Source: Candidatus Promineifilum breve (GTDB taxonomy: Bacteria > Chloroflexota > Anaerolineae > Promineifilales > Promineifilaceae). From it: 64,000 bases of DNA. The stretch is taken from NCBI RefSeq assembly GCF_900066015.1, contig NZ_LN890655.1:682001-746000 (forward strand), in the 5' to 3' direction. Each line of letters starts with the position of its first letter. Position 1 is the first letter of the stretch. Below the pieces are notes generated by a model that saw nothing but the letters and a program-made list of their open reading frames with translations, ran no database searches and was not told where the DNA came from. This document shows, in pieces, positions 1 through 64,000 of this stretch. The translations under genes and the position numbers were made by a program.

Positions 1-1242
1 ATCCCCTTCTACGTGCCGCCGCTGCCCAAGGCGATCCTCGGCTACCGCTTTTCGCCGGTGGAGATATTCACCTGGGTCACGGCCGCCGCCTGGCTGGCCC
101 GTTCCGCGCTGGATGCCGGGCTGCCTCCCCGCCGGTGGGCGTTGGCCCGGCCACGGCTGGCAAGGGCCGATGTTGCCGTGCTGGCTTTCACGCTGATCGC
201 CACACTCTCCCTGCTCTTCACCGAACGGCGCGACGTGGCCCTGAGCGAATGGCGCGTGGTCATCCTGGAACCCGTCCTCTTCTACCTGTTGCTGCGGGCC
301 AGCCGGCCCAGCGCCAAAGAGTGGTGGGTCATCCTCGACGCCTTCGTCCTCAGCGGGCTGCTCGTGGCCGGCTACGGCCTGTGGCAATACGCCACCGGCC
401 AGAACCTGATCACGGCCGAGGGCGGCCTGATGCGCCTGCGCTCGATCTACGGTTCGCCCAACAACGTGGCCCTCTACCTCGACCGCTTGCTGCCGCTGCT
501 GCTGGCGATGGCGCTGCTGGGCAAGCAGGCCATCCACGGCCGCCGCCGACTCATCTATACGGTGGCGCTGCTGCCCATCGGTCTGACCATCCTCCTGACC
601 TTCAGCAAGGGGGCGCTCTTCCTGGGCGTTCCGGCGGCGGTGGTCGTGGTGTTCTGGGTCTGGCAACGGCGGGCCGGGCGGCGCGCCTGGCCGTGGGTGG
701 TCGCCGCGGCGCTGGCCGGGCTGGCCGCCATCATCATCGCCGGGCGCATCCCAGCCCTGGCCGCCCGCCTCGATCTGTTCGGCACGACCGGCGTCTTTCG
801 TCTCAACCTGTGGCGCGCGGCGGTCAACATGATCCGGGATCATCCCTGGTTCGGCGTCGGGCTGGACAACTTCCTCTACGCCTATCGCGGCCGTTACATC
901 CTCGATGCCGCCTGGCAGGAGCCGAACCTCAGCCACCCGCATAACGTCATCCTCGATTTCGCCACGCGCCTGGGGCTGCTGGGATTAGTGGCCGGGGGCT
1001 GGCTGATCTGGGAAGCGGGCCGGGCCACCCTGGGGGCTATTCGTCGCGCCGACGCGACGTGGTTGCCGGTGGCGGCGGGCATCGGCGGGCTGCTGGCGGC
1101 CATGTTGGCCCACGGCCTGGTCGACCATAGCTTTTTCCTGGTCGATCTGGCGTTTGTTTTCTTCCTGGCCTTGGGCGCGGCCGTCTGGCTGGGCGAACCA
1201 ACGGCCGTCAGCCGAGCAGAATTCGCTCCTCCGGAACGGTGA
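1..1242 (+). CDS. O-antigen ligase / polymerase-like membrane protein (5' partial)
   Basis: The reading frame is open to the first base, so the N-terminus lies outside the window. At least 413 codons are visible. The protein is almost entirely hydrophobic helices, with a larger extracytoplasmic loop in its second half carrying SHPHNVILDFATRLGLLG (near residue 305), the H-x(n)-GLxG pattern of the Wzy_C / WaaL family. That family polymerises or ligates undecaprenyl-linked glycans at the outer face of the membrane. No glycan gene is adjacent, so the substrate is unknown. The last 35 bp overlap the end of the convergent trkH-like gene. The family call is good; ligase versus polymerase cannot be decided. 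Confidence 0.82.
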   Translation: MPFYVPPLPKAILGYRFSPVEIFTWVTAAAWLARSALDAGLPPRRWALARPRLARADVAVLAFTLIATLSLLFTERRDVALSEWRVVILEPVLFYLLLRASRPSAKEWWVILDAFVLSGLLVAGYGLWQYATGQNLITAEGGLMRLRSIYGSPNNVALYLDRLLPLLLAMALLGKQAIHGRRRLIYTVALLPIGLTILLTFSKGALFLGVPAAVVVVFWVWQRRAGRRAWPWVVAAALAGLAAIIIAGRIPALAARLDLFGTTGVFRLNLWRAAVNMIRDHPWFGVGLDNFLYAYRGRYILDAAWQEPNLSHPHNVILDFATRLGLLGLVAGGWLIWEAGRATLGAIRRADATWLPVAAGIGGLLAAMLAHGLVDHSFFLVDLAFVFFLALGAAVWLGEPTAVSRAEFAPPER

Positions 1243-2635
1243 CCGCCGCCGGAACCAGCGGCCGGGCCAGGGCAACGATGATGGTCAGCGTGCCGACGCG
1301 GCCGAAGAACATCAGCCCGGCAATGAGCAACTGCCCAAATAAATCCAGACGCGGCGTCAGCCCCAACGAAAAGCCGCAGGTGGCAAAGGCCGATATCGCT
1401 TCGATCAACGCCGCGATCAAGGTGACATTTTCCTGGGTATAGAGCAATAGCCAGGTGACGACAATGATAGCCGCCGACGCCGCCGTCAAGATGGCCGTGG
1501 CCTTGAATAACAGCTCCATCGGCAGCGCCCGCCGGCCGACGACGATGGCGCTCCGGCCGCGCGCGAAATTCCAGAGGGCCAACACCAGGATGGCGAAGGT
1601 GCTGGTGGTGATGCCGCCGCCCGTGGAAGCCGGCGACGCGCCGATGAACATCAGGATCATCAGCAGAAAACCGTTGCCCGGCTCCAACTGGCTAAAATTG
1701 GCCGAAACCACAAAGCCGCTGGTACGGCTGGCGACGGAGTGGAAGAAAGACAGAAGGAGCAAACGCGGCACGCTCTCGCTGGCGAAGACGTTACGATAGC
1801 GATACTCCATCAGAAAAAACAGCAGCGTGCCGGCCACGATGAGCACGGCGGCCGTCGTCAAGGTGATCCGCGTATGCAGCGACAGCCGGCGCGTCCGTCG
1901 ATAGCGCAACAGATCGCTGATGACCGGGATGCCGATTCCGCCCAGGAAGATCAGAGCCGACAGGGTCAGCAGGGTCACCGTATCGGTTGGAAAGCCGGCC
2001 GCCGCCGTGGGCGATCCGGAGAACAGATCGAAACTGGCATTGGTGAAGGCCGATACCGAATGGAAGACGGCATAGTAGGCCGCCGGCCCGACGCCGTAGA
2101 TGGGCCACCAGGCCAGCCACAGGACGAACGCGCCGATCAGCTCGATGACGACAACGGCGATTAAAATGAGCGTGCTGAGTTTCAGAATCTGGCCGGATGA
2201 GATGAGACCCAGCGAATCGCGCAGCGTCAATCTTTCGGCGAATGTCACCGGCTTGCCCACCAGACGAAAGACGGTGACGGCGGCGATCATGAAGCCCAGG
2301 CCGCCCAGTTGCATGAGCACCATGAGAACGATTTGACCGAAGATAGATAGATCGAGGCCGGGGGTGATGATCGACAGGCCGGTCGTGGCCACGGCCGACA
2401 CCGCCGTAAAAAAGGCCTCGTTCAAGGCCAATGGCTCATTGGCCGCGCTGATCGGCAGCCACAGGAAAAACGTGCCGACCAGGACGATCAGCCCCAGGCC
2501 CGCAATCAGCCCCAAACTCCGCTCAGCCTGGCTCAGCCGCGGCGGTCGTTGCGACTGGGTAACGACGCGCGGGATCGGCCGCCGCGGGCGCGAAATCGCC
2601 GACCTGTCGGGCGGCTGGCCATCACGTTCAGCCAT
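1208..2635 (-). CDS. TrkH/KtrB-family potassium uptake channel subunit
   Basis: A 475-residue integral membrane protein with the repeated membrane-pore-membrane layout of TrkH/KtrB, including the pore-like segments SAVATTGLS, SAFTNASFDLF, VASRTSGF and AISAFATCGFSLG. These correspond to the four selectivity-filter loops, each with its conserved Gly or an equivalent. The chosen ATG at 2635 overlaps the upstream trkA-like stop by 8 bp, which suggests translational coupling; an in-frame start at 2686 would lie deep inside that gene. Together the two genes should form a K+ (or Na+-coupled K+) uptake system. Ktr versus Trk subtype is not settled. Confidence 0.9.
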   Translation of the reverse strand: MAERDGQPPDRSAISRPRRPIPRVVTQSQRPPRLSQAERSLGLIAGLGLIVLVGTFFLWLPISAANEPLALNEAFFTAVSAVATTGLSIITPGLDLSIFGQIVLMVLMQLGGLGFMIAAVTVFRLVGKPVTFAERLTLRDSLGLISSGQILKLSTLILIAVVVIELIGAFVLWLAWWPIYGVGPAAYYAVFHSVSAFTNASFDLFSGSPTAAAGFPTDTVTLLTLSALIFLGGIGIPVISDLLRYRRTRRLSLHTRITLTTAAVLIVAGTLLFFLMEYRYRNVFASESVPRLLLLSFFHSVASRTSGFVVSANFSQLEPGNGFLLMILMFIGASPASTGGGITTSTFAILVLALWNFARGRSAIVVGRRALPMELLFKATAILTAASAAIIVVTWLLLYTQENVTLIAALIEAISAFATCGFSLGLTPRLDLFGQLLIAGLMFFGRVGTLTIIVALARPLVPAAVTVPEERILLG

Positions 2636-3299
2636 CAGTTCGCCCGCTCGCCTGTAGCGCGGCGATAGACTCTTCGTGGCCGACAACCAGGAGTTCGTCG
2701 CCGGACGTCACGGCATACGCCGGGCCGGGGTTGATGATCAGTTCGCGCCCACTCAGCAGAACTATTTCCACATCGGCATGCGACGCCTGCAACTCCCCGA
2801 TGGTGCCGGAAAACGAGCGCGGCGGTCGCCATTTCACCGCCAGATAATTGCCGAAGCGCAGGTGGGCGCTCTGGCCGGCGCGGCCGGTCAGATGATAGGC
2901 GATGGCGCGCGCCGACTCGATGGTCGGGGCCACCACTTCATCCGCACCGATCCGCAGCAGTACGCGCCGGTCGCGATCCGACTGGGCCTCGCACACCACC
3001 CGCTTCACGCCCAACTCCTTGAGGGCCAAGGTGACCAGGACAGCCTGGGCCAGATCGCCGCCGATGGCGACGACGGCCGTTTCGAACGCCTCGATGCCCA
3101 GCGCGCGCAACGTTTCATCGTCAGTGGCGTCGAGAGCCACGATATCCTGAATGTTATCCGCCAACCGCTGCACGACGGCCGGATCGCGGTCGACGGCCAA
3201 CACCTCATTGCCCAAATCCAGCAGCGCCAGCGCCAGATTTTCGCCGAAACTATCCAGACCGATGATGATGAAATCGCGCCTGACCTGCTTTCGCGCCAT
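2628..3299 (-). CDS. TrkA/KtrA-family RCK regulatory subunit of potassium channel
   Basis: A 223-residue cytosolic protein. Residues 10-130 form the RCK-N Rossmann domain: strand FIIIGLDSFG (a GxxxxG nucleotide loop with Asp in place of the usual second Gly), the acidic strand end VLAVDRD, and a repeated Asp pattern in VALDATDDE. The C-terminal 80 residues fit an RCK-C (TrkA-C) ligand domain. These subunits form octameric rings that gate the channel encoded immediately downstream in response to ATP/ADP or NAD(H). The length matches KtrA (about 220) and not the duplicated E. coli TrkA (458). The ATG at 3299 follows a GAGGGA-like ribosome site. Confidence 0.9.
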   Translation of the reverse strand: MARKQVRRDFIIIGLDSFGENLALALLDLGNEVLAVDRDPAVVQRLADNIQDIVALDATDDETLRALGIEAFETAVVAIGGDLAQAVLVTLALKELGVKRVVCEAQSDRDRRVLLRIGADEVVAPTIESARAIAYHLTGRAGQSAHLRFGNYLAVKWRPPRSFSGTIGELQASHADVEIVLLSGRELIINPGPAYAVTSGDELLVVGHEESIAALQASGRTDG

Positions 3300-3382
3300 G
3301 AAGTCCCTCGTTTTGCGCCCCTTCCCGGCGACTGAACTAGTACGCTTGGCGTTAGAAGATGCTGAACCAATGCCCGCCGCGC

Positions 3383-3411
3383 TTCCAACGCGCCCCCATG
3401 TGGGTTACAAT
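3383..3411 (+). promoter_or_regulatory. Candidate promoter of the C39 peptidase pair
   Basis: The -10-like TACAAT lies at 3406-3411 and a weak -35-like TTCCAA at 3383-3388, separated by 17 bp. The -10 matches consensus at five of six positions, the -35 at only three. It lies 38 bp before the start codon at 3450 in the intergenic space between divergent genes. Confidence 0.35.
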
Positions 3412-3449
3412 CCTGCCCGGTCGGGCGCCGCAAACCGTCCGTCGAAGCT

Positions 3450-4787
3450 ATGCGAAGAAAAAAGCCGCTCCTGATCGTGGGCCTGCTGTTGGCAGGAATT
3501 ATAGCTGTTGGGCTGGCCCCGTCCATGTTACGGCGGTTGCCCACGCGCTACGCCATGCGCCTGCCCGCCCCGCTGCAAGCGCTGGCGCTGCCGGCCGATA
3601 CGACGCCGATCTTACCGACGGCCGTCGCGCCGCTGGCCGCCGCCGGGTTGCTGGCCGATGGGTTACCGCCGCCGGCCGTGGTCACCGCCGCCCCGCCGCC
3701 CAGCCCCACGCCCCAACCGCCGGCCGCGGGGGCCGTGGCGACGCCCACCATCGCTCCGACCATGACGCCGACCGTGCTGCCCACACCCACCCCCTGGCCC
3801 GTGCCGCCCGCCGTGCGTCTGTCCGGCGTCAGCCACGTCTTTCAGGAATGGAATAATTGCGGCCCGGCCACGATGGTCATGGCCCTGACCTACTTCGGCC
3901 GCGTCCATAGCCAGCGCGACACGGCGGCGATCCTGCGGCCCAATCCTGAAGATCGCAACGTCACCCCCCAGGAAATGGCCGCCTTCGTCAACACCCAGGA
4001 CGGCCTGCGGGCCACGGCGCGGCTGAACGGCGACCTTGACCTGCTCAAGCGCCTGATGGCCAACGACATCCCGGTCATCATCGAGATCGGCTTCGACCCG
4101 CCGGGCGAATACCAATGGCTGGGCTGGTACGGCCACTACCTGCTGCCGGTGGCCTACGACGACGCCGCCGGGCAGATCTGGGTCTATGATTCGTGGCTGG
4201 GCACGAGCGATGTGCCCCAGACCAACGCCGACCCCAACGGCCGCGATTTGAGCTACGACGATCTGGATGCCTATTGGGCGCAGTTCAACCGCTCTTACGT
4301 GGCCCTCTACCGGCCGGAGCAGGCGGAACTGGTGGCGCAGTTGATCGGCGAGGCGACGGCCGACGAAGCCATGTGGCAGGCCAGCCTCGACCGCGCCCAG
4401 GCCGAGGCCCAGACCGACGCCGGCAACCCGTTCTACTGGTTCAATCTGGGCACGAGCTACAACGCCCTGGGCCAGTATGACAAGGCGGCGCTGGCCTTCG
4501 ATCAGGCGCGGGCCATTGGCTTGCCCTGGCGCATGTTGTGGTATCAGTTCGGCCCCTATGAGGCGTATTACCACGCCGGCCGCTACGACGACGTGGTGTT
4601 GCTGGCCGAGACGACGCTCCAGGATCGGCCGTATTTCGAGGAATCATACTACTACCTGGGGTTGGCGCAGGCCGCCCTGGGCGATCAACAAGCCGCCCGC
4701 CAAAATCTGGAACTGGCCGCGGCCTTTAACCCCAACTTCGCCCCGGCCCAGGAGGCCCTGACGGAGTTGGCCGCGCCCGGCGGCTAA
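3450..4787 (+). CDS. Membrane-anchored C39-like cysteine peptidase with TPR repeats (copy 1)
   Basis: A 445-residue protein. Residues 5-25 are a signal anchor. Residues 50-120 are a Pro/Thr/Ala-rich linker typical of exported proteins. Residues 127-290 are a papain-like C39 (peptidase C39_2) domain with catalytic Cys137 in WNNCGPA, His229 in WYGHYLLP and Asp247 in YDSWLG. Residues 330-440 hold about three TPR units. C39 domains cleave double-glycine leaders or, as stand-alone exported enzymes, act on unknown peptides. It is followed 28 bp later by a paralogue with the same order of domains. The triad is intact, so activity is likely; the substrate is unknown. Confidence 0.85.
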   Translation: MRRKKPLLIVGLLLAGIIAVGLAPSMLRRLPTRYAMRLPAPLQALALPADTTPILPTAVAPLAAAGLLADGLPPPAVVTAAPPPSPTPQPPAAGAVATPTIAPTMTPTVLPTPTPWPVPPAVRLSGVSHVFQEWNNCGPATMVMALTYFGRVHSQRDTAAILRPNPEDRNVTPQEMAAFVNTQDGLRATARLNGDLDLLKRLMANDIPVIIEIGFDPPGEYQWLGWYGHYLLPVAYDDAAGQIWVYDSWLGTSDVPQTNADPNGRDLSYDDLDAYWAQFNRSYVALYRPEQAELVAQLIGEATADEAMWQASLDRAQAEAQTDAGNPFYWFNLGTSYNALGQYDKAALAFDQARAIGLPWRMLWYQFGPYEAYYHAGRYDDVVLLAETTLQDRPYFEESYYYLGLAQAALGDQQAARQNLELAAAFNPNFAPAQEALTELAAPGG

Positions 4788-4815
4788 GGCCGGCCGCGAT
4801 GGAAAGATAAAAATT

Positions 4816-6228
4816 ATGCGTAAACGAACGAAAACAATCATCCTGCTCGTCGCTGTGGGGCAGATGCTCATCATTCTGGGGCTGCTGGCCCTCCCCACGA
4901 TTGTGCAGGCCATTCCCGGCCGCTACCGGGTGTGGCTCCAGGAAAACCAGCCGGCCCTCAGCGACATCACCGAGGGAGTGATCGATCGGGTCGCCCCGGT
5001 GGCCGAAGCCCTGCCCGCGGCCCAACAGCCGGCGGCCGATGCGGTGGACATCGCCTCGCTCGTCGCCGCCCAGCCGGTGGGCACGACCGGCGACGCGGCG
5101 TCGGATGAGCTGATCGCCGTGCCGCAGGCGGCCACGGCCACCCCGGCCATCGCCGAACCGACGGCCGCGCCGACGCTGGCCGCCGACACGCCCACCCCAG
5201 CGGCCACCAACACCCCCGCCCCCACCCCGACGCCCATGCCCCTGCCCGAGCGGGTGGTGCTGGAAGGGATGAGCGTGGTCAAGCAGTCGTTCAACAATTG
5301 CGGCCCGGCCAATCTGACCCAGGTGTTGAACTGGTACGGCTCGACGATTACTCAGGAAGACGTGGCCTCCTACCTGAAGCCCAACCCGGAAGACCGCAAC
5401 GTCAGCCCGTGGCAAATCTCGGATTATGTCAACGAGCAAGTGTCGGGCTATAAGGCCATCACTCGCAGCGGCGGCGATCTGGAGATGATCAAGCGCTTCC
5501 TGGCCGCCGGCTTCCCGGTGGTCATCGAGAAGGGGTACGAGTTGCCGGATTCGGGCTGGTGGGGCCATTATCTGACCCTCTATGGCTACGATGACGAGCT
5601 GGAAGAGCTGTATAGCCAGGACTCCTACCTCGGCCCGTTCGACGGCAGCGGCCGCACCGACGCCTACCGCGACTTTCTGCCCTTCTGGCAGCAGTTCAAC
5701 AACACCTTCTACATCGTCTACCGGCCGGAGCAGGAAGAGACCGTGGCCGCGCTGATGGGCGCGGACATGTTCGACGACCTCAAGATGTGGCAGAAGGTGG
5801 CCGCCATCGCCGAAGAAGAGACCACCGAACGGCCGAACGATGTCTTCTCCTGGTTCAATCTGGGCACGGCCCTGACCCGCATGGGCAGCCTGACCGGCGA
5901 GGCGCAATATTACCAGGGCGGCGCGCAGGCCTTCGACAAGGCGCGCGAACTCGGCCTGCCGCCGCGCATGTTGTGGTATCAGTTCGAGCCGTACCTGGCC
6001 TATTTGCGAACCGACCGCTACCAGGACATCGTCGATCTGGCCGACGCCACGCTGGAGACGCAGGGCGGCCGTAACGTCGAGGAGACTTTCTGGTACAAGG
6101 GACACGCCCTGGCCTATCTGGGCGACATCAGCGGGGCCATCACCGCCTATCAAACCTCGCTGTCGGTCAACGCCAATTTCTATCCGGCGCAGTGGTCGCT
6201 CGATTCATTGCAGGGCACGGGCGGCTAG
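4816..6228 (+). CDS. Membrane-anchored C39-like cysteine peptidase with TPR repeats (copy 2)
   Basis: A 470-residue paralogue of the preceding gene. It has a signal anchor at 8-30, a longer low-complexity linker (about 45-145, rich in Ala, Pro and Thr), and a C39 domain with Cys162 in FNNCGPAN, His251 in WWGHYL and Asp269 in YSQDSYLG, followed by TPRs. The motif NPEDRNV is shared word for word with copy 1, and both retain GRY after the anchor, so this is a tandem duplication that diverged mainly in the linker. It probably shares the transcript of copy 1; the transcript ends at the palindrome at 6256-6299. An ATG follows a weak GGAAAG ribosome site. Confidence 0.85.
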   Translation: MRKRTKTIILLVAVGQMLIILGLLALPTIVQAIPGRYRVWLQENQPALSDITEGVIDRVAPVAEALPAAQQPAADAVDIASLVAAQPVGTTGDAASDELIAVPQAATATPAIAEPTAAPTLAADTPTPAATNTPAPTPTPMPLPERVVLEGMSVVKQSFNNCGPANLTQVLNWYGSTITQEDVASYLKPNPEDRNVSPWQISDYVNEQVSGYKAITRSGGDLEMIKRFLAAGFPVVIEKGYELPDSGWWGHYLTLYGYDDELEELYSQDSYLGPFDGSGRTDAYRDFLPFWQQFNNTFYIVYRPEQEETVAALMGADMFDDLKMWQKVAAIAEEETTERPNDVFSWFNLGTALTRMGSLTGEAQYYQGGAQAFDKARELGLPPRMLWYQFEPYLAYLRTDRYQDIVDLADATLETQGGRNVEETFWYKGHALAYLGDISGAITAYQTSLSVNANFYPAQWSLDSLQGTGG

Positions 6229-6255
6229 TATTCGCTCTTATTATTGCCCATAGCC

Positions 6256-6305
6256 GGGCCAGACCTGTCAGGTCTTCGAAGACCTGACAGGTCTGGCCCT
6301 TTTTA
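6256..6305 (+). terminator. Perfect 44-bp palindrome followed by T-run
   Basis: The arms 6256-6277 and 6278-6299 are exact reverse complements (22 bp each, beginning GGGCCAGACCTGTCAGGTCT) with no unpaired loop bases. TTTTTATT follows. It works on paper as a Rho-independent terminator for the C39 pair. The inner AGACCTGTCAGGTCT is itself a near palindrome, so this looks like a repeat element recruited as a terminator. Confidence 0.8.
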
Positions 6306-6312
6306 TTATCCT

Positions 6313-6343
6313 TTGGCAGATCGCCCCCCACTCGCGCTATAAT
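6313..6343 (+). promoter_or_regulatory. Candidate promoter of P5C dehydrogenase operon
   Basis: A perfect TATAAT lies at 6338-6343. TTGGCA at 6313-6318 is a four-to-five-of-six -35 match, but the spacer is 19 bp, longer than ideal. It sits just after the upstream terminator and about 90 bp before the start codon at 6434. Confidence 0.45.
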
Positions 6344-6433
6344 ACGAGGCAGCGGCAACATGAATCGTCCCGCGCCCAGGCATCCGCCTGTTCGTTTCCA
6401 CCCAATCCCACCATACCATCTGAGGAGTTTTCG

Positions 6434-7996
6434 ATGACCCAGGAACAACGATTTAAGGTTACGTATTCGACGCTGGCAAGTCCCGACCCCGAACTGCATC
6501 GTCGCTACGACGAAGCCGTGGCCGACTTTCGCCAACATGCGGGTGAGACCTTTCCCATGTTGATCAACGGCGAAAAGCGCTTCGCCGCCGAGACCTTCGC
6601 CAAAGTCAGCCCGACCGACACGAGCATGGTCATGGGCTACTTCCAGAAAGGCACAGCGCAGGACGCCAATGACGCCGTGGCCGCGGCCAAGGCCGCTTTC
6701 CCCGCCTGGCGCGATACGCCCTGGCAGGAGCGGGTGACGATTTTGCGCCGCGCCGCCGATTTGCTGAGCGACCGCCTGTTCAAGATGGGCGCGATTATGA
6801 GCCTGGAGGTCGGCAAGAACCGGCTGGAGGCGATGGGCGACGTGGAGGAGACGGCCGACCTCATCCGCTACAATTGCGACGCGATGGAGGCCAACAACGG
6901 CTTCACCCGCCCGCTGAAAAACGAGAGCGAGAAGCACCACAACACCAGCGTCCTCAAGCCCTATGGCGTCTGGGTGGTCATCGCCCCGTTCAACTTCCCC
7001 GGCGCGCTGGCCGGCGGCCCCAGCGGCGCGGCCCTGGTGGCCGGCAACACGGTCGTCTTTAAGCCCGCCACCGATACGTCCTACACCGGCTGGCTGCTGG
7101 CCGAGGCGTTGCACGAGGCGGGCATCCCGGCCGGCGTGTTCAACTTCGTCACCGGCGGCGGCCGCAGCGTGGGCCAGACGCTGGTCGACCATCCCGACGT
7201 GGCCGGTATCACCTTCACCGGCAGCTACGACGTCGGCATGAATATCCTGCGCTCCTTCACCACCGGCCGGTATCCGCGGCCGTGCGTGGCCGAGATGGGC
7301 GGCAAGAACCCGGTCATCATCAGCAACAAGGCCGACCTGGACAAGGCGGCGATGGGCTGTATGCGCTCGGCCTTCGGCCTGCAGGGGCAAAAATGTTCGG
7401 CCCTGTCGCGCATCTACGTCCACAAGGACGTGAAGGACGCCTTCATGGAGAAGTTCCTCGATCTGACGTCGAAGATCAACGTCGGCGACCCGACCAACCA
7501 GCAAAACTGGATGGGGCCGGTTATCAACAAGAGCGCCCTCGATGATTACATGGGCTTTGTCGATGACCTGCGCCAACACGGCGACATCGTCTTCGGCGGC
7601 AAGCGAGTGGATGAGAGCGGCTACTACGTCGCCCCGACCATTGCCGACAACGTGCCGGACGATCACGCCCTCTGGAAGCAGGAGATGTTCCTGCCCATCG
7701 TCATGGTCCAGCCGTTCGAGGATTTCGACGAAGCCATGAAGAAGGCCAACGACGTGGAATACGGCCTGACCGCCGGCTTCTTCAGCGAGGACGAGGACGA
7801 GATTCAGTGGTTCCTGGACAACACCGAGGCGGGCGTCCTCTACGTCAACCGCAGCAGCGGCGCGACCACCGGCGCCTGGCCGGGCTACCAATCCTTCGGC
7901 GGCTGGAAGGGCAGCGGCTCCACCGGCAAGGCCGCGGGCAGCTTCTACTACGTCCAGCAGTACATGAAGGAACAAAGCCAGACAATTGTTGATTAG
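6434..7996 (+). CDS. pruA: L-glutamate gamma-semialdehyde (1-pyrroline-5-carboxylate) dehydrogenase
   Basis: A 520-residue aldehyde dehydrogenase of the RocA/PruA (P5CDH) group. It oxidises glutamate-5-semialdehyde to glutamate with NAD+, the last step of proline and arginine/ornithine breakdown. Seen: PFNFPGAL (residues 185-192), the NAD loop FTGSYDVG, general base Glu287 in EMGGKNP, catalytic Cys321 in GQKCSA, and the C-terminal TGAWPGYQSFGGWKGSGSTG region typical of P5CDH. Length is normal for single-function P5CDH. GAGGAG sits 8 bp before the ATG. No proline dehydrogenase is in the window; the downstream cluster suggests a wider amino-acid catabolic role. Confidence 0.92.
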   Translation: MTQEQRFKVTYSTLASPDPELHRRYDEAVADFRQHAGETFPMLINGEKRFAAETFAKVSPTDTSMVMGYFQKGTAQDANDAVAAAKAAFPAWRDTPWQERVTILRRAADLLSDRLFKMGAIMSLEVGKNRLEAMGDVEETADLIRYNCDAMEANNGFTRPLKNESEKHHNTSVLKPYGVWVVIAPFNFPGALAGGPSGAALVAGNTVVFKPATDTSYTGWLLAEALHEAGIPAGVFNFVTGGGRSVGQTLVDHPDVAGITFTGSYDVGMNILRSFTTGRYPRPCVAEMGGKNPVIISNKADLDKAAMGCMRSAFGLQGQKCSALSRIYVHKDVKDAFMEKFLDLTSKINVGDPTNQQNWMGPVINKSALDDYMGFVDDLRQHGDIVFGGKRVDESGYYVAPTIADNVPDDHALWKQEMFLPIVMVQPFEDFDEAMKKANDVEYGLTAGFFSEDEDEIQWFLDNTEAGVLYVNRSSGATTGAWPGYQSFGGWKGSGSTGKAAGSFYYVQQYMKEQSQTIVD

Positions 7997-7998
7997 TG

Positions 7999-8070
7999 TA
8001 TAGTGGGTAGTGGGCAGTGGACAGTGGGCAGTAATACTGCCCACTATCCACTGTCCACTGTCCACTGTCC
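7999..8070. repeat. Short GTGGACAGTGG-type repeat forming an inverted repeat
   Basis: Tandem variants of AGTGGGCAGTGGACAGTGGG (about 8011-8031) are followed after AATA by their complement ACTGCCCACTATCCACTGTCC with further CACTGTCC units to 8070. It fills the gap between pruA and the CoA-transferase gene and can fold into a long hairpin. GTGGACAGTGG units of this kind are dispersed intergenic repeats in several bacterial genomes; I cannot test copy number beyond this window. Confidence 0.75.
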
Positions 8071-8078
8071 TCCCCCCC

Positions 8079-9002
8079 ATGACAAATACCGGCAAACTCA
8101 TGACCATGCGCGAGGCCGTCGGCCGTTTCGTTGACGACGGCGCGACGCTCGCCATCGAGGGCTTCACCGCCTTCATCTGCTTCGCCGCCGCCCACGAGAT
8201 CATCCGCCAGCACAAGCGCGATCTGGTGCTCTGTCGCCTGACGCCCGATCTCATCTATGACCAGATGATCGCCGCCGGCGTGGCGTCGAAGCTCGTCTTC
8301 AGCTATTTGGGCAATCCCGGCGTGGGCAGCCTGCACTGCATCCGCCGCGCCGTCGAGCAAAGCGTGCCCCGGCCGCTGGCCATCGAGGAGTATTCCCACT
8401 TCGGTATGGTCGGCCGCTACATGGCCGGCGCGGCCGATTTGCCCTTCTTCCCCCTGCGTAGCTATCTGGGCAGCGACATGCCCGCCGCCAACGAGCGCAT
8501 CCAGTTCGTCGATAGCCCCTATGGCGACGGGCCGATCGCCGTCGTGCCGCCGCTGAAGCCCGACGTGACCTTTGTCCACGCCCAGCGCGCCGACGCCCAC
8601 GGCAACACCCACCTGTGGGGGCTATTGGGCACGCAGAAGGAAGTCGCCTTTGCATCCAAGAAGGTGATCGTCGTGGTCGAGGAGATCGTTGACGAGGAAG
8701 TCATCCGCCGCGACCCGAACCGCACCCTCATCCCCGGGTTGATCGTCGATGCCGTCGTCCACGAAGCGTATGGCGCGCATCCCAGCTACGTCCAGGGCTA
8801 CTACGACCGCGACAACGACTTCTACCTGAAATGGGACGAATGGTCGCGCGACCAGGCGACGACGGAAGCGTGGCTGGCGGAGTGGGTCTATGGCGTGGCC
8901 GACCGCGCCGCCTATCTGGCCAAGCTCGGCGGCGACACGCTCGACCGCCTGGCCCCCGGCCGGCTGGAAGCCGATCCCGTCAACTACGGCCGCTACGGCT
9001 AA
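8079..9002 (+). CDS. CoA-transferase subunit A (glutaconate/3-oxoadipate type)
   Basis: A 307-residue class I CoA-transferase alpha subunit: G-rich N-terminal segment after MREAVGRFVDDGATLAIEGF, then the Rossmann-like body with DVTFVHAQRADAHGN (around residues 168-182), characteristic of GctA/CatI proteins. These enzymes move CoA between acyl donors and carboxylic acids through a glutamyl-CoA intermediate on the partner subunit, here probably the gene at 10218. The ATG at 8079 was chosen because the longer frame would begin inside the upstream repeat. Substrate cannot be told from sequence; the adjacent dehydrogenase and aminotransferase point to amino-acid-derived acids. Confidence 0.85.
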   Translation: MTNTGKLMTMREAVGRFVDDGATLAIEGFTAFICFAAAHEIIRQHKRDLVLCRLTPDLIYDQMIAAGVASKLVFSYLGNPGVGSLHCIRRAVEQSVPRPLAIEEYSHFGMVGRYMAGAADLPFFPLRSYLGSDMPAANERIQFVDSPYGDGPIAVVPPLKPDVTFVHAQRADAHGNTHLWGLLGTQKEVAFASKKVIVVVEEIVDEEVIRRDPNRTLIPGLIVDAVVHEAYGAHPSYVQGYYDRDNDFYLKWDEWSRDQATTEAWLAEWVYGVADRAAYLAKLGGDTLDRLAPGRLEADPVNYGRYG

Positions 9003-9013
9003 GGAGCGCGACC

Positions 9014-10207
9014 ATGACCCAGCTTGACGCCTTCGGGCGGGATTACCTGCGCCTGGTGCTGGAAATCCATGCCCACCACATCGACGGCTACGTGGATGCT
9101 TACGTTGGCCCGGCCGAGTTGAAGGCCGAGGTAGACGCCGCCCCGCCCCAGACACCGGCCGACCTGCTGGCCGCGGTCGCCGACCTGCAAGAGCGCATCC
9201 CCGAGGGCGACCCGACGCGCGCCGCCTATTTGGCCGCCGCCCTGCGCGGCATCGACTGCACCGTGCGGATGCTCAATGGCCGGACGTTCGATTACCTCGA
9301 CGAAGTACATCGCATCTACGACATCCGGCCGGAACTGGTCGCGGAAGCGCGCTTCGAGGAAGCGCATCGCCAACTGGATCAGGTGTTGCCGACCGGCGAA
9401 GGCGATTTGCCCGGCCGCCTGCTGGCCTACCATCAGGCTTTCGAGATCGACGCCGCGCGGGCGCTGCCCCTGCTGGAGCTGGCCCGCGCCGAGACGCGCC
9501 GGCGCACCGCGGCCCTGTTCGCGCTGCCGGATGACGAGAGCGTGGAGGTGCGGCTGGTCAGCGGCCAACCGTGGAGCGCCTACAACTGGTATCTGGGCCA
9601 CGGCCGCTCGCTGATCGAATTCAACACCGACATGCCCATGCGGGCCACCACGCTGCTGGGAACCTTTGCCCACGAGGGCTACCCCGGCCATCACACCGAG
9701 CAACTTCTGAAAGAGCCTCTCTATCAGGCGCGGGGCTACGCCGAACAGGCGGCCATGCTGCTCCATTCGCCAACGGCGGTCATCGCCGAGGGCATCGCCA
9801 CGACGGCCACCGAGATGATCTTTCCCGACGGCAGCCACCACGACTGGAACGTGGAGGTCTTGTTACCGGCAGCGGGCATCGCCCATGACACGACGGCCGA
9901 CATGATGCGCCGCGTGGCCGCGGCCGGCGAAGCCCTGGCTTACGTGACGGGCAACGCCGCGATCCTCTACCACACCGGGCAACTCGACCGCGACCAGACC
10001 ATCGACTACATCCATACCTACGGCCTCGCGCCACAGAACCGGGCCGAGAAGAGCTTCGGCTTTCTCAGCCACCCGCTCTACCGCTCCTACATTTTCACCT
10101 ACTCCGTCGGCCACGATTTGATCAAGGCCACGGCCGACCCGGCGGCGACCTTCCGCCGCTGCCTGACGGAACAGGTTTTGCCATCGGCCCTTCGCGCCAA
10201 CCATTAA
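9014..10207 (+). CDS. DUF885-like metalloprotein lying between the CoA-transferase subunits
   Basis: A 397-residue largely helical cytosolic protein. FAHEGYPGHHTEQ (His220, Glu221, His226, His227) matches the HE-x-x-PGHH signature of DUF885 proteins, which resemble zinc metallopeptidases with an altered HExxH. A downstream acidic segment IAEGIATTATEM (Glu259) could supply the remaining metal ligand. The ATG at 9014 has GGAG 7 bp upstream and starts 11 bp after the previous stop; the open frame extends further upstream only as a shadow of the CoA-transferase gene. Peptidase function is plausible but unproven. Its place between two obligate partner subunits is unusual. Confidence 0.75.
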   Translation: MTQLDAFGRDYLRLVLEIHAHHIDGYVDAYVGPAELKAEVDAAPPQTPADLLAAVADLQERIPEGDPTRAAYLAAALRGIDCTVRMLNGRTFDYLDEVHRIYDIRPELVAEARFEEAHRQLDQVLPTGEGDLPGRLLAYHQAFEIDAARALPLLELARAETRRRTAALFALPDDESVEVRLVSGQPWSAYNWYLGHGRSLIEFNTDMPMRATTLLGTFAHEGYPGHHTEQLLKEPLYQARGYAEQAAMLLHSPTAVIAEGIATTATEMIFPDGSHHDWNVEVLLPAAGIAHDTTADMMRRVAAAGEALAYVTGNAAILYHTGQLDRDQTIDYIHTYGLAPQNRAEKSFGFLSHPLYRSYIFTYSVGHDLIKATADPAATFRRCLTEQVLPSALRANH

Positions 10208-10217
10208 GAGGCACACC

Positions 10218-10976
10218 ATGGACATTTCACCCTCCGAACTGATGATCGTCTCGGCCTCGCGCGCGCTGGCCGGCAACCGCACCGTCTTCGTCGGCGTCGG
10301 CCTGCCCAACATCGCCTGCAATCTGGCCCGCCGCAGCCATTCGCCCGATATGGAACTGGTCTACGAGAGCGGCGTCTTTGGGGCGCAACCGGCCCGCCTG
10401 CCGCTATCCATCGGCGACCCGACGCTGGTCAGCGGCGCGACCTCGGTGGTCAGCATGGCCGACCTGTTCATGCTCTACCTGCAACGGGGTCTGATCGACG
10501 TGGCCCTGCTGGGCGGGGCGCAGATCGACCGCTACGGCAACCTCAACACTACCGTCATCGGCGACTACGCCACGCCCAAGACCCGCCTGCCCGGCTCCGG
10601 CGGCGCGTGCGAGATCGCCATCAACGCCCGGCGCATTTTTATGATCATGCGCCTCTCCAAGCGCGCCTTCGTGTCCAAGATCGACTTCCTGACCAGCCCC
10701 GGCCATCTGGACGGCGGCGACGCCCGTCAGCGGCTGGGTATGCCCGGCTACGGCCCGGACAAGGTCATCACCGACAAGGCGCTGTTCACCTTCGACAACC
10801 CGGAGCGGGAGATGATGCTGGTCGAATTGGCCCCCGGCCAGACGGTGGAGAGCGTGCAGGCCGCCGTCGGCTGGCCGCTGCGCGTGGCCGACGAATTACA
10901 CGAGATGACCCCGCCCGCGGCCGACGAGTTGGCAATCATCCGCGAGCAACTCGATCCGCAAGGGTTATACAGGTAA
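10218..10976 (+). CDS. CoA-transferase subunit B (glutaconate/3-oxoadipate type)
   Basis: A 252-residue class I CoA-transferase beta subunit. The catalytic glutamate is Glu50 in YESGVFG, the position that forms the glutamyl-CoA thioester in GctB-type enzymes. Further family signs are GVGLPNIACNLA (residues 26-37) and the GGAQIDRYGNLNT segment. The start at 10218 lies 10 bp after the previous stop with AAGAGG upstream. It should pair with the subunit encoded at 8079-9002, despite the 397-residue gene in between. The substrate is unknown. Confidence 0.87.
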   Translation: MDISPSELMIVSASRALAGNRTVFVGVGLPNIACNLARRSHSPDMELVYESGVFGAQPARLPLSIGDPTLVSGATSVVSMADLFMLYLQRGLIDVALLGGAQIDRYGNLNTTVIGDYATPKTRLPGSGGACEIAINARRIFMIMRLSKRAFVSKIDFLTSPGHLDGGDARQRLGMPGYGPDKVITDKALFTFDNPEREMMLVELAPGQTVESVQAAVGWPLRVADELHEMTPPAADELAIIREQLDPQGLYR

Positions 10977-10984
10977 ACGCTGTT

Positions 10985-11755
10985 ATGCGTATCATCCGCA
11001 CTACCCTCATCATCGTGGCCGTGATCCTGGTCGCCGCCACGATTATCGCGACCATCGCCATCGTGTCGCTCAACCGCCGCAACAGCGCCCAGCCTGAAGC
11101 CGTGGCCGCCTTGATCTCGGACGAGGTGGTCACCTTTACGCAACCGGACGACGAAGATTGGCTCCTGTTCACGCCCGTCGCCACGACGCCGGCCACCGGC
11201 TTCATCATCTATCCCGGCGGGTTTGTCGATCCGGCGGCCTACGCGCCGATCGCCCGTGACATCGCCCAGCGCGGCTATCTGGTCGTCATCGATCCGATGC
11301 CCTTGAATCTGGCCGTTCTTGGCATAGAGGGGGCCGATAGTATCATCGCCGGCTTCCCCGACATCACCACCTGGGCCATCGGCGGGCACTCGTTGGGCGG
11401 GGCGATGGCCGCCGAGTACATCGCCCGCAACCCGGAGGCCACCGGCGGCCTGGCTCTCTGGGCCGCCTATCCGGCGGCCAACACCAGTTTGCGCGCGTTT
11501 GATATCGCGGCCGTGTCCATCTACGGCGACGCCGACGGCGTGGCCTCGCTTGACGACGTGCGCGACGGCGCCAACCGCTTGCCGGCCGACACGCCCTTTA
11601 TCCTCATTCCCGGCGGCAACCACACCCAGTTCGGCCGCTACGGCACCGGCCTGCAGCGCGGCGATAACCCGGCCGGCATCAGCGCCGATGAACAGCAGGC
11701 GATCATTGTCGACGGGACGGTCGAGATGATCTCGAATGTCAGGCCGACGAATTAA
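10985..11755 (+). CDS. Membrane-anchored alpha/beta hydrolase
   Basis: A 256-residue protein with an N-terminal membrane anchor (about 5-28) and an alpha/beta-hydrolase fold: nucleophile Ser136 in GGHSLGG, an acid near Asp182/Asp184 in YGDADG, and His213 in GGNHTQFG. It resembles the hydrolase_5 group (carboxymethylenebutenolidase-like exported hydrolases). The ATG at 10985 follows the CoA-transferase stop by 8 bp. The upstream extension of the frame is a shadow of that gene. It is probably extracytoplasmic and facing the cell surface; what it cleaves cannot be inferred. Confidence 0.8.
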   Translation: MRIIRTTLIIVAVILVAATIIATIAIVSLNRRNSAQPEAVAALISDEVVTFTQPDDEDWLLFTPVATTPATGFIIYPGGFVDPAAYAPIARDIAQRGYLVVIDPMPLNLAVLGIEGADSIIAGFPDITTWAIGGHSLGGAMAAEYIARNPEATGGLALWAAYPAANTSLRAFDIAAVSIYGDADGVASLDDVRDGANRLPADTPFILIPGGNHTQFGRYGTGLQRGDNPAGISADEQQAIIVDGTVEMISNVRPTN

Positions 11756-11760
11756 TGTTT

Positions 11761-11874
11761 GTTCGTAGTCAGGCGCTTTAGCGCCGTCGGCGGAAAAGAG
11801 TCTGAGCGAAGAACGCACCTCAAGTCGTCGATTATGAACGGCGAAGAACGCAACTAAAGTTGCTGACTACGAAC
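11761..11874. repeat. GTTCGTAGTCAG repeat cluster (three units)
   Basis: There is one forward unit at 11761-11785 (variant core GGCGCTTTAGCGCC) and two reverse units at 11808-11839 and 11843-11874. The last unit, GAAGAACGCAACTAAAGTTG through GACTACGAAC, is identical over 32 bp to the unit at 19562-19593. Each unit carries its own inner palindrome (GCAAC-TTTA-GTTGC, or GGCGC-TTTA-GCGCC). The core change is compensated on both arms, so hairpin formation seems to be preserved. Confidence 0.85.
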
Positions 11875-11890
11875 GGATGGAGTTGATACA

Positions 11891-13213
11891 ATGAACTATT
11901 CCCACCCCCACGGCAACGTTTTCTACCGCACGATGAATCACCCCCGGCCGATGATTTCACATGGCGAGGGCATCTATCTCTATGACGAAAGCGGCAAGCG
12001 CTACATCGACGGCAGCGGCGGCCCGCTGGTGGTCAACGTCGGCCACGGCCGGGCGGAGATCGTCGAGGCCATGACCCGCCAGGCCCAGGCCGCGGCCTAC
12101 GTCCACGCCATCATGTTCACCAGCGAACCGCTGGAGCAGTACGCCGCCGAACTGGCCGCCGTCGTGCCCCTGGCGCAGCCGCGCTTCTACTTCCTCAGCA
12201 GCGGCTCCGAGGTCGTCGAGGGGGCGATCAAGCTGGCCCGCCAGATACAGATGGCCCGCGGCCAGGAGAAGCGCCATATCATCCTCAGCCGCTGGCAGAG
12301 CTACCACGGCATGACCCTCGGCGCGCTGGCCGTCAGCGGCCGGGCCGGACTGCGCGCCCCCTACCTGGATATGCTCCACGACGTGCCCCACATCCCCACG
12401 CCCTATCTCTACCGCCACCCGGCGAGCGGCGAGGCGCTGGCCGCCCGGCTGGAGGAGACGATCCAGGCCTATGGCCCGGAGAACATCGCCGGCTTCATCG
12501 CCGAGCCGATCAGCGGCGCGTCGCTGGGCGCGGCGGCCCCGCCCGATGATTACTGGCCGCGCATCCGCGCCATCTGCGACCGCTACGGCGTGTTGCTCAT
12601 CGCCGACGAAGTACTGGTGGGCCTAGGCCGCACCGGAACGTGGTGGGCGCTCGATCATTGGGGCGTGACGCCCGACATCCTGATCACGTCGAAAGGCACG
12701 GCCGGCGGCTACTTCCCGCTGGGCTTCATCGCCGCCAAGGGTGAGGACGTGGAACTGATACGCCAAAAGCTGGGCGATTTCAACCACGGCGGCACGTTCA
12801 GCCACCACGCCGTGGGCGCGGCGGCCGGGCTGGCAACGCTCCACATCCTGCAACGCGAAAACCTGATCGCCAACTCGGCCGCCGTGGGTGATTGCCTCGG
12901 CCGCCTGTTGCGCGAGCAGTTGGGCGACCACCCCAACGTCGGTGACATTCGCGGCCGGGGTCTGTTCTGGGGCATCGAACTGGTCAAGGATCGGGCCACG
13001 AAAGCCCCCTTCCCCGTCGCCGATGGGTTGGCGCGGCGCGTCTGGAACCGGGCGTTCGAGCTGGGGCTGGTGGTCTACTACTCGACCGGCAGCGCCGACA
13101 GCAAGAACGGCGACGTGATTATGTTGGGGCCGCCGTTGATTATTGATGAGGCGCAGACGGGGGAGATGGTGGGGTTGTTGCGGGAGGCTGTCTACGCTGA
13201 GTTAGGGGGTTAA
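11891..13213 (+). CDS. Class III aminotransferase (acetylornithine/4-aminobutyrate family)
   Basis: A 440-residue PLP-dependent fold-type I aminotransferase. Asp239-Glu240 of LIADEV bind the cofactor pyridine nitrogen region, Lys268 in TSKGTAGGYFPLG forms the internal aldimine, and SSGSEVVEGAIKLAR (residues 103-117) holds the phosphate. Class III enzymes move an amino group from omega-amino acids or diamines, or act on beta-alanine/taurine-like substrates. With P5C/semialdehyde dehydrogenase and a CoA-transferase upstream, it fits breakdown of an omega-amino acid to an acyl-CoA, but this is inference. It ends at a convergent hairpin. Confidence 0.88.
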   Translation: MNYSHPHGNVFYRTMNHPRPMISHGEGIYLYDESGKRYIDGSGGPLVVNVGHGRAEIVEAMTRQAQAAAYVHAIMFTSEPLEQYAAELAAVVPLAQPRFYFLSSGSEVVEGAIKLARQIQMARGQEKRHIILSRWQSYHGMTLGALAVSGRAGLRAPYLDMLHDVPHIPTPYLYRHPASGEALAARLEETIQAYGPENIAGFIAEPISGASLGAAAPPDDYWPRIRAICDRYGVLLIADEVLVGLGRTGTWWALDHWGVTPDILITSKGTAGGYFPLGFIAAKGEDVELIRQKLGDFNHGGTFSHHAVGAAAGLATLHILQRENLIANSAAVGDCLGRLLREQLGDHPNVGDIRGRGLFWGIELVKDRATKAPFPVADGLARRVWNRAFELGLVVYYSTGSADSKNGDVIMLGPPLIIDEAQTGEMVGLLREAVYAELGG

Positions 13214-13217
13214 GAAC

Positions 13218-13251
13218 AGAAACCGAGTTTTCGGGAAAAAACTTGGTTTCT
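13218..13251. terminator. Bidirectional hairpin between convergent genes
   Basis: AGAAACCGAGTTTTC pairs with GAAAAAACTTGGTTTCT around a short loop, with one G-U wobble. It fills the whole gap between the aminotransferase stop (13213) and the opposing dehydrogenase stop (13250), so it probably ends both transcripts. AGAAACC-AGTTTTT elements are also known as dispersed repeats. Confidence 0.65.
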
Positions 13252-14245
13252 AGGTGGGGCGCAGCAGGACTTTGCGCGCGCCGGGCCGGGCGGCGTGGTC
13301 GAAGGCGCGCAGACCGTCGCGCAGAAGGTATTCGGCGTCAATGAGCGGGCGCACCTGCACGCCCAGCCGCGCGGCCGTGTCGCCGCCCACGCTGGCTTCC
13401 AGCAAGCGCAACGCCGGCGCAAACGGCCCGCAGCGCGACCCCCGCACGGCGATCTCGCCCACGACCAGCTTGGTCAGGTTGACGTCGGCGTTGCCGTGGA
13501 AGGTGCTCTTGAGCACCAGCGTGCCCTGCGGCCGGACAATGCGCAGCGAATGGGCGAACCCGGCGTCGTTGCCCGTCGCCTCGACCACCAGATCGGCCGA
13601 ATCATCCGGCTGTTCATCGACCAGCCCTGTCCGCAGCCCCAGCCGCGCCGGCAGCGCCAGCGATTCCGGCCGCCGCCCCAGCACGACCACGTCGCCCGCG
13701 CCGAGGGCCAGCACCTGGGCCACCAGCAAGCCCAACCGCCCCGGCCCGACCACCGCGATGCGGTCTGTCGGCCGCAGTTTGATCTGCTCACGAATGCGCA
13801 GCGCGGCGGCCAATGGCTCGGTGAAGACGGCTGCCTCGTCGGCCACGCTCTGCGGCACGGGCAACAGATTGACAACCGGCAATGTCACCAGGTCGGCAAA
13901 GACACCATCCCGGTTGTGGATGCCCAGCGTCGTGCGGTTGGGGCAGTGCTCCGGCCCCTCGCCCAGACAGACCCGGCAGCGCCGGCAGCCGATATTGATC
14001 GAGCCGACGACGCGCCGCCCAATCCATTCCGCCGTCTCGGCCGCGCCGGTGCGCTCCACGACGCCGACGAACTCGTGGCCCAGCACGCCGCTGAACCCGG
14101 CCACGTACCCCTTGACCATCTCCAGATCGGTCGAGCAAACGCCGGCCAGCGTGACGCGGATAAGCGCCTCGTCGGGGCCGGGCGTGGGCGCGGGCCAATC
14201 GGCCTGAAAGGCCAGGCAACCGGCATGGAGCGTCAGAGCTTGCAT
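13250..14245 (-). CDS. Zinc-dependent medium-chain alcohol/threonine dehydrogenase-like protein
   Basis: A 331-residue MDR-family dehydrogenase. Catalytic zinc ligands are Cys37 (GVCSTD) and His57-Glu58 (GHE); the structural zinc site is Cys87, Cys90, Cys93 and Cys101. The nucleotide loop is GPGRLG (167-172), followed by VVVLGRRPE, whose Arg after the strand favours neither NAD nor NADP clearly. The proteins closest in pattern are threonine dehydrogenase / sorbitol dehydrogenase relatives. The stop of secDF is only 1 bp upstream of this ATG, so the two are co-transcribed, although no functional link is apparent. Confidence 0.85.
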   Translation of the reverse strand: MQALTLHAGCLAFQADWPAPTPGPDEALIRVTLAGVCSTDLEMVKGYVAGFSGVLGHEFVGVVERTGAAETAEWIGRRVVGSINIGCRRCRVCLGEGPEHCPNRTTLGIHNRDGVFADLVTLPVVNLLPVPQSVADEAAVFTEPLAAALRIREQIKLRPTDRIAVVGPGRLGLLVAQVLALGAGDVVVLGRRPESLALPARLGLRTGLVDEQPDDSADLVVEATGNDAGFAHSLRIVRPQGTLVLKSTFHGNADVNLTKLVVGEIAVRGSRCGPFAPALRLLEASVGGDTAARLGVQVRPLIDAEYLLRDGLRAFDHAARPGARKVLLRPT

Positions 14246-14246
14246 A

Positions 14247-16547
14247 CTAGCTGGACGCCTGAGCCAACCGCGCCCGGCTGGCGACGCGCTCTTCCCAGGT
14301 CACCAGCAGCGGCACGGCGATGAAGATCGAGCTATACGTACCCAGCAGCAGGCCGATGAACAGCGTGGCGATGAACGGCCGGATGGAGACACCGCCAAAG
14401 AGCAGGATGGCGACCATGACAAACATGGCGTTGAGCTGCGTCACCAGCGAGCGGTGGATGGTCTCGACGATGGAACGGTTGGCGATCATCTCGATCTTCT
14501 CGAACGGCCGGCGGGCGATGTTCTCGCGCATCCGGTCGAACAGGACGATGGTGTCCTGCAAGGAAAAGCCGGCGATGGTCAACACGGCCGTCAGAAACAG
14601 CGCGTCCACCTCCCAGCCCAGCAGCAGGCCGGTGACGGCGGCAAAGCCCAACACGATCAGCAAATCGTGGAGCAGAGCGATCACCGCCGCCGCCCCATAG
14701 CGGAAGGTGTTGGGAACCTGACGAAAGACGATGACGATGTAGAACAGGATGACGACGGCCGAGAACAGGACGGCGATGATCGCCGCCCGCGTCACCTCGT
14801 TGCCGATGGCCGCGCTGACGCTGGTCACCTGGCTGGTTTCCGGTCGCAGCGGAGCGACCTCCCCCAGCGCGTCGAGGATCGATTGCGCTTCCTCCGGCGA
14901 GACGAATTCGCCGCGAATCTGCCAGGCATTCTCCAGCCCCTCACCGCGCAGGGCGATGACCGACGGGCTGGTGAGGCCGAAGCGGCCGAATACCTCGCGG
15001 ATGGCGTTCTCGTCCACCGGCTCCTCGAACTGCACCTCGAAGCGCGTGCCGCTGCGGAAGTCGACGCCGACGCGGAACGGCGCGCCGGTGAGGGCCATTG
15101 AGACGATCATCGCCAGCAGGCCCAGCGCCAGCAGGATGCCGGAGAAGATGAAGTAGCGGCGGCGGTTTTCGATGATGCGAAAGACGAACGACGACACGGA
15201 TTTGCCGCTGCCGGTGTAGACGCCCATGAGCCAATTGCGCCCCTGCAGGCGGTTGGCGTTGCGGCCCAGGAAGACGCGCACCAGCGTGCGGGTCACCAGC
15301 ACGGCGGTGAACATGCTGATGAAGACACCGATAGCCAGGGTGACGGCGAAGCCCTCCACGGCGCTGGCCCCGAAATTGCGGCCGAACGTCCACAGGATGA
15401 AGCAGATGACCAGCGTGGCGACGTTGGAGTCGCGGATCGAGTTCCAGGCGCGGGAGAAGCCGGTGTCGATGGCATCCTCCAGATGCGCGCCGCGCCGTAC
15501 CTCTTCCTTGATGCGCTCGAAGACAAGCACGTTGGCATCGACGGCCATGCCGGTGGACAGCAGGAAGCCGGTGATGGCCGGCAAGGTGAGGGTGACGCCT
15601 ACATACTTGAACACGGCGAAACTCAACAGCACGTAGACGATCAGGGCGATGTCGGCCAGCACGCCGGGCAAGCGATAGTAGATGAGCATGAACAGCAGCA
15701 CGACGATGACGCCGATGATGCCGGCCTGGATGCTGGCGGCGATGGATTGCTCGCCCAGCGTGGCCCCCACCTGGCGCGTGCTCTCGATGCGCAACGGCAC
15801 GGGCAGACTGCCGAAGCGCAATTGCGTCGCCAGTTCCTGGGCCTCCTCCAACGTAAAAGCGCCGCTGATCGTGCCCGAACCGGTGATGACGGCGTTGATG
15901 CTGGGGCTGGAGATGACTTCCTTATCCAGCACGATGGTCAGATAGCGGCCCTGATTGGCGCGGGTGTGCTCCTCGAAGACGAGGCTGCCTTCCTCGGTGA
16001 GGACAAAATCGACGAAGTATTGGTTCAACTGATCGGCGTTGACGCTGGCTTCGCGCATCCCCGCGCCGGTCAGAATCGTGGTGAAGGTCGGCGGTTCCTC
16101 ACCCGTCGGGTTGCCGGCCGCGTCCAGTTCGCAGCGCGACGGCCCCTCATTGAGCGAGGTGCGAATGCACATACCCTCCGGCAGGGAGAATTCGCCCGTA
16201 TCGACGAATTCGAGCAGCGCCGTCTCCTGGATGAGCGACAGCGCCTCTTGCGGGTCGTCGATGCCCGGCAACTCGACCAGGATGCGCCGCGCCCCCTCCA
16301 CCTGCACCAACGGCTCGATCACGCCGATGGCATTGACGCGGCGGTCGATGATCTGCCGCGCGGTGTTCATCGCCTCCGCATCGACTGTTTCATCTTCCGC
16401 TACGTCGGCTTCCAGCAGCACTTGCAGGCCGCCCTGCAAATCTAGCCCCAGACGAATCGGGAAGCGGTCACTGGTGATTATCCAAACGGCGCCGGCGACG
16501 ATCAGGATGATCACCGCCAACCATAATATATCGCTACGTTGTCTCAT
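14247..16547 (-). CDS. secDF: Fused protein translocase subunit SecDF
   Basis: A 766-residue fusion of SecD (about 1-430) and SecF (about 460-766). SecD signs: first helix, then GLDLQGGLQVLLE, the P1 head, and STGMAVDANVLVFERIKEE in TM4. SecF signs: GVDFRSGT, TIAGFSLQDTIVLFDRMREN and the closing helices. Twelve membrane helices are expected. SecDF uses the proton gradient to pull secreted chains out after SecA. The ATG at 16547 has GAGG upstream; the ORF extends 33 bp further without a better site. Fused SecDF is known in Bacillus and some other lineages. The conserved Asp residues for proton flow are present (D in DANV and DTIV). Confidence 0.93.
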   Translation of the reverse strand: MRQRSDILWLAVIILIVAGAVWIITSDRFPIRLGLDLQGGLQVLLEADVAEDETVDAEAMNTARQIIDRRVNAIGVIEPLVQVEGARRILVELPGIDDPQEALSLIQETALLEFVDTGEFSLPEGMCIRTSLNEGPSRCELDAAGNPTGEEPPTFTTILTGAGMREASVNADQLNQYFVDFVLTEEGSLVFEEHTRANQGRYLTIVLDKEVISSPSINAVITGSGTISGAFTLEEAQELATQLRFGSLPVPLRIESTRQVGATLGEQSIAASIQAGIIGVIVVLLFMLIYYRLPGVLADIALIVYVLLSFAVFKYVGVTLTLPAITGFLLSTGMAVDANVLVFERIKEEVRRGAHLEDAIDTGFSRAWNSIRDSNVATLVICFILWTFGRNFGASAVEGFAVTLAIGVFISMFTAVLVTRTLVRVFLGRNANRLQGRNWLMGVYTGSGKSVSSFVFRIIENRRRYFIFSGILLALGLLAMIVSMALTGAPFRVGVDFRSGTRFEVQFEEPVDENAIREVFGRFGLTSPSVIALRGEGLENAWQIRGEFVSPEEAQSILDALGEVAPLRPETSQVTSVSAAIGNEVTRAAIIAVLFSAVVILFYIVIVFRQVPNTFRYGAAAVIALLHDLLIVLGFAAVTGLLLGWEVDALFLTAVLTIAGFSLQDTIVLFDRMRENIARRPFEKIEMIANRSIVETIHRSLVTQLNAMFVMVAILLFGGVSIRPFIATLFIGLLLGTYSSIFIAVPLLVTWEERVASRARLAQASS

Positions 16548-16588
16548 TAATACCTCATGGCCCCGGACACCCGGCGGCAAACTAGAGG

Positions 16589-16616
16589 ATTATAGCAGTC
16601 GCGCCGGGTGGGGCAA
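16589..16616 (-). promoter_or_regulatory. secDF promoter with extended -10
   Basis: On the minus strand, TTGCCC (16611-16616), a 16-bp spacer, then TGC-TATAAT with the -10 at 16589-16594. The -10 is perfect and extended. It gives a leader of about 35 nt before the start at 16547. Confidence 0.5.
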
Positions 16617-16627
16617 CCGGGCCACGG

Positions 16628-17230
16628 TCAGCCGAGCGGCAATTCCTCGGCCGTGTGCACCGCGCAATCCTCCAGCGCCGTACAAAAATCACGGCACGTG
16701 GTATAGGTCGAGGCGGCATAGACGACGTAGAACGTCCCGTCTTCATTTACCAATGTAAAGGCGGCGGCGCATGGCTCAATGACCATCTCTTCCGCGCCCT
16801 CCAGGCTGAGCGCCGCCGGCGTCACACAGCGAAACAGGTTGTCGGGATCGTTGATGCGGACCTCATCGACGATGGCGACCAGCCCGGCCTCCAGCGGCCG
16901 TTCGGCGTGGCTATAAACCCGGGCGCGCACGCCGCCGACCTCCTGGTAGCAGTCGATCACCCCGTCGAGTGTGCCGACAGTCAGCGCCAATTGCGGCTGC
17001 CCGGCCAGCAGCGCCGCGCCTTCGCTCAGCGCGCCGATGTAAGTGGTGATCGTTTGCCCCTCGACCTGGCGGTAGGCCGGCAAATCGGGCAGCAGGCGGG
17101 CCGCCGGGGGATCGCCACCACCCGGCCGCAGGTCATCGACAAAGAGTAGGCCCAGGGCCAAGAGGGCCAGCAGAAAAATGCTCGCCCGCACGAAGCGCCG
17201 CAGCCGGTTCGGTTGTTGTGGTTGTTCCAT
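16628..17230 (-). CDS. Membrane-anchored hypothetical protein
   Basis: A 200-residue protein with an N-terminal anchor (residues 12-32, FVRASIFLLALLALGLLFV) after a basic head, and an exported region with five or more cysteines (CYQEV, FRCVTP, EPCAAA, TTCRDFC, EDCAV) that could form disulphides. No recognised family motif. It ends 80 bp before secDF on the same strand, in the gap that carries the secDF promoter. ATG at 17230 is preceded by CAGGTGAGAC. Confidence 0.65.
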   Translation of the reverse strand: MEQPQQPNRLRRFVRASIFLLALLALGLLFVDDLRPGGGDPPAARLLPDLPAYRQVEGQTITTYIGALSEGAALLAGQPQLALTVGTLDGVIDCYQEVGGVRARVYSHAERPLEAGLVAIVDEVRINDPDNLFRCVTPAALSLEGAEEMVIEPCAAAFTLVNEDGTFYVVYAASTYTTCRDFCTALEDCAVHTAEELPLG

Positions 17231-17292
17231 GTCTCACCTGCCTGTTGGTTCGGTCTATGAGACAGGACGCCGGGGGTAGAGCTTTGGTTCCT

Positions 17293-17321
17293 CTATAAGT
17301 ATTTTGATAGGAACAAGCCAA
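17293..17321 (-). promoter_or_regulatory. Weak candidate promoter for the hypothetical at 16628-17230
   Basis: On the minus strand TTGGCT (17316-17321), a 17-bp spacer and TTATAG (17293-17298). Both boxes are partial matches; the location upstream of a gene with no other promoter is the main support. Confidence 0.3.
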
Positions 17322-17326
17322 CAAGT

Positions 17327-17406
17327 AGGGCGGGATGGTATCCCGCCCTGTCGTGCAAGACGGTATGTCGCAAGGCAAGATTGAAGAGGCGGGTTGCCAA
17401 CCCGCC
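17327..17406. repeat. Two GGCGGG hairpin repeats
   Basis: Hairpin 1: AGGGCGGGA (17327-17335), loop, TCCCGCCCT (17341-17349). Hairpin 2: GGCGGGTT (17388-17395), GCC, AACCCGCC (17399-17406). Both are flanked by GTAGGG/CCCTAC-like bases and are about 40 bp apart. They lie downstream of the S33 hydrolase stop on its strand and may terminate its transcript. Confidence 0.65.
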
Positions 17407-17425
17407 CTACAATGTTGTCAAAGCG

Positions 17426-19450
17426 TTATAGAGGTGGCAATAACAAGCCCTGCGTGCCCAGCAGCACAACCAACCCCACAGCCACAACAGCCACAAAGGT
17501 GTAATACACCTTCCCAGCCGTCGAACCCGAGCCGGCGCGCCACCAGAGGAGGAACGTCATCACAACGATAAACACGGCCAGAACCAACAGCAGCAGCGGC
17601 AGCCACAACACCGGCCGAGCCGCGGCCGGCAGGGCCAGCGCCGTCGCCAACGTCTGATCGGCTACCACGGTGGCCAAGATGAAGTAGGACAACCCCCCGG
17701 CGAAGACCACGGCCAGCAAACCAAAGAGCAGCACGGCGGCGCGGCTGATCAGGCGCAGACGCCGCTGCTCCGGCGCATTAGTAGCCTGCTTTTCCCCAAA
17801 CGCCCGCACCAGGTAGGCAATCGGCCACACCAGGAACGGCGACGCCACGAGGATAACCAACAGCCCGGCCAGACCAAACATCGCCAGTGTGCCCGTCTTC
17901 AGATTATTAAACCCACTCAACAGCGGCCAGGTGACGGCATCGGGCGGCACGACAGTCGCCGCCGCCTGTTCGGCCAGACAACTGCTGTCCGGGGTGGTCG
18001 ATGGATCATCCAGAAACGCGCCCACGATCTCGTTCACACAGGGCGAAAAGAAGGCCACCCCGTGGCTGGCCGTGGGATCCAACAGCGTCGTCGCGTTGGA
18101 CAGACCGGCGGCGGTGGCCTGGGCAAAGGCCGGCGGCGTGATGGGGTCGAAGCGGCCGGAGAGCAACAGCGTGGGGATGTCGCTGATGACCGGCTCATCG
18201 ACGGAAGCGGGCAGCAACTCGACCGGCCAGCGGGCGCAGGTATCGAGGTAGCTCTGCAACTTGTAGCGGGCCGTGGCGGCGATCTCCGGCGGCAACCCCT
18301 CGATGGAGCCGGCCACGTCGATGTCGGCGTCCTCGGCGCAGATGACCGAAAAATACATGCCCCAGGCCACCTGTTGATCGAAGACGAGCAGCGGCCACAT
18401 CGCCTCGACGTAGCGCGTGTCCCCCTGTTCCAGATCGGCGATCACTTTGGGCAGAATGGCGTTCATGCGCAGCACGTAGAGCAGCTGGAACAGGACTGAG
18501 CGCAGGATGTTGCCGTCCACGTAGGCGTCGTGACTCTCGCCCGTCTCCGGGTCGGTCAGCGACAGGGTGATGGGGTTGGCGTCGTATTGGCGTATGAGCG
18601 CGTAAAAGCGTTCTTCTAGATTGGGGTATTGCTCCCGGCAGACCGGATCGGCGGCGCAGGCGGCGAAGACTTCGCTCAAGACTCGCGCCTCGCTTTGCGC
18701 CGTCTCGCTGATGAAGTTGATGTCGGTGGGGACGACGCTATCGAGGATGACCGACCGCAACCCTGCGGGGTGATTGCGCATCAGGTGCAGACCCAGCAGC
18801 GTGCCATAGGAGACGCCGTAGAAATTGTATTCATCGTAGCCCAGGGCGCGGGCGATGATCGGGATGTCGGCCGCGTTCTCCAGGCTATTATAGGCCGAGA
18901 GGTCAACGCCCTCCGCTTGCAGGCGAGCGTAGCAGGCGGCCATGGCTTGGTTGAAAATGGCCTGCGCTTCAGCCTCGGGCAGCGCCAACATCTGGGGCAT
19001 GACCTCGGTGGTTTCGGGGCAGGTCAGTTCGGGGAGGGCGTAGGGCGTGCCGCGCTGGTTGAAAATGACGATGTCGCGGTTGGCGGCGAACGGGGCCGTG
19101 GGGGCCAGCAGGGTGAACACCTGGAACGCATCGCCGCCCGGCCCACCCTGGGCCACGAATAGCGGGTCGGGGCGGGCATCGGCCGCGGTGGCCCGGCGGA
19201 TGGCGATGGGCAGTTGTATCGTCGGCCCGTCGGGCGCGGCGTGGCGCTCCGGCACGACCACATAGCCGCACTCGAAGCCCAGCGCTTCGCCGGTCAAACT
19301 CGTCGGCCCCACCTCGATACCCTCGAACACGCACGGGCCGGGGATAAAGCTGCCGACCGCACTCTGCGCCGCCACGCCCCCGGCCCCGGCAAACAGCGTG
19401 GTCGGGACAAGCGCGATAACGATAAGAACAATTAAACGGGATATTTTCAT
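17426..19450 (-). CDS. Secreted S33/TAP-like alpha/beta hydrolase with C-terminal membrane tail
   Basis: A 674-residue protein with a signal peptide (residues 1-29, ending AGGVAAQS). Residues 60-500 form an alpha/beta-hydrolase of the prolyl-aminopeptidase / tripeptidyl-aminopeptidase type: oxyanion motif GGPGGD, nucleophile Ser in YGVSYGTLLG, acid in SGRFDPITPP and His in TASHGVAF. Typical S33 proteins end there. Here about 145 residues follow with roughly four membrane helices (LVILVASPFLVWPIAYLV, LLFGLLAVVFAGG, a Leu-rich helix, VGLVVLLGTQGLLL). The ATG at 19450 was chosen over an upstream one because the signal peptide begins there. Likely a surface peptidase or esterase. Confidence 0.85.
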   Translation of the reverse strand: MKISRLIVLIVIALVPTTLFAGAGGVAAQSAVGSFIPGPCVFEGIEVGPTSLTGEALGFECGYVVVPERHAAPDGPTIQLPIAIRRATAADARPDPLFVAQGGPGGDAFQVFTLLAPTAPFAANRDIVIFNQRGTPYALPELTCPETTEVMPQMLALPEAEAQAIFNQAMAACYARLQAEGVDLSAYNSLENAADIPIIARALGYDEYNFYGVSYGTLLGLHLMRNHPAGLRSVILDSVVPTDINFISETAQSEARVLSEVFAACAADPVCREQYPNLEERFYALIRQYDANPITLSLTDPETGESHDAYVDGNILRSVLFQLLYVLRMNAILPKVIADLEQGDTRYVEAMWPLLVFDQQVAWGMYFSVICAEDADIDVAGSIEGLPPEIAATARYKLQSYLDTCARWPVELLPASVDEPVISDIPTLLLSGRFDPITPPAFAQATAAGLSNATTLLDPTASHGVAFFSPCVNEIVGAFLDDPSTTPDSSCLAEQAAATVVPPDAVTWPLLSGFNNLKTGTLAMFGLAGLLVILVASPFLVWPIAYLVRAFGEKQATNAPEQRRLRLISRAAVLLFGLLAVVFAGGLSYFILATVVADQTLATALALPAAARPVLWLPLLLLVLAVFIVVMTFLLWWRAGSGSTAGKVYYTFVAVVAVGLVVLLGTQGLLLPPL

Positions 19451-19515
19451 AGGATAAATCTCTACTTCGTCTACGATCAAACCCACCGGGAGTTGTGCTT
19501 TCTCATACAATTATT

Positions 19516-19593
19516 GTTCGTAGTCAGCAACTTTAGTTGCGTTCTTCCCAACGCGAGGGTTGAAGAACGCAACTAAAGTTGCTGACTACGAAC
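19516..19593. repeat. 32-bp perfect inverted GTTCGTAGTCAG repeat
   Basis: Arms 19516-19547 and 19562-19593 are exact reverse complements with a 14-base loop. Each arm also contains GCAAC-TTTA-GTTGC, so cruciform or double-hairpin folding is possible. The right arm is identical to 11843-11874. The rest of the gap (19594-19777) holds only a short AATCTGTGGATTC-like string and the promoter described separately. Confidence 0.88.
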
Positions 19594-19710
19594 CAATAGA
19601 CACATCTGTGAAATCTGTGGATTCTCTTCTCTTCTCTCCCCTCCGGGTTGTAGCATACCCTCTCAGGTTAGCGTTCGCCACCCTCGTGGCGCGTTCCTTA
19701 ATCCGGTTGG

Positions 19711-19738
19711 GTGACAGCCGCCGCTGTCATGCTAAAAT
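19711..19738 (+). promoter_or_regulatory. Candidate promoter of the patatin gene
   Basis: GTGACA (19711-19716), a 16-bp spacer, then TGC-TAAAAT with the -10 at 19733-19738. Both boxes match consensus at five of six positions and the -10 is extended. It is 40 bp upstream of the start codon. Confidence 0.45.
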
Positions 19739-19777
19739 CCATCGCATGGGGCAACGAGCTTATCCACCGAGGAGTTG

Positions 19778-20962
19778 ATGCCATACGACGTCGTATTTGA
19801 AGGCGGCGGGGCCAAAGGGATGGTGTTCGTCGGCGCGTTGCAAGAGATGGAGCGGCGCGGCCAGACGGTCGGCCGTCTGTTGGGCACGTCGGCCGGGGCC
19901 ATCATCGCCACCTTTGCCGCCGCCGGCTTCTCGGCGGCCGAGATGCACGACGCCCTGCAAGAGAAGGACGACCAGGGCCGGCCGGTGTTCGTCCGCTTTC
20001 TCGGCCGCCCCCGCCCCTTCACCCCGGCCGAAATAGCCGCCAGCTTCACCCGCGCGGCCCTGGAGCGGCTGGATTTGCGTTTCCTGCCACCCCTTGTGGA
20101 AGACCGCTTCGACCGCTTCATCCTGAGCCTGATGACCCAGGAGGAGATGGCCCACGTCTTTTCCTTCGTGGAGCGCGGCGGCTGGTATTCGGCCGACGCC
20201 TTCCTGGAGTGGGCGCGGGCCAGACTAGACCGGGCCGCGCCCGACGGCCGGGCACGCCAGATGAGCCACCTGACCTTTGCCGAATTCCACCGCCGCACGG
20301 GCCGTCATCTGTCGCTGGTGGCCGCCGACACGACCGACCGCCACATGCTCGTGCTCAATCACCACACCGCTCCCAACCTGCCCGTGGTCTGGGGGATGCG
20401 TATGTCGATGAGCTTGCCGCTCATCTGGCAGGAGGTCATCTGGCAACCGGAATGGGGCAACTACCTGACCCGCTCGCTGGCCGGCCATCGCATCGTCGAT
20501 GGCGGACTGCTGTCCAATTTTCCCATCGAGCTATTTCTGTCCAATGACCCCTACGTCATCTCGTTGATGGGGCCGAAGACGGGCCAAAGTGTGTTGGGGT
20601 TCCTCATCGACGAGAACCTGGCCGTGGCCGGGGAGGACGAGCCGTCACCCCGCGACCTGCCGGCCGACGTGCTGCCCGTGACGCGCCTCCTGAGCCTCAT
20701 CGAGACGGCCACCCAGGCCCACGACAAGATGGTCATCGACGCCTTCGAGCAGTTCGTTTGCCGCCTGCCCGCCCAGGGCTACGAGACGACCGAGTTCGAC
20801 ATGACCGACGAGCGCCGCGAGCGACTCATCGCCGCCGGGCAGACCGCCGCGGATCGCTACTTCCGCACGCGGGAAACACAGGGCATGAAAGGGCCGGACG
20901 TGTACGCGATGGAGCGCGCGCTGAAACAGGCCGACGGCATCGCGCGGAAAATACTGCGTTGA
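19778..20962 (+). CDS. Patatin-like phospholipase / lipid acyl hydrolase
   Basis: A 394-residue patatin-domain protein. The oxyanion hole is GGGAKG (residues 9-14), the nucleophile is Ser38 in GTSAG, and the catalytic Asp is Asp241 in IVDGGLLSNFP, giving the complete Ser-Asp dyad. No signal peptide or membrane segment is seen, so it acts in the cytosol or at the inner membrane face. Patatins hydrolyse acyl chains from phospholipids or glycolipids. The ATG at 19778 has GAGGAG just upstream; a TTG directly before it is less likely. Transcribed alone, facing the YfhO operon. Confidence 0.88.
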   Translation: MPYDVVFEGGGAKGMVFVGALQEMERRGQTVGRLLGTSAGAIIATFAAAGFSAAEMHDALQEKDDQGRPVFVRFLGRPRPFTPAEIAASFTRAALERLDLRFLPPLVEDRFDRFILSLMTQEEMAHVFSFVERGGWYSADAFLEWARARLDRAAPDGRARQMSHLTFAEFHRRTGRHLSLVAADTTDRHMLVLNHHTAPNLPVVWGMRMSMSLPLIWQEVIWQPEWGNYLTRSLAGHRIVDGGLLSNFPIELFLSNDPYVISLMGPKTGQSVLGFLIDENLAVAGEDEPSPRDLPADVLPVTRLLSLIETATQAHDKMVIDAFEQFVCRLPAQGYETTEFDMTDERRERLIAAGQTAADRYFRTRETQGMKGPDVYAMERALKQADGIARKILR

Positions 20963-20982
20963 GGTTCGTGCTCCCAGGGATC

Positions 20983-21086
20983 AATCATTTAGCCACGGAT
21001 GTACACGGATAGGACGGATGAAGACGGATAGAGAGAACTCAATCCGTTCGATCCGTTACATCTGTGTCTATCCGTGTTTAATGATT
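20983..21086. repeat. Imperfect ACGGAT inverted repeat between convergent genes
   Basis: The left arm begins AATCATTTAGCCACGGATGT and contains four xxACGGAT units; the right arm is its near complement, ending at AATGATT (21080-21086). Roughly 85 percent of positions pair, around AGAGAGAACTCA. The right arm includes the stop codon and final codons (Leu-Asn-His) of the opposing YfhO-like gene. It probably terminates both transcripts and belongs to the common GATTACACGGATT type of intergenic repeat. Confidence 0.7.
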
Positions 21087-23435
21087 AAGTCCGGACCGCC
21101 ATAGCACCCATATGGCGACGAGAGCCAGCATAAGCGCTCCGGCAGTGATTCCCCCACCCAGCAAATAGAGCCGCGGCGCGAAGCGCCACTCAACCAAGTG
21201 CTCCCCGCCCGGCACGCAGACGGCCCGTACTGATGTATAGGCGGTCAGCGCCGCCGCCGGCTGCCCATCGACCGTTACCTGCCAGCCGGGATAGGCATTC
21301 TCGGCCAGGATCAGCAACGCCGGCGCGTCGTTAAGGGTGCGAATTTGCCAGAGCGTCGGTTCGTGGCTGACGATCTCGGCCGTGCCGGGCGCGGCCGGGG
21401 CCGGGCCGAGGTCACACGGAGCCGGCGCGTCGAGGATGGCCGTCGTCGCCGGGTCGAAGTCGGCGGCATGGACGCGAGCGATGGCCGCCGCACTATCGGG
21501 GATGACCTCGGCGGCATAGACCAGGCGAGCCAGGGGCAACGGCCGCGCCCGGCTATAGACCCAGGCCGCCCCCTGCTGCCCCACCAGCGTCAGCGGCCGG
21601 TCGCCATCGGTATAGTCGTCCAGCGGCCCGCCGGCCAGCACGTGGGTCGCCCCCAGGATGTCGTAGGCCGTCGAGCGCGGGTCGGGCACCGACGCGGCCA
21701 GGGCGATGTGGGCCGCCGGCTCCAGCGAATCGTAGCCGAAGACGCTGGGCCAGCCGACCTGCATGGCCCCGTTCTGGCTGAACAGCGACACGCCCCAGGG
21801 CAGGACGCGGCCGGTCGGCTCATCGATGAGCGCCCGGCCGTCCGTCCACAGCGCTTCCGGCGCGGTGGGAGCCGTGCGGGCCATCTTGTAGGCGAACCAC
21901 CACGTATCGGCCACGACGAGCACGATGAGGGCGGTGGCGAGAAGGAAGGCGCGGCGAGTGGCGGGTGGCGAGTGGCGAGTGGCGAGTGAAGAGGCGTCTC
22001 TCCCCTGCTCCCCTGCCCCCCTGCTCCCCTGCCCCCCTGCTTCCCCGCTCATATTGATATAGGCCCAGACCAACGCCCCTCCAATACCCACCACAACCAG
22101 CGCCAACGAATAGCCGCCGATCTGATGCCACAGCCGGCCGCTGGTGTCGGTGGGGTGGACGGCCATGAACACCGCGCCGGTGGCGGCCAGCGCGGCGAAG
22201 AGGGCCACGCCGAGCACGCCCACGGCCGCCGGCCAATAGGGCCGCAGCCGGGACAGGCGCGTCTCACCCGGCATCTCCCGCCAGACGGTCAGCGTGTGGG
22301 CCAGCAGGGCCGAGGCGGCGAACAGATAGAGAAACGCCGCCCGGCCCGGCGCGCGCACCAGCCGAAACGGCGGCAGGAAGCGATAGGCCAGCTCATAGAG
22401 CACGCCATACCGGCCGAGGGCCAGTCCCAGCCCAACGACGATCAGCGCCACGTAGAACCAGGTCAGGCGCGTCGGCCGCCGCAAGGCCAGGAGGATGCCC
22501 AACACGGCCACAATGCCCGCATAATAGGTCAACTCCTCGAACGTCGGCACGCTCCAGTAGCCGACGCGCGTCGGCTCGCCGAAGAATTCGGGCACGAGCA
22601 GGGTGATCAGATGGGCCGGCGGCAGCGAGTAGTCGGTGGCGAACTCAAAGTCGGCCTCGGCCACCCGACCGGAGGCCAGGCTGAATTGCAGGAAGGGCAC
22701 GAGCTGCACCGCGGCCAGGGCCAGTCCGACGGCCGCCGCCACCAGCGCCGTCCGGGCCACGAGCCGCCGCTCGCCCGGCCGGACGAGGAACAGATAGGCG
22801 GCAAAGGCGGCCCATATCAAGCCCACGTACAGGAAGGAGGGGATGTGACCGGCCAGCAACGACAGGGCGAAGGGCACCCCGGCCAGGACGGCCGCCGCCC
22901 AGCGCCGCCGATCAATCGCCCAGGCCAGCGCCAGCAGCATGAGCGGCGTCCAGATAAACACGGCATACACCGGCTGATGCCCGGCCCACAGCCGCCCGGC
23001 CAGCAACCCGCCAAAGGCGAAGCCGATGCCCGCCAATACAGACGGCAAGCGCCGCCCGCCCATGTAGCGGGAAAACAGAAACATGCCGAACCCGGCCAGC
23101 CAGACGTGGAACAGGCTATGGAGGCTGACGCCGACGCGCACCGGCAGGATGAGGTTGATCCAGTTGGGCGGGTAGAACGTGTTTTGCTGCGGCTGGGCCA
23201 GGAAGGGGAAGCCGCCGAAGATGTTAGGTTCCCACAGTGGCAGATGACCGGCCCGCAATGCATCGCGTACCGCCTGCCAATAGATGTAGTAGTTGCCCAC
23301 CATGTCGTGCCCGGCCAATACCTGACCGTCGGGGGGCATCAACACGTGGCCGAAGAAAACCAGGCCCAACCCCAAAAACAGCAAGGCGGCCGATAACACC
23401 GGCCGGCGGTCAATCCATTCCAGTAGTCGCATCAT
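21078..23435 (-). CDS. YfhO-like multi-span membrane protein
   Basis: A 785-residue polytopic protein. The N-terminal extracytoplasmic motif GHDMVGNYYIYWQ ... GHLPLWEPN ... GGFPFLAQPQ ... FYPPNW matches the YfhO family, linked to lipoteichoic-acid/glycan glycosylation in Firmicutes and related to GT-C enzymes. About a dozen helices follow, then a soluble C-terminal domain and a final helix. Residues about 463-494 (Gly/Arg/Ser-rich) are encoded by simple repeats also known from intergenic DNA and look inserted between two helices. The start overlaps the GNAT stop by 4 bp (ATGA). It is the last gene of a three-gene membrane operon. Confidence 0.8.
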   Translation of the reverse strand: MMRLLEWIDRRPVLSAALLFLGLGLVFFGHVLMPPDGQVLAGHDMVGNYYIYWQAVRDALRAGHLPLWEPNIFGGFPFLAQPQQNTFYPPNWINLILPVRVGVSLHSLFHVWLAGFGMFLFSRYMGGRRLPSVLAGIGFAFGGLLAGRLWAGHQPVYAVFIWTPLMLLALAWAIDRRRWAAAVLAGVPFALSLLAGHIPSFLYVGLIWAAFAAYLFLVRPGERRLVARTALVAAAVGLALAAVQLVPFLQFSLASGRVAEADFEFATDYSLPPAHLITLLVPEFFGEPTRVGYWSVPTFEELTYYAGIVAVLGILLALRRPTRLTWFYVALIVVGLGLALGRYGVLYELAYRFLPPFRLVRAPGRAAFLYLFAASALLAHTLTVWREMPGETRLSRLRPYWPAAVGVLGVALFAALAATGAVFMAVHPTDTSGRLWHQIGGYSLALVVVGIGGALVWAYINMSGEAGGQGSRGAGEQGRDASSLATRHSPPATRRAFLLATALIVLVVADTWWFAYKMARTAPTAPEALWTDGRALIDEPTGRVLPWGVSLFSQNGAMQVGWPSVFGYDSLEPAAHIALAASVPDPRSTAYDILGATHVLAGGPLDDYTDGDRPLTLVGQQGAAWVYSRARPLPLARLVYAAEVIPDSAAAIARVHAADFDPATTAILDAPAPCDLGPAPAAPGTAEIVSHEPTLWQIRTLNDAPALLILAENAYPGWQVTVDGQPAAALTAYTSVRAVCVPGGEHLVEWRFAPRLYLLGGGITAGALMLALVAIWVLWRSGLNH
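21953..22050. repeat. Simple repeats inside the YfhO-like coding region
   Basis: On the plus strand GGCGAGTGGCGGGTGGCGAG and further GGCGAGT units (21953-21988) are followed by alternating CCCCTGCTCCCCTGCC units (about 22001-22040). They are in frame and encode a hydrophilic Gly/Arg/Glu/Ser segment. The two repeat types are usually found between genes. Confidence 0.8.
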
Positions 23436-23989
23436 TCCAGCCTGAGCTTCATAAAAAGGGCCACCGTGCGGCCGGGTTGCATGTCTTCGTTGGTGTAGTA
23501 TGAAATATCGACGCCCTCCAGCCGGTAGCCGACACGGCGGTAGAAGCGGATGGCCGGGACATTACTGTTCTGCGTTTCCAGCACGAGGGCGCGCCTACCG
23601 GCCGCTTTGGCCCGCACCGCTACTTCGGCCATCAACCGGCGGCCGATGCCTTGCCGCTGATAGGCCGGGGCGACGTGGAACTCCCAGACCGCCACGGTTC
23701 TGTTCCACTCTTGCGCTTCGCCCAGGGCCACGGCGACCAACGTATCGCCGTCATACGCCCCCCAGCAATAGTCGTTGGGCACGAAAGCAGTATAGCGCGC
23801 GATGTCGTCGGCCGTGTACGGAAAGTTGAACCGCTCCGGCCGGGCCAGCGATTCCAGCGTCAGGCTGAACACCGTCTGTCCGTCGCTTTCCGACCAGGCG
23901 ACGCGATAGATTTCGGCCGTGGTGTAACCGGCGGCAATGGGCCGAAAGGTATCGATATCGAACTGATCCAGCGGACGAATGTCGATCAT
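23432..23989 (-). CDS. GNAT-family N-acetyltransferase
   Basis: A 185-residue GNAT protein. Motif A is VAPAYQRQGIGRRLM (about residues 107-121) with the R-x-x-G-x-G/A pyrophosphate loop, motif B is NVPAIRFYRRVGY near residue 148. The acceptor substrate is not evident. It sits 11 bp downstream of the GT39-like gene and overlaps the YfhO-like start by 4 bp, so it is likely co-translated. A role in modifying an amino sugar or peptide would fit a glycan operon but is inference. Confidence 0.85.
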   Translation of the reverse strand: MIDIRPLDQFDIDTFRPIAAGYTTAEIYRVAWSESDGQTVFSLTLESLARPERFNFPYTADDIARYTAFVPNDYCWGAYDGDTLVAVALGEAQEWNRTVAVWEFHVAPAYQRQGIGRRLMAEVAVRAKAAGRRALVLETQNSNVPAIRFYRRVGYRLEGVDISYYTNEDMQPGRTVALFMKLRLE

Positions 23990-24000
23990 AGCTGCGCCTT

Positions 24001-25992
24001 TTACGGCAAGTGCACCTCACCCAACTCGGCCGCGTCACCCAACCGCGCCACCGTCGCCGGGTCGTAGAAGCCGGTCTGAAGGCGGTACGCGTCGGGGGCC
24101 AACCCGGCAGGCAACTCGACCACGAAACGGTCAATGACGATCTCTCCCGGCCGCCAATCGCTTGTGGGATAGCCGCCCGGTGGTCGGTCGGTCTGGGCTA
24201 TCAGTGTACCCGCCGCGTCGAGGACGTGCACAAAAGCGGTGTAATCCTGTGGCGGGGCCGATGACGCTTCCCAGGCCAGGGAGACGAGCAGATTGTCCCC
24301 CTCGCGCGCGGTCTCATAACCGGCCAGGCGCATGACGCCGCCGAACTCGGCCACCGCGACGTTCGCCAGACGCATCCGCGGCGCATTCGCCGCAAGCTCA
24401 AAGGGGATGAAGTCGTCGCCAGGCGCGCCGGTCGTGCCTTCCGGGAAGTAAGCCTGTAACCCGGCCAACGTACTTTCGGCCGCGGGCCGGATGAGATAGA
24501 GCGCCGGGCGGCCGGGAATCCCGGCCACGATGAGGCCCGCCTCGCCGTTGAAGCTGCGCAGCCGGTCGGGGTCGCCCAGGGCGAAATAGATCGTCGCCAT
24601 CTCTTCCTGCGATGGGCTGAGGTAGAGCGTCGTCTCCGGCGGCCGGGCGGCGGCGAAGCGGCCCAACTCCCAATCGGCGCGGTAAAAGTCGCGGGCCAGA
24701 TCGGGCAAGGCGGCGTAGCGACCGAAATAGTCGCGGGCCGTCAGCGTCAGGCTGAGGCCGCACAGGCCGATGACCACCGCCGGCGCGGCCCAGCGCAGGA
24801 GCGCCGCGCGGCCGAGCCGTTCCACCAGCCAGGTCAGGCCGATGGCGATCAGCAGCGCCGCCGCCGGGGCCGCGCCGATGAGCCGGCCGAAATGGGGCGC
24901 GTCGCCGCTGAGGATGCTGGGCAGGGTCATCACGCCGAACCATAGCAGGGTGAAGGCATACTCCGGCCGCCGCCAGCGCCGCAACCCGCGCGCCACCCCG
25001 GCAATGAGCAGCACGGCCTGCGCCGGATCGAGGAACGGGCGGCCGGGCAAATTGTGGCGCAAGTGAGTTTCGCCGCGCCAGAAAAAGCCGCCGATGACGC
25101 GGCCGACGTTGAGCAGCCAGGTCAGCGCCGGCGCGCCCTCCACCGCCCCCTGGCCGCGGTTGGCGACGTAGGCCATGCGGAAGACGAAAAAGTAGGGGTA
25201 GCGGATGAAGTAGAGCAATAGCGGCGCGGCCGTCAGCAGGGCCACGGCCGTGGCCGCCGCCAATCCGCGCCACCGCGCGCGCACACTCGCCGCGTCGGTC
25301 AACAACAGGTAGCCGCCGAACAGGATGAATACGAGCGGGAACAGCCGCCCGGCGGCGAAGGTGTAGAGCGATAGACCCACAAACAACCCGCCCAGGCCCA
25401 GCCAGCCGGCGCTCCCCTGCCGCCAGCCGCGCCAGAAAGCCCACACGGCCAGCGTCATCGGCGGCAGCAAGGTCATGGCCCGAATGCCGAAGCGGCTGAA
25501 GTGCAGCGCCGGGTAGAGCACGGCCAGCGAAAAGGCGGCCAGCAAGGGCAGCAGTTCGCCGCCGAACGGCCGCCGCTCGTCGGGCGGAAAGAGGGCGCGC
25601 GCCGCCAGCCAGGTTGTCAGCACGGCCAGCGTCCCGGCGGCGGCCGGCACCGCCCGCACCGCCAGCGGCGTGTTGCCGAACAAGCGGATGGACAGGGCCA
25701 TCAGGTAGACGTGGAGCGGCTCGCGGCCGTAGTTGCCCTCGAAGAAGACCGGGAAGCGGGTCGGCGCGGCCGGGCGCGCGGCGTGGGCGTCGTTGGCGTA
25801 TAGCTCCCAGCCTTCGTAGAAGCGCGGGAACGTCTCGCCGCGCAGCAGTGACAGCGCGTCCAGCCCATAATAGGCCTCGTCGTGGTACAGGCCGGGCGGC
25901 AACTGATCCAGCCGCCAGAAGCGCAGGAAGGCCGCCAGCGCAATGATGAGGAGCAGGGCGACAATGGGCCAAGAGGGGCGGCGCGAGACCAT
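24001..25992 (-). CDS. ArnT/PMT-like (GT39/GT-C) membrane glycosyltransferase
   Basis: A 663-residue protein with about twelve membrane helices and a C-terminal soluble beta-rich domain (about 480-663). The first periplasmic loop has GLYHDEAYYGLDA, where the Asp-Glu pair matches the catalytic acidic motif of GT-C enzymes such as ArnT, followed by YGREPLHVYLMAL. These transfer sugars from polyprenyl-phosphate donors on the outer side of the membrane. It opens the minus-strand operon with GNAT and YfhO-like genes. ATG at 25992 is the first in the frame. The donor sugar and acceptor are unknown. Confidence 0.82.
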   Translation of the reverse strand: MVSRRPSWPIVALLLIIALAAFLRFWRLDQLPPGLYHDEAYYGLDALSLLRGETFPRFYEGWELYANDAHAARPAAPTRFPVFFEGNYGREPLHVYLMALSIRLFGNTPLAVRAVPAAAGTLAVLTTWLAARALFPPDERRPFGGELLPLLAAFSLAVLYPALHFSRFGIRAMTLLPPMTLAVWAFWRGWRQGSAGWLGLGGLFVGLSLYTFAAGRLFPLVFILFGGYLLLTDAASVRARWRGLAAATAVALLTAAPLLLYFIRYPYFFVFRMAYVANRGQGAVEGAPALTWLLNVGRVIGGFFWRGETHLRHNLPGRPFLDPAQAVLLIAGVARGLRRWRRPEYAFTLLWFGVMTLPSILSGDAPHFGRLIGAAPAAALLIAIGLTWLVERLGRAALLRWAAPAVVIGLCGLSLTLTARDYFGRYAALPDLARDFYRADWELGRFAAARPPETTLYLSPSQEEMATIYFALGDPDRLRSFNGEAGLIVAGIPGRPALYLIRPAAESTLAGLQAYFPEGTTGAPGDDFIPFELAANAPRMRLANVAVAEFGGVMRLAGYETAREGDNLLVSLAWEASSAPPQDYTAFVHVLDAAGTLIAQTDRPPGGYPTSDWRPGEIVIDRFVVELPAGLAPDAYRLQTGFYDPATVARLGDAAELGEVHLP

Positions 25993-26225
25993 GGTGCGAT
26001 TATGACTCCAACCGATAAGGCCGCCAAATCTTCAAGAGATGGAACGCGGATGACACGGATTAGGCGGATTTTCGCGGCTCAGGGGAGTTCCTGATACCAT
26101 TGGCTGTTAGCCGTTGCGCCTAATTAGCGTCTGTTAGCCGGGCCGTAAGGATAACGGCGTAATATGCCCGATTGGCGCGCCACACGAACGATAGCGGCCG
26201 CAAGAAAATATCAGGAAAGCGGAAA

Positions 26226-27581
26226 ATGACCGGAAACAAGAACAACGCCATCTACGTCGTCGGGCACGTGAACCCCGATACCGACTCCATCGCCTCGGCC
26301 ATGGGCTACGCCTGGCTGCTGCAAGACCAGGGCCAGAACGCCGTCGCCGCCCGCGCCGGCCATCTCAATCCCCAGACGACCTGGGTGCTGAACCATCTGG
26401 GCATCGAACTGCCGACCATGCTGACCGACGCCTCGCCGCGCTTCGCGGCCATCTCCCACCGGCTCAACACGGCCGCGCCGGAGCACCCCCTGCGCGAAGT
26501 ATGGTCCATCGCCAACCGCACCGGCGGCGTGGCCCCCATCGTCGATAGCGAGGGCAAGCCGTTCGGCCTCGTCTCGGTCATCAGCCTGTTCGATTTCCTC
26601 AGCCGCACCGTCGGCTCCCACCCACGACGCGAAGAGATGCGTATCGGCGAACTGATGGACATGCCCGGCCGCGAGGCGTGCGATCAGACCGTGCCCCAGT
26701 TCCAGGCCAATGCCCGCGTCCGCGACGCGCTGAACCGCATCCTGCGCGAGGAGCGCACCGACTTCTGGGTCATCGACGAGGCCGGCCGCTACGTCGGCAT
26801 CTGCCGCCACCGCGAGGCCCTCAACCCGCCCCGGATGCAGCTCATCCTGGTCGATCACAACGAGCCGGGCCAGGCCGTCGGCTCCATCGACGAAGCCGAC
26901 ATCATCGAGATCGTCGATCACCATCGCCTGGGCAACTCGTCAACCCGCATGCCCATCCGCTTCACCGTCGACGTCGTCGGCAGCACGTCCACGCTCATCT
27001 CCGAGCGCATCAACGACGCCGGGCTGAGCGCGCCGCCCGAGCTGGCCGGCTTGCTGCTGGCCGGGGTGCTGTCGGACACGCTCATCCTGACCTCGCCCAC
27101 GACCACGCCGCGCGACCACGAAGCGGCCGAGCGGCTGGCGCGCTGGGCCTTCGTCATCGGTTCGCCGCTGGCCGGCGAGACGGTGCAGACCTTCGGCGAA
27201 AAGGTCATTTCCTCGGGCACGGGGCTGGCGACGCGCAAGCCGGAAGAGATCGTCAGCGCCGACTTGAAGCTGTACGAAGCGGCGGGGCTGAACTTCGGCG
27301 TGGCCCAGGTCGAAGTGACGTCGCTGGTCGAACTGGATGAGCATCTTGTCACGCTGCAGGAAGCGCTGGTGAAGCTGCGCGACGCCAAGGGGCTGAATTT
27401 CGCCGTCCTCATGGTGACCGACGTGGTGCGCGGCTCCAGCCGCCTGTTGCTGACGTCCGACGTGCCCGGCTTGGGCGGTCTACCCTACCCCAAACTGCCC
27501 GATGGCACGCTGCGGGCCGCGGGCGTCGTCTCGCGCAAGAAGCAACTGTTGCCGGCGCTGCTGAGCGCGCTGGAGGGCTAG
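26226..27581 (+). CDS. ppaC: CBS-domain manganese-dependent inorganic pyrophosphatase
   Basis: A 451-residue DHH-family pyrophosphatase. Metal-binding motifs are GHVNPDTDS (residues 12-20), VDHNE, and DHHRLG; the C-terminal DHHA2 domain ends with SRKKQ, which binds substrate. Two CBS motifs are inserted between the first and second metal motifs (about 75-200), without a DRTGG domain; such CBS-PPases are inhibited by AMP/ADP and activated by ATP or diadenosine polyphosphates in studied examples. The ATG at 26226 has AGGAAAG upstream. The 54-bp longer frame begins with TTG and is less likely. Confidence 0.92.
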   Translation: MTGNKNNAIYVVGHVNPDTDSIASAMGYAWLLQDQGQNAVAARAGHLNPQTTWVLNHLGIELPTMLTDASPRFAAISHRLNTAAPEHPLREVWSIANRTGGVAPIVDSEGKPFGLVSVISLFDFLSRTVGSHPRREEMRIGELMDMPGREACDQTVPQFQANARVRDALNRILREERTDFWVIDEAGRYVGICRHREALNPPRMQLILVDHNEPGQAVGSIDEADIIEIVDHHRLGNSSTRMPIRFTVDVVGSTSTLISERINDAGLSAPPELAGLLLAGVLSDTLILTSPTTTPRDHEAAERLARWAFVIGSPLAGETVQTFGEKVISSGTGLATRKPEEIVSADLKLYEAAGLNFGVAQVEVTSLVELDEHLVTLQEALVKLRDAKGLNFAVLMVTDVVRGSSRLLLTSDVPGLGGLPYPKLPDGTLRAAGVVSRKKQLLPALLSALEG

Positions 27582-27588
27582 GCGGCCG

Positions 27589-28233
27589 TTGGCCTACGTC
27601 TTTGTGCAATGCCGCGACGCGGCTTGCCGGATGCGCTTCCCGGCCCCGGCCGGCGAGGCGGCGATGCTGCGCTGTCCGCGCTGTCGCGGCGAAGTCGCCA
27701 TCGCTGTGGCCGCGCTGGACAAACCGGCCGACGTACCGAGCATGGCCGGCCAACCGCGGCTGGTCGGTCTGCTCGATAATATCAGATCGATCCACAACGT
27801 CGGCTCCATGTTCCGCACGGCCGACGGCGCGGGGCTGCCCCACTTGCATCTGGCCGGCATCACGGCCACGCCCGACCACCCCAGGCTGGCGAAAGCCGCG
27901 CTGGGCGCGCAACAAACCATCGGCTGGACGTACCACGCCAACGGGGTCGAGGCCGCCGACCAATTGCGGGCGCAGGGCTACCGGCTCTGCGCGCTGGAGC
28001 GGCTGGAGAGCGCCGCCCGGCCCTCTCTCGATGCGCTGGACGTATCCGGCGTCGGTCTGGTGCTGGTCGTCGGCAATGAGCGGGCCGGGGTTGATCCCGA
28101 CATATTGGCCCGCTGCGACGCGGTCTTCAGTCTGCCGATGCTGGGCCAAAAGTCGTCGTTGAATGCCGCCGTGGCCTTCGGGATCGCGGTATACTATCTG
28201 CGCTTCGGGAACCTCGGTTTCGCGCCCGGCTGA
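27589..28233 (+). CDS. TrmH/SpoU-family RNA 2'-O-methyltransferase
   Basis: A 214-residue SPOUT methyltransferase. Motif 1 is NIRSIHNVGSMFRTADGAG, motif 2 VLVVGNERAGVD, motif 3 SLPMLGQKSSLNAAVAFGIA, together forming the trefoil-knot SAM site; the Arg of motif 1 and Asn/Glu of motif 2 are present. The N-terminus adds a small Cys-x4-Cys / Cys-x2-Cys zinc-ribbon-like segment (CRDAAC, CPRC). It begins 7 bp after ppaC, at a TTG codon, because no ATG lies between the upstream stop and motif 1. Target (tRNA or rRNA position) unknown. Confidence 0.83.
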   Translation: MAYVFVQCRDAACRMRFPAPAGEAAMLRCPRCRGEVAIAVAALDKPADVPSMAGQPRLVGLLDNIRSIHNVGSMFRTADGAGLPHLHLAGITATPDHPRLAKAALGAQQTIGWTYHANGVEAADQLRAQGYRLCALERLESAARPSLDALDVSGVGLVLVVGNERAGVDPDILARCDAVFSLPMLGQKSSLNAAVAFGIAVYYLRFGNLGFAPG

Positions 28234-28248
28234 ACCGGGCCATGGGAG

Positions 28249-28773
28249 ATGGGCATGACGACAATCGGCAAGCTGGACAATACGCCGGTGGGCACGATCT
28301 GGGTGGCCGCCTCGGCGACCGGACTGGTCAGCATCAGCCTGTGGGACGACGAGCCGCGCTTCGTGGCCGAGGTGGCCCGGCTGACCGGCCACGCGCCCGA
28401 CCTCGCCGCCCCACCGGGAGCCATCGTGACGTCGGCCCTGACCGAACTCGACGCCTACCTGCGCGGCGAATTGCGCCATTTCGCCACGCCCATCGATTGG
28501 GCCGTCACCAAGCCTTTCCAACGGCAGGCGCTGGAATTGGTCTGCACCGTAGGCTATGGCCGCACCAGCACCTACGGGGCCATCGCCGCCCAACTGGGCC
28601 GGCCGGGGGCGGTGCGGGCCGTGGGCCAGGCCAACGCCACCAACCCTATCCCGATCATCATCCCCTGCCATCGCATCCTGGGGGCCGACGGCAAGCTCCA
28701 CGGCTACGGCGCGCGCGGCGGACTGGAGACCAAGGCGTGGCTGCTGCGGCTGGAAGGTAGCTGGCTCATCTGA
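28249..28773 (+). CDS. ogt: Methylated-DNA-protein cysteine methyltransferase (Ogt/MGMT)
   Basis: A 174-residue O6-alkylguanine-DNA alkyltransferase. The acceptor cysteine is in IIPCHRIL, with the preceding helix-turn-helix GYGRTSTYGAIAAQLGRPGAVRAVG and the asparagine hinge QANATNP. It removes O6-alkyl groups from guanine by irreversible transfer to itself. A second ATG at 28255, with GGGAG spaced 6 bp before it, may be the true start. It follows the methylase by 15 bp and probably shares the ppaC transcript. Confidence 0.92.
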   Translation: MGMTTIGKLDNTPVGTIWVAASATGLVSISLWDDEPRFVAEVARLTGHAPDLAAPPGAIVTSALTELDAYLRGELRHFATPIDWAVTKPFQRQALELVCTVGYGRTSTYGAIAAQLGRPGAVRAVGQANATNPIPIIIPCHRILGADGKLHGYGARGGLETKAWLLRLEGSWLI

Positions 28774-28787
28774 CGGCTTGCCCGCCA

Positions 28788-30224
28788 TCAAGGCCAGGCT
28801 TCGGCCAGTCGCCGTACACCCTCGACGATCTCCTCTTCCTCCAGCCCACTGAACCCCAGCAAGATCGACGGCGGGGCCGGTTGCTCCAGATGATAGGGCG
28901 CGCCGGCATAGACGCGCACACCGCGCGCCGCCGCCTCGCGCACCAGCCGCGCCTCATCCACGCCCGTTTCGGCGAACAACATGACGTGCAGCCCGGCGGC
29001 CACCGGCGAATAACGCACCCGGTCGCCCAGATTGGCGTCCAGCGCCTGGATCAGCGCCTGTCGCTTTTCGCCATACAGGTGACGCAGATGGCGCAGATGG
29101 CGCTCGAAGTGGCCCTCGGCCAGAAAATCGGCCACGGCGGCCTGGGTCAGCGTCGGCGCGCCCCGGTCGACCAAATCCTTGGCCTGCACGAACGGCGCAT
29201 TCAACGCGCGCGGCAGTACCAGATAACCCAGCCGCAGCGCCGGAAAGAGCACCTTGGAAAACGTGCCCAGATAGACCACCCGCCCATCCTCATCCAACCC
29301 CTGCAAGGCGGCCAGCGAGCCGCCCTCATAGCGCAAATCGCCGTCGTAGTCGTCTTCGATGATGACCGCCGCGCGCCGCCGCGCCCAGGCCAGCAACGCC
29401 AGCCGCCGCGCCAGGGGCATTGTGCCGCCGCGCGGGAACTGGTGCGACGGCGTGACGAACACCAGCCGCGCCCGCTCGCCGCGCAGCCGATCGGCCGGCA
29501 GCCCGTAGTCGTCAACCGGCAGGCCGACCAGCCGCGCCTGATGCAGCCGGAAGAGGGCGAAGGCGTCGCGATAGCCGGGCGTCTCCACCAGCACCTCATC
29601 CCCCGGCGCGAGCAACAGACGGGCCAGTATGTCGATAGCCTGTTGCGCGCCGCTGACGATGACCACGTCCTCGGCCGCGCAGCGCACGCCCCGCGCCCGG
29701 CCCAGATAGTCGGCGATGGCCTGCCTCAGGGGGTAGAACCCGGCCGCCGAGCCGTAGCGCGACAGCATGGCGTCGTCGGTGGAGAGGTAGCGCCCCAGCA
29801 GGCGCCGCCAGACGTCATAGGGGAAGCCACCGGCAAACGAGCGGCCGAAGCCGAAATCGATCTCCGGGCGCGGGCCGTCGCCGGGCGGCTCGCCTGGCTG
29901 GTGGAGAGCCAGCGTCCGCTCGCCCCAGGCGGTCAGCGCCGGGCGAAAGAGCGACTCGCGGCCGGCCTCGCCGCCCGTGGCCAGGGCATCGGTCACGTAA
30001 GTGCCCGCGCCGACGCGGCTGACGACGAACCCCTCGGCGGCCAATTGTTCCACGGCGCGATCGATTGTGACGCGGGCCACGCCGGCCGTGGCGGCCAGCG
30101 TCCGGCTCGACGGCAGTCGCGCCCCCGCCGCCAGTCGGCCGGAGAGGATGGCCGCCCGCAACTGGCGATAGACCTGGCGATGAGCCGCTTCGTCCTGTTC
30201 CCTGTCGATGCGCAAGTCGATCAC
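28788..30224 (-). CDS. MocR/PdxR-like GntR regulator with aminotransferase domain
   Basis: A 478-residue fusion: a GntR winged helix (about 8-75, with LPSSRTLAATAGVARVTIDRAVEQL as recognition region) and a fold-type I PLP aminotransferase domain with the aldimine Lys in GTFSKVLFPALRLGY and DDYDGDLRYEG for cofactor binding. MocR proteins sense PLP or an amino acid as external aldimine and control vitamin B6, GABA or taurine genes. A GTG at 30224 is preferred, since the longer ATG at 30266 would overlap the divergent tetR start. The target is probably the divergent unit or itself. Confidence 0.87.
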   Translation of the reverse strand: MIDLRIDREQDEAAHRQVYRQLRAAILSGRLAAGARLPSSRTLAATAGVARVTIDRAVEQLAAEGFVVSRVGAGTYVTDALATGGEAGRESLFRPALTAWGERTLALHQPGEPPGDGPRPEIDFGFGRSFAGGFPYDVWRRLLGRYLSTDDAMLSRYGSAAGFYPLRQAIADYLGRARGVRCAAEDVVIVSGAQQAIDILARLLLAPGDEVLVETPGYRDAFALFRLHQARLVGLPVDDYGLPADRLRGERARLVFVTPSHQFPRGGTMPLARRLALLAWARRRAAVIIEDDYDGDLRYEGGSLAALQGLDEDGRVVYLGTFSKVLFPALRLGYLVLPRALNAPFVQAKDLVDRGAPTLTQAAVADFLAEGHFERHLRHLRHLYGEKRQALIQALDANLGDRVRYSPVAAGLHVMLFAETGVDEARLVREAAARGVRVYAGAPYHLEQPAPPSILLGFSGLEEEEIVEGVRRLAEAWP

Positions 30225-30225
30225 G

Positions 30226-30254
30226 TTGCGACTCCGTTCATATTTCAGTATGAT
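30226..30254 (+). promoter_or_regulatory. TetR-gene promoter
   Basis: TTGCGA (30226-30231), a 17-bp spacer, TATGAT (30249-30254). Both boxes match consensus at four to five of six positions. The start codon is only 10 bp beyond the -10, implying a very short leader or a leaderless mRNA. Confidence 0.5.
30238..30253. promoter_or_regulatory. Candidate operator palindrome between divergent regulators
   Basis: TCATA-TTTCAG-TATGA is a 5-bp inverted repeat with a 6-bp centre. It covers the -10 region of the tetR-type promoter within the 40-bp gap between the two regulator starts. Either regulator could bind here; autoregulation is inferred from location. Confidence 0.4.
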
Positions 30255-30264
30255 AGCCGGGATC

Positions 30265-30888
30265 ATGCCCTACCGCAGCACCGATACGACCCGCCGCAAA
30301 AAAGACGCCAAGCGCACGGCCATGATGCAGGCCGCCGTGCGCGTTTTCGCCGCCAAAGGTTACCACGCCGCCACCGTCCGCGACATCGTCCACGAGGCCG
30401 ACGTCGCCGTCGGCACCTTCTATTTCTACTTCCCCGACAAGGAAACGCTGTTCGGCCACCTGTTCGAGGAGACGGCCGCCTTCCTGCTCCAGGCCATCGA
30501 GCAAGCCCTGACCAGCCGCACCAGCCTGCCCGCCCAATTGGAAGCGGCCATCCAGGCTTACATCAACGTCGCCTTCTACGAGCCGGCGGTGGTCCAGCTT
30601 TTGCTGGTGGGGGGCATGGGGTCGGTGCCGTCGCTGGCTGAGCGGCGCGTGGAGTACCGCGAGAAGCTCATTCGGGCCTGGCAACGGCCGCTGCTGGTCT
30701 CCCTGGAGCGCCGGGAGATCGAGCCACAGAACGCCCGTCGCACGGCCGAGGCGCTGGTGGGGGCCTACGACGAGATCGTCTTTCACCTCTTGGCCTCGAC
30801 TCAGACCGAGCGCGAGGCGCAACAGGCCGTGGGCGAGATGGTGCAGTTTGGCCTGCGCGCCGTGGGCTACCTCTATCAAGCGGAATGA
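30265..30888 (+). CDS. TetR/AcrR-family transcriptional regulator
   Basis: A 207-residue repressor. Residues 8-60 hold the TetR helix-turn-helix (AAVRVFAAKGYHAATVRDIVHEADVAVGTFYFYFPDKETLF), and the rest is an all-helical ligand domain without close resemblance to a known ligand class. The ATG at 30265 was chosen; upstream in-frame codons would overlap the MocR start. Divergent to MocR, so a shared or mutual control region is likely. No efflux gene is adjacent. Confidence 0.88.
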   Translation: MPYRSTDTTRRKKDAKRTAMMQAAVRVFAAKGYHAATVRDIVHEADVAVGTFYFYFPDKETLFGHLFEETAAFLLQAIEQALTSRTSLPAQLEAAIQAYINVAFYEPAVVQLLLVGGMGSVPSLAERRVEYREKLIRAWQRPLLVSLERREIEPQNARRTAEALVGAYDEIVFHLLASTQTEREAQQAVGEMVQFGLRAVGYLYQAE

Positions 30889-30901
30889 ACCGCCCGCCTC
30901 G

Positions 30902-33900
30902 TTAGATCGTCACCACCGACAGGCGCGAACCGGCCGCCGTCTTTTCCACGTCAATGCGTGCCGGGAACTTGTCGCGTAGCTCATCGATGTGGGTGATGAC
31001 CAGGATGCAGGCGAATTCGTCGTGGACGGCGTTGATGGCCTCGACCAGCTTCTGGCGGCCGTCGGGGTCCTGGCTGCCAAAGCCCTCGTCGATGACCAGC
31101 GTGCGCAACCGCGCCCCCGCCCGCCGGGCCAACACCTGCGACAGCGCCAGGCGAATGGCGAAGTTGACGCGGAACTTCTCGCCGCCGCTATAGTTTTCGT
31201 AGGGGCGCTCGCCGGTGCTGTCGGCGATCTTGATGTCCAACGTTTCGATCAGGTTATCCTGCTTCGTCTTGCCCTGCCGCTGCGTGTCAAAGGTGATGCT
31301 CATCTCGCCGCCGGACAGGTTCTCCAGCAGGTTGTTGGCGTATTCCTCGATCTCCGGCAGGGCGCGTTCGATGAGCAACACCTGGACGCCCTTGCGGCCA
31401 CACGCTTCTTCCAACTGGCGCAACAGGCCGGCGCGCTGGGCCAGCGCCGTTTTCTCGGCCACGAGCTTGCGGCGGTCTTCGCGGCGAATGGCCAGCACCG
31501 ACACCCATTGGTCGGCGGCGGTGACGGCCTTGTCGGCGGCGATGGCTTCCTCGCGCACGCGCAGCAGCTCGGCCTCGGCCGCCGCCAGGTCGCCGATGCC
31601 CGCTTCCAGTTCCACCAGACGGGCGCGGCCGGCTTCGTGGTGGCCGCGCAATTCGACCTCGCGCTTCACCAACCGCTCGCGCTGCCGATCAAGTTCCAGC
31701 AGCCCATCTTCCAGCGGCTTCACCGCCGCCTCGGCCCGCAGCAGGCGCTGCTGCTCTTCGGGCGCGGCGGCCCGTTCATCGCGGCGGGCGCGGGCGGCGG
31801 CGTAGGCTGTGGCGTCGAAGCCGATGGCCGTCAATTGGCCTTGCAATTCGGCCAGCGCCGCCCGTTCGGTGGCGGCATAGGAGTGGGCCGCCAACTGGAC
31901 GCGGGCATCTTCCAGCGCGGGCAGACCGCTCGCCAACCATTCGGCCTGACGTCGTTCGATGTCCTCGATCTGGGACTCGTGGCGGGCGGCGCGCTGATCG
32001 TGGTCGTTCAACTCGCGGCCGACGCGGCGGGCTTCCTCGGCGGCCGTCTTCAGGCCGGCGTGGCGGGTTTGCAGTTCGCGCCATTCGCCGTCATCCGCCT
32101 GGGCTTGCTCCAGCGCGGCCAGCCGGGCCGGGCCGTCGCTCGCCAGCCAACCGGCCAGTGACTTTTCGATGTCCTGTAGGCGGGCCTCGGCGCGGGCCGC
32201 GATGCCCTGGCGCGTATCCCTGTCCTTTTCCAGAAAGCTTTGCTGCTTAAGCGTTTTTTCCAGGTCGCCGACTTCGGACGTTAGGGTTTTAAGCGCAACG
32301 CTATTGCGGCGATATAAGTCACCATGTTGCGCGCCCTCGGCCTCTATATCACGCTGGACATTCAACCGATGATCTTTCGTCAGCGGCTGGCCGCACAAGG
32401 GGCAATCCTGGCCGGATTCAGCCAACAGCTTGTCGAGCCTGTCCTTAATCTTGTCCATCTCCAGTCGCAGGCGCTTTTGCTCGGTCTCCAGCCCTTTTAT
32501 CTCGGCTGATTTGTCGGCCAACTCCCGGCGGCGGCTGTCCATCTCCGTCAATTGCGTCCGTAGTTCCTCCAGCGCCGCCGTCGCCGCCCAGTGGCTTTCG
32601 CGCACCTGTTGGCGTTCGATCTCCTTGTGGCCCATCTCCGAGGCCATCGTGCCCAACTGCTGGCGTTCCGTCTCGCGCTTGTGGCGTTCCACTTCCAGCT
32701 CGCGCAGCCGGGCGCCGGTCGTCTCCCAGGCCTGCTGCTGTTCGGCCAACTCGGCCGCTTGCCGCTGCAACGCTTCCCGCGTGACCTGAATGGCCGTCAG
32801 TTGCGCCCGCAATTCGGCCCCGCGCGTGGCCTCGGCCTTGATCCGTTCTTCGCGACCGCCCAACTCCTGGGCGCGCTCCGCCAGCCGGCTGTGGGCGTTG
32901 GCGATGGCCGTCTGCAAAGGGTGCATCTCCTGGGTGAGGCGGTTATGGGCCTCGGCCTTTTCCTGCCAGGTTCGCAGGTCGGTCTCGGCCGTCTGCCATT
33001 CAAGGTGGGCGGCGATGATGGCCGCACGGCGGTCCAGCAGCGAGCGATGGCCGGACAGTTCGGCGCGGCGCTGGGCCTGGGCCTCCTCGACCCGCCGCCG
33101 CTCGGCCTCCGATTCGGCCAATTCGCCGGCCACGCGCCGCAACTCCTGGCGCTGCTGGTCGGCCTGGGCCTTATTCTGGCGGGCCACGGTGACCAGCGCG
33201 TCCTGCCGGTCGCGCGCGGCGGCGGCCACGGTCAGGCGGGCTTTGGCTTCCGCCAGGGCGCGGGTCAGTTCGTCCTCGCGGGCCAGTTCGGCGTCGATCT
33301 CGACCAGTTGCCGCTCCAGCGCCGCGGCCTCCCCCTCGACCCGCTTGCGGCTTTCGGTCGCCACTTCCTTATAGCTGTCCCAAATGCTGACGCCCAGAAT
33401 ATCGGCCAGGATTTCCTTGCGCTTGTCAGGCGTCTTGGTGGTGAATTCGTCGGCCTTGCCCTGCAACAGGAAGCTGGCATTGGTGAAGACTTCGTAGTTC
33501 ATGCGCAACAGCCGCTCGATTTCGGCCTGCGTCTCCCGCGTGCGGGCCTCGGTTTTCACCTGCCAGCGCCCTTCGCCGTCCTCAATGCCGGGCAGATAGG
33601 CGTGGAATTCGAGTTCGGTCGTCTTGCCGGGGGCCTTGCGCCGGATGACGCGATAGATGGCCCCTTCCAACTCGAAGATAAAGGAGACTTCGGCCGCGGC
33701 CTTGGGGCCGGCGGCGCGATTGACCACGTCGTCGTCGCTCTTGACGCGGCTCTTGCCGAACAGCGCCCAGGTGATGCCGTCGAGGATGGTCGATTTGCCC
33801 GCGCCGTTGAGGCCGGAGATGCAGGCCAGTTGCAACCCGCGCAGGTCAAGCTCGGCCGCGTCGCGATAGGACAGGAAATTGCGCAGGGTCAGGTGGTGGG

Positions 33901-33907
33901 GAATCAT
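30902..33907 (-). CDS. sbcC: SbcC/Rad50-type DNA repair ATPase
   Basis: A 1001-residue SMC-like protein. Walker A is GLNGAGKS (32-39); long Arg/Glu/Ala-rich coiled coils flank a zinc hook CPLC at residues 502-505, exactly mid-protein; the C-terminal lobe has YSGGEKFRVNFAIRLAL (signature) and LVIDEGFGSQD (Walker B). With SbcD it processes hairpins and double-strand breaks. It starts 7 bp after sbcD. Given how many hairpin-forming repeats this chromosome carries, the substrate would be abundant, though that link is inference. Confidence 0.93.
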   Translation of the reverse strand: MIPHHLTLRNFLSYRDAAELDLRGLQLACISGLNGAGKSTILDGITWALFGKSRVKSDDDVVNRAAGPKAAAEVSFIFELEGAIYRVIRRKAPGKTTELEFHAYLPGIEDGEGRWQVKTEARTRETQAEIERLLRMNYEVFTNASFLLQGKADEFTTKTPDKRKEILADILGVSIWDSYKEVATESRKRVEGEAAALERQLVEIDAELAREDELTRALAEAKARLTVAAAARDRQDALVTVARQNKAQADQQRQELRRVAGELAESEAERRRVEEAQAQRRAELSGHRSLLDRRAAIIAAHLEWQTAETDLRTWQEKAEAHNRLTQEMHPLQTAIANAHSRLAERAQELGGREERIKAEATRGAELRAQLTAIQVTREALQRQAAELAEQQQAWETTGARLRELEVERHKRETERQQLGTMASEMGHKEIERQQVRESHWAATAALEELRTQLTEMDSRRRELADKSAEIKGLETEQKRLRLEMDKIKDRLDKLLAESGQDCPLCGQPLTKDHRLNVQRDIEAEGAQHGDLYRRNSVALKTLTSEVGDLEKTLKQQSFLEKDRDTRQGIAARAEARLQDIEKSLAGWLASDGPARLAALEQAQADDGEWRELQTRHAGLKTAAEEARRVGRELNDHDQRAARHESQIEDIERRQAEWLASGLPALEDARVQLAAHSYAATERAALAELQGQLTAIGFDATAYAAARARRDERAAAPEEQQRLLRAEAAVKPLEDGLLELDRQRERLVKREVELRGHHEAGRARLVELEAGIGDLAAAEAELLRVREEAIAADKAVTAADQWVSVLAIRREDRRKLVAEKTALAQRAGLLRQLEEACGRKGVQVLLIERALPEIEEYANNLLENLSGGEMSITFDTQRQGKTKQDNLIETLDIKIADSTGERPYENYSGGEKFRVNFAIRLALSQVLARRAGARLRTLVIDEGFGSQDPDGRQKLVEAINAVHDEFACILVITHIDELRDKFPARIDVEKTAAGSRLSVVTI

Positions 33908-33914
33908 CGGGCGC

Positions 33915-35162
33915 TCAGGTGGCCGGCTGGTCGTTGGCGGCGGCGGGGTGGATGTCGAGAATCTCTTCGGCCAGGCCCAGCAAGCCGGCTATCTCCTCGG
34001 CCGGGCGGCTCTTCGTCTGCCAATACAGATCGAGCAGTTCATACGGCCCCAGCGATTCCACCGTCCCCAGGCCGCCCAGCCGGGTCTTTTGGCTGCCCAG
34101 GCGATTTTTGGCTAATTTGAAATGAAAGGCGCCATCGTGATGATCGCGGATCGCTTTTTCGTCGAGCATCCCGTCCAACTCATTGGGATACTCCAGCCGC
34201 AGCCGGCAGATAGAATCGGCTAACTTCTCCGGCGACAGCAGGCGCTCCATGATGTATTCCATGAAGTCGTCCCTGGCTTCCACGCGGATCTGATAGTCGT
34301 AGAACGGTCGCGTTTCCAGGGGCACGAAGCGCCAGGTCGTGTGGCCGCGGCTCACCTCGGCCAGCACGTATCCCTTTTTCTCCTTCGTCTCGCCAAAGTC
34401 GATCCGTTCGATTGACCCGGCATAGACGACGGGCGGCTGGTGGTGGAGCACCTGATGTTTGTGGATGTGGCCCAGGGCAACGTAATCGATGCGCGGATCG
34501 GTGACGAGGTCTTTGCTGAGGGCCAAATCCTGGCCCAGCATGACCAGCCGCTCGCTGCCGTAGTTGGCCCCGACGATGCTGGCGTGGGCCGTGAGGATGA
34601 GCGGCACGGCGGGATCGATTTCCGTTGCGAGTGTCGTCTCCAGACTGTCGCGAATCCTGTTCAGGATAATGTCGTGGATCTCTTCGATGCTGCGGCCGGC
34701 CATATCGTGGCGGGCCATGAAGCGGCTGCGCGTGATCCACGGCAACGCCAACACCTGCACCGGCACGCCCAGCTCTTCCGGCCGCCACAGGCGCAACGAA
34801 TCGGCCACGAAGATGTGGGGCACGGCCAGCGTCGTGTACTCTTGCAGGGTATGGGCGCGGCTCTCGGCCGGGGCAATGTCGTGGTTGCCGATCAGCAGCA
34901 GCGTGGGAATGCCCGCCCGCGACAGGCGCATCATCCGCTCGCCCCAGGCGCGCTGGAACGTGGGCTGCGGATTGCGATCCTTGTAGGCATCCCCGGCGAA
35001 GATGACCAGATCGACCCGTTCGTCGATGGCGGCATCGACGATGGCGTCGAGGGACTTCAGATAATCCACCACCCGGTAGGGCAGGCCGGTGATGGGATCA
35101 TGCCGGCCATAATTGGCGATATCGATGTGGGCGTCGGCAAAGTGCAGAATTCGCAGAGGCAT
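33915..35162 (-). CDS. sbcD: SbcD/Mre11-type nuclease
   Basis: A 415-residue metallophosphoesterase. Motifs in order: FADAHID (motif I with Ala where Mre11 usually has Thr), IFAGDAYKDR (II), IGNHDIAP (III), LTAHASI (IV) and LGHIHKHQ (V). The C-terminal capping domain contains a DFMEYIMERLLSPEKL helix. It is the Mn-dependent nuclease partner of SbcC, which lies 7 bp downstream. The Kelch gene ends 18 bp upstream. ATG at 35162. Confidence 0.92.
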   Translation of the reverse strand: MPLRILHFADAHIDIANYGRHDPITGLPYRVVDYLKSLDAIVDAAIDERVDLVIFAGDAYKDRNPQPTFQRAWGERMMRLSRAGIPTLLLIGNHDIAPAESRAHTLQEYTTLAVPHIFVADSLRLWRPEELGVPVQVLALPWITRSRFMARHDMAGRSIEEIHDIILNRIRDSLETTLATEIDPAVPLILTAHASIVGANYGSERLVMLGQDLALSKDLVTDPRIDYVALGHIHKHQVLHHQPPVVYAGSIERIDFGETKEKKGYVLAEVSRGHTTWRFVPLETRPFYDYQIRVEARDDFMEYIMERLLSPEKLADSICRLRLEYPNELDGMLDEKAIRDHHDGAFHFKLAKNRLGSQKTRLGGLGTVESLGPYELLDLYWQTKSRPAEEIAGLLGLAEEILDIHPAAANDQPAT

Positions 35163-35180
35163 GGCAAATCGGCAGACGGC

Positions 35181-37196
35181 CTAGCCGCCGGTCAGGGATA
35201 GATGGTAATAGTCGCCGGGATCGGGCAAGTCCTTGGGGTAGATGCGCTCGACGACGATGAAATAACGCCCCGGCTTCAACGTCACCGCCACAGTTTTCTC
35301 GCCGCCATAAAGAGCCGTATTGCCCTGGCCCAGCAAGACCTTGTAGAAATCGTAGACGGAGATGTTGAAATTACTGTCGTCGGGGATGTTGCTCAGGCGG
35401 ATGGTCGCCCGACCCTGTTGCAGCCAGTCGAAGTAATAGGCAGTATAAAAATGGGTCGAAGTCGAGAAGTTGCCCGCCACGGGAATATTGTTCCGTAAGG
35501 GCAGACCATTGGTCAGGAAGTTATCGATCCCCAGATTGGTCGAGAAGGGCAGCAGGATGGTGTTAGCCAGAGCGACGTGGCCGGCGCCAATGGTCATGCG
35601 CTCGACGGATGAGATGACTCGCTGCTCCGTGGGCGGCGTATTGCCGCCGAAAACGTAGAGCGTATCGCCCCAGAACGCGCCGCGCGGCCAGACGCGGGCC
35701 GGGTTTTGCGGCGAGCCGCCCAGGCTGAATTCGCTGCCCAAGACGTTCCAGCTATTGGTCAGTGGGTTGTAGACTTCGGTCTCCGGGACGCCGCCGCGCC
35801 CGTCAAGGCCGCCGAAGATGTACCAGTTGCCGTCCGGCCCCACGGCGCTGCCGGCCCCATAACGCGGGAAATTGAGTTCGCCCGTCGGTTGCCAGCCGCC
35901 GCCGGCCGCCGGATTATAGCATTCGCCGCCGGTCAGCAGGACGTTGACCGGCTGGCCTTCGACATCAACGCCGGTCGACAGGCCGCCGGCCACGCACAGC
36001 CCACGATTGGCGGCGACGATCCAGGCCGCCGTGTGGGCGTAGCGCGGTGTGGTCAGTGGCTGGAACGCTTCCCAGACGTCGGTCGCCGGGGTATAGCGGT
36101 AGGTCTGGCTGATGACCACCGCGTCCACGTCGAGCGCCGGATAGCTGGTGATGCCGCCCGTGGTGTAATAGGACGTTTCGTCCGGCGCGGCGGCGGCGGC
36201 CGACCAGGCAAACATCTCACCGTTGGGCAACAGCGCGGTGGGGATAGGGGTGATGCGGTCCCAGAAGTCGGTGGGGATGTCGTAGACCAGATGCTCGTTC
36301 CAATAGTCGCTCGTGTTGCCGGCGAAGCCGCCGGGGACGTAGATTTTCTGGCCCAGGCGCGCCGCCGTGGTATTGGCGAGAGTGGCGCCGGGTATGTCGG
36401 CCAACTCGTACCACTGGTTGGACGGCGCGTCGTAGCCCAACAGCTTGTTTGAAAGCTCAGGGATGCCGTTGATGTTGGTCTGGCCGCCGATGACGTACAT
36501 ATGCGGGCCATTGCTGACCAGCGCGTGACGGCTGACGCCGCCAAAGGGCATGTTGCCGATATGCGTCCAGCGCTGCCCGCCGGGACGCATGACGGCCGAG
36601 AATAAGGCCGTGGCCGCCGCCGGCGCGCCGGGCTTGTAGTCGGCCACGACGATGTAGTACGTGCGTCCGCGAATCGCCATAAACGACAGGCGCGATTGAA
36701 AGCCGTTGATGTCGTCGCTACAGGCGATCTCCAGCGGCGCGTCGCAACTGCCGGCGAATACGCCCAGAACGGTATCATAGTCGGTGCCGTCGGTGGTGAT
36801 GGTGACGACGCTCGTATCGCCGGGCGTTAATTCGTACCAGGCGGTGCGATAGCCCCGCGGGCTGGTGGGGCTGCCGAACTGGCACGCCAGCACCGGATCG
36901 GTCGCTTCCTGGGTGAAGAGATTCGTCACCGTGCCGCTGCCGTCGGCCGGGCGGGCAAACGACAGCACCAGCGGCGTGGCTTCGGCGCACATATCGGCGG
37001 CGGGGGCGGCATCCGGCGCGCTGGGCAGCAGATTCAGGTCGGTAACCTTGATCTCCACGCCGATCCAATCTTCGGGCGGCGTGACGATCAGGGGCGACGC
37101 TACGGCCGGATCGGGCGGTTGGTTATCGGCCCAGGCACCGGCAGTGACAACCACCAGCGCGAGGAGTAACAGGATGGGAACCAGCAAGCGACGCAT
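35181..37196 (-). CDS. Secreted Kelch-repeat protein
   Basis: A 671-residue protein with a signal peptide (residues 1-23, ending AGAWA). After an N-terminal segment with a PPC-like beta domain (YDTVLGVFAGSC), Kelch blades follow: YVIGGQTN, YVPGGFAGN, CVAGGLSTG, YIFGGLDGRGG and YVFGGNTPP, each with the Gly-Gly pair and a downstream Trp, predicting a beta-propeller. A second PPC-like domain ends the protein (NFNISVYDFYKVLLGQGN). The ATG at 37196 starts the signal peptide; the longer frame is unlikely. It heads the unit containing sbcD and sbcC, without clear functional link. Confidence 0.82.
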   Translation of the reverse strand: MRRLLVPILLLLALVVVTAGAWADNQPPDPAVASPLIVTPPEDWIGVEIKVTDLNLLPSAPDAAPAADMCAEATPLVLSFARPADGSGTVTNLFTQEATDPVLACQFGSPTSPRGYRTAWYELTPGDTSVVTITTDGTDYDTVLGVFAGSCDAPLEIACSDDINGFQSRLSFMAIRGRTYYIVVADYKPGAPAAATALFSAVMRPGGQRWTHIGNMPFGGVSRHALVSNGPHMYVIGGQTNINGIPELSNKLLGYDAPSNQWYELADIPGATLANTTAARLGQKIYVPGGFAGNTSDYWNEHLVYDIPTDFWDRITPIPTALLPNGEMFAWSAAAAAPDETSYYTTGGITSYPALDVDAVVISQTYRYTPATDVWEAFQPLTTPRYAHTAAWIVAANRGLCVAGGLSTGVDVEGQPVNVLLTGGECYNPAAGGGWQPTGELNFPRYGAGSAVGPDGNWYIFGGLDGRGGVPETEVYNPLTNSWNVLGSEFSLGGSPQNPARVWPRGAFWGDTLYVFGGNTPPTEQRVISSVERMTIGAGHVALANTILLPFSTNLGIDNFLTNGLPLRNNIPVAGNFSTSTHFYTAYYFDWLQQGRATIRLSNIPDDSNFNISVYDFYKVLLGQGNTALYGGEKTVAVTLKPGRYFIVVERIYPKDLPDPGDYYHLSLTGG

Positions 37197-37206
37197 ATAG
37201 TCGCTA

Positions 37207-37215
37207 ATAATAGCA
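37207..37215 (-). promoter_or_regulatory. Extended -10 for the Kelch-sbcDC unit
   Basis: On the minus strand TGC-TATTAT, with the hexamer at 37207-37212, only about 10 bp before the start at 37196. No convincing -35. This implies a very short leader if real. Confidence 0.3.
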
Positions 37216-37318
37216 AGGCTTGCCGGAAAAGGCACACGCTTTTCGCCCGCTGACGCCCAGACCGGACAGGTGGGCGGACTGGTCTCACTATTCTGGAAGA
37301 AGATGTATCCCAGACACG

Positions 37319-37347
37319 TTGACCATCAGGGCCACTTTCCTTAAAGT
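37319..37347 (+). promoter_or_regulatory. Candidate promoter of the dual-specificity phosphatase gene
   Basis: TTGACC (37319-37324), a 17-bp spacer, TAAAGT (37342-37347). The start codon at 37358 is 10 bp after the -10, again suggesting a nearly leaderless message. Confidence 0.4.
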
Positions 37348-37357
37348 AACTGGAACC

Positions 37358-37906
37358 ATGAGTATATCGAAAATTACCGATTTTCTCTTCATCGCCCCCT
37401 GGCCGACCGAGGAAGATATTAACAGCCTCGAAGCGCAAGGCGTGCGCCTGATCCTCAGTATGCGCCAGCGGATGCCGCTGACTTTCTTCGCCCACCCAAA
37501 TATCCAAGTCCTGCATCTGCCCACGACCGATTCTATCCTCGTGCCCATGCCGATGGACAAACTGCATCGCGGCGTGGAGGCGGCGCTGCCGGTCATCGAG
37601 AGCGGCGGCGGGGTGGCTATTTTTTGCAAGCAGGGGCGGCGGCGCAGTGTGGCGATGGCCTGCTGTATCCTGATCGCGCTGGGCCGTAGCGCGCGGGAAG
37701 CGATGGAGCTAGTTGTCGAAAAACGGCCGATTGCCGACCCCACAATCTGGCACATTCGGCGGCGCATTTTGCTGTTCGAGCAGCAATGGCGCGCCGGCAA
37801 CACCCCCAACAGGAGCGCGAGCGGTGGCGACACTCTACCAAAACATTCAGTTGATTATCAATCCGGCCTCGGGCGGGGACGAGCCGATCCTGAACCCGAT
37901 CAATGA
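37358..37906 (+). CDS. Dual-specificity/tyrosine phosphatase-like protein
   Basis: A 182-residue protein of the Cys-based phosphatase superfamily. The P-loop FCKQGRRRS has catalytic Cys90 and Arg96 (C-x5-R followed by Ser). A nearby Asp58 in TTDS could be the general acid. It lacks the His usually preceding the Cys (Phe here). Substrate may be phospho-Tyr/Ser or a phosphoinositide-like lipid. Its last 83 bp overlap the start of the diacylglycerol-kinase-like gene, so the two are co-expressed and may act on the same lipid pathway; the latter is inference. Confidence 0.8.
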
Positions 37907-38804
37907 GATATTCGGCCGGTACGATCTAACGTGGGACGCGCGCGTCACCCACCAGCCCGGTGACGCGACCCGCCTGACCCAGGAAGCGCTGGACGCCGGG
38001 GCCGATCTCATCGTCAGCTATGGCGGCGATGGGACATTGATGGAAGTGCTCAACGGGCTGGCCGGCCGCTCTGTGCCGCTGGCTATCCTGCCCGGCGGAA
38101 CGGGCAATGGCGTCTCGCTGGCCCTGGGCATCCCCAATAATCTGCGTCAGGCGCTCATGTTGATCGGCAACGAGGCGACCGGGCAGAGCGACGGCGGCGG
38201 AGCGCGCAAGCGCAAGCTCGACATCGCCCGCTGCGGGGATCGCTACTTCATCCAGCGCGCCTTTGTCGGTCTGTCGGAACAATATATCCCCGACCGCCAG
38301 ATGAAGGACAGCGTCGGCTTCCTGGCCTATCCCATCTCAGCCCTGCGTTTTCTGTCGGAACGCCCGGCCATCCGCTATTGCATCACTATCGATGATGTCA
38401 CCTTCGAGGAGGATGGCATCCTGTGCATGGTCAATAACGTGGGCTACTCCAATAACGAGCGGCTGCGCGACATCGCCGAGAAACTGTTCCTGGAAGTTCA
38501 GGTGCACAACGGCGAGGAGACGACAGCAACCGAGGGCACGGTGCTGGATCAAATTACCCCCGACGATGGCCTATTGGACATCCTGCTGCTGACCGGCACA
38601 CAATCCCTGCTGAAGTCGTTCCTCAGCCTGCCGCTGCGCAACATGGACAGCACCATCGCCAAGGCCCATTTGTTCCAGGGCAAGCGCGTCTCGATTACGG
38701 CCACGCCGCCGCAGACCGTGACCCTCGACGGCGAGGCGGGCGGCATGACGCCCTGCGAGATCGAAATCCTGCCCCTGGCGCTGGAAGTCATCGTACCCGC
38801 CTAA
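37824..38804 (+). CDS. Diacylglycerol/sphingosine kinase-like lipid kinase
   Basis: A 326-residue DAGK-catalytic-domain protein (DgkB/YegS/LCB5 group). Seen: IINPASGG at residues 9-16, [14 protein letters not shown] near 70, [10 protein letters not shown] near 92 and DGEAGG near the C-terminus. These phosphorylate lipid hydroxyls with ATP. The GTG at 37824 was chosen for its AGGAG 8 bp upstream; the longer ATG frame at 37713 lies inside the phosphatase gene and adds a sequence with no homology to the family. Confidence 0.87.
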
Positions 38805-38809
38805 AACCA

Positions 38810-38846
38810 AACCCCGCCGGCGAACGGGTCGAACGCCGGCGGGGTT
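38810..38846. terminator. Convergent terminator hairpin
   Basis: AACCCCGCCGGCG (38810-38822) pairs perfectly with CGCCGGCGGGGTT (38834-38846), loop 11 nt. It lies between the lipid-kinase stop (38804) and the ileS stop (38877). The A/T flanks are modest on both sides. Confidence 0.7.
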
Positions 38847-38876
38847 GATCGATCACAAACCGGAGGTGTCTACCCC

Positions 38877-41800
38877 TTACCGTTTCCGCATCGTCAGAAT
38901 CACTCTTTCGTCGCCTACTTCGGCCCGCATACACACCGTAGCGTCATCCAGAGTGCCGGCCATCAGTTCCACGGCCAAGGTTTCCCCAGCAATGAAGTCG
39001 TTAAAGTTAACGATAGCGGCGGCCACATCGTCGCCGGCCTCATACGCCAAAGCGATGCGGTCGGAGATATCGAGACCGGCATCCTTGCGCAGGCTGTTGA
39101 CGGCGCGCACCATATCCCGGGCGTAGCCCTCGTGCACCAGTTCCGGCGTCAGATGGGTATCGACGGCCACGGTCACGCCCTTGCCCCCGGCCACGGCCAG
39201 TTCGCCCAACGGCTCGGTCTGCACCAGCACGTCGTCGCCACTCAGATGGTACACCTGGCCGTCCACGCGCACTGCCAACGCCTCGCCGGCTTGCAAGGCC
39301 ACGGCCGCCGCCGCCGGATCGAGCGCCAGCAGCGCGTCGCGCACCGCCGGAAAGGCTTTGCCCAGCTTGGGGCCGAGGGCGCGGTTGTTGGGTAGCAGCT
39401 TGTAGCTGACCAGTTCGCCGACCTCGGACACGATCTCGATGGCCTTGACGTTGATCTCCTCGGCCACCACGTCGGCCAACTCGCGCAGGTCGTCGCGCTG
39501 CTGCTGGGAGCCGACGAAGACCTTGGCGCGGGAGAGCGGCTGGCGCAGCTTGCCGGACGCGCCACGAGCCGAACGGCCAAGGGCGGCGGCGTCGATAGCC
39601 AGGCGCATCTTGTCCAGCAGGCGGTGGTCGAGCGCGGTGGCATCGGCCGCCGGGTACAGCGTATGGTGGACGCTGGCCGGCGCGGCGGCGTCTACTCCGC
39701 GCACCAGATTCTGATACATCGCCTCGGCCGTAAAGGGGATGAACGGGGCGAGCAGCCGGACGAATTCCACCAGCACGTGGTAGAGCGTGGCATAGGCGGC
39801 CTGCTTGTCGGCGTCGGCCTCGCTCTTCCAGAAGCGGCGGCGCGAACGGCGCACGTACCAGTTCGACAGGTCATCGAGCAACATCTCCAGCACCGCCACG
39901 GCTTTCTCGGCGTCAAATTGATCGAGCGCCGCCCGCGCGTCGAGCGTCGCCTCGTCCAATCGGGCCACGATCCAGCGGTCAAGCTGGGCATTGGCCGCCA
40001 CCGGGCTGGTGAGGCGGCCGGAATCGGCGTCGGGCGTCCAGCCGTCGGCGTTGGCATAGGTGACGAAGAAGGAGTAGACGTTCCACAGTGGGATCAGGAA
40101 GCGCCGCCGGGTTTCGTCGCCGCGATGGTAGCCGAAGGGCAGGTTCTGCTCCGGCCTGGCCCCGGCATAGAGCCAGCGCATGGTGTCGGCGCCCATGCGC
40201 TCGGCCGCCTCGTTGAACTCGATCATGTTGCCCCATGACTTGTGCATCTCGCGGCCGTCCTCGGCATAGAGCGTGGCATAGCCGAACAGGTTGCGGAACG
40301 GCGGCTCGTCGCTCAGCACCGTGCTTTGGGCCAGCACGCTATAGAACCAGTTGCGGAACTGGCCGGGGAAGCTCTCGGTGATGAGGTCGGCCGGATACCA
40401 CTTGTCCCAATGGGCGGGATCGCGCCGGTATTCCAGCGTGCTGAAGCCGACGATGCCCGCATCGAGCCACGGGTTGCCCACGTCGGGGATGCGGCCGGCC
40501 TTCCCGCCGCAATGGGGGCAGGCGATCTTGACCGCGTCGATGTAGGGGCGGTGCGGCGTGTGGCCGGCAAAGTCCTCCCAGCCCTCGACGGCCCGCTCTT
40601 GCAGTTCGTCCTCGCTACCGATGACGGTGAAGCCGCCACACTGGTCGCATTCATAGATGGGCAGGGCCAGCCCATAGTAGCGCTTCTTGCTGATCATCCA
40701 GTCGTGCATGTTGCGCAGCCAGTCCATCTCGCGCTCGCGCCCGAAGCCGGGGAACCAGTTGATCTGGTCGACGCGATCCATGATCTGGTAGCGCAGGCTG
40801 GCCCGCTTCTCGGCCGCGGTCAGTTCGTGGCGCGGCTTGTCATAGACCGGCCCCATGCTGATGAACCACTCATCGACCAGCCGGTAGACCAGCTCGCTGC
40901 CGCAGCGCCAGCAGTGGGGATAGCGGTGGGTATACTTCTGCTTGCGATAGAGCCGGCCGCTCTCGCGCAGGACGGCGAAGATGTCGTCGGCCACGCCCAA
41001 TACCTCGCGGCCGGTCAGCCAGCCGAAGCCGTTGGCGTAGACGCTGTTCTCGTCCAGCGGGGCGACGATGGGCAGATTGTGCTCCTTGCCCAGCGCGAAG
41101 TCCTCCGCGCCGCAGCCGGGGGCGATGTGGACGATGCCCGTGCCCTCTTCCGCGCCAACCTCGCGCCAGGGGACGACACGGTGGGTGTAGCCCGCCTCGG
41201 CGAAGGTCTGCTGCACTTGCGGCAGGTCGTCGAACGGGCCGCTATATTCCCAGCCGACCAGATCGGCCCCCTTCAACACGCCGGTGATCTCGTTGTTCTT
41301 GCCCAGCAGGGTATTCTTCATCGCCGCTTCGGCCAGATAGTACGTCCAGCCATCCTCGGCCCGCACCTGGACGTAATCGAGTTCGGGGCCGACGGCCGCG
41401 GCCACGTTGCTGGTCAGCGTCCACGGCGTGGTCGTCCAGACGAGCAGAGCCTCATTCTCGCGGCCCAGCAGCGGCAAGCGCACGAAGACCGATTCGTGGG
41501 TCACGTCAAAGTAGCCGTCGGTGACGATCTCGTGCTGGCTGATGGCCGTGCCGCAACGCGGACACCAGGGCATCACGTCCTTGCCCTTGTAGACCCAGCC
41601 GTTCTCGTAGCACTGCTTCAGGAAGCGCCAGATGAGATAGTTATTCTCATTGCTGAACGTGAAATAGGAGCCGCCCAATTCGCGCAGGCCCAGCCGGGCC
41701 ACGATCTGCTCGACCGTATCGGTCACCGGGCCGTGGGGGCCGGCGACGGTGATGACCTGATCGGGGGCCTCGTTCATCAGGCTGCTCAGCCGGCGCAGCA

Positions 41801-42260
41801 GTTCCGGGTCGTTCCAGTCCATCCAGTAGCCCAGACGCATCGATTGCTCGGTCTGCACGGCGGCAAACTTGAGCACGCGCGATTTGCAGAACTTGACGAA
41901 CTCGGCCAGCCCCATGCGCTCGATGTCGCGCTTGGTCTTGAAGCCCAGTTCCTTCTCGGCGTTCACCTCGACCCACAAGCCCTGGCAATCGAAGCCGTTT
42001 TGCCAGCGTTGATTCTTGCCCTGCATGGCCTGATAGCGCTGGTAGAGGTCCTTATAGGTGCGGCCCCAGGCATGGTGGACGCCCATCGGGTTGTTGGCCG
42101 TGATCGGCCCGTCGATGAAACTGAAGATGCCGTGTTCGGCCTCGGTCGCGGCGCGCAGGCGGCGCAGTTCGTTAAAGGCGTCGATCTCGCGCCAGAAGGC
42201 CAGGATGTCCTGCTCCAGGGCCACAAAATCGACCTTGTTGGAAACTGATTGAAAGCTCAT
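38877..42260 (-). CDS. ileS: Isoleucine-tRNA ligase with degenerate signature motifs
   Basis: A 1127-residue class I synthetase. Its length and pattern fit the long IleRS form: editing-domain WTTTPWTLTSN and GTGIVHIAPGCGAEDF, a zinc pair CPRC, a second CPHC, and anticodon-binding C-terminus. The HIGH box reads GVHHAWG (residues 62-66 HHAWG), and the KMSKS loop reads EMHKSWGN (672-675 MHKS), keeping the last Lys-Ser. It charges tRNA-Ile with isoleucine and edits valine. It is the third gene of the T-box operon. The family could be confused with ValRS/LeuRS, but the editing motifs and Ile-type T-box support IleRS. Confidence 0.85.
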   Translation of the reverse strand: MSFQSVSNKVDFVALEQDILAFWREIDAFNELRRLRAATEAEHGIFSFIDGPITANNPMGVHHAWGRTYKDLYQRYQAMQGKNQRWQNGFDCQGLWVEVNAEKELGFKTKRDIERMGLAEFVKFCKSRVLKFAAVQTEQSMRLGYWMDWNDPELLRRLSSLMNEAPDQVITVAGPHGPVTDTVEQIVARLGLRELGGSYFTFSNENNYLIWRFLKQCYENGWVYKGKDVMPWCPRCGTAISQHEIVTDGYFDVTHESVFVRLPLLGRENEALLVWTTTPWTLTSNVAAAVGPELDYVQVRAEDGWTYYLAEAAMKNTLLGKNNEITGVLKGADLVGWEYSGPFDDLPQVQQTFAEAGYTHRVVPWREVGAEEGTGIVHIAPGCGAEDFALGKEHNLPIVAPLDENSVYANGFGWLTGREVLGVADDIFAVLRESGRLYRKQKYTHRYPHCWRCGSELVYRLVDEWFISMGPVYDKPRHELTAAEKRASLRYQIMDRVDQINWFPGFGREREMDWLRNMHDWMISKKRYYGLALPIYECDQCGGFTVIGSEDELQERAVEGWEDFAGHTPHRPYIDAVKIACPHCGGKAGRIPDVGNPWLDAGIVGFSTLEYRRDPAHWDKWYPADLITESFPGQFRNWFYSVLAQSTVLSDEPPFRNLFGYATLYAEDGREMHKSWGNMIEFNEAAERMGADTMRWLYAGARPEQNLPFGYHRGDETRRRFLIPLWNVYSFFVTYANADGWTPDADSGRLTSPVAANAQLDRWIVARLDEATLDARAALDQFDAEKAVAVLEMLLDDLSNWYVRRSRRRFWKSEADADKQAAYATLYHVLVEFVRLLAPFIPFTAEAMYQNLVRGVDAAAPASVHHTLYPAADATALDHRLLDKMRLAIDAAALGRSARGASGKLRQPLSRAKVFVGSQQQRDDLRELADVVAEEINVKAIEIVSEVGELVSYKLLPNNRALGPKLGKAFPAVRDALLALDPAAAAVALQAGEALAVRVDGQVYHLSGDDVLVQTEPLGELAVAGGKGVTVAVDTHLTPELVHEGYARDMVRAVNSLRKDAGLDISDRIALAYEAGDDVAAAIVNFNDFIAGETLAVELMAGTLDDATVCMRAEVGDERVILTMRKR

Positions 42261-42291
42261 GGTTCGTACTCCACGCGGCCCAGATGACCGC

Positions 42292-42957
42292 CTAATTTTG
42301 ATAGCGTACCAATCGTTCGGCCGTCGCCGTCAGGCCGTTGTGGGCGGCCAGGCGTATCGGCCGCGCCTCGCCATCCAGCCACACCGTGCGGCGCTGATCG
42401 CTCCAGGCCACAGCGAGTGGCCTGACCGGCAACAGTTCACCGGCCACCTCTTCCAGTTGCGCCTCGCCCCACGCGATCACGACCGGCGTCTCGACCAGGG
42501 CCATCAGCCGCGCCGGATCGGCGGGGTCGGCGAGCATGGTCATGCCGCTCGTCTCGCCGGCCCAGCCGGCCAGCAAAGCCAACCCGGCCCCGGCCGGAAA
42601 CCAGAAGGCCCGGCCGTGGGCGGTGTCCTCGTAGGCCGCGCCAGCCACGCGCCGCGTTGCCACCACGCCGTCCTTATCCCAGACGGCCGAGCCGCTCGCC
42701 TCGTGGCCGTCGCCCCAGAAGCGAAACTTCAATTGTTCGGGCCGGCCGATGGCGTTCAGCACCACGTGGAACAAAAACGAGCGGCCTGATGGGGCCTCGC
42801 GGGCATCCAGATCGACGCGCAGGAAGCGATACCCCTCAGCCGCGGCCGTCAGCCGCCACGATTCGACCGCGCCGGTCGGCGCGCCGTCGCGTTCATAGCG
42901 CAGCCGCCCGGCCAGCAGCGGCCGTTCATAGGGTAGTTCGTGAATGATGAAGCGCAC
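42292..42957 (-). CDS. Unknown protein in the alaX-ileS operon
   Basis: A 221-residue soluble protein starting with GTG (42957), 35 bp after the alaX stop and 31 bp before ileS. It is rich in beta-forming segments (WRLTAAAEGYRFLRVDL, FLFHVVLNAIGRPEQLKFRFWG) with many Trp/Phe and no membrane helix, signal or catalytic motif I recognise. The spacer before it is a purine-rich AAGAAG tract on the coding strand, which could act as a weak ribosome site. A role in translation is suggested only by the operon. Confidence 0.65.
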   Translation of the reverse strand: MRFIIHELPYERPLLAGRLRYERDGAPTGAVESWRLTAAAEGYRFLRVDLDAREAPSGRSFLFHVVLNAIGRPEQLKFRFWGDGHEASGSAVWDKDGVVATRRVAGAAYEDTAHGRAFWFPAGAGLALLAGWAGETSGMTMLADPADPARLMALVETPVVIAWGEAQLEEVAGELLPVRPLAVAWSDQRRTVWLDGEARPIRLAAHNGLTATAERLVRYQN

Positions 42958-42992
42958 GTTTTTTCTTCTTCTTAATCTTCTTAATCTGCGGA

Positions 42993-43706
42993 TTACTTCT
43001 CTGCCAGTTCGATATAAATCCGCTTGTTAATCTTGCCCTTGCTCTTGTAATCGACGACGCGGACGCGGCCAACCTCGCCGGTGTTGGCGACGTGGGTGCC
43101 GCCGTCGGCCTGCAAGTCCAGCCCGACCAGTTCCACCGTCCGCACTTCGGCAATGCCTTCCGGCAGCAGGTTGATCTTGGTGCGGATGAGGTCGGGGATG
43201 GCGAAGGCCTCGTCGCGCGGCAGAATGCGCACGCGGACGGGCCGCGCCGCCGCGACCTCCGCGTTGACCGCCTCCTCGATAGCCGCCACCAACTCCTGGC
43301 GCATCGTCTCGAATTCAAAGTCCATTCGCCCCTGGAGCGGATCCATGTTGCCGCCGGTCACCTGCGCGCCGTAGTCGCGGAAGACAACGCCGCACAGGAT
43401 GTGGAGCGCGGTGTGGGTGCGCATGAGGGCGTAGCGGCGCGACCAGTCGAGGCGGCCAACGACGGCCGCGCCCAGCGGCGGCAGGTCGCTGTCAATGAAA
43501 TGCGCCGGCAGGCCGTCAACCTTCTTGACCGCTTTCACGCTCCATTCGGCCGCGCCGGCGCTCAGCGTGCCCACGTCGCCCGGTTGCCCGCCGCCGCCGG
43601 GGTAGAACGCCGTCCGGTCGAGCACCACGCCGCCATCCACGTGGGCGACCACGCGGGCCTCGAACTCTTTCACGTATGAATCCGTTGTATAGAGCAACTC
43701 AGTCAT
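42993..43706 (-). CDS. alaX: AlaX-type alanyl-tRNA editing protein
   Basis: A 237-residue AlaX-M-like trans-editing factor. The zinc/editing motif is His98-x3-His102 in RTHTALHIL; a second half-site reads DGGTHVANTGEVG, in which the Cys of the classical CxxxH is replaced by Asp. The N-terminal FYPGGGGQPGD beta-barrel is the AlaRS-like guide domain, and the tail KGKINKRIYIEL is typical. It hydrolyses Ser- or Gly-charged tRNA-Ala. The ATG at 43706 has GGAGG 7 bp upstream; the 108-bp longer frame runs into the upstream hairpin repeat. First gene after the T-box. Confidence 0.9.
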   Translation of the reverse strand: MTELLYTTDSYVKEFEARVVAHVDGGVVLDRTAFYPGGGGQPGDVGTLSAGAAEWSVKAVKKVDGLPAHFIDSDLPPLGAAVVGRLDWSRRYALMRTHTALHILCGVVFRDYGAQVTGGNMDPLQGRMDFEFETMRQELVAAIEEAVNAEVAAARPVRVRILPRDEAFAIPDLIRTKINLLPEGIAEVRTVELVGLDLQADGGTHVANTGEVGRVRVVDYKSKGKINKRIYIELAEK

Positions 43707-43716
43707 TATCCCGCCT

Positions 43717-43801
43717 CCGGTGCGACGCACCTTCTGAGGTGCGTTGCACCTGATCCGCCATCTCCCAGGTGCAACGCACTTCAGAAAGTGCGTCGCACCG
43801 G
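43717..43801. repeat. 36-bp inverted GGTGCGACGCAC repeat
   Basis: Arms 43717-43752 and 43766-43801 pair at 34 of 36 positions; the two differences are G-U wobbles in RNA. The arms begin CCGGTGCGACGCACCTTCTG. It lies between the T-box terminator and the alaX ribosome site, so it is transcribed in every read-through mRNA and could form a second hairpin or protect the 5' end. Confidence 0.85.
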
Positions 43802-43815
43802 CGTGGCGGAGCAAA

Positions 43816-44113
43816 ATAAAAACGCCTCCGTCCTCATTGGGACGAAGGCGTCAACGCTCCGTGGTACCACCCAGGTTCCGGGCGCGAAGGCCCGGCACTC
43901 ATTCCGGCAACGCAAGGAGAACAATCCTTGATTGCCGCGGCCCCGCTAACGGGGGGCGAATCCGGCCAGGTCTACTGAGCTTGCGCCTTTCGGCTGGCGA
44001 CTCCTGAGGGATTTTCGGCCGGTCACCTGTGTCTGACTCTCACCTGCTTCAGACTCGCTGAACAGTGCGGTTCCGGCTTACTCGTCTCAATCGACGTCTT
44101 TGCTTATTGAGTT
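43816..44113 (-). ncRNA. T-box riboswitch leader, isoleucine type
   Basis: About 300 nt. The conserved T-box TGGGTGGTACCACGG is complement of 43859-43873, with UGGU to pair with the ACCA end of uncharged tRNA. It is followed by a terminator: ACGCCTTCGTCC / GGACGGAGGCGT (43822-43851, one wobble), then TTTTTATTTT. Stem I shows AGUA (complement of 44079-44082) opposite GAAA-AUC-C, giving AUC (complement of 44010-44012) as specifier codon. Both AUC and the A discriminator fit tRNA-Ile. A further hairpin CCGGGC/GCCCGG precedes the T-box. Uncharged tRNA-Ile should favour read-through into alaX and ileS. The specifier was assigned by eye. Confidence 0.9.
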
Positions 44114-44119
44114 GGGTTA

Positions 44120-44148
44120 ATTATGCCGGAAGTGGGGTCGTCTGTCAA
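44120..44148 (-). promoter_or_regulatory. Strong promoter of the T-box operon
   Basis: On the minus strand a perfect -35 TTGACA (44143-44148), exactly 17 bp, then CATAAT (44120-44125), five of six. The -35 lies 7 bp beyond the stop codon of the upstream ABC permease, so there is no room for a terminator between them. Confidence 0.85.
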
Positions 44149-44154
44149 CGGCGC

Positions 44155-44958
44155 TCATGTCCCCGTGCTACTATAATGCCGCAACCCAAACCGCCACACG
44201 GCCAACCCAATCACCATCAGCACGGCCGCCACCAACGGCGCGCCCCAGGCCAGAAGCGGATTGCTATCCCGCCCCAGCAGGAACGTGGCCGGGAAGAACG
44301 AGGCGAAACCATAGGGGATAACCGCCGTCAACAGCACACCGATAAAGCGCGGGTAGATGGTCAGCGGGTACTTGGCGAACTCGTGCATCTCGAACACCAC
44401 CCGCGTCACCGGCACCGAGTCCATCAGCCAGAAGCCGCTGACGGCGGTCATCAGATTCAGGGCGATGAAGATGAAGCCGCCGCTGAGTACCATGAGTACC
44501 AAATAGCCGACGGTCAGCGGCGTCCAGACAACGTTGAGGCGCGACGAGGCGATGATGACCAGCGCCGCGCCGACCAGGAAGTTGCCGATGCCGTCGTGGC
44601 AAAAGCGGTCGGCCAGCAGGTGGAACAGCGGATCGACCGGCCGCACCATGAAGCGGTCGAACGTGCCCGTGCGCACGTAGTCGCGGCCCAGCGTCCACAG
44701 GTTGTCGGCGAACATGTGGTTGATCGACTTCGACAGGGTGATCAGGCCGTAGATGAGCAGGATTTCCGGCAGGCTCCAGCCGTCCAGATCGGGTATCTGG
44801 GCCATGACCACCCACATGGTAAGCAGGCCGGCACCCTGCATGATAACGGTCGAGACCGCGCCGATCAGGAAATTGACGCGGTACTCCATCAGAATCTTGA
44901 TCCGATTCTTGAAGAACAGCCAGTAGAGCGAGGTGTAATGCGGCAGCGCGGTTATCAT
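44155..44958 (-). CDS. ABC-2 family transporter permease (DUF990 type, B subunit)
   Basis: A 267-residue protein with six membrane helices and the amphipathic N-terminal segment of DUF990-type ABC-2 permeases. Differs from the two upstream permeases, which resemble each other. It starts 2 bp after the previous gene (44961) on the same strand. It should form a heteromeric exporter with those genes and the ATPase at 46651. Substrate is unknown. Its stop is followed at once by the T-box promoter. Confidence 0.85.
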   Translation of the reverse strand: MITALPHYTSLYWLFFKNRIKILMEYRVNFLIGAVSTVIMQGAGLLTMWVVMAQIPDLDGWSLPEILLIYGLITLSKSINHMFADNLWTLGRDYVRTGTFDRFMVRPVDPLFHLLADRFCHDGIGNFLVGAALVIIASSRLNVVWTPLTVGYLVLMVLSGGFIFIALNLMTAVSGFWLMDSVPVTRVVFEMHEFAKYPLTIYPRFIGVLLTAVIPYGFASFFPATFLLGRDSNPLLAWGAPLVAAVLMVIGLAVWRFGLRHYSSTGT

Positions 44959-44960
44959 GA

Positions 44961-45776
44961 TTAACCTCCTTGCACCGTGATGACCCGGAGAGCGCGCTTG
45001 AAGACAAAGCGCGAAAGAAACACCAGCCCGATCAGCAGGGCGATCTGCATCAGCCAGATGCGCGGCATGTTACTGACCGGGGTGATGCCGCTCAGGATCG
45101 ACACCGGCAGAAAGACAGCCTGCGAGAAGGGCAGGATCGTGGCAATCGTCCGCAGCCAGTCGGGCATCATGGTCAGCGGGATAAACGAGCCGCTGAAGAA
45201 CATCGCCACGCCATAGCGGACGACGCTCATACCCCAAATCTCGGTGCTATAAAAGGCGGTGCAGCCGATGATCCAGTCGAAACAGAACATGACCGCATGG
45301 CCCAACATGAGTGAGATGATGAATGCCAGCCATACGACGGGATCCGACGGCAGGTCAAGCCCATAGACGAACCAGATGAACACGGCCAACGGCAGCTTGA
45401 GGATCAGATCGATAGCCAGTTGGGCGACATTCTGAACGTACATCGCCGCCTGATAATCCAACGGCCGCAACAGCGCCGCGGTGATCTGCCCTTCGCGCAA
45501 ACCCGCGCCGATGTCGTAGATGATATTCGAGACGTAAGCCGCGTCGCCGAACAGTAGGGCCAACAGCAAATAGTTCAGCGTCTGGTCGAGCGTCAGGCCG
45601 CCAAGGGTGGCTGTCGAGGCAAACACCGCTCGCCAGAAGGCGACAAGGATGACGACGGCGATCATACTGACGAAGATATCCATCCAGACCCAGATGCTAT
45701 AGGCCATGAACATCTTCGGCACGACGGTGGCCATGCCGCCGTAGACGCGCAACTTACGATTGAATGCTTCTGCCAT
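44961..45776 (-). CDS. ABC-2 family transporter permease (DUF990 type, A subunit, copy 2)
   Basis: A 271-residue six-helix permease. It shares with the next gene (45800-46636) the N-terminal pattern RKLRVYGGMATVVPKMFMAY, the segment HAVMFCFDWIIGCTAFYSTEIWG, PFSQAVFLPVSILSG and the tail VFKRALRVITVQGG. The two are clear tandem paralogues. The ATG at 45776 follows AAGGCGGTAAGGATAAAG; the longer frame is a read into the upstream gene. Probably one of two alternative or jointly used A subunits. Confidence 0.87.
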   Translation of the reverse strand: MAEAFNRKLRVYGGMATVVPKMFMAYSIWVWMDIFVSMIAVVILVAFWRAVFASTATLGGLTLDQTLNYLLLALLFGDAAYVSNIIYDIGAGLREGQITAALLRPLDYQAAMYVQNVAQLAIDLILKLPLAVFIWFVYGLDLPSDPVVWLAFIISLMLGHAVMFCFDWIIGCTAFYSTEIWGMSVVRYGVAMFFSGSFIPLTMMPDWLRTIATILPFSQAVFLPVSILSGITPVSNMPRIWLMQIALLIGLVFLSRFVFKRALRVITVQGG

Positions 45777-45799
45777 GATAGCTTTATCCTTACCGCCTT

Positions 45800-46636
45800 C
45801 TAGCCACCCTGCACGGTGACGACTCGCACGGCGCGACGGAAGACAACCCGCGACAAGACAATAAGCACGACCAGATAGGCCAGTTGCATCAGCCATAGGC
45901 GCGGCATTTCATGGAGCGGCGTTAGCCCGCTCAGCACCGAAATGGGTAGATAAACGGCCTGAGAGAATGGCAGAATGGCGGCCAGCGTTCGCAGCCCCTC
46001 CGGCATGAGCGCCAGTGGAATCAGCATGCCGCTGAAGAACGTCGCGATTCCGGCGCGCGCCACCGCCAGACCCCAGACCTCGGTGGAATAGAAGACGGCG
46101 CAACCCACAATCCAGTCGAAACAAAACATGACCGCGTGGCCCAGCAGTTGGGTGATAGCGAAGGCCAGCCACACCATTGGGTCGCTGGGCAGACGCAGAT
46201 CAAAGACAAACCAGGCGAACAGCGCCAGCGGCAATTTCATCATCACGTTCAACCCCAAGTGCACCAGGTTTTGCAGGTACATAGCGCCCTGGAAATCCAA
46301 CGGCCGCAACAGGGTGACCAATATGTTTCCATCACGCACCAGTTCGCCCATCGAGCGCAGCATATTGGTCTGGTACACACCATCGTGGAAAATACGCGCC
46401 AGCATCACGTAGGTGAGCGTCTGCGCCGCGGTTAGCCCGCCGACAGTGCTACGCCCGGCATAGACCGCGCGCCAGAAGGCAACCGTGACGGCCAGGGCGA
46501 AAATATTCATCACGACGTTGAACCAGATCTGAAACTGGTAAGCCACGAAGAGCTTCGGCATCATCGCCGCCGCCGCGCCGTAAGCGCGGAGCCTCAGAGA
46601 TACCGGTCGATTTGTCGCCTGATCCATTGTCGTCAT
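45800..46636 (-). CDS. ABC-2 family transporter permease (DUF990 type, A subunit, copy 1)
   Basis: A 278-residue six-helix permease, paralogue of the following gene: LRAYGAAAAMMPKLFVAYQ, HAVMFCFDWIVGCAVFYSTEVWG, PFSQAVYLPISVLSGLTPL and the ending VVFRRAVRVVTVQGG. It begins 14 bp after the ATPase stop. An ATG nine bases downstream is an alternative start. Same inferred exporter. Confidence 0.87.
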   Translation of the reverse strand: MTTMDQATNRPVSLRLRAYGAAAAMMPKLFVAYQFQIWFNVVMNIFALAVTVAFWRAVYAGRSTVGGLTAAQTLTYVMLARIFHDGVYQTNMLRSMGELVRDGNILVTLLRPLDFQGAMYLQNLVHLGLNVMMKLPLALFAWFVFDLRLPSDPMVWLAFAITQLLGHAVMFCFDWIVGCAVFYSTEVWGLAVARAGIATFFSGMLIPLALMPEGLRTLAAILPFSQAVYLPISVLSGLTPLHEMPRLWLMQLAYLVVLIVLSRVVFRRAVRVVTVQGG

Positions 46637-46650
46637 TGTGCGGATTGGCC

Positions 46651-47679
46651 TCAGATAGCCTGCGAAATGACCGGGCTGCTCTCGACACCTGGCTTGTCGT
46701 TCTTCAAACCACCCAGATAGATCTGCTTGACGATCATCGACAAGTCCGGCTCCTTGAGCGATAGATCGAGTACTTCGATCTGGCTCATGATCGCCGCCGA
46801 GACGCGGCTGGCCGAGGTCTGGGTGCGGTCGAAGCGCAGCGACAGCTTGCGCTCCTCCTTCTCCAGCAGTTCGGCCCCGTCGGGCAGCGCCAGGCCGTTG
46901 AGATCGGCGGCCGTCTCGAAGGTGATCTCGCGGTATTTGCCGAAGCGATCCTTGATGGTCGCCAGCGGGCCGTCGTAGATGAGCGCGCCGTTGTCGATGA
47001 TCAGCACCCGCTTACACAACTCCTCGATGTCGCCCAGGTCGTGGGTGGTCAGGATGACCGTCGTGCCGTTCTCCTGATTGACGCGCTTGATGAACGCGCG
47101 GATACGCTCCTTCACCAGCAGGTCGAGGCCGATGGTCGGCTCGTCGAGGTAGACGATGCGCGGCTCGTGGATCAGCGTGGCCGCCAGTTCGGCGCGCATC
47201 TTTTGCCCCAGCGACATATTGCGGATGGGGATCTTGAGCAGTTCCTTCAGCTCCAGCGTCTCGGCGAACTCGTCCATCAGTTGCTTGAAACGGGCATCGG
47301 GCACTTCGTAGATGCGGCCGACCATCGTCAGCGACTCGATGAGGGCCAGGTCCCACCATAGCTGGGTGCGCTGGCCGAAGACGACGCCGATGTCGCGGGC
47401 GTTGGCGACGCGGTCGCGGTGGGGGTCGCGGCCGAGCACGCGCACCTGCCCGGCGGTGGGCACGAGTATGCCGGTCAGCATCTTGATCGTCGTCGATTTG
47501 CCCGCGCCGTTGACGCCGATGTAGCCGACGATCTCCCCCGGCTCGACAGTGAACGATACGTCGGTGACGGCTGGCTTGGCCTTGTAGCGCGGCCGGAAGA
47601 GCGCCTTCACCGCGCCGGCCACGCCGGGGTCTTTTTCGGGTATTTTGTAGACTTTCGTCAGATTCTCAGCCTGAATCAT
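46651..47679 (-). CDS. ABC transporter ATP-binding protein
   Basis: A 342-residue ATPase of the ABC-2/daunorubicin-resistance-like class. Walker A GVNGAGKS (55-62), signature NMSLGQK, Walker B RIVYLDEPTIGLD, switch His in LTTHDL; about 100 C-terminal residues follow as an accessory domain. It leads the operon, energising the three permeases. The ATG at 47679 has GGGAGAAG upstream; the longer frame to 47703 is unlikely. Exported substrate unknown. Confidence 0.92.
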   Translation of the reverse strand: MIQAENLTKVYKIPEKDPGVAGAVKALFRPRYKAKPAVTDVSFTVEPGEIVGYIGVNGAGKSTTIKMLTGILVPTAGQVRVLGRDPHRDRVANARDIGVVFGQRTQLWWDLALIESLTMVGRIYEVPDARFKQLMDEFAETLELKELLKIPIRNMSLGQKMRAELAATLIHEPRIVYLDEPTIGLDLLVKERIRAFIKRVNQENGTTVILTTHDLGDIEELCKRVLIIDNGALIYDGPLATIKDRFGKYREITFETAADLNGLALPDGAELLEKEERKLSLRFDRTQTSASRVSAAIMSQIEVLDLSLKEPDLSMIVKQIYLGGLKNDKPGVESSPVISQAI

Positions 47680-47777
47680 CGTTCTTCTCCCAGGCGATAA
47701 CACATCGACAACAAAGGCGGCGGATAACAGGGTGGCACGGCCGAGTAAAGGACGACGGAAGCGTCGCCTAGAAGGAA

Positions 47778-47783
47778 ATTATA
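47778..47783 (-). promoter_or_regulatory. -10 element for the ABC operon
   Basis: TATAAT on the minus strand, about 94 bp before the ATPase start. No good -35 at 16-18 bp (CATTCC), so the call rests on the perfect hexamer and the position. Confidence 0.35.
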
Positions 47784-47810
47784 GGGGTTGGGCGGTTAGA
47801 GGAATGTAAA

Positions 47811-47837
47811 GCAGGACACACGATTGGTGTGTCTTGC
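47811..47837. terminator. Hairpin downstream of the DUF2283 pair
   Basis: GCAGGACACAC (47811-47821) and GTGTGTCTTGC (47827-47837) pair over 11 bp with one wobble and a GATTG loop. It lies 30 bp after the stop of the minus-strand gene at 47868 and is a plausible terminator or dispersed repeat. No T-run is present. Confidence 0.45.
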
Positions 47838-47867
47838 GACGCAACTGCCTGGGCAATATACGATTTC

Positions 47868-48251
47868 CTAGACTGCCCACGGATTCGGAGGCCGCTCAAC
47901 CCACGTAATCGGCACAACTTCAGCGGCTGTGGGCATGTAACTGGATACCTTAAGAATTCCATTGACAGGTGGCGAAGTAATGATCTCGACCACTAACTCT
48001 TGCCAATCTTTTTCCAAGTCGGCTAACCCGCTGAGCGAAAAATTGCGTGGGCCTAACTCCGTCAACTGCACCAATACGGAAAAATCCATCAATGTCAGGC
48101 CGATGGCGCGCCTTTCATCCCGATTGAAGCGCAGAAGGATGTTTTCATTCAACTCGACGGCCGCTGTTGGTATTTCGCCTGGTGAAAAAGAGATGTAGAG
48201 TACATCCGCTTCCTTGTCGTAATCGTAGACAAACGTCGATTCATTATTCAT
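47868..48251 (-). CDS. DUF2283-domain small protein (putative antitoxin-like partner)
   Basis: A 127-residue protein whose N-terminal 60 residues match the DUF2283 pattern: YDYDKEADVLYISF, then ELNENILLRFN and AIGLTLMDFS. The rest is less conserved with a Pro-rich end. DUF2283 proteins often sit next to small DUF4258-like or RelE-like proteins. Its ATG overlaps the stop of the upstream gene by 4 bp (ATGA), so the two are translated together. Antitoxin role is inference. Confidence 0.75.
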   Translation of the reverse strand: MNNESTFVYDYDKEADVLYISFSPGEIPTAAVELNENILLRFNRDERRAIGLTLMDFSVLVQLTELGPRNFSLSGLADLEKDWQELVVEIITSPPVNGILKVSSYMPTAAEVVPITWVERPPNPWAV

Positions 48252-48598
48252 TCTAAGCCACCTTTCAGGTGAATGTGCTTGAGGAAAGCGGTTGCGACAA
48301 AGTTATTCTGGATCGTAGCGCCGCGCTCGTCTACGTCGAAGCCAAAGAGAACGATGGCAACAATATGATTGAACTCATCCGGCAAATCGTCGAATGGATA
48401 AACATACCGATATTTGCGTGGGTTCAATGGTTCCTGGCGTCGTCTACCTTTTTGAAGGGTCGTTTTCAGTGCCTCTTCGAATTCCTCTACTTCAGGATGA
48501 TTGTCAGGCTCGGTGATATGATGCCACCGTTCCTCGCTCATGTAAATCGGATTGCCATCCCGATCATACACAATCCATCGAATACCGATGTTAGCCAT
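48248..48598 (-). CDS. Small protein resembling a RelE/PBECR-like toxin
   Basis: A 116-residue basic/acidic small protein. The pattern MSEERWHHITEPDNHPEVEEF, followed by LQKGRRRQEPLNPRKYRYVYPFD and HIVAIVLFGF, resembles DUF4258/PBECR-type nuclease-like proteins in which a W-x-H-I and H-P-E core is followed by a beta sheet. It is the first gene of a two-gene unit with DUF2283. No catalytic triad can be assigned with certainty. Nuclease function is inference. Confidence 0.65.
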   Translation of the reverse strand: MANIGIRWIVYDRDGNPIYMSEERWHHITEPDNHPEVEEFEEALKTTLQKGRRRQEPLNPRKYRYVYPFDDLPDEFNHIVAIVLFGFDVDERGATIQNNFVATAFLKHIHLKGGLE

Positions 48599-48622
48599 TT
48601 AGATTACCTTTAGCTAAGCATG

Positions 48623-48631
48623 ATTATAGCA
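48623..48631 (-). promoter_or_regulatory. Extended -10 of the small two-gene unit
   Basis: On the minus strand TGC-TATAAT, -10 at 48623-48628, 24 bp before the start at 48598. A clear -35 is not seen, as is common for extended -10 promoters. Confidence 0.45.
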
Positions 48632-48672
48632 TTATCCTGGAACGAATTTTACAGTTCGGACAATAACCCGGA

Positions 48673-50739
48673 TTAGTAGGCTAATAACCACTCCATCCAT
48701 TCCCGAATCTGCTCAACGCGGGGGATCATCCAATCCATCAGCGCCGTATTGAACGGCACAGGGATCGACGGCGCGGCCAGGCGTTGCACCGGCGCGTCGA
48801 GGTCGAGGAACGCCTTCTCCACGATAATCGCGGCGATCTCCGCCCCGAAACCGGCCAGTTGAAAATCCTCGTGGACGATGAGGCAGCGCGATGTCTTGCG
48901 CACTGAAGTCAGCACCATCTCTTCATCCCACGGCACGAGGCTACGCAGGTCGATGATCTCGATGCTCGCCCCAACCTGCTCCGCCGCCGCCTCGCAGCGC
49001 TCCACCATCGCCCCCCAGGTGACGACAGTCAGCGCCTCGCCCAGCCGCACGACGCGCCCACGGCCGAAAGGCAAGGCGTAGTCGTCGCCGGGATAGGGCC
49101 GCCTGGCCGAGGCCGCATCGAGCATCGCCCGGTGCTCGAAGAACATGACCGGGTCATCGCCGCGCAACGCCGCCCGCAACAGCCCCACCGCGTCCTCGGC
49201 GTTCGACGGATAGGCCACCCGCCAGCCAACGCTATGGATGAAGGCCGCCTCGTCGGTGACGCTATGCCACGGATCGCCGATACGCCGGAAGCCGCCGGGC
49301 ATCCGCACCACCAGCGGTGCGGCAAAGCGCCCGGCCGTGCGCCAGCGCAACGAGCCGATATTGTGCAGTTGCTCCGTCGCCGGGTCGGCGTATTTGCGGA
49401 ACTGCATCTCCGGCACGGGCATCAGCCCGGCCAGGGCCATGCCCACCGCCCGGCCGATGATGCCCTCTTCCGACAGGCTGGTGTCGAACACCCGCGCTTC
49501 GCCGTGTTTGGCATGCAGCCCTAGCGTGGCGGCATGGACGCCGCCCTTGTGGCCCACGTCCTCGCCGAACACCAGACAGCGCGGGTTGACGCTCAGTTCC
49601 ACGTCCAGCGTGCGGCGAATGGCCTCGACCATCGTCAGGCGGCGCGGGTCGGGCGGGTTGGGCGCGTCGGTCGTGGGCGACTGGGCAATGCCTTCGGCCG
49701 CCAGACCGCCAGCCGCCGGCTTGGGCGACCCAGCGGCCCACACCCGGCTGGTTACTTCGGCCGGGTCGGCCTGCGGCTGGGCCAGGGCCGCATCGCGGGC
49801 GCGGGCTACTTCGCCGGCCGCTTCTTTTTCCAGCGCGTCCCATTCGCCTTTGTCCATCTGGGCCGGAACCAGAAAGGCGCGCAGGGCGGCAATTGGGTCG
49901 CGCGCCCATTCGGCGGCCCGTTCGTCATCGCTCTTGTAGGCCTGATTATCGACGCTGGAGTGGCCCGACAGGCGCGGCACGGTCAGCCGCAATAGCGCCG
50001 GGCCGTCCCAGGTACGCACGTGGGCCACGGCCGATTCGACCAGCCCGGCCGTCACCAGCGGGTCGCAGCCGTCGCCGTCCCAGATCGCCAGATTCTGGAA
50101 TGAGGCCAGATTGGCGGCGATGTTGCTGCCGGGGGTCTGGAGCCAACTCCTGACCGAGATAGCGTAATTATTGTCCTCGATGACGAACAGCAGCGGTAAC
50201 CGCAACGTCGTCGCCATCGTCAGCGCCGCCCAGAAGCCGTTGCCGGCCACCGAACCCTCGCCGCCGAAGACGACGGCGATACTGCCGGCGGTGTCCGTCT
50301 CGCCCAGGTGGTCGTGGCGGTAGCGGATGGCCTGCGCCCAGCCGGCGGCGGGCGTATACTGCGAGGCCACGTCGGCGGCCATGGGCAGGACGAGCGCCCG
50401 GCCGCGGCGAGGCATATTGAACACCACGCCCACGTCGCGCCCGGCGCTCATGCCGCCGGCGCGGGCCATGTCCGACGCCAACGCTTCCTCGGCAGTCAGG
50501 CCGCTGCCAAGCATGAACGGCCGCGAGCGATAGTAGACCGAAGCGGCATCCATAGGCCGGGTGAGCAGTTGGGCGATGAGCAATTGCCCCAGTTCATGGC
50601 CGCGGGCCGAGAACTGATAGGTGACGTGGCCCTGAGGGGTCAGCTCCCGCTCCTCCAACTCATCCATCAGCCGCGAGACGAGGGCCAGCCGCGCCGCCTC
50701 GCGCCAGTCGAACGAGAATTTGTATGGTTGATCGCTCAT
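48673..50739 (-). CDS. Fused alpha/beta E1 component of a 2-oxoacid dehydrogenase
   Basis: A 688-residue fusion. Residues 1-300 are E1-alpha-like, with the TPP site GGEGSVAGNGFWAAL ... IEDNNYAIS (Gly-Asp-Gly replaced by Gly-Glu-Gly). A linker rich in Ala/Pro follows (about 300-370). Residues 370-688 are E1-beta-like, beginning MVEAIRRTLD and with FGEDVGHKGG, MPGGFRRIGDPWHS and PWDEEMV. Such fused E1 are known for pyruvate and branched-chain oxoacid dehydrogenases. The organism must encode E2 and E3 elsewhere; none is nearby. Substrate cannot be decided. It has ATG at 50739 with GGAG upstream. Confidence 0.88.
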   Translation of the reverse strand: MSDQPYKFSFDWREAARLALVSRLMDELEERELTPQGHVTYQFSARGHELGQLLIAQLLTRPMDAASVYYRSRPFMLGSGLTAEEALASDMARAGGMSAGRDVGVVFNMPRRGRALVLPMAADVASQYTPAAGWAQAIRYRHDHLGETDTAGSIAVVFGGEGSVAGNGFWAALTMATTLRLPLLFVIEDNNYAISVRSWLQTPGSNIAANLASFQNLAIWDGDGCDPLVTAGLVESAVAHVRTWDGPALLRLTVPRLSGHSSVDNQAYKSDDERAAEWARDPIAALRAFLVPAQMDKGEWDALEKEAAGEVARARDAALAQPQADPAEVTSRVWAAGSPKPAAGGLAAEGIAQSPTTDAPNPPDPRRLTMVEAIRRTLDVELSVNPRCLVFGEDVGHKGGVHAATLGLHAKHGEARVFDTSLSEEGIIGRAVGMALAGLMPVPEMQFRKYADPATEQLHNIGSLRWRTAGRFAAPLVVRMPGGFRRIGDPWHSVTDEAAFIHSVGWRVAYPSNAEDAVGLLRAALRGDDPVMFFEHRAMLDAASARRPYPGDDYALPFGRGRVVRLGEALTVVTWGAMVERCEAAAEQVGASIEIIDLRSLVPWDEEMVLTSVRKTSRCLIVHEDFQLAGFGAEIAAIIVEKAFLDLDAPVQRLAAPSIPVPFNTALMDWMIPRVEQIREWMEWLLAY

Positions 50740-50872
50740 TTCCGGCGCTCCTTGTCAGCGGTCAATGCGCCGCCGGCGGCAATGTTACTCGATTGACAAC
50801 CCACGACCAACCGCAGCGGGCGGATCAATATTGAGAAGTGTCGCCTGGGTGACAGAACTTATAGCGGAGATA

Positions 50873-50881
50873 TGGTATAAT
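50873..50881 (+). promoter_or_regulatory. Extended -10 promoter of the C25 multidomain gene
   Basis: TGG-TATAAT with -10 at 50876-50881. No convincing -35. It is about 230 bp upstream of the start codon, giving a long leader. Confidence 0.5.
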
Positions 50882-50887
50882 CTGCCC

Positions 50888-51098
50888 TACATAGCAGGTC
50901 GCTGCCTGGCGCAGCGACAATCGTGTCGTTCTACTGGGTCGCGCAAGCAGGCCATTCGCCCGCCCCAGCAATACGATCCGCCTATGCGGACATTGTCCGG
51001 TTCCGCCATCACAATGGCCCGGTTAATCGCCGGCTACCATCGCGTGATTCGCTCGCTCAATTGGTTCGACTCTATTTGGTATTCAAGCCGGTCTTGTA
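50888..51098 (+). other. Structured 5' leader, no gene seen
   Basis: After the promoter lies a perfect hairpin GTCGCTGC-CTGGC-GCAGCGAC (50898-50918) and further small GC-rich stems around 50980-51000 (CCGC-CTAT-GCGG, GGACATTGTCC). No coding frame and no riboswitch family recognised. With the upstream divergent gap it makes up the 371-bp space between genes at 50740-51110. Confidence 0.4.
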
Positions 51099-51110
51099 AT
51101 GGAGAATAAC

Positions 51111-54100
51111 ATGCTCGTTTCTCGCCCGATCTCACTTGCCGCCAAGGCCCGCAGACGCTCGTTTCTCATCCTGGCCCTCGTTGCCGTGTTGACATTGCTG
51201 GCAGGCGCCGGCCGCGCCGTGCAGGCCGCGCCGATCACCATCACTGTTGACACTCCCAGCGACGACCCCCTGGCGCTGGATTGCAGTGATAGCCTCAGCG
51301 ACGATTGCAGCTTGCGCGGGGCGATCTTGAAGGCCAACGCCGATCCCGGCAACAGCTATACCATCGTGCTGCCGCCTGACTTCAGCACCTATGGCCTGGA
51401 CGAAGATGACGAAACCCCGGATGATCCCACCATCCGCGACCTGGACATCCTGGTCGATCTGACGATCCTGGGGGCAGGCGAGGCACAGACGGCGATTTCC
51501 GGCGAAAACGGGTCTGTGGACTACCGCGTGTTCCACATCCACGGCGGGGCCAATGTCACCCTCGCCAACCTGACCATCCGGGACGGGCAAAACGAGGACA
51601 CTGCCCTGGGCGGCGGCGGCATCCTGCACGAAGGCGCGTCCCTCATGCTCCAGAACGTGACCGTCTCGACCAATAAATCGGATCACCCCGGCGGGGGTAT
51701 CGCCAATTACGGCGGCGATTTGACCGTAACCGGTTCGACATTTTTTGGCAACGGCACCACGACAGAGAGCCTGCCGGCCATCGACGACTGTGGCGGCGGT
51801 ATCTACCAGGATGTTACGGCCGGCGTCCTGACCATCACCACCAGCGAATTTACGAATAACGTCAGCCCGTGGGGCGGCGGCGCGGTCTGTTCTTACGGCG
51901 AAACCACCGTCCAATTTAGTACCTTTACCGGCAACGACGGCGGCGAAGGCGGCGGCGCGCTCTACATTTCCGGATCGCCGGCCACGGTCAGCGCCAACAC
52001 CTTCATCAACAACACCGCCGCGTCAGGCGGGGCCATCCATAGCAACAGCCCCGATCTGACCGTCGTCAACAGCACCTTCTACGTCAATACAGCCAACAAC
52101 GCCGCCGGGGTGGACGCTCGGGCGGGTGTGACCAACGTGGTCAATAGCACCTTTGCCGATAACGACGCCAGCGGCGTCGGTGGCGCCTTCCAGGAGCAAA
52201 ACTGCTGTGGGGCCGTCCTGACAGTGACAAACTCCATCATCGATGGGGTCAGCGGCGAGAACACCTGCTCCGGTGGCTTTGCCGATGGCGGCGGCAACGT
52301 TGTCCACGAGGCCAACGGTTGCACCGGCACGGCCGCCAACCCGGTATTGCAGCCCTTGGCCGACAACGGCGGGCCGACCCTGACCATGGCTCTCGGCGAG
52401 GGCAGCGGGGCGTTCGGTGCGGCCGTGTTGGCCTTCTGCCCGCCCACCGATCAGCGCGGCGTGGCCCGCCCCGATCCCTACACCGACCCCACGTGCGATA
52501 GCGGCGCCTACGAGAGCGGCGAATCGAGCACCTCCACGCCCGTGGCCGTCGGCGATACGGCCACCGTGCCTTCTGGGGGCACGGTCACCATCCTGGAAAA
52601 CGGCTCAACCTCGGTGCTGACCAACGATACCGACAACGAGTTGGATCCGCTGACGGCCGAGTTGGTTAGCGGCCCGACGAATGCCGCGGCCTTCTACCTA
52701 AACGCGGATGGCACGTTCGGCTATACCCACGACGGCACGGAGATGATCGCCGATACGTTCACCTACCGGGCGTGTGACAGCCTGGATTGCTCCGCCCCGG
52801 CCACAGTGCGCATCGTGCTGGAAAACAACGTCCGCAACGATGCCATCACCATCCCCACCACGTCGCCCACCACGGATACGGCCGTCAACCCGACCGATCC
52901 CAACTGGTACCGCTTCGACGTGGACGATCCCGGCTCAAAGATCGTGGTCACGCTGGACAGCGATTACGATTACGACCTGTATTTGTTCGCGCCGGGCATC
53001 AATGAAGAAGACGGCACCGTGCGCGATCTGGCCCAGATGACCGACATCGCCCAACTGGTCGACATCGCCCAATTGGTGGACATCGCCCAATTGGTGGACA
53101 TCGCCCAGATCACCGACATCGCCCAGATCACCGACATCGCTCTCCTGGCTAACATGGGCGATCTGATCGACATCGCTCAACTGGACGCGCTCGCCCAACT
53201 GGTCGACATCGCCCAGATCACCGACATCGCCCAGATCACCGACATCGCCCAGATGACCGACATCGCCCGCGACAACGTGGACGGTACGCTGGTCGGCCTG
53301 TCGATCAAGAGCGGCCCAGCGAATGTGACCGGCAACGAGCGCATCGAGCACGAGATCCACGAACTGGCCGGCCCCTACTTCCTGGGCGTCATCGCCCACG
53401 ACGAGACGGCCGTCGGCCAGCCCTTCACGCTGGAAGTGGACATCACCCTCGAAGAACCCTTGCCCACCAACCCGATCAAACCGGTGGGCGACTTCGACCA
53501 ACCGGCCACCGATACGAATGTAGAGACCATCATCCTGACCAACAAGGCGCGGTTCGTCGACCAGTATTCGCAGGAAGAAGCCGACGACATGATGGCCGCG
53601 CTGGAGTTGCTGGCCGACGAGCCGACGGTCAACGGCGTGGTCGTCGATTTGGACACGGTGCAGAATCCGCAAGGCCAGTTCATCATGCGCGGCATTTACG
53701 CCGCCTGGAACGAGAATACCCCCGCCGAGCTGGGCAACCCGCAGACGGCCAACCGCGTGGCCCAATCGATCAAGCAATACATCTACGACATCCTGCCGGC
53801 CTACCCCAACGCCAAGTACATCGTTCTGGCCGGCAACGACGAGATCGTCCCCCACCGGCGGATGATCGATAGCACCCTGGTCGCTAACCAGCGGCGCTAC
53901 GTTGTGGCCGACGACCCGGCCATCGCAGCGGCCTATGAGAATCGCTACTACCTGACGGATGATTATTACGCCGCCGTGCTGCCCTACAGCGCCTTCGGCC
54001 GCGAGCTATACCTGCCGCAATACGCCATCGGCCGCCTCGTCGAGTCGCCGGCCGAGATTCAGAACATCATCGACGTCTATCGCAACGGCCATGAGACCAT

Positions 54101-57100
54101 CGCGCCACAGAACGCGCTGGTCACCGGCTACGACTTCCTGATCGATCAGGCCAACGCCGTCGCCGCCGAACTGGACGCGCGCGGGGTGGATAACCAGACC
54201 AACTTGATCGACAACAACTGGCGCGGCTGGGATTTCCGCGACGTGGCCTTTGGCCCCACCAACTTTGATCTGATCTCGCTGAACTCCCATTTCGACCATC
54301 GCCTGTTCTTCCCCAACGGCTCGCCCACCGAGCAGCAAGGCGGCGAACCCAACCTGGTCTTTGCCGACGAACTGGACAACGCCGCCAACGATTTCACCGG
54401 CGCGCTGGTGTTCTCGGTCGGCTGCCAATCGGGATTGAACGTCAGCGACCGCTGGTACAACCCCGGCGACCCCTTCACCGGGGCCGACTGGGCGCAGATG
54501 TTCGCCGGCGAAGGCGCGACCTTCATCGGTAACACCGGCTTCGGCTACGGCGATGCCGACCTGCTGGCCTATTCGGAGAAGCTCATCCTCAACTTCGTCG
54601 GCCATCTGGGCTATAACCCCACGGGCACGGCCGCGGGCAATCCGACCGTCGGCGGCTCCCTGCTGGAGGCCAAGCAGCAATACTTCAACAGCCTGGCCGC
54701 CGGCACCTTGAGCGTCTACGACGAAAAGGTCATGGCCGAGATGACGCTCTACGGCCTGCCGATGCAAAAGGTGGAACTGCCCGATCAAACGAACGTTGAT
54801 CCGGCGGGCACACCGGCGGGTATGGTCGCGCCGACCACCGCCGAAGCAGTGCCGGCCGCCGCGCCAAGCGCCGACGGTCTCATCCCCGCCGCGCCGGTGC
54901 CCGGTCTGGAGCAAACGCCGCTCAACCTGAACTTCGCCTACACCCTCCACCCCACGACGCGCGGCGGCTACTACCAGATCACCGGCGAGACGGATCTATT
55001 CCACACCGCCGAGCGGCCGATCCTGCCCCTGACGACGGTCGATCGCTCGCGGCCCGACAAGGTGACGCGCGGTGTCCTGATGCTGGGCGGCGCATTCGAT
55101 GACATCCCCAATTTCGACCCGACGATCATGGGGCTGCTCTTCGAGGATAGCGAGGAAATCGCCGGCGAACTGCGCCATGACGTGCCTCAATGGCTGCCGT
55201 TCATGCCGGCCACGATCAACCGCTTCTGGGACGTGGGCGAGGACACCTACTCGCAGAACGTGGTCGTCACGCCGGGCCAGTTCCGGGCCACCTCGACCTC
55301 GGCCGATCCCAAGACGGTGGGCATCATGCGCCTGTACAGCGCGTTGAACCTGCTGGTCTACGAAGCCCCCGGCGAACAACCGGATTACAAGGCCCCCGGC
55401 GTCTGGCAAATCGCGGCCACCCCCGGCCCGGGCCTGTCCCTGACTTTCAGCGCCCTGGTGACCGACACGCCGGCCACCGACTTTCTGCCGGCCAGCGGCG
55501 TCATGCGCGTCGTCGTCCTCTATCGCCGCCTGAGCACCGAAAGCTGGTCGCGCGCCGAGTTGACCTACAACGAAGTCAGCCAGATCGCCCTCAAGTCGGT
55601 GGGGCTGCCGCAGGGGGGCGATTACGAATACTTCGTCCAGGCGGTCGATAACGCCGGCAACGTGAACCCGGTGCTCGACCACGGCAACTTCTTCCAGATC
55701 AACGTGCCCAACATCGAACCGGAAGAGCGGACGGTCTACCTCTCGGCCCGCGCCGCGGGTTCGGTCGGTGGGGTCGCCTACGACACCCGCGACATTCTGG
55801 CCTACGATCCGGCGACCGACGACTGGTCGATCTACTTCGACGGTAACGACGTTGGGCTGACCGGCAACCTGGCCGCGTTTTCGCTGCTCGATGACGGCAC
55901 CATCCTGCTGTCGCCGCAAATCCGCTTCCAGGCCCCCGTCGTCGGCTGGGTCGAGCCGCAGGACATCGTGCGCTTCTCGCCCACCTCGCTCGGCGCGACC
56001 ACGGCCGGCGGCTATACGGTGTTCCTCGACGGCTCCGACGTGGGGTTGACGCTGGCGAACGAGGCCATCAACGGCATCAGTTTCACGCCCGCCGGCCGGC
56101 TGGTCATCAGCACCTTCGGCGGGGCCACCGTGCCCGGCCAGGGCGGCCAAACGTTGAACGCCGGCGGCGACATGATGTTGCTGTTCCAGCCCAACACGCT
56201 GGGGACGGGCAGCAGCGGCTATTGGGAACCCTATCTGGACGGCAGCGCCATCGGTCTGACGGCCAATCGCATCGCCGCGCAATGGATCGACCCGACGACT
56301 GGCGACGTCTACTTCACGCCGCGCTCCAACGTGACCATCGACGGCCATACCTATCGCATGGGCGACATCGTCCATTGCACGCCGCTGGACGCCGGCCCCA
56401 TCAGCGCCTGCGCCCTGACCGTCCACTGGACCGCGCCTGGCCTGAATATCGAGAGCATGGATTTGGGCCAGCCATTGCCGTTCGAGCCGCCGGCCGGCAG
56501 CATCACCATCATCAAGCAGGTCACCAGCGGCAGCGGGGCGTTCAATTTCAACGGCGACCTGGGCAACTTCTCGCTGGTCGTCCCCGGCGGGGCCAGCCAG
56601 ACGTTTGACGAATTGGAGACCGGTGCCTATCTGGTGCGCGAACTGACGCCCACCGGCTGGCTGGTGAGCGGCATTAGCTGCGATGATGCCGACGGCGGCA
56701 CGGCGGTCGTGGCCGATAATGAAGTGATGATTGATCTCGACGCGGGCCAGGCCATCACCTGTACCTTTACCAACGCGCCGGAGACCGCGCCGACCGAAGA
56801 CACCGTCTACGTCAACGTCGCTCAGGCGGGCAGCGTCGGCGGCGTGGCCTACGACGCGGCCGACATCCTGCGCTATACGCCCGCCGGCCAGTGGCAACTG
56901 TTCTTCGACGGCTCGGACGTGGGTCTGGGCGTGGCCGGAATCAAGGCCTTCACGTTGCTGTCCGACAACAGCATCCTGCTCAGCGTCGCCAAGCCGGTCG
57001 AAATGGCCGGTCTGGGCCGCATCGGGCTGGAGGACGTGCTGCGCTTCATTCCCACCAGCACGGGCACGACCACCGCCGGCACGTTCCAACTGTACTTCGA

Positions 57101-57557
57101 CGGCTCGGACGTGTCGCTGACGGCCAAATCGGAAGCGATTGACGCGCTGACCATTGGTCCCGGCGGCAAGCTGATCATCAGTACAACGGGCAAGGTGACG
57201 ATCAAGCCGCCATCGGGCAATCTGAAGGCCAGGAACAGCGATCTGTTGGCCTTCACCTTCGGCACGACGGGCAGCTCGACCTCCGGCACGTGGTCGCTCT
57301 ACTTCGAGGGTGCCGACGTGGGCCTGAAGAAGGAGAACGTCGACGCGCTGTGGATCGACCCGCTGAACGGCGACATCTACCTGTCCGTGACCAACGCCTA
57401 CAATCTGGGCAATGGCGTGAGCGGCGACGAGAGCGCCATCTTCATCTGCGACCCCGGCAGTCTGGGGGCCACGACGACCTGCGCCTATCGGGCCTATTGG
57501 GACGCGGCCGCCGCCGGGTTGGACGCGAATATCAGAGGCATCTACATCCAGCGCTAG
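51111..57557 (+). CDS. Giant secreted multidomain protein with gingipain-like (C25) peptidase domain
   Basis: A 2148-residue protein. A signal peptide (about 1-40) is followed by a right-handed beta-helix region with CSLRGAI-like motif (about 60-460), a cadherin/VCBS-like repeat (about 480-570), a PPC-like domain (590-790) interrupted by 14 DIAQ-type hexapeptides (639-720), then a C25-like domain with NDEIVPHRR, His1060 in NSHFDH and Cys1105 in VGCQSG. C-terminal parts are an Ig-like beta domain, two copies of a DGSDVGLT-containing domain, and a SpaA-like fold before the last copy. GGAG supports ATG at 51111. No sorting signal is seen. It is probably an exported adhesin/peptidase. Confidence 0.85.
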   Translation: MLVSRPISLAAKARRRSFLILALVAVLTLLAGAGRAVQAAPITITVDTPSDDPLALDCSDSLSDDCSLRGAILKANADPGNSYTIVLPPDFSTYGLDEDDETPDDPTIRDLDILVDLTILGAGEAQTAISGENGSVDYRVFHIHGGANVTLANLTIRDGQNEDTALGGGGILHEGASLMLQNVTVSTNKSDHPGGGIANYGGDLTVTGSTFFGNGTTTESLPAIDDCGGGIYQDVTAGVLTITTSEFTNNVSPWGGGAVCSYGETTVQFSTFTGNDGGEGGGALYISGSPATVSANTFINNTAASGGAIHSNSPDLTVVNSTFYVNTANNAAGVDARAGVTNVVNSTFADNDASGVGGAFQEQNCCGAVLTVTNSIIDGVSGENTCSGGFADGGGNVVHEANGCTGTAANPVLQPLADNGGPTLTMALGEGSGAFGAAVLAFCPPTDQRGVARPDPYTDPTCDSGAYESGESSTSTPVAVGDTATVPSGGTVTILENGSTSVLTNDTDNELDPLTAELVSGPTNAAAFYLNADGTFGYTHDGTEMIADTFTYRACDSLDCSAPATVRIVLENNVRNDAITIPTTSPTTDTAVNPTDPNWYRFDVDDPGSKIVVTLDSDYDYDLYLFAPGINEEDGTVRDLAQMTDIAQLVDIAQLVDIAQLVDIAQITDIAQITDIALLANMGDLIDIAQLDALAQLVDIAQITDIAQITDIAQMTDIARDNVDGTLVGLSIKSGPANVTGNERIEHEIHELAGPYFLGVIAHDETAVGQPFTLEVDITLEEPLPTNPIKPVGDFDQPATDTNVETIILTNKARFVDQYSQEEADDMMAALELLADEPTVNGVVVDLDTVQNPQGQFIMRGIYAAWNENTPAELGNPQTANRVAQSIKQYIYDILPAYPNAKYIVLAGNDEIVPHRRMIDSTLVANQRRYVVADDPAIAAAYENRYYLTDDYYAAVLPYSAFGRELYLPQYAIGRLVESPAEIQNIIDVYRNGHETIAPQNALVTGYDFLIDQANAVAAELDARGVDNQTNLIDNNWRGWDFRDVAFGPTNFDLISLNSHFDHRLFFPNGSPTEQQGGEPNLVFADELDNAANDFTGALVFSVGCQSGLNVSDRWYNPGDPFTGADWAQMFAGEGATFIGNTGFGYGDADLLAYSEKLILNFVGHLGYNPTGTAAGNPTVGGSLLEAKQQYFNSLAAGTLSVYDEKVMAEMTLYGLPMQKVELPDQTNVDPAGTPAGMVAPTTAEAVPAAAPSADGLIPAAPVPGLEQTPLNLNFAYTLHPTTRGGYYQITGETDLFHTAERPILPLTTVDRSRPDKVTRGVLMLGGAFDDIPNFDPTIMGLLFEDSEEIAGELRHDVPQWLPFMPATINRFWDVGEDTYSQNVVVTPGQFRATSTSADPKTVGIMRLYSALNLLVYEAPGEQPDYKAPGVWQIAATPGPGLSLTFSALVTDTPATDFLPASGVMRVVVLYRRLSTESWSRAELTYNEVSQIALKSVGLPQGGDYEYFVQAVDNAGNVNPVLDHGNFFQINVPNIEPEERTVYLSARAAGSVGGVAYDTRDILAYDPATDDWSIYFDGNDVGLTGNLAAFSLLDDGTILLSPQIRFQAPVVGWVEPQDIVRFSPTSLGATTAGGYTVFLDGSDVGLTLANEAINGISFTPAGRLVISTFGGATVPGQGGQTLNAGGDMMLLFQPNTLGTGSSGYWEPYLDGSAIGLTANRIAAQWIDPTTGDVYFTPRSNVTIDGHTYRMGDIVHCTPLDAGPISACALTVHWTAPGLNIESMDLGQPLPFEPPAGSITIIKQVTSGSGAFNFNGDLGNFSLVVPGGASQTFDELETGAYLVRELTPTGWLVSGISCDDADGGTAVVADNEVMIDLDAGQAITCTFTNAPETAPTEDTVYVNVAQAGSVGGVAYDAADILRYTPAGQWQLFFDGSDVGLGVAGIKAFTLLSDNSILLSVAKPVEMAGLGRIGLEDVLRFIPTSTGTTTAGTFQLYFDGSDVSLTAKSEAIDALTIGPGGKLIISTTGKVTIKPPSGNLKARNSDLLAFTFGTTGSSTSGTWSLYFEGADVGLKKENVDALWIDPLNGDIYLSVTNAYNLGNGVSGDESAIFICDPGSLGATTTCAYRAYWDAAAAGLDANIRGIYIQR
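53025..53270 (+). repeat. DIAQ hexapeptide (18-bp) tandem repeat inside the C25 gene
   Basis: Fourteen in-frame 18-bp units (13 complete plus a partial) with consensus GACATCGCCCAGATCACC, encoding D-I-A-Q-[L/I/M]-[V/T]. The middle units vary (DIALLA, NMGDLI, DALAQL). Neighbouring third positions differ (CAACTGGTC, CAATTGGTG), so it is not a recent slippage product. It splits a PPC-like domain. Confidence 0.92.
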
Positions 57558-57585
57558 ACCGCAAGGGCAGCGCGTCATAAACTAA

Positions 57586-57609
57586 AAAGAGCGGCTTCGG
57601 CCGCTCTTT
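57586..57609. terminator. Bidirectional terminator with UUCG loop
   Basis: AAAGAGCGGC (57586-57595), TTCG loop, GCCGCTCTTT (57600-57609), with A-tract before and T-run after. Its right arm contains two bases of the stop codon of the opposing gene (57608-57610). It ends both the C25 gene and the cyclase gene. Confidence 0.9.
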
Positions 57610-60600
57610 ATTTTTCCGGCGTGGGCAAGCGTGTTTCGCCCATGAGGGCATACGCCTGCTCCATCTCCATCATGGCCCCCAACCGCTCGAAGGTCGGCAG
57701 GCATTCGCGCAGCAGCGTGTCGCGCCGCTCGCTCCGGCGCTGGTCAGGCAATTGGGCCAGCGACAGTTGGGAGCAGGCCAGGCCATAATCGTTGCCGACC
57801 TCGCGGAGGAGGGTGATGGCCTTCTCCAGGCTGGTCTCGGCGTCCGTAATCTGTCCTTCGGCGGCCTGGATCGCCCCGATCACCCGCCAGACCATGCCCT
57901 GCTCACCGGGAGCGGCCAATTCTTCGGCCAGGCCCAGGGATTTGGCGGCCTGCTGGCGGGCCTGTTCAAACTCTCGTTGGGCCAGGAAGGCTTCAGCCAA
58001 ACGGCGATGCAGTTCCGGCAGCATGTCGCGGCCCTGCGCCTGCTCAAACAAGCGTTGGCTGTCATACAAATGAGTGAAGGCGATGGCCAACTCCGAACGC
58101 CGGATGTGGGTGGCCCCCAGGTTCAAATGCAGTACGCCCATCACCCACAGCGAACCGCCAATCGTCTCCAGGGCGTTCAAGGCGCGTTGATAATAATGCA
58201 GGGCATCGTCCAGCCGGCCCTGATTGAGCGCAATACCGCCGAGGTTGTTATCGACAAAGATGCGGTTGTAGATGTTGCCCAGTTGGGTGAACGTTTGTCC
58301 GGCCTGGCGATAGACTTTGTCGGCGTCGGCCCATTGACCAAGATCGAAGTAGGCCGAGGCCAGGGAGTTCTGCACTTGGGCCTGGCCTTGCAGATTGCCG
58401 ATCTCCCGATAGAGGGCCAGCGCCTCCTCAAAGTGGGCCGCCGCTTCGCCGGATCGGCCGCGGCTGCGGTCGATGTTGCCCAACAGATTGTGCGACCGGG
58501 CCACGATCGATGGCGCGTTGAGTTCCTCGGCGGCCAGCAAACTGGCGATGGCCTGCTGGCTGGCCCGTTGATATTCGCCCTGGCGCGTGTAAATCAGTCC
58601 GGCGATGAGCCGCAGCTCCAACGCCGCCGGTGTCAGCCGGTCGCCAAGCACGGCCAGGCCGCGATCGATCCACTCCAGAGCCGGGGCGTATTGGCCGCGC
58701 ACCTCGAAGCCGCGGGCCATCCAGCGGCAAATCCACGCCTGCGCTTCCGTGTTGCCCAATTCCTCGGCCAGCGCCAGCGCCGTTTGCAGATGCTCCTGAG
58801 CCTCATCGATCTGGCCGATGGTCAGCAACAGCTCACCCAGATCGGCGTGGATTTGCTGCCGCTGGCTCAGCGTGTCCGGCGGCGACAAATGCTCGGCGCT
58901 GGTCAAGGCCCGGCGATAATGTTCGATGCTCTGTAAATTGGCGAAGAGTTGCTTGTCCTGCGCGCCGGCCAACAGATGGAAGCGCAGCGAGCGCGCCCAA
59001 TCTTCGCCCAGATAGGCGTGATAGGCGATCTGCCCCGTGGCCTCCGGCGATTGTTCTTCCAGCAGGGCGGCCAGTCGCATGTGAAGCTCGCGCCGTTGGG
59101 TGAACAGAAGCGTCTCGTAGGACACTTCCTGGGTGGCCTGCTGGCGAAAGGTGTAGGTCTCCCGGCTGGTCTCGGCCCGCGATTCCCAATCCTGGAAGAT
59201 AAAGTCGCGCTCTTCCAGGACGTGGGCCTGATCGCGCAACGTGCCCCGTAGCGGATTGGACGGGTGAACCTGGGCCACCAGACCCAATTCAAAGCTGTAA
59301 CCGATGACGCTGGCGACCTTGATGGTGGGCTTGTGCGAATCCGGCAAGCGATCCAGCCGCGCCAGAATGACGCCATGAACGGAGTCGGGAATGCCCAGAT
59401 TGATGCTGGTCAGGTCGGCCGATTGGGCCAGCACCCACGTGCCTTCATCCTGGGTCAGCACGTTGGCCTTGCGCATCGTCTCAATCATCCCGTCGGACAA
59501 GGCCCATTTGCCATCCATCTCGATCAGTTGATGGGCTTCCCGCAGGGCATCCACCAATTCGCGGGCGAAGAAAGGGTTGCCCTGGGCCTTGGCGGCGATC
59601 AGCAAGTTAGCCAGCAGCGAGGGACGGCTGCCCAAAAAGGCTTCGATCAATCGCTCAAGGCTGGCCGCATCCAGTTCATCCAGTTCGATCAGGTGGTGGT
59701 GGGGCAGGCTGTGAATCGCCGCCAGGGTTGCCGTCGTCGAGCCGGTCTCCGCGATGGGGCGCACGGCGGCGATCAGGAGCACGGGCGCGTCGCCGATGGT
59801 TTTCGCCAGCGATTCGAGCAAGCCGCGCGATGCCTCATCGATCCAATGGGCGTTATCAAAAATCAGGCACAGCGGCTGGGAACGGGCCCAGACGCGCAAC
59901 ACCTCGCCCACAAAGGCAAACAAGGACTCCTGCCGCTGCTTGGGGTCGAAGGCGGCCGTCGTCGGATTATCGGGGATAGGCAGACCCAGGAGATCGCCCA
60001 GCAACGGCAGACGGATGCGCCAGTCGGGATTGATCGCCACCAACGTCTGCTCAACGGTTTGAATCGCGTCCGCTTCGGTCAACTCCGCGCTCTGCTCCGC
60101 CGGGCCGGGCTTCAGGCCCAGCACCTGGCGCATGATCTGCTGCCAGGGGTAGTAGGTCGTCGATTGGAAAACGTATTGCGACGCTCCCGACGCCACCTGA
60201 AAGCCATTGGCGGCGGCCGATTGCTGGAAAACGGACAATAGGTGGCTCTTGCCGATGCCCGTCGGCCCTTGCAGGGTGACGATCTGCCCCTCCCCGGCCA
60301 GCACGCTATCCAGCAGGCGATCCAGTTGGGCCAGTTGCGCCTCGCGCCCGATGAGCGGCAGGTCGAACTGGGCATTCTGGGCGGCCTGGGCTTGCGGGCG
60401 GCCCACCAATTCGGCCACGGGGATCGGCTCCGCGCCGCCCTTGACCGTCATCAGGCCCATCTGTTGAAATTCAAAGGCGCGCGCCTCTTCGGCCACGCGC
60501 CGCCGGACGAGGGTTTTGCCCGGCTGGGCCTTGCCCATCAGGCGGGCGGCCATATTCACTTCGTTGCCCATGACGCCATAGGTATGGCGGATGCGCGCGC

Positions 60601-61675
60601 CGCACTCCCCGGCCCAGACCCGGCCGCGGCTGATGCCGATCTGGATGTCGCTAATGAAGTCGAGTTCGGCGGGCAACTGTTGGAAGTCGAGCGCGGCGGC
60701 CACGGCGCGCACGCTGTCGTCGGCATGGGCCACCGGCGCGCCGAAACTGACGTAGGCATAGCTGCCCTTGTCACCGATGGTCAGCTGGATCAGAAAGCCT
60801 TCCTGCGTCTGGGCCGTGGCCTGGAGCCAGCGCACGTAGGCATCCAGCTTGCGGCCCGCGTCCTCGTCATTATCGTAGTCGATACCGGAAAACTTCAGGA
60901 AGAGGGCCACGCTGGGGCGCAGCTCGGCCAGAAAGCGCTCGCCACTGAGCAGGCGGCTATAGACCGGCGGCAAGGCCCACGACCGGGCCTGCTCATCGGA
61001 CAGGGCGACCGCCGTCAGAGATTGGTGGGGGGCGGGCGCGGGCCAGGCATGAAGACCACGGATGACCGCGAAACGTTCGCCGCCGGACGCGGTGCGCCAT
61101 TCGGCAATGTCGGCCGCCTCGGCCAGCGCGTCGGCCACCGGGCGACTGACGACCACCTCCCCTTTTTCGGCCATCTTCTCGGCCGCGGCCACCTCGTCGA
61201 GCGTCCGTCCGGCCAGAACGTCAATGAGTTGAATCTGCGGATCGCCGACGATGAAGCGACGCGCCGGCCCGGCGGCCACGGCGACCTTGATCGCCAGGGT
61301 GATCGGCGTGCCGGCCGGCGTCTTGACCGTGGCGAAGGGGCGCATGGCGGCCTGCATCGCCAGGGCGCAGGCCACACCCCGCGCCCCGTCGTCGCCGGCG
61401 AACCAGCAGGTGATCGAATCGCCGGCAAAGCCCATCACGCTGCCGCCGTAGAGATGTAACTCGGCGATGATAGCTTCGTAGACGGGGTTGATCTGGTTGA
61501 GGACTTCTTCAGCACCGCGTTGCACGCCCAATTCCTGGGCCAACGCGGCGGTCAGAGGGGTGAAGCCGGAAATATCGGCAAACAGAACCGAACCGGTAGT
61601 CCGGTCGGGTAGGTCACGGCCACCGGCTAAGGCCAGTCGCCGATCCTCGGGGATAAATGCCAGCAGTGACTCCAT
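57608..61675 (-). CDS. Soluble-adenylyl-cyclase-like cyclase/ATPase/TPR protein
   Basis: A 1355-residue protein. C1 (28-200) has VLFADISGFT and GFAGDSITCWF, with metal Asp34 and Asp86. C2 (255-425) has LFLKFSGID, where Lys261 replaces the metal Asp, but keeps GVMGNEVNMAARL (Asn374, Arg378). An AAA-like ATPase follows (Walker A GPTGIGKS 470-477, LIFDNAHWID), then at least nine TPRs. This is the layout of human sAC (ADCY10). C1 metals plus C2 Asn/Arg would complete one active site, so cyclase function is plausible. ATP or GTP preference is not clear. No membrane helix is seen. Confidence 0.9.
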   Translation of the reverse strand: MESLLAFIPEDRRLALAGGRDLPDRTTGSVLFADISGFTPLTAALAQELGVQRGAEEVLNQINPVYEAIIAELHLYGGSVMGFAGDSITCWFAGDDGARGVACALAMQAAMRPFATVKTPAGTPITLAIKVAVAAGPARRFIVGDPQIQLIDVLAGRTLDEVAAAEKMAEKGEVVVSRPVADALAEAADIAEWRTASGGERFAVIRGLHAWPAPAPHQSLTAVALSDEQARSWALPPVYSRLLSGERFLAELRPSVALFLKFSGIDYDNDEDAGRKLDAYVRWLQATAQTQEGFLIQLTIGDKGSYAYVSFGAPVAHADDSVRAVAAALDFQQLPAELDFISDIQIGISRGRVWAGECGARIRHTYGVMGNEVNMAARLMGKAQPGKTLVRRRVAEEARAFEFQQMGLMTVKGGAEPIPVAELVGRPQAQAAQNAQFDLPLIGREAQLAQLDRLLDSVLAGEGQIVTLQGPTGIGKSHLLSVFQQSAAANGFQVASGASQYVFQSTTYYPWQQIMRQVLGLKPGPAEQSAELTEADAIQTVEQTLVAINPDWRIRLPLLGDLLGLPIPDNPTTAAFDPKQRQESLFAFVGEVLRVWARSQPLCLIFDNAHWIDEASRGLLESLAKTIGDAPVLLIAAVRPIAETGSTTATLAAIHSLPHHHLIELDELDAASLERLIEAFLGSRPSLLANLLIAAKAQGNPFFARELVDALREAHQLIEMDGKWALSDGMIETMRKANVLTQDEGTWVLAQSADLTSINLGIPDSVHGVILARLDRLPDSHKPTIKVASVIGYSFELGLVAQVHPSNPLRGTLRDQAHVLEERDFIFQDWESRAETSRETYTFRQQATQEVSYETLLFTQRRELHMRLAALLEEQSPEATGQIAYHAYLGEDWARSLRFHLLAGAQDKQLFANLQSIEHYRRALTSAEHLSPPDTLSQRQQIHADLGELLLTIGQIDEAQEHLQTALALAEELGNTEAQAWICRWMARGFEVRGQYAPALEWIDRGLAVLGDRLTPAALELRLIAGLIYTRQGEYQRASQQAIASLLAAEELNAPSIVARSHNLLGNIDRSRGRSGEAAAHFEEALALYREIGNLQGQAQVQNSLASAYFDLGQWADADKVYRQAGQTFTQLGNIYNRIFVDNNLGGIALNQGRLDDALHYYQRALNALETIGGSLWVMGVLHLNLGATHIRRSELAIAFTHLYDSQRLFEQAQGRDMLPELHRRLAEAFLAQREFEQARQQAAKSLGLAEELAAPGEQGMVWRVIGAIQAAEGQITDAETSLEKAITLLREVGNDYGLACSQLSLAQLPDQRRSERRDTLLRECLPTFERLGAMMEMEQAYALMGETRLPTPEK

Positions 61676-61733
61676 TGTGCCTTACCGGCGAAGCAGGACG
61701 GCGACACCTTGTTCGCCGTCCCGCGCCGGAATT

Positions 61734-61762
61734 AGTATAGGCACAATTGGAGCGACTCGCAA
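61734..61762 (-). promoter_or_regulatory. Promoter of the cyclase-like gene
   Basis: On the minus strand TTGCGA (61757-61762), 17 bp, TATACT (61734-61739). About 59 bp before the start at 61675, with a hairpin GACGGCGA/TCGCCGTC in between. Confidence 0.55.
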
Positions 61763-61785
61763 TGATGCCGGCAATTCCTAACCGA

Positions 61786-61977
61786 TCAGGCGGCCGTTTC
61801 CGCCGGCATGATCAGCCACAGGATCAAATAGATTAACAAGCCGGCCGCGAACAGGCCCAACAGGACAAAGACAACCCGCACCACGGTGGCATCCACACCC
61901 AGATAGCGAGCCAAACCGGCGCACACACCGGCGATCACTTTCCCATCCTCCACGCGCGTCAATCGTTTTTCGTTCAT
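61786..61977 (-). CDS. PspC-domain small membrane protein
   Basis: A 63-residue protein consisting of one PspC domain: GKVIAGVCAGLARYLGVDATVVRVVFVLLGL, with a single C-terminal membrane helix (about 35-58). PspC-like proteins sense envelope stress or act as small membrane regulators; stand-alone copies of this size are common and their function is mostly unknown. ATG at 61977 with AGGAGAG upstream. Single gene between the cyclase and the ACP gene. Confidence 0.85.
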   Translation of the reverse strand: MNEKRLTRVEDGKVIAGVCAGLARYLGVDATVVRVVFVLLGLFAAGLLIYLILWLIMPAETAA

Positions 61978-62359
61978 GTTTCTCTCCTATACGGTAACTA
62001 TATCACACCCGCGCCGGGTTGCCGCAACCGGGCGACCGGACCCGGCGGGTCTCTTTGTCCCCCACTACGTCCGGCGCGTGCGGCGGGTTGCGCCGGTTCA
62101 AATGGGGCGGCAAATTGCGGCGCAACGAAAAGGGCAACGTCGGGTTTCTATCAGTAGCCCTGAGCCATGGCCAAGCGTCATACATCGCTTGACATTCTGA
62201 TGGTTAGCCCTACAATTCCAGGCTGTCATCGGCGAGGTTGTCGCCAATCAGACACGAAGCGGCGCACCCGGCGAGCAAACGAATGGCTGACCATGACGGG
62301 CGCGATGGCCGAAAACGCGGCAAATAAATAAGAAAATATCCTTGAAGGAGAGGCAGTCA
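61978..62359. other. Intergenic region between PspC and ACP genes
   Basis: A 382-bp gap. It holds GC-rich inverted strings (GTTGCGCC at 62087-62094 with GGCGCAAC at 62119-62126, and CCGGGTTG-CCG-CAACCGGG near 62015), then the ACP promoter and a leader of about 137 nt. A TATAGT-like -10 for PspC may lie at 61997-62002 on the minus strand. No gene or tRNA is seen. Confidence 0.5.
62189..62216 (+). promoter_or_regulatory. Promoter of the acyl carrier protein gene
   Basis: A perfect TTGACA (62189-62194), 16-bp spacer, TACAAT (62211-62216), five of six. It is the strongest plus-strand promoter in the window by eye. Confidence 0.65.
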
Positions 62360-62599
62360 ATGAATGACACTGAAGAAAGGGTTCGCGCGATCATCGTCGA
62401 TTTATTAGGCGTTGACGAAGACCAAATCGTGACCGAGGCGCGCTTCCGCGAAGATTTAGAGGCCGATTCGCTCGACCTGGTTGAGTTGATCATGGCCTTT
62501 GAAGAAGAGTTCGAAGGCGAGATTTCGGATGAGGAAGCGCAGAAGATCACAACCGTCGGCGAGGCCGTAAACTACATCAACAGCAGCATGCGCGCCTAA
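62360..62599 (+). CDS. acpP: Acyl carrier protein
   Basis: A 79-residue ACP. The phosphopantetheine attachment Ser37 is in [10 protein letters not shown], followed by the acidic helix II ([16 protein letters not shown]). It carries fatty-acyl chains during fatty acid synthesis. The ATG at 62360 has AAGGAGAGG 8 bp upstream; a TTG frame 18 bp earlier is less likely. No fab gene is adjacent, so it is an orphan transcription unit, with a strong own promoter and terminator. Confidence 0.92.
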
Positions 62600-62634
62600 C
62601 CCATCCCGGCCGCGAACAACCCCATTGGCCCTAA

Positions 62635-63312
62635 TCAGACAGTCGCCCGGCGGCTGTCTTTTATTTTGGCGGCCGTCCACCGGGCGCGCCACTCCAGGAG
62701 AGCCGCCGCCGCCACCAGCAGCGCCCCGCCACCATTGAGCCACACGCCCGGCCCCACCCCCAGCGGCCGGCGCATGATGGCCTCGGCCACCGGGCGGACG
62801 GCCAGGTACTGGATCGTCGGCAGCAGCAGCCCGGCCAGGGCGACAAGCCCCATCAAGAGCCACGGCCAATGGGCATCGGGGGCGCGCGCGGCCACGCCCG
62901 CGCCCAATCCGGCGACAACGATCACCACGCCGATGCCCAGCAGCCGCGGCAGCCATTCGCCGCGCGGCTCAAGCTGGATGGCGGCCACGGCCGGGAAGGC
63001 CAGCAGGGCGACGGCCACGGCCCCCCCCCGCGCCAGCCAGGTGGCCGGCCGCCCGTTGGGCCACGTCGCCGCCAGCAGGGCCAGCACCAGCCCGATGACG
63101 ATGGGCGGCAGATAGAACCAATCGCGCCGGCCGCCCACCCCCAGAAACTTGATCCATTCACCCAACTCAATGCCGATCAGTTGCAGACCCACGGCCGGGC
63201 CGGGCAGCCAGACCATGAAATAGCCGAGCAGGACGGCCGTCAGCCCCACAAAGAGGAGGTTGAGCCGCCCGGCCGCCCGCCGATCGACTGGCTGTTTAGC
63301 TGGCATCGGCAT
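62635..63312 (-). CDS. Multi-helix membrane protein of unknown function
   Basis: A 225-residue hydrophobic protein with about six membrane helices, starting with a basic head and LLFVGLTAVLLGYFMVWLPGPAVGL. Rich in Ala, Gly, Val and Pro with no recognised motif. The start (ATG 63312, or 63306) overlaps the thioesterase stop by up to 17 bp, so it is co-transcribed with trmD and the thioesterase. Its final codons overlap the ACP terminator. Confidence 0.65.
   Translation of the reverse strand: MPMPAKQPVDRRAAGRLNLLFVGLTAVLLGYFMVWLPGPAVGLQLIGIELGEWIKFLGVGGRRDWFYLPPIVIGLVLALLAATWPNGRPATWLARGGAVAVALLAFPAVAAIQLEPRGEWLPRLLGIGVVIVVAGLGAGVAARAPDAHWPWLLMGLVALAGLLLPTIQYLAVRPVAEAIMRRPLGVGPGVWLNGGGALLVAAAALLEWRARWTAAKIKDSRRATV
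62637..62667 (+). terminator. acpP terminator overlapping the next gene's 3' end
   Basis: AGACAGTC... pairs with ...GGCTGTCT (8 bp, one wobble) around a short GC loop, followed by TTTATTTT to 62667. It lies within the last codons of the opposing membrane-protein gene (stop 62635-62637). Confidence 0.75.
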
Positions 63313-63802
63313 GATTCGTCAGATCGACCGGCTGCTCGCGCCGGCGACGCTCCAGACGTTGCGCCTGCCGGGCGGCTCCCGCTTCGAATAAGGCGCGCTC
63401 TTCGTCGGTCTCGCAGATGAGCGGCGGGGCCTGGGCCGGCTCGCCACGGGCGTTCAGGGCGACGTAGACGTAATAGGCGGTGTTGGTGTGGGTGATGTCG
63501 CCGGTCATCAGGTTCTCGGCCGTCACGACCAGCCGCGTCTCCAGCGACGAGCGGCCGACCCAGGTGACTTCGGCCCGCACCGTCAGCAGATCGCCGATTT
63601 GGACGGCCGAGTGAAAGCTCATCGAATCGACGGCCACCGTGACCACCGGCCGGCGGGCGTGTTTCATAGCCGCGATGGCCCCCGCGTCGTCGCACAGCTT
63701 CATCAGCACGCCGCCGTGGACGTTGCCCAACAGATTGCCTTCCGTGACACCCATCGGCTGGGTCAGAATTGTCCGCGAGGCGCTAACCGTTTGTCCCATC
63801 AT
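63296..63802 (-). CDS. Acyl-CoA thioesterase (hotdog, YciA/Acot-like)
   Basis: A 168-residue hotdog-fold hydrolase. [27 protein letters not shown] is the acyl-CoA thioesterase helix with the Asn/His/Asp(Asp) residues, and [20 protein letters not shown] the following strand. It cleaves acyl-CoA to acid and CoA. Start is taken at 63802 after a GGAACC stretch; 63817 and 63799 are possible. It overlaps the trmD end by 20 bp and the next gene by 17 bp, so three genes are translationally coupled. Confidence 0.88.
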
Positions 63803-64000
63803 AAGGTTCCATTTCACGCGCTAATGTCAATAAAAAGAGCCGATCGGCCTCGTCCAGGTCGGCGGCCAGCAGCAACTCCGGCCGCCGTTGCCACGTCCGC
63901 CGCAAGGCCTGCTCGCGCCGCCAGCGCTGAATCCGCGCCGCGTGACCGGAGCGCAGGACATCGGGCACGGCCCGACCGCGAAATATCTCCGGCCGGGTAT
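63783..64000 (-). CDS. trmD: tRNA (guanine37-N1)-methyltransferase, C-terminal part
   Basis: The frame is open to the window edge, so only the C-terminus is visible: [26 protein letters not shown] ... RRPELL, matching the TrmD hinge and C-terminal domain. TrmD places m1G at position 37 of tRNAs to prevent frameshifting. About 72 residues are present; the N-terminal trefoil-knot SAM domain lies outside. It overlaps the downstream thioesterase. Confidence 0.88.

Follow-up and report, generated by a model that had tools for sequence, protein, structure and literature searches.

In one clade of secreted C25 peptidases of Chloroflexota, most members carry arrays of short tandem repeats at a constant place, the hairpin of a PPC domain, while the repeated word, its length (5, 6, or 7 residues) and, between clades, its copy number vary. 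Within an array, the amino-acid sequence of the units is kept almost the same, and their codons drift apart. The reading that we prefer, and hold tentatively, is that the array, rewritten by unequal exchange and kept uniform by selection, may give the secreted peptidase a multivalent and species-specific arm for recognition or assembly.

The array of the window and its host protein

The window, i.e., the whole stretch of 64,000 nucleotides analyzed here, has one such array, within a large multidomain protein. The features are given in window coordinates:

51099..57557, + strand: gene of a secreted multidomain C25 protein of 2152 aa (open reading frame; Pfam and NCBIfam domains)
52338..52517, + strand: choice-of-anchor Q domain, the end of the N-terminal beta-helix-like part (NCBIfam NF041518, E 4e-18, residues 414-473)
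52536..52814, + strand: Big_9 Ig-like domain (PF17963, E 4e-11, residues 480-572)
52869..53012, + strand: first part of the PPC domain, strands to YDLYLFAPG and linker (profile positions 3-34 of 70; AlphaFold2 pLDDT 82-88)
53013..53276, + strand: tandem hexapeptide array; GTVRDL (53013-53030) is the first unit in G phase, then come 14 units
53025-53276, + strand: the same array in the phase of the initial annotation, 14 units
53133..53204, + strand: central divergent units DIALLA NMGDLI DIAQLD ALAQLV, counterpart of the NIG[ED]LLDL element of relatives
53283..53303, + strand: GTLVGLS, the PPC beta strand after the array (AlphaFold2 strand 166-171 of the segment)
53304..53450, + strand: last part of the PPC domain (AlphaFold2 strands; Foldseek of a homologous model to 3jqw)
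53520..54770, + strand: peptidase C25 domain, scanned alone (PF01364, E 5e-10, 39.6 bits for a cut-off of 23)
54288-54290, + strand: conserved C25 His1064 (LNSHF)
54423-54425, + strand: conserved C25 Cys1109 (VGCQSG)
56502..56777, + strand: SpaA_4 prealbumin-like domain (PF24514, E 3e-14, residues 1802-1893)

No other tandem repeat of the window comes close in strength to the 18-bp one at 53031-53268 (TRF, 13.2 copies, score 171), which is in frame with the 2152-aa open reading frame. From 53025 its units read DLAQMT, DIAQLV (three times), DIAQIT (twice), DIALLA, and NMGDLI, followed by DIAQLD, ALAQLV, DIAQIT (twice), DIAQMT, and DIARDN. TRF and this reading of the units bear out the initial annotation, which had described a 14-unit hexapeptide array with degenerate units in its middle; in many relatives the corresponding NIG[ED]LLDL element comes after 5-8 units. 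The residue numbers given there, 639-720, fit an ATG four codons downstream, and counting from the first ATG gives 643-724. Units 5, 6, 11, and 12 are identical in DNA (GACATCGCCCAGATCACC), and the codons of identical residues differ in 15% of unit pairs, against a median of 45% in related arrays. This contradicts the claim, drawn from codon variation, that the array is not a recent expansion: it was exchanged or expanded recently. It is also among the least uniform arrays, with a pN/pS of 0.61 and 3 consensus units among the 13 counted, and, being a mixture of three variants (LV, IT, MT), looks caught between words. On the minus strand, a 306-aa open frame at 52935-53855 itself reads as hexapeptide repeats (GDVGDL) and is a by-product of the 18-bp period. 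Elsewhere in the window, two short tandem repeats lie close together at 21953-22050, GGCGAGT five times and CTCCCCTG six times.

The assignment of the host to the C25 peptidases, made earlier from the letters, holds: the Pfam model matches the window (E 5e-10) and 11 of the 20 members scanned, and the catalytic His and Cys are kept in 21 of 21 members, with a Phe adjoining the His. The array splits a PPC domain, as had been proposed, since the Pfam match reaches no further than position 34 of the 70 profile positions, ending directly before it, and the PPC domain of ColH/ColG is matched both in a PDB profile search and by Foldseek, where the model of a relative with six GRISAI units (L122) retrieves 3jqw, the collagen-binding domain of ColH (E 1.3e-6, TM 0.77 by target). 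The window alone is under the cut-off of PF04151 (E 0.015); matches at E <= 0.1 are found in 12 of 18 members of alignment A1 and 12 of 14 of alignment A4, and two members exceed the cut-off of 25.9 bits, L035 (1.2e-7, 33 bits) and L122 (1.5e-5, 26.2 bits).

We carried out the structure prediction that the initial annotation had suggested, with AlphaFold2. The PPC domain folds confidently, with pLDDT 82-88 on its strands in the window segment (18 sequences) and 87-93 in L122 (14 sequences). The array takes no confident fold (32-37 and 29-45, respectively), a low pLDDT that on repeats may be a failure of the predictor and is not proof of disorder. With that reservation, this is the outcome that the initial annotation had named as refuting its reading, a prediction of disorder with no fold. 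In the L122 model, the last unit continues into the PPC strand at 119-123, and outside the last unit neither model has strands in the array. Alignments agree that in compact relatives the last repeat unit is itself the PPC strand equivalent to GTLVGLS, and in many members this strand is the last unit plus Ser (GRISAI-S, GTLVAI-S, GGQITSI-S).

A constant place and a changing word

The array region is present in 17 of 59 related genomes searched. Once aligned, the first relatives had words as different as DIAQLS, DIAQLT, NIGQMS, NIGQIS, GRLNNI, GQIGNI, GQMINI, and AQLTGI, all at the same place. A profile of the array gave matches in 47 of 396 genomes of the class, a few of them unrelated. To avoid selecting for arrays, we also searched by the C25 domain alone (alignment A5), which was found in 99 of the 396 genomes. 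The region upstream of the domain was read for 121 genes and held 77 automatically detected arrays (53 of period 6 and 24 of period 5), a count that leaves out two proline-threonine linkers. Further arrays were found by hand in L117 and L182, and short or irregular ones in L138, L150, L200, L204, L236, L237, and L246. Among these upstream regions, those with another kind of domain before C25 had no arrays. Pentad words include PLQNV, PLQNI, SPDAF, SPEAF, LPSGS, GRSSV, and GRMAS, and GRISAI and GGWASI add to the hexads. Excluding the window array, 76 arrays have 54 distinct words (up to rotation).

When 301 genomes of the phylum were searched, array words also turned up in other classes (GNLNAI, the heptads GGQITSI and GGQIASI, LPGTY, SPDAY, SPWNS, and GAPRAK), including in genomes of one to three contigs, so the arrays are not an assembly artefact. 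The unit is of 5 or 6 residues, and of 7 in another class. Most of the genomes are metagenome-assembled, which makes an assembly bias likely: arrays whose units are identical in DNA drop out when short reads are assembled, and these genomes are thus biased towards codon-diverse arrays. Such diversity is nonetheless found in the one-contig genome G241 too, where LPSGS occurs 22 times in 21 DNA versions. As read in alignments and loci across Chloroflexota, the array-bearing relatives have it at the same PPC site. The check proposed at first, whether a DIAQ pattern always interrupts PPC domains in Chloroflexota proteins, bears out the site among C25 proteins and not the pattern, as what is conserved is not DIAQ. 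L153 and L157, PPC domains from other proteins of Anaerolineae, have no array and run through without an insert.

A tree of 93 C25 domains places the array genes in one clade of 81 rows (support 99/96) with 73 regular arrays, and the remaining 12 rows are array-less but for one (PIHWNT). Eight rows within the clade were scored as having none, some of which are misses of the strict script, such as L179, with an AQLGDI array, and L138 and L293, with few units. Arrays are thus retained in most of this clade, across many families. Pentads occur at three separate places in the tree, and GRSSV/GRMAS is nested among hexads with starred support.

Several matches and candidates were set aside. The word is not a code of the whole genome, since the C25 genes of one genome differ in word (GRLNNI and GGWASI in G217) and the window's own genome has the array once. 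Matches outside C25, among them L086, L088, L104-L109, L120, and L121, are unrelated low-complexity frames; the minus-strand matches and the two proline-threonine linkers of the census are artefacts; and the plasmid search gave a single match, of low complexity. A few loci are unusual. In the same PPC loop, L019 (G015:C700) has imperfectly repeated NPYDLS/NAYDLA hexads, whose chemistry sets them apart from the remaining hexads. L313 (G658) has three copies of a ten-residue unit, PMWTWEMWTF, very rich in Trp and Met, in the corresponding loop. L236 and L237 (G301 and G324), of the SPDAF clade, have mixed arrays of two interleaved words (about 5 residues, and ten with RGART or RGSRAP), possibly a transitional state. 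Finally, about 3 kb downstream of a C25-linked GNLSSI array, a 123-aa open reading frame (L097/L161, G158:C393:20134-20370) is made of a signal peptide and only 13 GT[IL]NSI hexapeptides, and is possibly a stand-alone secreted repeat protein.

Uniform units, diverged codons, and the change of array DNA

Across the 77 arrays, 738 of 870 units exactly match the consensus of their own array. Between units, the median pS is 0.62 and the median pN 0.054 (ratio 0.09), which for short repeated units is a rough measure, taken over pairs that are not independent within one array, and one that confounds selection with time since exchange. Codon differences at identical residues reach 85% of those in random draws from the same gene, and several arrays have 14-19 exact units at a pS of 0.5-0.97. 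Neighboring units are weakly more dissimilar in codons (0.87 of the expectation for adjacent units vs 0.85 for all; 44 vs 31 arrays), a signal too weak for us to retain selection for such dissimilarity.

Between close relatives, the word can change across the whole array, as in GRLNNI/GRLSNI (flank identity 87%), PDAFS/PEAFS (79%), GNLGSI/GNLSSI (77%), and GRISAI/GRISSI (68%). The number of units is often unchanged despite the word: there are 19 units of PEAFS or PDAFS in L226, L228, L229, L233, and L235 (L218 has 19 in-phase units, 18 of them exact), 6 in GRISAI, GRISSI, GRIGAI, GMISAI, and GQMGVI arrays, and 8 in GNLGSI, GNLSSI, and GNLGAI arrays. It is not fixed everywhere, as close relatives have 9 vs 18-19 units of PDAFS and 6 vs 8 of GNLNAI.

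Some arrays have the same DNA throughout: a single 18-mer makes up all eight GNLNAI units of L304 and all six of L305, and in their close relative L303 (flank identity 94-95%) the units have already diverged, in blocks of two and three. Higher-order repeats are also found, with two unit types alternating in L298 and L319 and three cycling in L317. The order of units is non-random (p <= 0.05) in 13 of 91 arrays, a set that counts one gene twice (L241 = L310), and 9 of these 13 are best at a lag of 2 or more. Such identical units, higher-order blocks, and non-random order form a pattern as from unequal exchange of unit blocks, and these comparisons of sequences support the view that unequal exchange, involving one or several units of 15-21 bp, rewrites the arrays. 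The arrays do not slip constantly, since L173 and L175 (flank identity 93%) have kept their register, with a third-position identity of 92% in register vs 53% when permuted. Parallel point mutation of every unit in register was considered for the changes of word and found no support: the changed-word pairs have no clear third-position register, although their flanks are also much diverged.

Possible functions and comparison with known systems

The constant place, the selected uniformity, the often-kept number, and the free change of word together suggest that the units share one job and that the word is exchangeable between lineages. In the mechanism that we propose, unequal exchange would let one mutated word displace the old word across the whole array, and purifying selection would then purge amino-acid changes and spare synonymous ones. 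The selected property would be the sameness and the number of the units, each doing the same job. We propose an extended arm, exposed on the PPC domain. It would bind a repetitive partner (a cell surface, a substrate, or its own copies) and hold or direct the secreted peptidase there, and a shift of partner or of specificity need between lineages would drive the change of word.

The initial annotation had put forward a spacer or a ligand-binding cap; either may apply, with a plain spacer made less likely by a uniformity that is under selection. We consider it unlikely that an insert-tolerant loop grows near-neutrally by slippage into a flexible spacer, in which units are alike from recent copying and nothing but length and solubility counts: copying by itself would leave the units alike in DNA as well, which does not fit a pS of 0.62 with a pN of 0.05, nor does it fit the retention of arrays in most of the 81-gene clade. 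The low AlphaFold2 confidence, the DNA-identical arrays of L304 and L305, and the three variants mixed in the window agree with such a spacer, as does the reported statistical enrichment of tandem repeats in disorder (PMC7230257). The uniformity and the conserved number would also suit a regular folded solenoid, a rigid cap or spacer built as a beta-helix, left-handed or other, in which each unit would be one of the stacked coils and the ladders need identical residues. Hexad words often fit [LIV]-[GAED]-x-x-[STAV]-x, and there is a weak PDB profile match to LpxA (E 0.0067). Yet units of 5, 6, and 7 residues occupy one site, with pentad clades lying among hexads in the tree, the counts of units are multiples of neither 3 nor 2, the array pLDDT is 29-45 in two lineages, and the Pfam hexapeptide model PF00132 matches 1 of 14 members (E 0.062) and none of the 18 in alignment A1. 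The beta-solenoid or left-handed helix anticipated at first is not borne out by the models and the unit lengths; we rejected it as the main reading on these grounds and regard it as quite unlikely. A helical hairpin, suggested by a symmetric 6+1+6 or 7+1+7 arrangement around NIG[ED]LLDL, was likewise dropped, as the layout is strongly asymmetric in L044 and L045 and the central units are absent from several arrays.

Units are the same within a gene and different between genes, and most words keep one position hydrophobic. This is also consistent with self-assembly, in which identical units of different molecules would pair homotypically, in the manner of amyloid or elastin, and concentrate the peptidase in a surface layer or a matrix. 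The stand-alone 123-aa repeat protein near a C25 array gene might join such a layer; its word is unlike the GNLSSI of the neighboring array, and it is the single such case seen, which leaves this explanation improbable. The constant linkage with a C25 domain of intact His and Cys (21 of 21) might point to an element directed at the peptidase itself, a pseudo-substrate or cleavage ruler whose units are uniform so as to be equally cut or equally resistant. The words share no P1-like residue (R, Q, W, D, N, P, and others occur) and differ within one genome (G217), and we deem this account very improbable. A long shot of another kind follows from the last unit being a PPC strand, as the array is then a long series of copies of a single strand. 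The slot in the PPC sheet could perhaps be filled by any of them, or any of them could insert into a neighboring PPC by donor-strand exchange; if true, the domain would shift register or form chains, which would explain why all copies have to match and how the word can change together with the PPC core of its own protein.

The recognition or assembly arm that we favor can be set beside several known systems. In the literature searched, no paper had any of six pairs of array words and none joined PPC, tandem repeats, and Chloroflexi, and the arrays seem not to have been described before. The host domain has the fold of PPC (PF04151) and of the clostridial collagenase collagen-binding domains (3jqw, 1nqd), which have an ordinary hairpin at the array site. 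The downstream catalytic domain is that of peptidase C25 (gingipain family, PF01364), with conserved His and Cys; a C25 sequence profile found no chain in the PDB. To our knowledge, no such array occurs in the known C25 members. In clan CD, the catalytic His is followed by Gly, unlike the family of the window, where it is followed by Phe. The hexad words resemble the motif of the left-handed beta-helix (PF00132/LpxA), whereas the unit length here is not fixed at 6 and no such fold is predicted. Some arrays score with collagen (PF01391), and GQIGNI has Gly at every third residue, but most words do not follow the Gly-X-Y rule. DIAQLS resembles the LED repeat (PF20854), with scores (best 46.4 bits, in L044; 18.6 in the window) under the cut-off of 59.

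The closest parallel in evolutionary pattern is the rotifer mate recognition protein mmr-b, whose near-identical tandem repeats resemble each other more in one gene copy than across lineages, a concerted evolution tied to species recognition (PMC3495898). The units of C25 arrays are, in the same way, more alike within a gene than between genes. The mmr-b repeats are eukaryotic and make up the whole protein (PMC3495898), whereas here words of 5-7 residues sit in a loop, and the recognition role shown for mmr-b (PMC3495898) is for the C25 arrays only a guess. The C25 arrays form a natural series, with dozens of homologues that vary in word, unit length, and age and share a fixed site beside a peptidase. 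In this series, whole-repeat rewriting can be measured, and word swaps can test whether the word determines specificity. They are also a hard and well-controlled set of short repeats for structure prediction. If the words are a recognition code, bacteria would have in these arrays a surface element that diversifies rapidly and lies outside the known systems.
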